Below the pieces are notes generated by a model. It was not told the origin of the DNA, searched no databases, and was given only the letters and a program-made list of their open reading frames with translations. A stretch of DNA of 21,999 nucleotides from a virus. This document shows, in pieces, positions 1 through 21,999 of the stretch (positions are counted from its first letter, which is position 1; the number at the start of each line of letters is the position of its first letter). The DNA lies in IMG/VR virus record IMGVR_UViG_3300042448_001056, positions 1 to 21,999 of that record; one strand, written 5' to 3'. The position numbers and the translations under genes were made by a program.

Positions 1-380
1 ACTAAATCAGAACCGCCTTGTTGCCAAATAGTTGTACCCTCTCTGTGTATTTTTCGAGTAATCAAAAAAGCTAATGAATCCTTGCTAATCCCGTCTTTTG
101 GTGTTATACCTTTTTCATCAATCCATTGTCTAATTACATCTTTAAGTTTGCCTGGTTTGTTGCCGTTTGTTGTAGGTTTTCTACCAAACTCTAAAGCACC
201 GATATATTGCTCGGCATAAACAGTTAAAGTAGAGTTCTTGACATCGTAACGAACTGACTTAGCCAAACGCCCTGAAGCATTAACAGCTCCATACTTGGTC
301 ACTCTTTTAGTCTGAATATCTTTAACCAACCTATCAGTTAACTCAAGTCCTAATTTATTTAAGTATTCGTTGAAGTCCAT
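1..380 (-). CDS. HK97 gp10-like neck/tail completion protein (partial, 3' end missing)
   Basis: The reading frame opens at the ATG at 380-378 and stays open to the window edge, giving 126 residues. The N-terminus reads MDFNEYLNKLGLELTDRLVK. Residues of about 30-70 contain NASGRLAKSVRYDV and then YIGALEFGRKPT. This is the layout of the HK97 gp10-like family: an N-terminal helix, an 'SGxLxxSv' strand turn, and a 'y..xvEfGt' motif. Such proteins sit at the head-tail joint or complete the tail. The start lies 1 nt after the TAA of the preceding gene (382-384), which supports co-transcription and translational coupling. The family call is by motif only. The C-terminus lies outside the window. Confidence 0.72.
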   Translation of the reverse strand, partial: MDFNEYLNKLGLELTDRLVKDIQTKRVTKYGAVNASGRLAKSVRYDVKNSTLTVYAEQYIGALEFGRKPTTNGNKPGKLKDVIRQWIDEKGITPKDGISKDSLAFLITRKIHREGTTIWQQGGSDL

Positions 381-381
381 T

Positions 382-822
382 TTATACTATTTCAGTTGGT
401 AAACAATCAACAACCGTTGAAATTACTTTAGCATTAAACCTCACAAACATTCCGCTTGTGATTCCGTTAAACTGCTTAAAATATGGCTCTGCTTGATAAC
501 CTGTATATTGAACATTCTTAGCAATTAGCCATTGCTCTAATCTTCTTTGCATAATATCCGCTTGCTCGATTATCTCGAGTCTTTCTTCATCATTGGTGTG
601 TGGAGTATCTTGGAAGATTAAAGCTATTAATACGTTAGGAATAGTATCGACTGCTTGGTTTTGGTCGGCTCTGCTAATTGTAAAAGGATATAAATGTATT
701 TGTGGCAAAGATTGTTTTTCAATAGCTAAGTTTGCATCCGATACTCTGCCATGATAAAAAGTACCATTCGGATTTATATCAAAGGCTATCTCTCTTATGG
801 TATCGACAAAATCTTTGTACAT
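382..822 (-). CDS. putative tail terminator / neck protein
   Basis: This is a 146-residue soluble protein starting MYKDFVDTIREIAFDINPNG. It has no signal peptide, membrane segment or catalytic motif that I recognise. The order of elements is an N-terminal helix, a strand near LPQIHLYPFTI, and a long helix with ERLEIIEQADIMQRRLEQWL. It ends in a strand with an aromatic-rich turn (GMFVRFNAKVIS). This resembles small tail-terminator or head-completion proteins, which also begin with a helix and end in beta strands. It sits directly upstream of a gp10-like gene, the usual place for such a protein. A 44-nt gap separates it from the preceding gene. The role is inferred from position and shape; another small neck protein is equally possible. 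Confidence 0.6.
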   Translation of the reverse strand: MYKDFVDTIREIAFDINPNGTFYHGRVSDANLAIEKQSLPQIHLYPFTISRADQNQAVDTIPNVLIALIFQDTPHTNDEERLEIIEQADIMQRRLEQWLIAKNVQYTGYQAEPYFKQFNGITSGMFVRFNAKVISTVVDCLPTEIV

Positions 823-866
823 TGGACAAAAGTAATCAATTTAAATAGCGTTTTATTTTGTTAGCC

Positions 867-1112
867 TTATTTTTTTTGAAGCATCCGATACGCCTCCTCG
901 AGGTCTTTTTTGTACATACTTTCCTCAAAGTCCATTAATAAGACTTCATATATTTCCTCCGCTGGCAAAGCCATTACTTCACTCATTGTTTTGTGATACT
1001 TTTCACCAATGGTTTTAATGGTCATTTTAGCCCCAAACTTTTTAAACCTATCCACATCTGCCAAAACCTCTGCTTGTGTGGGTTTATAGTCGTTTAATCG
1101 CTTGTATTTGTC
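867..1112 (-). CDS. downstream (T-like) part of tail assembly chaperone, reached by -1 frameshift
   Basis: This frame lies -1 relative to the upstream chaperone-like gene and is open from the slippery site at 1112-1118 down to the TAA at 867-869, giving 81 codons. It has no ATG until position 1025, well inside the conserved-looking part; a separate start would have to be TTG at 1064. The sequence has a KKFGAKMTIKTIGEKYHK segment and then ALPAEEIYEVLLMDFEES. It is helical and rich in Lys and Glu, with no membrane segment. In lambda-like phages the tail chaperone exists as G and a longer G-T fusion made by -1 slippage, and T recruits the tail tube protein. I infer the same here. The alternative is an independent small protein starting at TTG 1064 (65 aa). 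Confidence 0.6.
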   Translation of the reverse strand, partial: DKYKRLNDYKPTQAEVLADVDRFKKFGAKMTIKTIGEKYHKTMSEVMALPAEEIYEVLLMDFEESMYKKDLEEAYRMLQKK

Positions 1113-1540
1113 AAAAAATCGTGATAACTGTTCAAAAAAAAAGCAGCCAAAGGATATGAAATGGTAGTTGGTAGCTTTGAATAGTCCACATCCGTATATA
1201 CTTTTAGTATAGGTATCATTGCTTTAAATGGTTTTTCCGCTGCAATTAAATGAGCCTTTGCAACTTCAACTTTACCATAGGATTCTTTTCCAATATCCAT
1301 TTTATTCTCTTCAGCTACATAGGCATCGGGCAATTCACTCATGAATGAAGTAGCTAACATAATCGAAGCCAAAGATTCGCTATTGAGTCGTTCTAACTGG
1401 TCTTTAGAAACATCGAGTAAACAACTGACTTGCTCCAATGCTGTTTCGCAATCCATCCAGTTAATAAATCTTTCGAACGGCACGTCATGCCATGAAGTTG
1501 GTATTTGAATTATTTGAGTTCCAATACTTGAGGTTATCAT
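1094..1540 (-). CDS. tail assembly chaperone-like protein (G-like)
   Basis: This is a 148-residue protein. The N-terminal half reads IQIPTSWHDVPFERFINWMD followed by ALEQVSCLLDVSKDQLERL. That pattern ('P-x-SWxxV...f...' then a helical 'l..ll.vs...l..l') is what I associate with tail assembly chaperones of Bacteroidota phages. The C-terminal half contains EVAKAHLIAAEKPFKAMIPI and PLAAFFLNSYHDF. Its start overlaps the terminase stop as ATGA (1540-1537). Seven codons before its TAA there is a T TTT TTG heptamer in the correct phase for -1 slippage into the next frame, giving a fusion of about 224 residues. The position next to the terminase rather than next to a tape measure gene is unusual. The family call is moderate; the frame geometry is directly visible. 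Confidence 0.65.
   Translation of the reverse strand: MITSSIGTQIIQIPTSWHDVPFERFINWMDCETALEQVSCLLDVSKDQLERLNSESLASIMLATSFMSELPDAYVAEENKMDIGKESYGKVEVAKAHLIAAEKPFKAMIPILKVYTDVDYSKLPTTISYPLAAFFLNSYHDFLTNTSD
1112..1118 (-). promoter_or_regulatory. candidate -1 ribosomal frameshift site (T TTT TTG)
   Basis: On the minus strand the zero-frame codons are GAT TTT TTG ACA, so the heptamer T TTT TTG has the X XXY YYZ phasing required for tandem -1 slippage. The -1 frame is open from here to 867. A second run (TTT TTT TTG) lies at about 1132-1140. I saw no clear pseudoknot downstream. Confidence 0.55.
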
Positions 1541-2685
1541 ATTAGTGAATTTCGTTTTATAGTAGTAGCGTATTTTTGTTTAGTCAAATGTTGAAAACTA
1601 TATCTAAGGGAGTCAATTCCGTGATTAAAGGCATCAACTGGTATTCCTGCTTTCTTATCATTCCAAACATAATTAGATAATTCCTTTTTTAGATTATGGC
1701 TTCGTTCGGTTATTATTAGTCGATAATCTTGCATTTTAGTTATTCCTGCTGATACACTCCCTTGTCCCTTTTCACATCCAATTATGTTTAATCCTTTTCG
1801 CTTCAAATCGTCAATTAGTCTCGGCTCTGAATTATCTCCGATAATCAAATCAGTTGGTTTGCTAATCAGTTGTTTATTCGCTTGTAAAATAGCATCCGTT
1901 CCCATCCCTTGACTTGAATAAAGTAATTCATCTGCAAATATAGTTTTTGTTTTTTCATCAACGGCAACTTTTATTAATGTTGTCGGGTCAATGCTGAATC
2001 CGTAATCCTGACCATAAGCATAAGGAAGCGAATTGTTAAAATTTCCAATAGTCCAATTCGTAAATATTGAACCCTCCCTTGTTGCCCTTTCTCCACTTCC
2101 ATAAATTTTCCACCAATAATCATTGTGCTTTCTGCTTTCAATATCTTCAACTTGCGCTGCTGTTAAATAGGGATTGTCTTTGTAGGTTGTAATTAAAGGA
2201 GGGTATTTTTCAATATAAGGGTCGAGCCAGTGTTCTAATCCTAATGCTGGGTTATAGTCGCAAATAATTCTATGCCTTGTTCTCGGGAATAATTGGTCAA
2301 TTGTTTCTTGTGGAAATTGGTGTGCTTCGTTAATCCAAAGTATATCCCTTGACCTTCCATGTATTTTATCGGGTGTGTCCGCTCCATAATAACTGATTGT
2401 ATTTCCGCTTAAATCGTATGTATGGTCGGTTTTATTGTGATTCCTATCGTCATAAAGATTTAATGACATTAGAACATCTTTAAAGTCCTTCCATGCTGTA
2501 GCCTTTAAAGCGGTAAAAGTATCTCTGCAAATATCTATTTCCATGCCTTTGTAAAGTAAGCAGTAATCAATTAGAAATAGGATAGCTGAATAAGTTTTAC
2601 CCGACCTCGTGCCACCTTGTAAAAGGGTTATCCGTTGGTCGTTTACTTTCTCATGCAGATAATCAAAGTTAGGATTGGCTTTCAT
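1537..2685 (-). CDS. terL: terminase large subunit
   Basis: This 382-residue protein is the packaging motor. It carries an ATPase that pumps DNA into the prohead and a nuclease that cuts it. Walker A is GGTRSGKT at residues 24-31, and Walker B with its glutamate is ILWINE at 115-120. The coupling motif DYNP is at 143-146. The nuclease part shows acidic residues expected of the RNase H-like fold: D227 in QDYG, D284 in IGDNSEP, and D351/D358 in DAFNHGID. The length is slightly short for a large terminase but no motif is missing. It belongs to the terminase_3/PBSX-like type by motif layout. It overlaps the small subunit gene by 17 nt and is coupled by ATGA to the next gene. The ATG at 2685 is supported by the Walker A motif following closely. 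Confidence 0.95.
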   Translation of the reverse strand: MKANPNFDYLHEKVNDQRITLLQGGTRSGKTYSAILFLIDYCLLYKGMEIDICRDTFTALKATAWKDFKDVLMSLNLYDDRNHNKTDHTYDLSGNTISYYGADTPDKIHGRSRDILWINEAHQFPQETIDQLFPRTRHRIICDYNPALGLEHWLDPYIEKYPPLITTYKDNPYLTAAQVEDIESRKHNDYWWKIYGSGERATREGSIFTNWTIGNFNNSLPYAYGQDYGFSIDPTTLIKVAVDEKTKTIFADELLYSSQGMGTDAILQANKQLISKPTDLIIGDNSEPRLIDDLKRKGLNIIGCEKGQGSVSAGITKMQDYRLIITERSHNLKKELSNYVWNDKKAGIPVDAFNHGIDSLRYSFQHLTKQKYATTIKRNSLI

Positions 2686-2929
2686 TTGCTTTCATAAACG
2701 GAGGTAACTCTTTTTTTGTCATCTCTACATTTGCGCTTATTTCCGTTGGGATTAGTTTGGCTGCTATCTTGTAAAATTCAGTTGGGTTTTCTTTTGACCA
2801 GTCACGCATATTAACTCTTGGTTGGTCTTGTAGCCATTCTAAAGTCGATTGTACGCATTGCTTCATTGATGCCGTTGTCTTATTAACTGCTCCTTTAGTT
2901 CGCCCTCCTGTTTTAGCACCCTTAGCCAT
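2669..2929 (-). CDS. terS: terminase small subunit
   Basis: This is an 86-residue protein directly upstream of, and overlapping, the large terminase gene. The basic N-terminus (MAKGAKTGGRTKGAVNKTT) is the form seen in many small terminases, which begin with 'GRxKGxxNKxT' before a helix-turn-helix. Residues of about 30-60 carry WLQDQPRVNMRDWSKENPTEFYKIAAKLIP; this 'dP..fy.laaKliP.e' ending is common in Bacteroidota phage small subunits. The protein should recognise the packaging start site and load the large subunit. It is shorter than the usual 130-180 residues, so the oligomerisation part is compact. The identification rests on position together with the two motifs. Confidence 0.82.
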   Translation of the reverse strand: MAKGAKTGGRTKGAVNKTTASMKQCVQSTLEWLQDQPRVNMRDWSKENPTEFYKIAAKLIPTEISANVEMTKKELPPFMKANESQS

Positions 2930-2930
2930 A

Positions 2931-2943
2931 ATCTATTATAGAT
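2931..2943. promoter_or_regulatory. 13-nt palindrome just before the small terminase start
   Basis: ATCTAT-T-ATAGAT is a perfect inverted repeat about one base upstream of the terS ATG (2929-2927). It overlaps the translation initiation region, so it could be an operator or a short mRNA hairpin. In AT-rich sequence a repeat of this size can arise by chance. Confidence 0.25.
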
Positions 2944-2967
2944 AAAACTATTTGTTAATCAATTGGT

Positions 2968-3264
2968 TTAAATATTATAATAAACAGTTTGACATGGCTT
3001 TACTTCGATTGTATCGCGTCTTACAACTCTTTTTTGAATGTCGAGTATCTCCAAAGGATAAATCCCTTTAGGCAGAGTTATCTTTGGGTTTTCATTCATT
3101 TCATCTCCTAAGATGTTGTTATTGATTTTGACCATGAAATTGCCTTTTAAGAGGTTGGCTATTATCACTTCGCTTTCTTTTGGGCAAAGGGGCGGTTTTG
3201 AGCATTTTGTTATATCCATTACAAACCATACTAAAAGGAATGTAATTGTCATTGTTTTTTTCAT
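2968..3264 (-). CDS. small predicted lipoprotein or exported protein
   Basis: This 98-residue protein starts MKKTMTITFLLVWFVMDITKC: a short basic N-terminus, about 12 hydrophobic residues, then Cys21. This looks like a lipoprotein signal with a poor lipobox, a form tolerated in Bacteroidota, or an ordinary signal peptide. The mature part contains KINNNILGDEMNENPKI and ends with strands (TLPKGIYPLEILDIQKR), suggesting a small beta domain. Pairs of cysteines (21, 27 and one near the C-terminus) fit a periplasmic or surface location. The start is coupled by ATGA to the previous gene (3264-3261). Phage-encoded lipoproteins often act in superinfection exclusion, but nothing here proves that. Confidence 0.6.
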   Translation of the reverse strand: MKKTMTITFLLVWFVMDITKCSKPPLCPKESEVIIANLLKGNFMVKINNNILGDEMNENPKITLPKGIYPLEILDIQKRVVRRDTIEVKPCQTVYYNI

Positions 3265-3467
3265 TGTGTTGATTTTTCGGCTACTATTAAATACATTGTA
3301 GCTTGTTGACCATAACCCTTTTCAATAATTACTGGATTCTTAAAATCTTTGTTTATCTTATACATACTAATATCTTCAATTTGATTAATGTCTGTATATT
3401 GAATATAGTAATGCAACTCATTTTCAGTTAAACTTCTTTTTTCAGTTGGCAAATCAATTAGTTTCAT
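3261..3467 (-). CDS. hypothetical protein (68 aa)
   Basis: I do not recognise this protein. I chose the ATG at 3467, one base after the TGA of the preceding gene (3469-3471), rather than an in-frame start at 3485 that would overlap that gene by 17 nt. The protein begins MKLIDLPTEKRSLTENELHY and continues with mixed alpha/beta character (YYIQYTDINQIEDISMY). It ends in a hydrophobic strand (ATMYLIVAEKSTQ). It has no membrane segment or catalytic motif. It is coupled by ATGA to the lipoprotein-like gene and lies in a row of small genes between ninG and the terminase. Confidence 0.6.
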   Translation of the reverse strand: MKLIDLPTEKRSLTENELHYYIQYTDINQIEDISMYKINKDFKNPVIIEKGYGQQATMYLIVAEKSTQ

Positions 3468-3468
3468 A

Positions 3469-3699
3469 TCAGAATGGCAAGTCATCTTTTACTGAATCCA
3501 TTGGTTTAGATTCTTTTTGCATTGGTTCAGTTAAAGCAGCTCCAAAGTAGCTAACTCCGTTTTTGTCTTTACGAACCCAAAGTCCGATGTCTTTTACTTT
3601 GCCGTCTATTTTGATTTGACCTTTGTAGTCAGGGTGATTGTCGGCTGACTTTTTTGTGTTTTTGAAAATTAGTCCTGAATTGTCCTTTGTGATTTCCAT
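3469..3699 (-). CDS. mini single-strand DNA-binding-like protein with an SSB-type acidic tail
   Basis: This is a 76-residue protein. The body reads HPDYKGQIKIDGKVKDIGLW and then VRKDKNGVSYFGAALTEP, an alternating strand pattern such as small OB-like domains show. The last residues are VKDDLPF, close to the DDDIPF tail by which bacterial SSB proteins recruit replication and repair partners. It sits between NinG and the terminase, downstream of the primase-helicase. I infer a compact ssDNA-binding protein or an adaptor that mimics the SSB tail. The tail is visible directly; the fold is a guess from strand periodicity. It is far shorter than normal SSB (about 110-180 residues). Confidence 0.6.
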   Translation of the reverse strand: MEITKDNSGLIFKNTKKSADNHPDYKGQIKIDGKVKDIGLWVRKDKNGVSYFGAALTEPMQKESKPMDSVKDDLPF

Positions 3700-3722
3700 A
3701 GTTAGTGAATTTAGCTACAAAT

Positions 3723-4259
3723 TTAATAATTTTTTAGATAGTTAAGGTATTTTTTTTTCATTTCAATTAATTCCTCTTTGCTCCATGCCTTTGTTCTTTG
3801 CGTTTCTGATAGCCGTTCCAAATTTTCAACGTATTCGATTCCGTATCTTTGAATTAGTCCTTTTCGATATTCAGTTAAGTTTCCGCTTAGGAACTTATTA
3901 CATTTAGAGTTACATTGTTTATGGCAGTTAGTTTCTTCAAATATTAATCCAGTAAAAGGATATGCGCTAAAGTAGTGACCACCTGCCCATTGATTCGATT
4001 CTTTGCATCCACAACTAATGCAAGGTTGGTCAAAATCTCTTTTCCTAATCCAAAGTTGAAATACTTTTTTGGCATCTTTCAAATAATCGGATTTCTTTTT
4101 TAGTGATTCTTTGCGCTCTGATTGCCTTTTTTTAGATTCCTTAGCCTGTCTTTCCGCTAATTTACCTTTGGCATAGGTCAAAGCACATTCATAGCCACAA
4201 ACTGATTGTAATGGCTTTTTAGGCTCAAACTCTGCTTTACAAATTTTGCATTTTTTCAT
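3723..4259 (-). CDS. ninG: NinG recombination protein (Rap-like junction endonuclease)
   Basis: This 178-residue protein matches the lambda NinG/Rap family, which cleaves branched recombination intermediates. It begins with a zinc-finger-like MKKCKICKAEFEP segment (Cys4, Cys7) and a second pair in QSVCGYECA (Cys21, Cys25). A long basic coiled region follows (residues about 30-65, rich in Lys, Arg and Glu). The core has VFQLWIRKRDFDQPCISCGC, AGGHYFSAY and then CHKQCNSKCN, the Cys/His cluster typical of the family. The C-terminus is helical (LERLSETQRTKAWSKEELIE). The length is close to the family norm. It follows the primase-helicase gene after a 53-nt gap that contains a 22-bp palindrome. It fits with the ERF and YqaJ genes in a recombination set. 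Confidence 0.9.
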   Translation of the reverse strand: MKKCKICKAEFEPKKPLQSVCGYECALTYAKGKLAERQAKESKKRQSERKESLKKKSDYLKDAKKVFQLWIRKRDFDQPCISCGCKESNQWAGGHYFSAYPFTGLIFEETNCHKQCNSKCNKFLSGNLTEYRKGLIQRYGIEYVENLERLSETQRTKAWSKEELIEMKKKYLNYLKNY

Positions 4260-4261
4260 AT

Positions 4262-4283
4262 ATTCCTTATTCGAATATGGAAT
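4262..4283. promoter_or_regulatory. 22-bp near-perfect palindrome upstream of ninG
   Basis: ATTCC-t-TATTCGAATA-t-GGAAT has one mismatched pair. It lies 3-24 bases upstream of the ninG start codon, in the 53-nt gap after the primase-helicase gene. No TAnnTTTG promoter box is present in the gap, so it may be a dimeric repressor site, a processing hairpin or a translation-control hairpin. Confidence 0.4.
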
Positions 4284-4312
4284 CCCTATCCTTAAATCTG
4301 CTTATCCATAAC

Positions 4313-6112
4313 TCAAAAGCACCAGTCTGGGTAATCTTCATCTTTTTTGTTTTCAATTAGTTTTGCCATAGGGTCTCCACTTTCAAATACAAACCTCCTA
4401 AATCCTCTGTGAAGATTAAAAATAGCAATTCCTTTTTTACCTACTACTTTTTGCCGTCTTATTTTTTTAGTGTGAAATTCGCAGACTGTTGAATCAGGAT
4501 TCTTTTGGTGTTCTGGTCTGTGATATACCAATATGTTATCCATTTTATTATTCCACATTGCTCCATCTGCAATATCAAATACATCTGGGCATGGATAATT
4601 GCCAGTTGAATCCTTAACCATCATTTTGGGGTGCGCTACAATAAAAAAGTAAATATTGTTTTGTTGAGCAAATCGGCTGCAATCAGCTAAAAAGGTTTCT
4701 AAATATTTATCAGAGCGACCTCCGCTTTTTGCGTATTCATTTGTCATTTGATTAAAAGGGTCAATTATGCATCCGCTAACCTTTTCCTTAATCACTAATT
4801 CCAAAAATCTTTCTTTGATGTATTCAGGGGTCGGACTTATTTCTTTTGGATATACGTAGAAAAAATGCTTTGATAGTTCGTCATAAATCCGCTCGTATTC
4901 ACTTCTACTAACTCTGTAATTTGAATCGGGTGTTAATTTCATTCCGCAATATATCTCTACTAAATCATGGTAAAATTCATGAGCAGGGTTATCCTCTGGA
5001 GAAAACAATGCGAATTTTTCCTTATATAGAATAACCCTCATAAGCATATACCACTTCAAAAAAGTAGATTTTCCATAGTTTCCTATTCCAGTCAATAAGG
5101 TTATTTCACCTCTTTTTAGCTTAAAATGACTATCAATATCCTCAACTCCTATTCCATAAAGCTGTTCGTAACCGCTATCATAAATCTTTAAAGCATCTGC
5201 CTTCACATCTTCGCCAAAAATTACATCTTTAGGTTTTATGTCAGGATTAAAAATATCAGCATCAATTTCTATTTCTTTTCGATTAACCTTTTCAACAAGT
5301 ACTTCACGTTCAAATTGAGCCGTTCCATATTTGGATTTGTTTTGTCGGTATGCAGATTTTACTACTCGTTCCAATTCTGAAAATGGAAAAGAATCACCAC
5401 CGATTTGAAATTCAAAAGCGCATAAAGAAATAGTATCACTTTCGGCTATTCCAAACCTACAACAAGCCCCAGCAAGTTTAAAAAGGAATATATTTCTTTC
5501 ACCAGTTGCAAATGCGTTCCCTTTGTTTATTTGCCATTTTAATAACTTTTGGAAACTTTCTGCATAATTACTACGCTCGTAGGTTGTTTGTTGCTCTATT
5601 GCCTTAATTTTGCGAAATACGCTTGGTTTTTCAGCTATGTATATTTCAGGGTCGTGACTTTCATAACACACACGAGATTCATTTATGCCTGAATTATCTA
5701 TTTCAGGGAATAATTCTTTAAGTGCCTGAAAATGCTCACGATGCTTTTTCCCGTCTGCTATTTTTACAAGCGCCTTTAATCCGTTTCCACTTGGTGAAAT
5801 CCAACAAGCATAAATAAACTCATTTGCACACAATAAAGATTTTTCATGATTAACATCATCTAAATTATCGAAGTCTAAACAGATTAGTTTTGAATGATTA
5901 ATCAGTCCAATATCCGTTCTTTCTCTAAATTCGCCTGAGAAACAAACACTCGGTAGGTTCTGTTTTAGCTTATTGCTACGCTCTTTATCGAGCTGATTTC
6001 TGATTTCATCAATCTTTTCTTTTGACTTACCAATTCTTATTCGCTCCAAAGCCTTTTCGACTGGAATGTAATTTGGTGTTTTGTCAAAAATGTTTTTGTA
6101 TATAGTTACCAT
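4313..6112 (-). CDS. primase-helicase (VirE-N/BT4734-like domain plus RecA-type helicase)
   Basis: This 599-residue replication protein has three parts. Residues about 50-160 form a VirE-N/BT4734-like domain: PSVCFSGEFRERTDIGLI, LICLDFDN at 77-83, and ACWISPSGNGLKALVKI around 102-118. Residues about 200-260 resemble a primase C-terminal helical domain (TGERNIFLFKLAGACCRFGI). Residues 320-599 form a RecA/DnaB/Twinkle-type helicase, with Walker A GIGNYGKST at 342-350 and Walker B GCIIDPF at 447-453. Further on are VAHP at 492-495 and KIRRQKVVGKKG at 550-561, where DnaB-type proteins carry the arginine finger. It should unwind DNA and perhaps prime at the fork. The VirE-N type is typical of Bacteroidota mobile elements. 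The start overlaps the upstream initiator-like gene by 7 nt. Confidence 0.9.
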   Translation of the reverse strand: MVTIYKNIFDKTPNYIPVEKALERIRIGKSKEKIDEIRNQLDKERSNKLKQNLPSVCFSGEFRERTDIGLINHSKLICLDFDNLDDVNHEKSLLCANEFIYACWISPSGNGLKALVKIADGKKHREHFQALKELFPEIDNSGINESRVCYESHDPEIYIAEKPSVFRKIKAIEQQTTYERSNYAESFQKLLKWQINKGNAFATGERNIFLFKLAGACCRFGIAESDTISLCAFEFQIGGDSFPFSELERVVKSAYRQNKSKYGTAQFEREVLVEKVNRKEIEIDADIFNPDIKPKDVIFGEDVKADALKIYDSGYEQLYGIGVEDIDSHFKLKRGEITLLTGIGNYGKSTFLKWYMLMRVILYKEKFALFSPEDNPAHEFYHDLVEIYCGMKLTPDSNYRVSRSEYERIYDELSKHFFYVYPKEISPTPEYIKERFLELVIKEKVSGCIIDPFNQMTNEYAKSGGRSDKYLETFLADCSRFAQQNNIYFFIVAHPKMMVKDSTGNYPCPDVFDIADGAMWNNKMDNILVYHRPEHQKNPDSTVCEFHTKKIRRQKVVGKKGIAIFNLHRGFRRFVFESGDPMAKLIENKKDEDYPDWCF

Positions 6113-6819
6113 CCTGTATCTCCTTCTAAAATTGATTTTGCAATATTGCTTTTCGGTGTTATAGAATCAGACTTTATCCATTCAGCATTGAATCCTGACC
6201 AACTCTTATTTACACACATATATAAAACATAATCTACACTCATGCCACTTTTTTCTATTTCAGACAAAAAAGAATTTAAAGCTGTTTTAGTGTTTGTAGC
6301 CTTTTTGGTTTTCCTCACTCTCAACCAATCCTCTACTAAATCTTTATTTTCTGCAAGTTTTAATAATTCAGACTTAAAATTAAACACATCTTTCTTTTCT
6401 GGTTTATTGTTATATTGTTCATTGTTATATTGTTTATCTATACTATCAATGCTTTGTACAGTGCTTTCACTTTGCTTTGTCGTGTGCTTTATTAATGCTT
6501 TATCAAGTGCGTTGTCATGTGCTTTATTAAAATTTGATAGGGCAATTATGTTGCTTGAGTATTGATTTTTTGATTTTTCAACCAACTTTATAAAGCCAAA
6601 TTCAACTAAATCATTTAAAGCATCTATGTAAGTATTATAACTCCTAATCCCAACAGCTTCTTTTGCCATAGTTGTAGGTAGACCAAATTCCTTTTTCCAA
6701 CCTAATCTATTACAATGTTCAATACAAAAGAAATATAAGATTCCATGCACTGGTTTTATTTTTGATGGGTTACTAAAAGCAAAATCGAACCACTTTCTGG
6801 AAAGTTCATAACTATTCAT
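6106..6819 (-). CDS. replication initiator / helicase-loader-like protein (winged helix plus DnaD-like C-terminus)
   Basis: This is a 237-residue protein. The N-terminal 110 residues look like a winged-helix DNA-binding domain: HGILYFFCIEHCNRLGW, TTMAKEAVGIRSYNTYIDAL and then DLVEFGFIKLVEKSKN. A low-complexity Ser/Gln/Asn linker (about 115-140) follows. The C-terminal part (WLRVRKTKKATNTKTALNSF and the NKSWSGFNAEWI ending) is the pattern at the end of many phage replication proteins of the DnaD-like/helicase-loader type. The gene lies immediately upstream of, and overlaps, the primase-helicase, the normal place for an initiator or loader. I infer origin binding and helicase recruitment. A purely transcriptional role is less likely. 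Confidence 0.75.
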   Translation of the reverse strand: MNSYELSRKWFDFAFSNPSKIKPVHGILYFFCIEHCNRLGWKKEFGLPTTMAKEAVGIRSYNTYIDALNDLVEFGFIKLVEKSKNQYSSNIIALSNFNKAHDNALDKALIKHTTKQSESTVQSIDSIDKQYNNEQYNNKPEKKDVFNFKSELLKLAENKDLVEDWLRVRKTKKATNTKTALNSFLSEIEKSGMSVDYVLYMCVNKSWSGFNAEWIKSDSITPKSNIAKSILEGDTGW

Positions 6820-7018
6820 TCAAATCAATTTTAGCTTTTATAGATTGCAGTTCATTTATTAAAACCGTTAAATCATCTGAATCTAACGTAACCCATCCGC
6901 AATGGAAATCCTCATCAAGTTTTCCGACTTGAATATAGCATCTATTTTCTGCTGAATAAAAAACTTCAAGTCTTTGCTCGCTGTTTTCATCGTCTTTAAA
7001 AATTAATGATGTACTCAT
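6812..7018 (-). CDS. hypothetical acidic protein (68 aa) behind a structured leader
   Basis: I do not recognise this protein. I chose the ATG at 7018; an in-frame ATG at 7057 lies inside the structured leader RNA and would add 13 unlikely residues. The protein starts MSTSLIFKDDENSEQRLEVF and continues YSAENRCYIQVGKLDEDFHC, then GWVTLDSDDLTVLINELQSI. The pattern is a small beta sheet followed by one helix, with no membrane part. It has its own promoter (7115-7145) and a leader of about 90 nt ending in a G-run and U-tract directly before its ATG. Its expression is therefore probably controlled by that RNA. Its stop overlaps the next gene by 8 nt, so the initiator and helicase genes may share this control. 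Confidence 0.7.
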   Translation of the reverse strand: MSTSLIFKDDENSEQRLEVFYSAENRCYIQVGKLDEDFHCGWVTLDSDDLTVLINELQSIKAKIDLNE

Positions 7019-7115
7019 AAAATAAAAAAGCCCCCCAATGAATACCGAAGTGTGCAACCAACGGTAACAAAGAGAGGCAATAAGTTTTAAATGATTCTTG
7101 CACGAATCTTATTGC
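7019..7115 (-). ncRNA. candidate structured leader RNA / riboregulator with kissing hairpins
   Basis: Read on the minus strand, hairpin 1 is GATTC-GTGCAA-GAATC (7108-7093), enclosed by GCAATAAG (7115-7108) and CTTATTGC (7084-7077). Hairpin 2 has an outer stem GCCTCTC (7078-7072) with GGGGGGC (7036-7030, two G-U pairs) and an inner stem TACCG (7066-7062) with CGGTA (7047-7043). The loop of hairpin 2 contains TTGCAC (7057-7052), the exact complement of the six-base loop of hairpin 1 (7103-7098), so a kissing interaction is possible. The run TTTTTTATTTT follows, then the ATG at 7018. If transcription starts 4-7 nt after the -7 box, the first bases of the outer GCAATAAG arm would be missing, but both loops remain. 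It could be an attenuator, a riboswitch or a short sRNA with its own terminator. Confidence 0.6.
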
Positions 7116-7145
7116 AAATATAACTTTTATTCCTTAGTATACAAA
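7115..7145 (-). promoter_or_regulatory. Bacteroidota-type promoter (TTTG-19-TATATTTG)
   Basis: On the minus strand the -33 element TTTG is at 7145-7142, the spacer is 19 nt, and the -7 element TATATTTG is at 7122-7115. This matches the TTTG/TAnnTTTG consensus. It lies inside the 3' end of the Nmad1-like gene and should start the structured leader RNA. Confidence 0.75.
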
Positions 7146-7399
7146 TTTTTATCCAAAAAAGATTTATAAATAATCGAATATCCAGCTAAGTCTTTCAAAG
7201 TGTCTGCTATGCTTTCGTTTTTAGCTTCTTTACCTTGCAAATTCCGCAGCCTTGCAATCTTAATAGCTATCATTACCATGAATACCTTTTCCACGTCTAT
7301 TTGGGCATAATCCGCAGCAAATTCAAATACTTCAAATTCTTTTCCGTAATCATGCGATTTAGAAAGTAAAGTTTCCTCCAGTTCTTTTAGTGCTTTCAT
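7127..7399 (-). CDS. Nmad1/DUF1599-like nucleotide-modification-associated protein
   Basis: This is a 90-residue all-helical protein. Its signature is SHDYGKEF (residues 15-22), AIKIARLRNL (45-54) and then NESIADTLKDLAGYSII (61-77). The combination 'HDYG ... KI.RL..L ... NESi.DTl.DLagYaii' is that of the DUF1599 / nucleotide modification associated domain 1 family. Phages with altered nucleotides or modified DNA often encode it. The biochemical role is not firmly known to me; a MazG-like nucleotide-handling helical fold is plausible. It lies about 0.8 kb from the Mom-like DNA modification gene in the same direction, which fits a joint role in DNA modification. A promoter for the next unit lies in its last codons. 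Confidence 0.82.
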   Translation of the reverse strand: MKALKELEETLLSKSHDYGKEFEVFEFAADYAQIDVEKVFMVMIAIKIARLRNLQGKEAKNESIADTLKDLAGYSIIYKSFLDKNLYTKE

Positions 7400-7632
7400 T
7401 TTGTTAGGTATTCAAGTTCTTTAATTCGATTCTCGATGGTGTTTCTTAATCCGCTACTAAATTGAAACTTTGGCAGCATTTGGCGAAGTCTTTGAATGTC
7501 TGTAACTTCCGATAGCTTAACTCCTTTTAAATCGCCAAAATCAAATTCAAAGTCGGATTTCAGATTTTCGATTTCATTGCCAATTACATCAAAGGCAATT
7601 AGCTTGTTGCTTACTCGTTTTATTTTATACAT
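7396..7632 (-). CDS. hypothetical protein (78 aa)
   Basis: I do not recognise a family. The protein starts MYKIKRVSNKLIAFDVIGNE and continues with an acidic strand-rich middle (NLKSDFEFDFGDLKGVKLSE). It ends in a basic helix pair (RLRQMLPKFQFSSGLRNTIE, then NRIKELEYL). It has no signal peptide or membrane segment. It is coupled by ATGA to the Nmad1-like gene (7399-7396) and overlaps the upstream HTH gene by 13 nt, so the three genes are probably translated together. Confidence 0.65.
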   Translation of the reverse strand: MYKIKRVSNKLIAFDVIGNEIENLKSDFEFDFGDLKGVKLSEVTDIQRLRQMLPKFQFSSGLRNTIENRIKELEYLTK

Positions 7633-7865
7633 TTTCTAAGATTTTTTCTGTCAGTAGATTTCATTTGATACTCATAATAATATCCTGCAGTACCGTATCT
7701 GGTCTTAAATTTTATTCCTTTTCGTTTGCAGTAAAACTTGTGTTTGCGCTCCAACTCATCTATTCGAGTTGGCAGTTTGACAGTTCCAAATTCTTTTACT
7801 CCTTTTAAAGTTGTTAACACTTCGCCTGAAAGTAAGGCATTAAAAATCGCTTGTTTTTGTGTCAT
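7620..7865 (-). CDS. small winged-helix/HTH protein (HTH_39-like)
   Basis: This is an 81-residue basic protein. The first 45 residues read MTQKQAIFNALLSGEVLTTL, then KGVKEFGTVKLPTRIDELER. This matches the small phage HTH_39-type domain ('tQ+..Il..L..G..lT..eal..fG...l..RI.eL+'). The remainder (CKRKGIKFKTRYGTAGYYYE) looks like the basic wing. It probably binds DNA as a regulator or replication accessory. It ends in a Lys/Arg-rich tail. It lies 1 nt downstream of the XRE-type regulator and overlaps the next gene by 13 nt. Confidence 0.78.
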   Translation of the reverse strand: MTQKQAIFNALLSGEVLTTLKGVKEFGTVKLPTRIDELERKHKFYCKRKGIKFKTRYGTAGYYYEYQMKSTDRKNLRKCIK

Positions 7866-7866
7866 T

Positions 7867-8124
7867 TTAATTGATTTTATGGTTAATGAATATGTCTATT
7901 GAAAGTTTATCCGAATAACTAAAAAGCAGTTCCAAATCTATCTTTTTTTTCGATTCAAATTCTATTATTCGCCACCGACCAACATTTAACCAGTTAGCCA
8001 TGAATGATTGTGTGAATCCTGCACTATCTCTTAAATGTCGGCAATCATCGACAATCTTGTTGTAATTGTCTTTAAATTGTTGGTAATTCTCGACATGGTT
8101 ATTTTCCAAATCGTTGGTATACAT
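7867..8124 (-). CDS. XRE/Cro-like helix-turn-helix regulator
   Basis: This is an 85-residue protein. After an acidic N-terminal helix (ENNHVENYQQFKDNYNKIVD) it carries a Cro/C1-type HTH: CRHLRDSAGFTQSFMANWL, then NVGRWRIIEFESKKKIDLEL. The '+..aGfTQ..mA..l.v.r..i..fE' pattern is clear. The second helix of the motif has Trp51 where many regulators have a small residue. It should act as a dimeric DNA-binding regulator. It is the first gene after the truncated cassette end at 8157. Its start is the ATG at 8124. Confidence 0.82.
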   Translation of the reverse strand: MYTNDLENNHVENYQQFKDNYNKIVDDCRHLRDSAGFTQSFMANWLNVGRWRIIEFESKKKIDLELLFSYSDKLSIDIFINHKIN

Positions 8125-8156
8125 AGGTTTGGTTTAAAACATTCTCTTAGCCAGTA

Positions 8157-8165
8157 GTTATAAGC
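8157..8165. repeat. half site: left end of the Mom cassette
   Basis: GTTATAAGC on the plus strand (GCTTATAAC on the minus strand) lies 7 nt after the stop of the Mom-like gene. It is the exact inverted match of GCTTATAAC at 9027-9035 on the far side of that gene; over 16 bases 14 match. No partner arm follows on the other side, so this looks like a truncated attC-like site. Confidence 0.55.
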
Positions 8166-8171
8166 AAGCTG

Positions 8172-8957
8172 CTACGTTCCTGCTTCGTTTGACAATTCCG
8201 TTTCAAAAGAATTAAAAAAAAGCCCACCCGCTTCAACTTTTTCAAAGTTGTTAGGGTTTTCAGCATAGTGCTTTGGATATGGCATTTCCTTTAATTTACA
8301 TCTTTGTTTTGTTTTTGCGTTCATAAAATAAATGTATCTAAATTGTCTAAATGTGTGCTTTATAGCTTCGTCTTTGGTTGCCTTTAGTCTTTTCGCCTTA
8401 CTGCTATTTGATGCACTCCTACCATTATTTGTAAGCATTATTTGGTGGTAAAATTCTCCGTCAATTTCGTAAAAGTCCGAAGTGTGTTCACCATAATAAC
8501 TAAAGTTTGCAGCCTGATAAACTATTCCAAAACCTCCACATCTTTGGTCTGCAAAACTTTGTATCCATTGCATAGTTTTAAATTTGCTTCTAATGTATTT
8601 GATGCAATAACTTAATGCTTTACTTTCGCTATTCCTTTCTGCTTTGTCATCAAACCACATTCTATTTAGTTCTAATGCTTCTCCTGCGTTTGTGCCTTCA
8701 ACTAAAGTCCCAACGGATAAGTTATTCAGTAAGTGTCCAAATTGTAAAACACCAAGCAATTCATTATTTATGTAGCATCCTAAATGAATATAAGAGTTAT
8801 TAAACACCTTTTTTGAATAGTGGTTTTTTACAATTACTTCAATCGCTTTGTTTCTATCCATTTCTTTTATATAAAATTCAGTAGAGCCAAAGCCTATTAT
8901 TTCTCTTGCTCCAAACATACTTTGTTGGTCGCTGTATATTAAATCTTTTTTTGCCAT
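8172..8957 (-). CDS. mom: Mom-like DNA adenine modification protein
   Basis: This 261-residue protein matches the Mom family, GNAT-fold proteins of which phage Mu Mom converts adenine to a carbamoylmethyl form and so protects phage DNA from restriction. Visible family features are NHYSKKVFNNSYIHLGCY around residues 45-62, LLGVLQFG at 68-75, LELNRMWFDD at 95-104, NSESKAL at 109-115, and SFADQRCGGFGIVYQAANF at 134-152. The C-terminal 80 residues are basic and probably contact DNA (KAKRLKATKDEAIKH, then FRQFRYIYF). The ATG at 8957 follows an A-rich stretch. The gene is bounded by inverted ends (8157-8165 and 9027-9035), so it sits in a cassette-like unit. No Com-like regulator was seen. Confidence 0.87.
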   Translation of the reverse strand: MAKKDLIYSDQQSMFGAREIIGFGSTEFYIKEMDRNKAIEVIVKNHYSKKVFNNSYIHLGCYINNELLGVLQFGHLLNNLSVGTLVEGTNAGEALELNRMWFDDKAERNSESKALSYCIKYIRSKFKTMQWIQSFADQRCGGFGIVYQAANFSYYGEHTSDFYEIDGEFYHQIMLTNNGRSASNSSKAKRLKATKDEAIKHTFRQFRYIYFMNAKTKQRCKLKEMPYPKHYAENPNNFEKVEAGGLFFNSFETELSNEAGT

Positions 8958-9007
8958 CCCTTCTTTTTTTTTAATTCTTTTGTTTAGTGCTTCGATTTGA
9001 GTTTAGT

Positions 9008-9019
9008 GGTTAATTAACC
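9008..9019. promoter_or_regulatory. 12-bp perfect palindrome upstream of the Mom-like gene
   Basis: GGTTAATTAACC lies about 50 bases upstream of the mom start, between it and palindrome A. It may be an operator for a dimeric regulator. No TAnnTTTG box is visible in this 160-base gap. Confidence 0.35.
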
Positions 9020-9026
9020 GCAGCCA

Positions 9027-9114
9027 GCTTATAACACGGGTTTGGCAAAATGGCTTTCCGACACACAAGCCAACGCACAAAAGCCACTTCGCCAAGCCCG
9101 ATAACGTTATACGC
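9027..9114 (-). repeat. attC-like palindrome A (between HNH and Mom units)
   Basis: On the plus strand: GCTTATAAC, A, stem CGGGTTTGGC (9037-9046), inner stem TGGCTTT (9051-9057), loop, AAAGCCA (9080-9086), stem GCCAAGCCCG (9091-9100), ATAAC (9101-9105), GTTATACGC (9106-9114). The main stem has 10 pairs with one G-T wobble. On the minus strand it begins five bases after the HNH stop codon. It shares the 1-nt/5-nt asymmetry with palindromes B and C. Confidence 0.7.
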
Positions 9115-9118
9115 AACC

Positions 9119-9739
9119 TTAAAAAACACCACTATTTACAGATTTGTTTATCAATCTATTCTTAGCCATATTTGATAAAATTTCTGTTTTTTTTCTATCA
9201 TATTCCTCAAGAATTGTTTTTGCTAGTTGATATATTTTATGGCATTCAATCATATCAACGGATGAGTGCAGATTAACTTCTACACCTTCAAAGCAAATTC
9301 TTGTTGAATATTGGTACTCATCCATTTTGTAAACACCTGTTAATCCCGTTTTATTACTCATCTTTGCTGCTACAAAATTCCTTTTTGTTATTAGCTTTAA
9401 ATTATCTAAATTGCAGTTCAACGGGTTTCCATCTTTCGGAATTACTAAGTGGTTTCTTTGCAACTTAACATTATTAAATAAAGAATAAACTAATCTGTTT
9501 AAGCTGTATTGTTTATGTTTTTTCCCACTTCTTAGGTTTACGGTAAATTGTTCTTTTTTTGTTGGTTTTAAAATCCTTCCTGTATTGACGTTTTTAACGT
9601 ACCCATTTCTTGAAACAATATACTCGTTTTCAAAATCTGGTACTTTTATTTCATCTTCTGAAAAAGGCTGCGTATAACAGCCGTTTTGCAAAAGCGGGGG
9701 CTGCGTGCTATCTTGAAGTTTAGTGCTATTATCAATCAT
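9119..9739 (-). CDS. HNH homing-endonuclease-like protein (NUMOD4-type)
   Basis: This is a 206-residue protein. Residues about 35-60 (DFENEYIVSRNGYVKNVNTG, then RILKP) match the NUMOD4 entry motif of phage HNH endonucleases. Residues 62-120 form the HNH core (YSLNRLVYSLF, then PKDGNPLNCNLDNLKLIT). The usual 'nHkDGN' histidine is replaced, reading IPKDGN, so activity is uncertain. Residues 128-180 (NKTGLTGVYKMDEYQYSTRI) resemble the AP2-like DNA-binding module that often follows. Residues 1 to about 24 are encoded by palindrome B and resemble repeat translation rather than a domain. No other ATG lies before the domains, so the ATG at 9739 stays the best start. It occupies one cassette-like unit. 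Confidence 0.75.
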   Translation of the reverse strand: MIDNSTKLQDSTQPPLLQNGCYTQPFSEDEIKVPDFENEYIVSRNGYVKNVNTGRILKPTKKEQFTVNLRSGKKHKQYSLNRLVYSLFNNVKLQRNHLVIPKDGNPLNCNLDNLKLITKRNFVAAKMSNKTGLTGVYKMDEYQYSTRICFEGVEVNLHSSVDMIECHKIYQLAKTILEEYDRKKTEILSNMAKNRLINKSVNSGVF

Positions 9740-9805
9740 TGTTCTAATTTTAAAATTTAGTGCTATTTATACCCCGCCTTCGCAAAGCGGCAAACCGTTA
9801 GTTGC
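9670..9805 (-). repeat. attC-like palindrome B with long loop
   Basis: On the plus strand: GCGTATAAC (9670-9678), A, a 20-base arm (9680-9699, GCCGTTTTGCAAAAGCGGGG), a 72-base loop, a 20-base arm (9772-9791, CCCCGCCTTCGCAAAGCGGC), AAACC, GTTAGTTGC (9797-9805). The arms pair over 17 of 20 positions and the other three are wobble pairs. The loop holds a 12-base direct repeat (TTTAGTGCTATT at 9719-9730 and 9756-9767) and the HNH start codon. On the minus strand the element begins in the stop codon of the 54-aa gene. Confidence 0.75.
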
Positions 9806-9969
9806 TATTTTACCGACCACTCCGAAAGTTTAGACTTAATAATTAATTTCAGTTCATCAACTTTTGACAATGGACAGCGAAAAGCAACTGTTTTAGTTTG
9901 TTCCAAGTATTTAGGTTTAGCACCCGACCCTTGCCGAGTGCCTCCCCTTGTTTCTTTTTTTTTAGTCAT
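9805..9969 (-). CDS. small basic protein (54 aa), RHH-like
   Basis: This short gene encodes MTKKKETRGGTRQGSGAKPK, then YLEQTKTVAFRCPLSKVDEL, then a short helix ending WSVK. The basic 'RGGTRqGsGaKPk' start followed by 'kTvafRcPlskvdel' is a pattern I know from small ribbon-helix-helix-like proteins. In these the strand after the basic arm (TVAFRC) inserts into DNA. It overlaps the upstream gene by 8 nt and its TAG (9807-9805) falls in the first base of palindrome B. It is probably a small DNA-binding regulator of its unit. The RHH assignment is by pattern only; only one helix is predicted after the strand, so the domain may be incomplete. Confidence 0.65.
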   Translation of the reverse strand: MTKKKETRGGTRQGSGAKPKYLEQTKTVAFRCPLSKVDELKLIIKSKLSEWSVK

Positions 9970-10183
9970 TAAATACATTTTTTATTTTTTTTGAATTAAT
10001 CAAGTATGTATCTTTTTGACCATCTGAATATAAATCTGTTTGATATGTATGTAAAAAAATCTCAAACCCAACTTCCTTGCATTTCAAAGTCTTTGTTTGT
10101 CCTTTTGTGTATAAGAATTGACCATTAGCAAAAATTGGCATTTTGACTGTTTTAGATTTTAATGTGCTTAATATAATTTCCAT
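9962..10183 (-). CDS. hypothetical protein (73 aa)
   Basis: I do not recognise this protein. It starts MEIILSTLKSKTVKMPIFAN and continues GQFLYTKGQTKTLKCKEVGF, then EIFLHTYQTDLYSDG. The alternating strands suggest a small beta barrel or SH3-like fold. It ends in a basic tail. It is the first gene behind a good promoter (10226-10256) with a leader of about 35 nt, and it overlaps the 54-aa basic protein gene by 8 nt. The two form one small unit between palindromes B and C. Confidence 0.65.
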   Translation of the reverse strand: MEIILSTLKSKTVKMPIFANGQFLYTKGQTKTLKCKEVGFEIFLHTYQTDLYSDGQKDTYLINSKKIKNVFND

Positions 10184-10225
10184 TTTGTTTGTTTTTAGTG
10201 TTGTGCTTAATTGCTTTCAACGATA

Positions 10226-10256
10226 CAAATATACAACCTTATTTTGATTATGCAAA
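10226..10256 (-). promoter_or_regulatory. Bacteroidota-type promoter (TTTG-19-TATATTTG)
   Basis: On the minus strand TTTG (10256-10253), a 19-nt spacer and TATATTTG (10233-10226) match the consensus fully. It would start transcription about 40 bases before the gene at 10183 and lies inside the third cassette-like unit, so the unit brings its own promoter. Confidence 0.8.
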
Positions 10257-10317
10257 CTATTTCAAAGATATTTTTAATTTATTTTCTAAAGTGCTGAAAA
10301 TCAAAGAGAAAAAAACA

Positions 10318-10372
10318 GCAGCTAACAGCACCTATGCGCCATTAAAACGAGCGCATAGCTGCAAAACGTTAA
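10318..10372 (-). repeat. attC-like palindrome C (after the DnaA-like gene)
   Basis: On the plus strand: GCAGCTAAC (10318-10326), A, stem GCACCTATGCGC (10328-10339), an 11-base loop, stem GCGCATAGCTGC (10351-10362), AAAAC (10363-10367), GTTAA (10368-10372). The stem has 12 pairs with one mismatch. The stop codon of the DnaA-like gene (10371-10369) lies inside its outer box. A T-run about 15 bases further on the minus strand (near 10317-10311) means it might also work as a weak terminator. Confidence 0.72.
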
Positions 10373-10797
10373 TTAATACTCGCCACTATCTCACCAATAT
10401 AATCCCTAATCTTCTCGGTGTATTTGCCATCGAATTTCAAATCTGCTGCTATCCTATCCCTGCCATTAATCACACTTGCATGATGTCTATTATTTAATTT
10501 TCCTAATTCAGTAACAGTCAATCCGCAATGCTTATAAGCAAGATAAAAGTGGATATGTCTTGCCATTACAATATTAGTAAGCCTTGATGTACCTTTTAAT
10601 TTTTCAAGTGAAATTTCGGTAACTTTTGAAACAATCTTTAGTAACTCATCATGCTTTACGACATTGTTTTTTACGTCTTTTGGCTGTGGCTTTTTTTTGC
10701 CAACCATAAAATGGATATGTGAAAATGTCTTAGGCTCATATTCCTTTTCGTAGAATCTTGAAAATGTTACTTGTTTACGTCTGTTTATGATTTGCAT
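10369..10797 (-). CDS. stand-alone DnaA domain IV-like DNA-binding protein
   Basis: This is a 142-residue protein from the ATG at 10797; a GTG at 10803 would add two residues. Residues about 50-120 match domain IV of the replication initiator DnaA: the helix TSRLTNIVMARHIHFYLAYK, then GLTVTELGKLNNRHHASVIN, then GRDRI. The 'N-R-H-H-A-S-V-I-N-G' segment corresponds to the DnaA signature 'GGRDHSTVlhA' that reads the DnaA box. No AAA+ ATPase domain is present. The N-terminal 45 residues are basic. I infer binding to DnaA boxes, for replication or as a competitor of host DnaA; one perfect box lies at 13423-13431. It overlaps the YqaJ gene by 13 nt. Confidence 0.82.
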   Translation of the reverse strand: MQIINRRKQVTFSRFYEKEYEPKTFSHIHFMVGKKKPQPKDVKNNVVKHDELLKIVSKVTEISLEKLKGTSRLTNIVMARHIHFYLAYKHCGLTVTELGKLNNRHHASVINGRDRIAADLKFDGKYTEKIRDYIGEIVASIN

Positions 10798-11516
10798 ACC
10801 CACGCTGTTTTATCGTTAATAATTACTTCACCATCCCAGTTCACCCAGTTAATGTCTTTTAGCTTTTGATACCTTTTTTTACTAACAAACTGCATGTAAA
10901 AAAATTCATCTTCATCCATTATTTTGGCGTTCCTTAATAGTTCATCTGCAACTCCGATTAAAGGATATTTTTCTTCACACGTTGCTAAAATCTTATCGCA
11001 CGTTTCTTCATCTTTTGGAACTTCATGAATGTAAAATCTTTCTTCAAGTGGAAAAGGATATTCGCTCCAGTCATCTTGACCAAACTCTTCAGGCTTCGTT
11101 AGATAATTAATTAAATAGCCATAGTCAACTTTCAAAGCCATCATTTGCACCTGTAATTGAAGATAGTACTTTTTAGCCAGTTTATCGCACTGTTCAAAGT
11201 AATTGAATATTGAGTATTGACATTTGCTATCCGCTACCCATTTGCCCTCTGAAATAGCGTCAGGTGTAGCTCCAAGTTTATCATTCACTTTATAAAATGT
11301 TTGATTTGGCTCACCTCCGTAAATAGAGGTGAGTATCTCAATTGCCGTTACTTCGTTTACTATTCCATGCAACATTGGTTTAGTACTGATTTCTTTTTTA
11401 AGTCCGTTTAAGTTTTCGGCTATTTCAAAGATGTAATTAAATGCGGTTTTGCCTGTTCCACCTGCCATCAAATCTCCGATTCTACTGGCACTAAAGCACC
11501 CCTTTTTATTTTCCAT
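10785..11516 (-). CDS. YqaJ-type recombination exonuclease
   Basis: This is a 243-residue protein from the ATG at 11516; an in-frame ATG at 11558 would overlap the previous gene by 53 nt. It belongs to the YqaJ/lambda-exo-like nuclease superfamily. Motifs seen: SASRIGDLMAG (residues 9-19), Glu55 in HGIVNEVTAIE, Asp86 in GATPDAI, DSK at 97-99, and Gln residues in YYLQLQVQMMAL. These give the acidic-Asp-DxK catalytic set. Such exonucleases resect one strand so that an annealing protein can load. The ERF gene two places upstream is the expected partner, giving a Red-like recombination pair. The stop overlaps the DnaA-like gene. Confidence 0.87.
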   Translation of the reverse strand: MENKKGCFSASRIGDLMAGGTGKTAFNYIFEIAENLNGLKKEISTKPMLHGIVNEVTAIEILTSIYGGEPNQTFYKVNDKLGATPDAISEGKWVADSKCQYSIFNYFEQCDKLAKKYYLQLQVQMMALKVDYGYLINYLTKPEEFGQDDWSEYPFPLEERFYIHEVPKDEETCDKILATCEEKYPLIGVADELLRNAKIMDEDEFFYMQFVSKKRYQKLKDINWVNWDGEVIINDKTAWVCKS

Positions 11517-11727
11517 TGCATTCAGGGTTTTCGTTAAAAGACCTCCAGTTAGCTCCATTTACCATTCTTTCCTCTATGCCATTTAGATAGTATGATTTTT
11601 GCATTAAAATTTCGTATTCAATAGCGTTTTCAACATAAAAATCAATTATAGATTTAGACATACAGTCTTTAGGCAAATATTTCTTAATGCTTTCATAAAG
11701 CATTTCCGATGCTGTTCTATTTTCCAT
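11506..11727 (-). CDS. hypothetical protein (73 aa) between ERF and YqaJ
   Basis: I cannot assign a family. The protein starts MENRTASEMLYESIKKYLPK and continues with helices around CMSKSIIDFYVENAIEYEIL. It ends in an Asn/Arg-rich tail. It is acidic to neutral and all-helical in appearance, with no membrane part. It overlaps the ERF gene by 11 nt and the YqaJ gene by 11 nt, so it is embedded in the recombination cassette. It may be an accessory subunit or simply a co-transcribed regulator. Confidence 0.65.
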   Translation of the reverse strand: MENRTASEMLYESIKKYLPKDCMSKSIIDFYVENAIEYEILMQKSYYLNGIEERMVNGANWRSFNENPECNGK

Positions 11728-12265
11728 TTAGTTCGATTTTACGTTTAGTGAATAATGCCTTTGATTTGCTTTGCTCAACTGGAATTAAAGAATCGTATAA
11801 AAGACCTAATTCGTCAAGGTTATTGCATTTAGATAGCTTCTTTTGAATCTCAATTAAAACGATGTCATTTGCTGGCATAGATGCTTTATTGCCATCATCA
11901 TCATCCGCTCCAACATTTAAGAATGATTGCATTCCGTAACGTCTTGCATAAGTAATTCCGCTACCTTGCGACTGCGCATCATTTACCTTTGAATAAATTA
12001 TTTCAGTTTCGCACGATAGCCATTCGCCACTCTCATGAATTAAAATGGTTTCTACATAGTTTCTGCCATCTATTGAAATAGTAGGCTGCAATAGTGTAAT
12101 CTGATTAGCTAATAATGCTGGCATACACGCTTCTCTAATTGCGTTTAAGTCTGCATATTTAGATTTAAAGAATGGATTTGCAGCGTCCTTTGTTGCCGTT
12201 CCCATTTCAGATTGAGCCTTTAGCAAGGCGGTTGAAATTTTGGTAATTGTTTGACTTGTTTTCAT
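11717..12265 (-). CDS. erf: ERF-family single-strand annealing protein
   Basis: This is a 182-residue protein from the ATG at 12265. An in-frame ATG at 12355 is rejected because the intervening DNA encodes a coupled 34-aa membrane peptide in another frame. ERF marks are NPFFKSKYADLNAI (residues 30-43) and SQGSGITYARRYGMQSFLNV followed by GADDDDGN (99-126); the 'GsgiTYArRYal...lgv.aDdDdG' segment is diagnostic. ERF proteins form rings that anneal complementary strands in phage recombination and circularisation. A helical C-terminus (LIEIQKKLSKCNNLDELGLL) follows. It partners with the YqaJ exonuclease downstream. Confidence 0.92.
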   Translation of the reverse strand: MKTSQTITKISTALLKAQSEMGTATKDAANPFFKSKYADLNAIREACMPALLANQITLLQPTISIDGRNYVETILIHESGEWLSCETEIIYSKVNDAQSQGSGITYARRYGMQSFLNVGADDDDGNKASMPANDIVLIEIQKKLSKCNNLDELGLLYDSLIPVEQSKSKALFTKRKIELNGK

Positions 12266-12270
12266 TTGGT

Positions 12271-12375
12271 TTATTTGATTAATGCTGCAATCAAGATTAC
12301 AGCGGTGAATAATAAAAAGTAAATAGCTAATTGAGCAATCCAACCCAGCGAGCAAAAGTAGTTTAGGAATCTCAT
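12271..12375 (-). CDS. 34-residue membrane peptide
   Basis: This very short gene starts with an ATGA overlap on the stop of the preceding gene (12375-12372) and ends with TAA 5 nt before the ERF start. It encodes MRFLNYFCSLGWIAQLAIYF, then LLFTAVILIAALIK. Residues about 10-32 form one transmembrane helix, with a Lys at the end. The exact fit between neighbours and the codon-wise hydrophobic pattern argue that it is real. Small phage membrane peptides can act as holins, toxins or host-envelope modifiers; there is no evidence for which. It also explains the odd N-terminal extension that a longer ERF start would have. Confidence 0.6.
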   Translation of the reverse strand: MRFLNYFCSLGWIAQLAIYFLLFTAVILIAALIK

Positions 12376-12638
12376 ACTCCTAGTCTGAATGTTGAAGATG
12401 TGTTATCCTCTCTGTAATATTCCGTATTGGAATTAAGAATATCAATATCTTCTTTGAACTCTTTTGCTAAATGCTTTTCAGCTATAAGGATTCTCCAACC
12501 CTCTTTTACTTCTATGAGTTCATCATCAATACCGCTTTCGAGCCAAAGCCCTGAAATATCAACTCCATTTTTGCCAACTTCAAAATCAGCCATGAATGTG
12601 AAGCCATCCATTTTAAAGAAATAGTCTGTTTTAATCAT
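12372..12638 (-). CDS. hypothetical protein (88 aa)
   Basis: I do not recognise this protein. It reads MIKTDYFFKMDGFTFMADFE, then VGKNGVDISGLWLESGIDDE, then a helix near AEKHLAKEFKEDIDI. It looks like a small acidic alpha/beta protein with no signal peptide or membrane part. It is the first gene behind the promoter at 12668-12696, with a leader of about 25 nt. It is coupled by ATGA to the 34-aa membrane peptide and then the ERF gene, so this promoter probably drives the recombination genes. Confidence 0.68.
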   Translation of the reverse strand: MIKTDYFFKMDGFTFMADFEVGKNGVDISGLWLESGIDDELIEVKEGWRILIAEKHLAKEFKEDIDILNSNTEYYREDNTSSTFRLGV

Positions 12639-12667
12639 TGTTTTTGGTTTAGGTTAATAATAGGATT

Positions 12668-12696
12668 CAAAAATACATTTAATTTCGATAATCAAA
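12668..12696 (-). promoter_or_regulatory. early promoter, copy 1 (TTTG-17-TATTTTTG)
   Basis: On the minus strand TTTG (12696-12693), a 17-nt spacer and TATTTTTG (12675-12668). The region 12652-12700 is almost identical to 13362-13411, including the same spacer and the shared downstream CCTATTATTAACC. This similarity suggests joint control by one factor. Confidence 0.68.
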
Positions 12697-12704
12697 AATA
12701 AATA

Positions 12705-12941
12705 TCAAACTTTTTTTTCTGTCAATACTTCATGCTCCTGAATGTCGATGTAATGCATGATAATATTAAGGTTGGTCGCTTGTGTTAATTGTTGGTCATT
12801 GTTATCCAACCATCTTTGCAGAGTTCCCTCGCTGCATTCATTAGCGACCATTAGTTTGAGTTTTACGCTGCGATTCTTACGAATTAAAGCGATTGTTTTT
12901 GCGCTCAATTCGAGCGGTTTTTCTGGTGTCTTTTTTTTCAT
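12705..12941 (-). CDS. small HTH-like DNA-binding protein
   Basis: This is a 78-residue protein: MKKKTPEKPLELSAKTIALI, then RKNRSVKLKLMVANECSEGT, then LQRWLDNNDQQLTQATNLNI. The central part looks like a helix-turn-helix: a first helix (VKLKLMVAN), a turn (ECS), and a recognition helix (EGTLQRWLDNN), followed by a helix that ends in IIMHYIDI. Small proteins of this form are common in the early regions of Bacteroidota phages. The gene lies between two near-identical promoters, so it may be the regulator of both, but this is inference. It starts 3 nt after the preceding gene ends. Confidence 0.7.
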   Translation of the reverse strand: MKKKTPEKPLELSAKTIALIRKNRSVKLKLMVANECSEGTLQRWLDNNDQQLTQATNLNIIMHYIDIQEHEVLTEKKV

Positions 12942-12944
12942 TGT

Positions 12945-13142
12945 TTATTTTAATTGGTGATGAAAATGCTCAACCTCATTGATAGGCTGTATTTCTAAAG
13001 TTTCTTTGCCGTATAGATAAGCCATTTCGCTAAAGGTATCAATTAGTTCTTTTCCTTTTAAATAGGCTGCAACTATTACTTTTGAGCCTTTTTTTGAAGT
13101 CCTTACTATTTTAGCAAGTCCAGTTATTTCTCTTTTTTTCAT
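12945..13142 (-). CDS. hypothetical basic protein (65 aa)
   Basis: I chose the ATG at 13142, which overlaps the preceding stop as ATGA (13142-13139); an upstream in-frame start at 13178 would overlap the previous gene by 40 nt. The protein starts MKKREITGLAKIVRTSKKGS and continues KVIVAAYLKGKELIDTFSEM. It ends in NEVEHFHHQLK. The basic strand-rich front and helical middle have no family I know. It lies in the first early operon. Confidence 0.6.
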   Translation of the reverse strand: MKKREITGLAKIVRTSKKGSKVIVAAYLKGKELIDTFSEMAYLYGKETLEIQPINEVEHFHHQLK

Positions 13143-13348
13143 TTTGTGCGGTTGTGAGAGTGAATATAATTCGCCCATGCATTAAATTCTAATTGTTGTG
13201 AATTTTCACACGTTTTTGTTCCCATAGGTTCAAGTTCCGATTTTTCACTTTCACGCAATTCTATTAAAATTAACTTAGTGAAAATCGCAAAAAGTGAGCA
13301 AAAAAGCATGATGAGAAAGATTCCGAAAATGATGTGATGTGTTGTCAT
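13139..13348 (-). CDS. small single-pass membrane protein (69 aa)
   Basis: This is the first gene behind the promoter at 13376-13404. Residues about 5-28 (HIIFGIFLIMLFCSLFAIF, then TKLIL) form a transmembrane helix. The C-terminal 40 residues are polar with two Cys/Trp-containing patches (TKTCENSQQLEFNAWANYIH). The orientation is probably N-out or N-in with a cytoplasmic tail; the basic residues after the helix favour a cytoplasmic C-terminus. A single early membrane protein may alter the host envelope or exclude other phages, but the sequence does not show this directly. Confidence 0.65.
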   Translation of the reverse strand: MTTHHIIFGIFLIMLFCSLFAIFTKLILIELRESEKSELEPMGTKTCENSQQLEFNAWANYIHSHNRTK

Positions 13349-13375
13349 TTGGTATTTATTTGGTTAATAATAGGA

Positions 13376-13404
13376 CAAAGATATATTTAATTCTGATAAT
13401 CAAA
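13376..13404 (-). promoter_or_regulatory. early promoter, copy 2 (TTTG-17-TATCTTTG)
   Basis: On the minus strand TTTG (13404-13401), a 17-nt spacer and TATCTTTG (13383-13376), followed by a leader of about 22 nt to the ATG at 13348. The surrounding 50 bases repeat at 12652-12700. It lies directly after the terminator of the late unit, so it marks the start of the early region. Confidence 0.75.
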
Positions 13405-13422
13405 AATAAATACAATAAAAAG

Positions 13423-13431
13423 TTATCCACA
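13423..13431 (+). promoter_or_regulatory. perfect DnaA box (TTATCCACA)
   Basis: An exact match to the bacterial DnaA box lies in the intergenic control region, just upstream of early promoter copy 2 and beside the terminator. It is the only perfect copy I found in the window. Because the phage encodes a DnaA domain IV protein, the site could serve replication or control of the promoter. Confidence 0.5.
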
Positions 13432-13433
13432 TA

Positions 13434-13465
13434 CATAAAATAAAAAAGGCTGCATCTCTGCAACC
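13434..13465 (-). terminator. rho-independent terminator
   Basis: On the minus strand, GGTTGCA (13465-13459), loop GAGA, TGCAGCC (13454-13448) form a 7-bp stem with one G-U pair, followed by TTTTTTATTTT. It stands 23 bases after the gene at 13488-13706 and separates the late and early units. Confidence 0.85.
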
Positions 13466-13487
13466 CTTATAAAATAACGAAATTTAG

Positions 13488-13706
13488 TTATTCCCCTAAG
13501 TACTCTTCATCTGTTTCGGTTTCGTAAATCTCCACTAATTTTAAAGCATCATTCACATTAGACCACGTTTTTAGATAAGGTATTCCCATTGCTTTAATCT
13601 TAGCAATAGCGTTTAAATAAGTATCGGTCATAACTGTTATGTTTATTCTTTCGCCACTATCATCTTCAACATAAAAAATCCAAACATAATTACATTCCGT
13701 AGTCAT
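13488..13706 (-). CDS. hypothetical acidic protein (72 aa)
   Basis: I chose the ATG at 13706, which overlaps the metallophosphoesterase gene by 17 nt; an ATG at 13730 would add eight residues. It reads MTTECNYVWIFYVEDDSGER, then INITVMTDTYLNAIAKIKAM, then a second helix and a very acidic tail (ETETDEEYLGE). This looks like a small two-strand, two-helix protein. No family is recognised. It is the last gene before the terminator at 13434-13465. Confidence 0.65.
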   Translation of the reverse strand: MTTECNYVWIFYVEDDSGERINITVMTDTYLNAIAKIKAMGIPYLKTWSNVNDALKLVEIYETETDEEYLGE

Positions 13707-14952
13707 AGTCTTTAGGTTTTTGCCATTCAAAATAAAATGTTGTAAGCCCTTTTTCGTTTTCGTTCAAGTTGACTTCCATTATATTAAATCCTGAACGACC
13801 TTTTGAAAAGTTAGTTTGCACCCACTCCGATGCAGGAGAAAGAGCCAAATAATTATGATAATCGCAGTTGTCAATAGTCATATTATCTATTAACTGGAGA
13901 TGTGTATCGCCCTTTTCAAACGTGCAAAAGTATTGCTCTAATGAATGATGTTTAATATACTCTTTTATCTTGTCCTTTTGCTTTGCATCTAATATCGGTT
14001 TGAAGCCGAATTTAAGGTTTTTGGCATCTTTTCCATGTGAAAGTATAAAACAATGCTTACCTATGATATAGTGCCCTATAAAACGCTGATAAATGTTGTA
14101 TTCTATTTTTCCGTACTTAGCTTTTAAAATCTCTTTGGCTGAATAATTTATGATATAATCAAAATCATTCGAGTGATTAGAATTAGTAATCGAGTGAACT
14201 ACTATTTTTGTTTTGAAAACTTGCAAAGCGTTAAACAATTCGACAAAAAAACTCACTCCAACTTTGAACGCTTTTTTATTATCCATGTTTTGAGGTAGGT
14301 TGTGTCCTTTGCGCACTGTTTGCCCATCCCAACCATCCATAAAATCCCCCAAATTGATTAAGTGAATTTCTTTGTATTGTTTGCATTTGGTGAACTGTGA
14401 TACCTTTTTTAATATCACATCTACTCTACTGCTTAAAACCTTTTCATTCCACACCTCTCCATATAATCCTTTCCCATCCTGATTTGTTTCCATACCAACG
14501 TGAACGTCTGTTATAATTACTCTCAACACGTTGTCAGACTTTACACTATGTAGTTTACTGTAAACTTTATTTATCTTGCTAAAGTCTAATTCCTTTAGAC
14601 AGTCTTTGATTTCCTCAATTGTAATTGGTTTTGGCTTTGCTGGAGTTGCTATAACCCATTGTTGGTTGCCATTAGCATTAGTTGAAATTCTTTGGTATTC
14701 AAAGTTTTCGGGCAACGGCATCATTGCGGAAATGTTCTTTTCTAGTTGCGAAATAATTTCGCCATTCTTGCCAATTTTTCTTTGAGTAACCTCCCATCTT
14801 TTTCTATTCCTTAGTAAAACACTTTTAACGGATTCGGGAGTTATTGTATCGCCATGACGAATGAGGGCTAATTCGGCAACCCTGCGACCATACTCCATTA
14901 AAGATTCGGATTCTAATTTCGGATACTTAACAATGTAGTCACGAATTAGCAT
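13690..14952 (-). CDS. metallophosphoesterase with altered metal-site motifs
   Basis: This is a 420-residue protein. Calcineurin-type motifs occur in order: ITDVHVG (Asp149, His151), LGDFMDGWDG (Asp203, Asp206), TNSNHSND (Asn259, His260; usual form GNHD/E), LSHG (His306), and KGDTHLQ (349-351; usual form GHxH). So the fifth motif has Asp in place of the first His and the third lacks the acidic residue. The first 60 residues look helical with a basic segment (LLRNRKRWEVTQRKIG), possibly for DNA binding. It may be a nuclease or phosphatase acting on DNA ends or nucleotides, as SbcD-like enzymes do. It stands between the lysis genes and the terminator. Confidence 0.82.
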   Translation of the reverse strand: MLIRDYIVKYPKLESESLMEYGRRVAELALIRHGDTITPESVKSVLLRNRKRWEVTQRKIGKNGEIISQLEKNISAMMPLPENFEYQRISTNANGNQQWVIATPAKPKPITIEEIKDCLKELDFSKINKVYSKLHSVKSDNVLRVIITDVHVGMETNQDGKGLYGEVWNEKVLSSRVDVILKKVSQFTKCKQYKEIHLINLGDFMDGWDGQTVRKGHNLPQNMDNKKAFKVGVSFFVELFNALQVFKTKIVVHSITNSNHSNDFDYIINYSAKEILKAKYGKIEYNIYQRFIGHYIIGKHCFILSHGKDAKNLKFGFKPILDAKQKDKIKEYIKHHSLEQYFCTFEKGDTHLQLIDNMTIDNCDYHNYLALSPASEWVQTNFSKGRSGFNIMEVNLNENEKGLTTFYFEWQKPKDYDYGM

Positions 14953-14984
14953 ATTTTAGGTTTTGGTTAAGCGCAAAGGTAGAA

Positions 14985-15617
14985 TTATTTTCTTAATCGT
15001 ATCTTTTCGGAAAATCTTATTCCAATCTCAGGCTGTAAAAATGAATTTAAACCGCCATTTAAGCCTATTAAATGCCTATCTGATATGATAGCATCAAAAG
15101 CAACGCCACCGCGATAATTACCTATTGTTTGCGCTTGTAAAGCAATCCCTACATATAGCCCTGCATAAACTTTAACTAAGGATTGTTTTTTCTCTATTGT
15201 GTTTGTTCGTTCAATAATCTTAATCACATCTGGTTTCAAGTTCTGAAAGTCAAAGTTCCATTCTATTAATTCATTTCCGCTAACAACTCCAGTTGCCCTT
15301 GCTCTGAATGAATCAGGATAAAATTTAAGAGTTTCATAATAATTCGTGTCAAGATATTTGTTTACAGTAAACATTGAACTGTCAACTTTTATGTTTACAG
15401 AATCAGTAAATTTAGCCGTTTTCACTTTCTTTGGTTTGCCTTTTATCAAGGTTATAGGTATAGTATCTTTTGGCACTATTGAATCCCTTATCGAAACTGA
15501 TTGAGAAAGTATTTCAGGGCATTTGTTGTAGATATAACCTCCATAAAATCCAATTCCTAATCCTAAAATAAATAGTAAGCCAAAAATAATTAGCAGGTCG
15601 TAATTAAGTCTTTTCAT
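14985..15617 (-). CDS. membrane-anchored envelope protein, possible spanin-type (DUF6808-like)
   Basis: This is a 210-residue protein. Residues about 8-30 (LIIFGLLFILGLGIGFYGGY) are an N-terminal membrane anchor. A periplasmic part follows with DSIVPKDTIPITLIKGKPKK and several strands. The last 70 residues (VKVYAGLYVGIALQ, YRGGVAFDAI, HLIGLNGGLN, then EIGIRFSEKIRLRK) alternate like a small beta domain with Gly-rich turns and end in a strand. I recall similar proteins of Bacteroidota phages (DUF6808), but this is memory, not a search. It overlaps the endolysin gene as ATGA and may link inner and outer membranes in lysis. Function is inferred. Confidence 0.7.
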   Translation of the reverse strand: MKRLNYDLLIIFGLLFILGLGIGFYGGYIYNKCPEILSQSVSIRDSIVPKDTIPITLIKGKPKKVKTAKFTDSVNIKVDSSMFTVNKYLDTNYYETLKFYPDSFRARATGVVSGNELIEWNFDFQNLKPDVIKIIERTNTIEKKQSLVKVYAGLYVGIALQAQTIGNYRGGVAFDAIISDRHLIGLNGGLNSFLQPEIGIRFSEKIRLRK

Positions 15618-16231
15618 GCTGTGATTTTAGTTAGCCAATTATAGTACAAATGAGTTTTTGATTTCCTATCTGCCAAACCATGCACACCCCCATTAATACG
15701 TTTAGTTAGCAAAGTTATATTTTTATCCGAAACTTCTTTGCACAAATCCCAAAGTTCATTTTTATCAAAGAAAAAAACAGCACTCTCCAAACAATAATCA
15801 GTTAATACTAAATCAGGATTAGTAACGCAATCCGCTCCAATATAATCACTAAATTTTTTATAGTTTTCTTTGCCAGTTAATTGCAAGAATCCACGACCTC
15901 TGAATTTAAAACCATCTCTACTGCTTTCAGTTCCGTTGCCCATTCGATTAGCATAAACTCTACTTGCTATCGCTTCGGGTTTATTTGCGTATTGTATTGC
16001 TGTGGCTTCATTAAAGTACTTAGGGAACGTCTTTAGTAATCCTTTGGCGGAATAGTTTAGGTTTTCAGCAAAGGCTCTAAATTCGCCCGTTTCATGCGAA
16101 ATTTGTGCTAAGAAATGCGATGCTTGTTCGTTGGTTAGCTTAAGATAATTTTGAATAGCTTTGGCGGTAATCTTTCCAAACACACCATCATTTTTCAATC
16201 CTAACTTTTTTTGCACATTTATTAAACTCAT
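15614..16231 (-). CDS. endolysin, GH19 chitinase/lysozyme family
   Basis: This is a 205-residue enzyme that degrades peptidoglycan at the end of infection. Residues 1-30 (INVQKKLGLKNDGVFGKITA) resemble half of a peptidoglycan-binding repeat. The GH19 catalytic part follows: ISHETGEF (Glu47) and AENLNYSAKGLL (Glu56) carry the two acids. Then come YANRMGNG, FKFRGRGFLQLTGKENYKKF (109-127) and TKRINGG near 180, the typical substrate-binding segments. No signal peptide is present, so it needs a holin to reach the cell wall. The candidates are the two membrane proteins directly upstream. Confidence 0.93.
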   Translation of the reverse strand: MSLINVQKKLGLKNDGVFGKITAKAIQNYLKLTNEQASHFLAQISHETGEFRAFAENLNYSAKGLLKTFPKYFNEATAIQYANKPEAIASRVYANRMGNGTESSRDGFKFRGRGFLQLTGKENYKKFSDYIGADCVTNPDLVLTDYCLESAVFFFDKNELWDLCKEVSDKNITLLTKRINGGVHGLADRKSKTHLYYNWLTKITA

Positions 16232-16266
16232 AATTTATTTTTATTAGCTTTGTGCTTTCATTTGGT

Positions 16267-16575
16267 TTAGGATTGGGATTCTTCGGAATCCCTTTTCTTT
16301 TTCCTATCAGAAAAGCTATTTACGCATAAGTACTGCTTAAAGTTACAATTTACGGACTTTTTTTTTGAATCTTGTGAAATAAAACTCATTCTTTCATAAA
16401 TAATCGCTACATCTTTTTCAATGTCAGATAATCTTTCTTCATGCTTTTCAATAATAGCACTTATTCTTTCGCTATTTTTGATAGACATTTGATACAACGC
16501 TCCAGTAATGCCAATTATAATTGTAAGCATAACACCAAATACCGCTGCAAATATTTTATTCCAATCAATTTTCAT
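16267..16575 (-). CDS. membrane-anchored coiled-coil protein, lysis accessory
   Basis: This is a 102-residue protein. Residues 9-29 (FAAVFGVMLTIIIGITGALY) form one membrane helix, and residues about 33-65 (NSERISAIIEKHEERLSDIE) form a coiled coil. The C-terminus is basic and Cys-containing. It overlaps the two-helix holin candidate by 11 nt and lies 35 nt upstream of the endolysin. One-helix proteins with a coiled coil in this place are often annotated as holin partners or inner-membrane spanins. Which of these it is cannot be told from sequence. Confidence 0.7.
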   Translation of the reverse strand: MKIDWNKIFAAVFGVMLTIIIGITGALYQMSIKNSERISAIIEKHEERLSDIEKDVAIIYERMSFISQDSKKKSVNCNFKQYLCVNSFSDRKKKRDSEESQS

Positions 16576-16828
16576 CTTTTGATTCGTTTTTTTCTTTTCT
16601 TAATAAAAATGAATTGTACGCTCCATAGCCATACAATGTCGAACTCAATAAAACAATAGAACCAGTATCAAACCCATCAACACACGCCACACAACATAGT
16701 CGTAAAGTCGCATAGGCAACTATAATTAATGTCGCACTTGTAAATGAAACAAAGCGTTCTATTTTCTTTGAACTTAAATAACTTTTCTGTGCCGAAAAAG
16801 TTGCATATAAATCACTCCACAATCTCAT
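16565..16828 (-). CDS. holin-like protein with two membrane helices
   Basis: This is an 87-residue protein with membrane helices at about 27-49 (VSFTSATLIIVAYATLRLCC) and 56-76 (GSIVLLSSTLYGYGAYNSFL). It has a basic region in front and a highly charged tail (RKEKNESKDEN). This is the form of a class II holin, in front of the coiled-coil protein and the endolysin. It begins MRLWSDLYAT, and the same first eight codons start the preceding 50-aa gene because of a 25-bp direct repeat. The start overlaps that gene's stop as ATGA. Confidence 0.75.
   Translation of the reverse strand: MRLWSDLYATFSAQKSYLSSKKIERFVSFTSATLIIVAYATLRLCCVACVDGFDTGSIVLLSSTLYGYGAYNSFLLRKEKNESKDEN
16804..16828 (-). repeat. 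25-bp direct repeat, copy 1 (start of the holin-like gene)
   Basis: On the minus strand it begins ATGAGATTGTGGAGTGATTT. It is identical to 16953-16977, 149 bases away. This copy encodes MRLWSDLY plus one base at the holin-like start. Confidence 0.9.
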
Positions 16829-16977
16829 TTTTCTTTATTTTTTCCGATAGTCATTCCGATGGTTTCTACTTTCGCATCTTCTACGTACCATTTGTTTATA
16901 GAATTATTTAATCTAAATTTATTAGTGTTTTTTCCGATGGTTATTAAGGCCTCATATAAATCACTCCACAATCTCAT
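16825..16977 (-). CDS. small protein (50 aa) sharing its N-terminus with the holin-like gene
   Basis: The frame starts at the ATG 16977, inside the end of the 60-aa gene (17-nt overlap), and ends with TGA at 16825-16827, coupled as ATGA to the holin-like gene. It encodes MRLWSDLYEALITIGKNTNK, then FRLNNSINKWYVEDAKVETI, then GMTIGKNKEK. The first eight residues are the same as those of the next gene. TIGKN occurs twice (residues 13-17 and 43-47). Without this frame the gap of 132 bases would be empty. The short length leaves room for doubt; it could instead be the scar of a duplication. Confidence 0.5.
   Translation of the reverse strand: MRLWSDLYEALITIGKNTNKFRLNNSINKWYVEDAKVETIGMTIGKNKEK
16953..16977 (-). 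repeat. 25-bp direct repeat, copy 2 (two frames used)
   Basis: Identical to 16804-16828. Here the same bases serve both as the last codons of the 60-aa gene (EIVE and its TGA) and as the start of the 50-aa frame (MRLWSDLY). Confidence 0.9.
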
Positions 16978-17143
16978 CTTCTATCGGTTGGTTTTTAATT
17001 AACTCATCATAAAATGCTTTTCTTTCTTGTTCGCTTTCAAAGAAATAGTATTTTTCGCCATCGAAATGACTGCCAAACTTTGTGTCGGGAATCTCTTTTG
17101 GGGAAAATCCGTTGTCTTTAAATATCGCTTCAATTATTATCAT
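16961..17143 (-). CDS. hypothetical protein (60 aa) after the tail fibre
   Basis: The start is the ATG at 17143, coupled as ATGA to the tail-fibre stop; a longer in-frame start at 17290 would lie wholly inside the fibre gene and add residues without sense. It reads MIIIEAIFKDNGFSPKEIPD, then TKFGSHFDGEKYYFFESEQE, then a helix and an acidic end. The 'FxPxEvPDTKFGxHy..e.fyyFeSe.E+.aFy.e' pattern is one I associate with small proteins next to phage fibres. Its role is unknown; a fibre chaperone is possible by position. Confidence 0.68.
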   Translation of the reverse strand: MIIIEAIFKDNGFSPKEIPDTKFGSHFDGEKYYFFESEQERKAFYDELIKNQPIEDEIVE

Positions 17144-19170
17144 CTCTTTCTCAATTGAATTAATGTTCCATCGCCTGTGCAAGTAACTAATTGACCAAGC
17201 CCACTTGCAAATCGAAAAGTAAAAGTACCAGCATTTGTGGTCTTTAAATATCCATAAACTCGAATAATACTCCCCCCTGCAAGTCTGCAATGTGCAGGAG
17301 ATGATACTGCGCCACTTTCAGAAATAAAAGTATCTAATATTGCTGTCCCTCCTGTTGTTCTTCCAACCAAAGCAATACTTGCTGTTGCTCCTGATGGGCA
17401 TGATACTGCAAATGTAGCACCTCCTGACCCTGCTGCAACTGATACATAAACTTCACCTACAATCCTATACACACTATTTGCTTCGACAGAACAAGTCATA
17501 CCTGTTATGTCAGACGGAGATGTTGATGATGTTGTAGGATTGCCTGTTGGTGTAATTTCCAACACTCCTAATATACCCAATAATTGAGCCTTAGTATATA
17601 CATATAAAGTATCAAAATAAGTCTTTAAAAAAGCCTTTACATTAGTCCATGTTATTTTCTTTAGTACACTACTTTCAACTGTGGCAACTAAATCTGTGTC
17701 ATTTGGAGTAGCAGCAGCAGAGCCATTTACTAAAGTTCCTACGTTATTAACTGTTATTGTATCTTGTTTGCCATTAAAAGTTGACCAGTCTGCGCTACTC
17801 AATGCACCTCTATTTGTAGCACTTGCTGTTGGTAAATTAAATGTATGTGTTGCTGTTGCTGAATTAATCGCAAAGTCAGTTCCGCTTGTGCCTACTGCAA
17901 AATTCTGAACCTGTGCTGTTAAACCATTTAATGCAGTTATGCCTGTCGAAAAAGTAGTTATTACTTGACAAAGGTTGTTATCTTCTGTATGTAAAGTTAC
18001 AGTTCTATTACCTGATGTATTTACATGTACTCTTACAGCTAGCCTATCAGTAGCTAATAATGTAGTTTGTGGTACAGGTATTGCTGTAGTATATAAATCT
18101 ACTTGAGTACCATTAGTAATAAATTCAGGATTAGTAGAACTTGATGCTATTAAAGTAAAAGTAACACCATCATATTTATAAAGTTCTATATAAAAAGATG
18201 GATTACCACTATTATTACTAACATTAAAATAAAGTTCACAATTCCAATTACCTGCTGGTATATTTAATTGATTAGGGTCTGCTACATCTGTTAAGAAAGA
18301 AGCAATGTAATTATTTGTATTAGTTAAAGTAAAGTTAGTACCAAGACCCAATATTGGCGTTCTATTTATTTCATAATAAGTAACGCCACTTATAGTTCCT
18401 TGATTTATGCTTCCGTTTAAGTAGTAATTTATCGAAGCACCACCACCGCCATTAGCAGGAAAGTTAGCCAATGAGCCATCACCTCTTACGTATTGAGATG
18501 TTAATCCTGCACCAGTTACCGCTATATCGCCACTTGAAGTAATAGGACTATTTGCAACCGAAAACGCACTTGGCATTGTTAACCCTACCGAAGTGACTGT
18601 TCCATTTGTAATTGCAGCCCAAATAGCTGCGCCCGTTGTTGCATCGGAGCAAACGTATACAGTACCATCGTCTAATATCCATCTGCTATCTTCAACAAAG
18701 CCCTTAGTATCATCATCATTTACAGTTGGAGTAATTGTAAAATTATGGCTAACTTCACGAATTGTAAAGCCATCTTGCTGCATTACATACTGTCTACCAG
18801 CTTCCCATTTTAATTCGTAATCTATTGAGCAAACTAATGCAACGCCTTTTTGCCCTCCTAATCCTGCATCTGTTGCCCCTTTGCGTATTCTTGCGTAATT
18901 GTCAAATTGTATTTGGTCTCCATCGCTAATTGAAATATCTTGACCGTCTGTTTCATTGTCCTCTGTAAGTACCTCATTAAACGTTGGCGTGTTTACTATC
19001 GGATTAGCAGGGTCTGTATTGTCTACTAAGCTGCCCGAAACGCTTTGAACACCTCCGCCTCCTTGACCGCCTTCGTGAACTTGAACAACAATAGGAGTTA
19101 AGTTAGTAACACCAACCGATATTGGTTGTGTTTCTTCAATTTCAACTATTATGTTTTGCGCTATTGGCAT
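17140..19170 (-). CDS. tail fibre / receptor-binding protein
   Basis: This 676-residue protein has a strand-rich N-terminal region (EIEETQPISVGVTNLTPIVV) and a Gly-rich hinge (HEGGQGGGGVQSVSGS). Then come fibre segments such as GTVTSVGLTMPSAFSVANSP and VRGDGSLANFP, and a middle beta domain around 250-400. A WSTFNGKQDTITVNN segment around 460-480 is typical of phage fibres. The C-terminal region of about 110 residues is rich in Gly, Thr and Ser and may be the receptor-binding head. No catalytic motif or peptidase triad is seen. It overlaps the preceding gene by 10 nt and is the longest gene here. The C-terminal part would decide host range. Confidence 0.82.
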   Translation of the reverse strand: MPIAQNIIVEIEETQPISVGVTNLTPIVVQVHEGGQGGGGVQSVSGSLVDNTDPANPIVNTPTFNEVLTEDNETDGQDISISDGDQIQFDNYARIRKGATDAGLGGQKGVALVCSIDYELKWEAGRQYVMQQDGFTIREVSHNFTITPTVNDDDTKGFVEDSRWILDDGTVYVCSDATTGAAIWAAITNGTVTSVGLTMPSAFSVANSPITSSGDIAVTGAGLTSQYVRGDGSLANFPANGGGGASINYYLNGSINQGTISGVTYYEINRTPILGLGTNFTLTNTNNYIASFLTDVADPNQLNIPAGNWNCELYFNVSNNSGNPSFYIELYKYDGVTFTLIASSSTNPEFITNGTQVDLYTTAIPVPQTTLLATDRLAVRVHVNTSGNRTVTLHTEDNNLCQVITTFSTGITALNGLTAQVQNFAVGTSGTDFAINSATATHTFNLPTASATNRGALSSADWSTFNGKQDTITVNNVGTLVNGSAAATPNDTDLVATVESSVLKKITWTNVKAFLKTYFDTLYVYTKAQLLGILGVLEITPTGNPTTSSTSPSDITGMTCSVEANSVYRIVGEVYVSVAAGSGGATFAVSCPSGATASIALVGRTTGGTAILDTFISESGAVSSPAHCRLAGGSIIRVYGYLKTTNAGTFTFRFASGLGQLVTCTGDGTLIQLRKR

Positions 19171-19484
19171 ACAGTCGGTTCAATTGTAAATGTTCCTTTA
19201 AGTACTGTTTCAATATTAGCTTGTGAAAGTTGTAAATCATACAAATATTTACCCGATTTACCTTGTGTGCTTTCACTTGAAATATTCATTATTAAATCCG
19301 CATCGTCAATTGTGAAACCCCCGTTATCTGTTGAAAATTGCGCAATTACTTCGCTTTGAAAGTCTTTTTTAACTTGCAATAAAGCTGTTTTACCCGCCAA
19401 TGGATAACTATTCGGGAAAGTAAATACAATAGTACCGCTATCACCCTCTTGAATTGTTATATTATAAGTACCTGCTTTTATCAT
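19161..19484 (-). CDS. small baseplate/fibre-associated protein with an Ig-like fold (BppU-N-like)
   Basis: This is a 107-residue protein: MIKAGTYNITIQEGDSGTIV, then FTFPNSYPLAGKTALLQVKK, then a repeat of strands ending KYLYDLQLSQANIETVLKGT and FTIEPTVCQ. The 'eGd...l.f......l.g.tal.qvk......f.....g......l.m......t..l..g.Y.Ydlql' pattern matches the Ig-like N-terminal domain of baseplate upper proteins. It probably links a fibre to the baseplate. It is coupled by ATGA to the previous gene and overlaps the fibre start by 10 nt. Confidence 0.72.
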   Translation of the reverse strand: MIKAGTYNITIQEGDSGTIVFTFPNSYPLAGKTALLQVKKDFQSEVIAQFSTDNGGFTIDDADLIMNISSESTQGKSGKYLYDLQLSQANIETVLKGTFTIEPTVCQ

Positions 19485-19993
19485 AAGTCTAAAATAATGT
19501 AATTTATATAAACATCAATAGTCCCGTTTCCCGCTGTTGGGTTCACACCATCTGATGTTGTTAAATAGACAGCTTTGTTTGATATATTAGCAGCAGTATC
19601 TACTGATAAAGAAGCACTATAATTTGTTTTATTAATAGTGAAATTTAAATCTATACTACTACCAATAGAATTACCATCCATCATTAAAAATGCAGATGTA
19701 GATGTAGCATAAGCTGGAGAAATAAATATTTTTCTGTATGTTATACTTATTATCTGAATAAACTTTCCGCTTCCAGGTGCTGACAATAATAAAATTTGAT
19801 TAGTTCCCATAGAACGTATAGCCGAACTTGTCAATGATATTTTTTCTGATAAAATTACATTTGCTGGCTGCGAATAAGTTTTTATTTCATCTAAAGTAAC
19901 CTTTGAAGTTAACCCCGATTGATTAATCGCAAACTCTTCTGTGCCGTCTAATATTCCTGCTGCTGGTAATTGTGATATTTTCTTTGAACTCAT
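19481..19993 (-). CDS. tail fibre-type structural protein (170 aa)
   Basis: The N-terminus MSSKKISQLPAAGILDGTEE and FAINQSGLTSKVTLDEIKTY is a segment found at the start of many Bacteroidota phage fibre proteins ('kiSqLp.a..l.gtEefai.qsg.tkkvtl.ei..y'). The rest is a Ser/Thr-rich beta domain (ISLTSSAIRSMGTNQILLLS, then TDVYINYIILDL-like strands at the end). It has no signal or enzymatic motif. It should be a short fibre or a fibre-baseplate adaptor. It is coupled by ATGA to both neighbours. Confidence 0.72.
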   Translation of the reverse strand: MSSKKISQLPAAGILDGTEEFAINQSGLTSKVTLDEIKTYSQPANVILSEKISLTSSAIRSMGTNQILLLSAPGSGKFIQIISITYRKIFISPAYATSTSAFLMMDGNSIGSSIDLNFTINKTNYSASLSVDTAANISNKAVYLTTSDGVNPTAGNGTIDVYINYIILDL

Positions 19994-20301
19994 AGTAATA
20001 TTTTTTCATCGTTTTCTTGTAAAATAAAATCCCCACTTTCTTGCAACAAATAAGCCTCGTTTTCAATTAATGGAGGTGCTGGCATTGTAGCAAAAATAAT
20101 ATTATTTTTTGTTATTAATAGCTGAATGCTTTGATTTTCTACCAATGAATCATCCCAATAAACTATTTGACCTGAAAATGGCACATCCAAAGGGCTTAAA
20201 TTATTATCATTTAATAACTTTATAAAGTAGTCTATTGACCCATAAGTGTTTAGGCATATATCGGTTAGGCTTTGCCCCTCTTGGCATTCAAACATTCTCA
20301 T
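19990..20301 (-). CDS. LysM-domain tail/baseplate protein
   Basis: This is a 103-residue protein. Residues 5-50 (CQEGQSLTDICLNTYGSIDY, then FIKLLNDNNLSPLDVPFSGQ) have the LysM form: 'v.eGqsl.Dialq.yGs...if.l...N.ls..d.l..Gq.l'. In phage tails LysM-type domains bind glycan or cap the tail tube, as tail protein X does. The C-terminal 50 residues end with a short repeat (YLLQESGDFILQENDEKILL). It lies after the wedge-like gene and before the fibre genes. The start is the ATG at 20301, coupled by ATGA. Confidence 0.78.
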   Translation of the reverse strand: MRMFECQEGQSLTDICLNTYGSIDYFIKLLNDNNLSPLDVPFSGQIVYWDDSLVENQSIQLLITKNNIIFATMPAPPLIENEAYLLQESGDFILQENDEKILL

Positions 20302-20600
20302 ATTGTTGCATTTGGATTGATTAATAATTCACCATTTGGTGTGCTACTTATTTGAGGATTATTTACTTTATACCCATCTGATTCAAGTTGCAAACGTATA
20401 TTCTTAGATAACTCTTGCTTTTCGCTTGTTGAGTTTCTGTAATTTCCAACGCCTACGCCATCTGTCGGATTTTCACCCCACCATCCCTGAAATGCTCTGA
20501 TAGTATCCTCTATGTGTTGCTGGTCGCTTTCTTGAAAAGTAAAATCGCCATTATAAACTGTTGGATTATCTGCTTCAATTTTTATGTCTTGATTAGCCAT
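20298..20600 (-). CDS. baseplate wedge-like protein (gp46/gp25 type)
   Basis: This is a 100-residue protein: MANQDIKIEADNPTVYNGDF, then TFQESDQQHIEDTIRAFQGW, then GENPTDGVGVGNYRNSTS and LSKNIRLQLESDGYKV. The order 'Gdf...esd.QhI..il.a.kGww.e.P..GvGv..y...s......l...Ir.qLe.DGy.v' is that of the gp46/gp25-like baseplate family in Bacteroidota phages. It follows the spike gene, as gp46 follows gp45 in phage Mu. It overlaps the spike gene by 8 nt. Confidence 0.78.
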   Translation of the reverse strand: MANQDIKIEADNPTVYNGDFTFQESDQQHIEDTIRAFQGWWGENPTDGVGVGNYRNSTSEKQELSKNIRLQLESDGYKVNNPQISSTPNGELLINPNATI

Positions 20601-21171
20601 GTGTTATGTTTATATTTTCAATATCGGATTGCTGTGTAATTGGTTGTATCGGATTAAATGAAGCATACAAAGGAGCGAATGGATATGTTCCACTTGGTGC
20701 TAATGGTATGGTCGTGGTCTTTAACGTGTTCAATAAATTATTAACTAAATTCTCTAAAGCATTTATTTTATCGGTTAATTCTTTGACTTTTACTAAGCCA
20801 TCATAAGACCCATCATTTAGCTGCATTTTACCATCATTCTCAATCGTAAATGAACTATCGCCCACTTGAATATAATACTTGTCTATGTCGCTCCAATTCA
20901 CTACAAAAGGGCTTTGATAAGTTGAACGCAAAATAAGTACATCGCTATCAACCTTAGGTAGGATTTGAAGCCCATCGCAAACACCAACTTGCAAAGATAC
21001 ATTAGGTATTTCAACTGATTCTTTTCCACTTTTACTAAGCACAACGCAAGTGCTCTTGTCTTCATCCACTGACTTAACTTTGCATACTAATAATTGTACT
21101 CGGTCTTGACCAAAGTTTCCTGACATTGTTTCAACTGCCGTTCTTATTGACCTATCACTACTGTATCTCAT
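20593..21171 (-). CDS. baseplate spike protein (gpV/gp45-like OB fold)
   Basis: This is a 192-residue protein. Residues about 20-110 form an OB-like barrel: DRVQLLVCKVKSVDEDKSTC, VSLQVGVCDGLQILPKVDSD, then VLILRSTYQSPFVVNWSDID. A strand segment (SSFTIENDGKMQLNDGSYDG) and a trimer-forming helix (VKELTDKINALENLVNNLLN) follow. The C-terminal part is Pro-rich (LAPSGTYPFAPLYASF). The protein would be the membrane-piercing tip below the hub. Its start overlaps the hub stop as ATGA (21171-21168). Confidence 0.8.
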   Translation of the reverse strand: MRYSSDRSIRTAVETMSGNFGQDRVQLLVCKVKSVDEDKSTCVVLSKSGKESVEIPNVSLQVGVCDGLQILPKVDSDVLILRSTYQSPFVVNWSDIDKYYIQVGDSSFTIENDGKMQLNDGSYDGLVKVKELTDKINALENLVNNLLNTLKTTTIPLAPSGTYPFAPLYASFNPIQPITQQSDIENINITHG

Positions 21172-21999
21172 AACTTATAATGTAATTCAATTTCTTGTCT
21201 ATGACCACCAACTCCTCCCGTATATTTAACCATCTTTACTCTATACTTCCCGTCCCTGTCTGGCATTACTTTGTCTTTTAAATTAACAATATCACCAACT
21301 CTAACTAAAGGTATCGCAAATGTAGTAAATGTGCCTTTAAAGCCTGTATAATAATATTTCTCTAATTCATCCTTGCCACGCTTAAATAACTCGTTTAAAT
21401 CGGTTATATTAACAAAATTAAGCGTTCTTCTTTCACCCTCTACGTTTTCAGGAAAATCTTTTCCCTCTTCTTTTTTCTTAAATACAAAAGTCCCTGTTTT
21501 GTCAGGGTAAACTAAAATTTCAATTTTATCGGATTTGGTTTTTGATTGTCCTTTTTTATTCGTTCCGCTTATTAATTCGTTATTAGCCACCACTACTGCA
21601 CTCAATTTTATATCGTCTTTTCTTTGAAATTCTAAGTTATCTGATATAATATTTTGCTGAAAAATAAATGTAGATTCTTTGGCTTCGCTTGGCACATAAA
21701 TACTGAATCCAATTCTTAACTCATTGCCTCTAAAATAGCTTTCTAAATGGTACTCCTTTTGCAATCTTGTAAGCAATTGAGCAACCGATTCATCTTGTAT
21801 GACAAAATCTCCAATTGTTGTATTAGCTAAAGAATTGACTGAGAAATCAGTCCCTTTTAATAGTTCTTTTAATAAATCTTCTACTGTTTTATCTTTAGAC
21901 CATACTTGAGGCTTACATGCTATTTGTTTAAGTAGCCACATATTATCCTCACATTCTATTTCTATTGGTTTTTTGCTGATAACTTTCGATATATATCCT
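21168..21999 (-). CDS. baseplate hub protein (gp27/late control D-like), 5' partial
   Basis: The frame is open to the window edge; 19 further codons precede the ATG at 21941-21939 and read GYISKVISKKPIEIECEDN. So the Met at 21941 is internal (the sequence runs ECEDNMWLLKQ) and the true start lies outside. The visible 276 residues show the 'iECEDnmWlLKq' segment and TVEDLLKELLKGTDFSVNSL. They also carry DESVAQLLTRLQKEYHLESY and a C-terminal beta domain (IPLVRVGDIVNLKDKVMPDR, then HRQEIELHYKL). These match hub proteins that seat the spike. Its stop is coupled to the spike gene. Confidence 0.8.
   Translation of the reverse strand, partial: GYISKVISKKPIEIECEDNMWLLKQIACKPQVWSKDKTVEDLLKELLKGTDFSVNSLANTTIGDFVIQDESVAQLLTRLQKEYHLESYFRGNELRIGFSIYVPSEAKESTFIFQQNIISDNLEFQRKDDIKLSAVVVANNELISGTNKKGQSKTKSDKIEILVYPDKTGTFVFKKKEEGKDFPENVEGERRTLNFVNITDLNELFKRGKDELEKYYYTGFKGTFTTFAIPLVRVGDIVNLKDKVMPDRDGKYRVKMVKYTGGVGGHRQEIELHYKL

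Follow-up and report, generated by a model that had tools for sequence, protein, structure and literature searches.

An HNH endonuclease gene that starts inside an attC-like hairpin, a probable cassette of a phage-borne integron-like array

The start codon of an HNH endonuclease gene in a viral DNA fragment (an IMG/VR virus record of 21,999 bases, here called the window) lies inside an attC-like palindrome. This raises the question of whether the putative recombination site lends its start to any gene inserted behind it, as the original prediction assumed, or whether the start belongs to the gene and moves with it. The window also encodes terminase, Mom, Erf, NinG and DnaA-C-like genes, and all coding regions treated in the hairpin and cassette analysis are located on the minus strand. 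The data indicate that the HNH gene belongs to a phage-borne, integron-like array as one of its cassettes, and that the hairpin bearing the start moves together with the gene (probability of about 0.8). Sequence comparison shows the array itself, its borders and polarity, its linkage to a recombinase and the sharing of leaders between proteins.

In the minus-strand order the palindrome, designated element B, is arranged as GCAACTAAC-GGTTT-arm-72-base loop-arm-T-GTTATACGCAG (Table 1). The loop contains, as predicted, two identical 12-base direct repeats (9719-9730 and 9756-9767, TTTAGTGCTATT); AGCACTAAA-like units repeated at a similar spacing were also seen in the loops of many phage elements. 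From the in-frame stop that precedes the ORF up to the NUMOD4 domain there is a single in-frame ATG, which falls in this loop, where the start had been placed; the only other common start codon of the ORF is a TTG at 9691 (residue 17), in the arm. Residues 1-20 are encoded by the loop and the arm and residues about 21-25 by the outer box, in line with the expectation that about 24 residues derive from the element, and the translation of the arm gave the anticipated PPLLQNG. The protein possesses NUMOD4 and HNH domains (PHROG 59, E 1.5e-17), with the Pfam matches to NUMOD4 and HNH_3 slightly below the gathering scores. Because the domain matches begin at residue 29-32, residues 1-28 lie outside the domains. 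The window gene thus shares its domain content with HNH/NUMOD4 phage endonucleases (PHROG 59, 959) but differs from them in these N-terminal residues, which are outside all domain matches and mostly hairpin-derived. Homologues found by protein search reached residues 80-120 only and were uninformative on the N-terminus.

Table 1. Coordinates of the hairpins, genes and cassettes in the window
Feature	Position	Strand	Remarks
Variable cassette array, whole	8157..10371	-	Replaced or absent in related phages
Mom cassette	8157..9109	-	Hairpin A + Mom-like ORF 8172-8957; end box TAGCAGCTTGCTTATAAC at 8157-8174
Hairpin element A	9032..9109	-	Arms 9037-9058 and 9079-9100; 20-base loop without a start
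HNH cassette	9110..9800	-	Hairpin B + gene; limits inferred from the boxes
HNH/NUMOD4 endonuclease ORF	9119..9739	-	206 aa
Hairpin element B	9675..9800	-	GTTA box 9675-9678, spacer 9792-9796, TAAC box 9797-9800
Arms of B	9680-9699 + 9772-9791	-	20 bases each; 72-base loop 9700-9771 between them
ATG of the HNH ORF	9737-9739	-	Within the loop of B
First cassette	9801..10371	-	Hairpin C + 73-aa ORF 9962-10183; plus a short ORF near 9805-9969, by eye
Hairpin element C	10323..10371	-	First in the array; arms 10328-10343 and 10346-10362
Conserved DnaA-C-like gene	10369..10803	-	Upstream border of the array

Two further hairpins, A and C, share the layout of B; element A forms the 5' leader of the Mom gene and the TAAC box of C overlaps the stop of the DnaA-like gene. 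A finder for the order TAACG-arm-loop-arm-TGTTA gave three matches in the window vs. none in 60 first-order Markov versions, which argues that palindrome B is not due to chance. When folded alone as single-stranded DNA, B was no more stable than its shuffles (z of -0.15 and -0.77); A and C were stabler (z from -2.7 to -3.7). No family was matched in an Rfam search, blastn with palindrome B returned weak matches only, and exact patterns for the outer boxes, which were too narrow, had no matches in the genome or viral contigs. The end boxes of the HNH cassette (GTTATACGCAGCC and GGTTGCGTATAAC) are inverted repeats identical at 10 of the 12 bases after GTTA. For the two segments between elements in the window, the end boxes agreed at 9 and 10 of these 12 bases; the two boxes of one and the same site matched at only 3 and 4 of 12.

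The blastn search with palindrome A led to Baltic Flavobacterium phages carrying arrays rich in DNA methyltransferases. In the window and ten Flavobacterium phage stretches the finder detected 114 elements, and over all 17 sources 120 (0 in the reversed control). The two ends of a cassette matched at 8.97 of 12 positions on average (n = 31), compared with 4.38 after shuffled pairing. Of 84 viral stretches, chosen by pattern and including some near-duplicates, 83 gave 242 elements vs. 1 in the reversed sequence, and the ends of their 134 cassettes matched at 8.04/12 vs. 4.01 when shuffled; position 11 of the box is a conserved mismatch here, the ends agreeing in only 5%. A second viral set behaved alike (7.69/11 vs. 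3.81, n = 162). Complementary cassette ends (R'/R''), one of the criteria for integrons, were thus found in these elements.

The orientation of the genes differed between phages and chromosomes. Where the ends of a phage cassette matched, its longest ORF was on the strand of the element in 143 cases and on the opposite strand in 1 (6 had no ORF of 50 codons), and the recombinase-anchored viral set gave 149 and 9, respectively. The canonical polarity, with an ORF followed by its attC, was almost absent from the phages and present in 64 of 66 chromosomal cassettes (2 ORFs on the element strand, 2 cassettes without an ORF of 50 codons). The phage genes are thus turned round relative to canonical integrons, so that each hairpin is the 5' leader of its gene.

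To count starts within hairpins, an ATG inside the element was required, opening an ORF that continued for at least about 40 codons past the GTTA box. Such starts were present in 59 of 110 long phage elements (2 in the mirror control), in 5 of 138 short phage elements (mirror 4) and in 7 of 73 long chromosomal elements (mirror 1). In the second viral set, after removal of the already counted elements, an ATG was found in 67 of 119 long elements, with 2 in the mirror control. The median distance from ATG to GTTA was 57 nt, and all three reading frames across the box were in use. Among 135 phage leaders, 61 similar pairs were detected, and in 56 of them the rest of the protein was unrelated by blastp (0 with shuffled leaders), which bears out the expectation that the same peptide would be found fused to unrelated proteins. 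Eight leaders (MKDLKHIKRFNESEENLNISDV...) formed one group ahead of eight unrelated tails, and the near-identical leader RITEQPFCQTRVSGST preceded an N6/N4 methyltransferase in one phage locus (L007) and a C5 methyltransferase in another (L027). A relative at the window locus (L252) carried the leader EPPTFGNVLLCAV on another protein, and gp006 of mumin, a Flavobacterium phage of the mumin group, is a predicted protein with MIDRITEQPFCQTR... Elsewhere, the leader of the window HNH protein was matched only moderately (score of 0.42, with ...AIAQNRCYTQP in front of a methyltransferase). A leader pN/pS of about 0.51 was set aside, as the pairs were picked by amino-acid similarity and were non-independent.

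Whether a hairpin stays with its gene was examined in a junction test on 5413 element pairs between different phages, taken from 10 Flavobacterium phages. The upstream side was shared while the element and downstream side differed in 87 pairs (31 configurations), and the element with its gene was shared behind a differing upstream side in 60 pairs (22 configurations). Only 6 pairs (2 configurations) shared the upstream side and the element and differed in the downstream gene. All three parts were shared in 154 pairs, none in 5054, and the remaining classes comprised 28, 21 and 3 pairs. For the most part, then, a hairpin moves along with the gene that follows it. A canonical cassette with the site downstream of the HNH gene had been considered and was dropped after the junction test and the counts of gene polarity.

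The relatives of the window locus encoded a DnaA-like protein 76-99% identical to that of the window, followed by other cassettes or none, and the breaks were located at or near TAAC boxes, outside the hairpins. Two of them (L244, L245) were 99.4% identical to the window through the end of the DnaA-like gene, continued with different genes and matched the window again from its last TAAC box onward. In two others (L251, L252) different cassettes began exactly at TTAATTAAC. A short additional segment (AAGCGGATTTCGATGTAAC) was present at the upstream border in L244, L245 and L247, so the break there was some bases off TAAC. In L250, TTAATTAA was joined directly to TTACTGGC, giving a nearly empty site, and the next small gene was also missing. 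The array and the breaks near TAAC suggest that palindrome B is, as had been proposed, a recombination site, in this case one of a cassette.

The strongest rival reading is that a fixed recombination site donates its start to any gene inserted, with exchange at GTTA within the coding sequence. It would account for the shared leaders on unrelated tails and for the same hairpin in front of different genes, observed in 613 pairs (400 distinct configurations) among 452 elements; these hairpins were 85% or more identical, many of them 98% or more, and among the matches listed the identity stopped within a few tens of bases past GTTA. However, close phages kept the hairpin with the gene (60 pairs vs. 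6 for the reverse), and the breaks at the window locus lay at or near TAAC, which makes a fixed site unlikely. The prediction thus stood in that the HNH gene receives its start and about 20 residues from the site, and needs revision in that this is not a fixed site serving any in-frame insert: in recent shuffles the hairpin moves with the gene, and exchange would occur at the TAAC box beyond the hairpin, which makes the start a part of the cassette. Since hairpins were also shared without the gene, leader and gene are separable modules over longer times. Such a change of partners may reflect how new cassettes form.

A tyrosine recombinase that resembles IntI/XerA and is extended at its N-terminus recurred in 15 genomes holding pattern-found loci, and nine such recombinases were aligned. 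The best solved relatives of one recombinase tested were XerA-type recombinases, followed by IntI4. TIGR02249 was matched by 9/9 chromosomal and 4 phage recombinases tested; among the matches listed the scores were 223 and 143-171, below the cut-off of 265, and those for the XerA/integron integrase model NF040815 were below its cut-off too. With regard to the IntI-specific insertion in the catalytic domain, profile positions about 183-237 were unmatched in the split matches.

In 295 Bacteroidia genomes (G001, G016-G309), the recombinase family was found in 148 (E below 1e-70) and was absent from 147. AttC-like elements occurred in 211 of the 295; at E of at most 1e-6, they were detected in 135 of the 148 genomes with the recombinase vs. 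67 of the 147 without it (Fisher p 3.6e-18, a value that ignores the kinship of the genomes). The elements in these 67 genomes may depend on another recombinase or be relics. Around 27 recombinases in genomes, 81 hairpins pointed toward the enzyme and 2 away; the finder used for these loci was a laxer one and gave 84 elements vs. 8 in the reversed sequence. Among the best 80 of 268 recombinase relatives in viral contigs, several of which were duplicates, 63 carried elements (277 vs. 0 reversed), 270 of them directed toward the recombinase and 7 away. For the end-box comparison 28 phage loci were entered and one could not be assessed; the matching end box of the last cassette, a putative attI-like box agreeing at 8 or more of 11 positions, was located upstream of the recombinase in 20 of the other 27, in 14 loci 37-53 nt ahead of its ATG. 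In one locus (L228) a recombinase of the array type adjoined a terminase gene. No integrase was identified within the 22-kb window fragment. In three loci (L150, L151, L155) the recombinase was on the hairpin strand, unlike in most chromosomal loci.

The inner stem of 69 long-class elements showed many two-sided changes, with a covariation of 0.618 vs. 0.153 when shuffled and 0.06-0.14 when slid, although the level of pairing is partly built in, as the elements were picked by pairing score. Some stem positions were conserved as G-T or C-A, and these possibly mark the strand or polarity like the extrahelical bases of attC. Such pairs were noticed at stem columns 34:127 and 25:136 of A2 and at box position 11.

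A stem kept paired through compensatory change would also suit RNA 5' leaders or regulators, the arrays then changing by homologous recombination (Erf/NinG) between similar hairpins. The phage has both Erf and NinG genes, and the recurring hairpins would offer homology. This explanation was nevertheless judged very improbable, since the flanks have few bases in common at the breaks, which lie at or close to TAAC, the cassette ends are inverted repeats, the hairpins are strictly linked to a tyrosine recombinase and strictly oriented relative to it, and the chromosomal genes have canonical polarity. The least probable explanation, that the HNH ORF opens by chance or misannotation into an unrelated terminator-like palindrome and really starts at TTG 9691 or a non-canonical codon, draws on that TTG and on the unremarkable stability of B alone, but it conflicts with the excess of starts in hairpins over mirror controls in two sets and with the recurrence of leaders on other proteins.

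In the integron-like reading, a cassette would consist of an attC-like hairpin followed by a gene and would end at a TAAC box. The IntI/XerA-like tyrosine recombinase would exchange cassettes on the TAAC side of the hairpin; it is encoded at the end of the array in other phages, and for the window it presumably acts in trans or is encoded beyond the fragment. The inversion of the gene relative to the canonical layout would turn the hairpin into a 5' leader, and in the long-loop class, in which the loop often holds an ATG, translation would run through the arm and outer box into the gene, so that the start would travel with its gene. Over longer time scales, hairpins would swap genes at the GTTA box, placing the same leader peptide on unrelated proteins. 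Single-strand folding, strand exchange and translation start are steps that we infer. It appears fairly probable that Bacteroidota phages have an integron-like system of their own, with a dedicated recombinase, inverted cassettes and a hairpin doubling as translation start; shuffled genes would then stay expressible even where there is no platform promoter, and the swapping of hairpins would mix N-terminal leaders between unrelated proteins.

Like integron cassettes with attC sites (IntI), the arrays are bounded by imperfect palindromes, have complementary cassette ends and a GTT core, and possess a tyrosine recombinase at one end, relative to which the sites have the same polarity. In contrast to attC, the boxes read GTTA and not GTTRRRY, the inner stem is about 20 bp and has conserved G-T/C-A positions, the recombinase scores below the IntI cut-off, and the phage ORF is inverted, with the site 5' of it and often holding the ATG. 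The attC consensus GTTRRRY/RYYYAAC was not recovered: GTTA itself was fixed by the finder, the base following it was mostly T or G, and later ones varied.

CALINs, attC arrays often with DNA methyltransferases, have been described in phages including the Bacteroidota phage P12002L, and activity of IntI1 on sites of a Polaribacter phage has been reported (Qi et al. 2023, PMC9892861). That paper, in the parts considered here, stresses the usual cassette direction, with divergent sites in P12002L; its outline and sections 2 and 3.4 mention neither inverted genes whose start lies within the site nor array-linked phage integrases of this type. In class 1 integrons, signals for translation located inside or close to a recombination site can serve cassette genes, as here, in fused cassettes and through ORF-11, but according to the portions of the report compared (PMC4670013) such cases are rare, arise via attC loss or reinitiation from attI and involve no systematic site-derived leader peptide. 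In the relevant passages of the IntegronFinder 2 paper, a complete integron in Bacteroidetes proper is given only for Salinibacter ruber (PMC9024848), and the attC taxon models, as presented in part of PMC8352920, include none for Bacteroidetes. The words palindrom-, hairpin, inverted repeat and integron are absent from the text available of the Baltic phage paper (PMC7077304), and excerpts of further literature were compared (PMC8138268, PMC2426708, PMC8618304). Searches of open-access literature, preprints excluded, turned up no account of phage cassettes that are inverted and start within the site, which does not prove that none exists.

The chromosomal arrays with ordinary polarity beside an IntI/XerA-like recombinase seem to form a large integron-like set missed by standard tools, and DNA methyltransferases and other phage genes are carried by the phage form, in which the genes are inverted. 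If one site serves as recombination substrate and start codon alike, this would offer a testable explanation of how cassettes lacking a promoter come to be expressed; the breaks between hairpin and gene at GTTA bear on how new cassettes arise. P12002L contains two short possible relatives of the elements, at 38035-38090 and 38879-38936. The window also holds a 28-base direct repeat, 96% identical, at 16804-16831 and 16953-16980, with the copies 149 apart.
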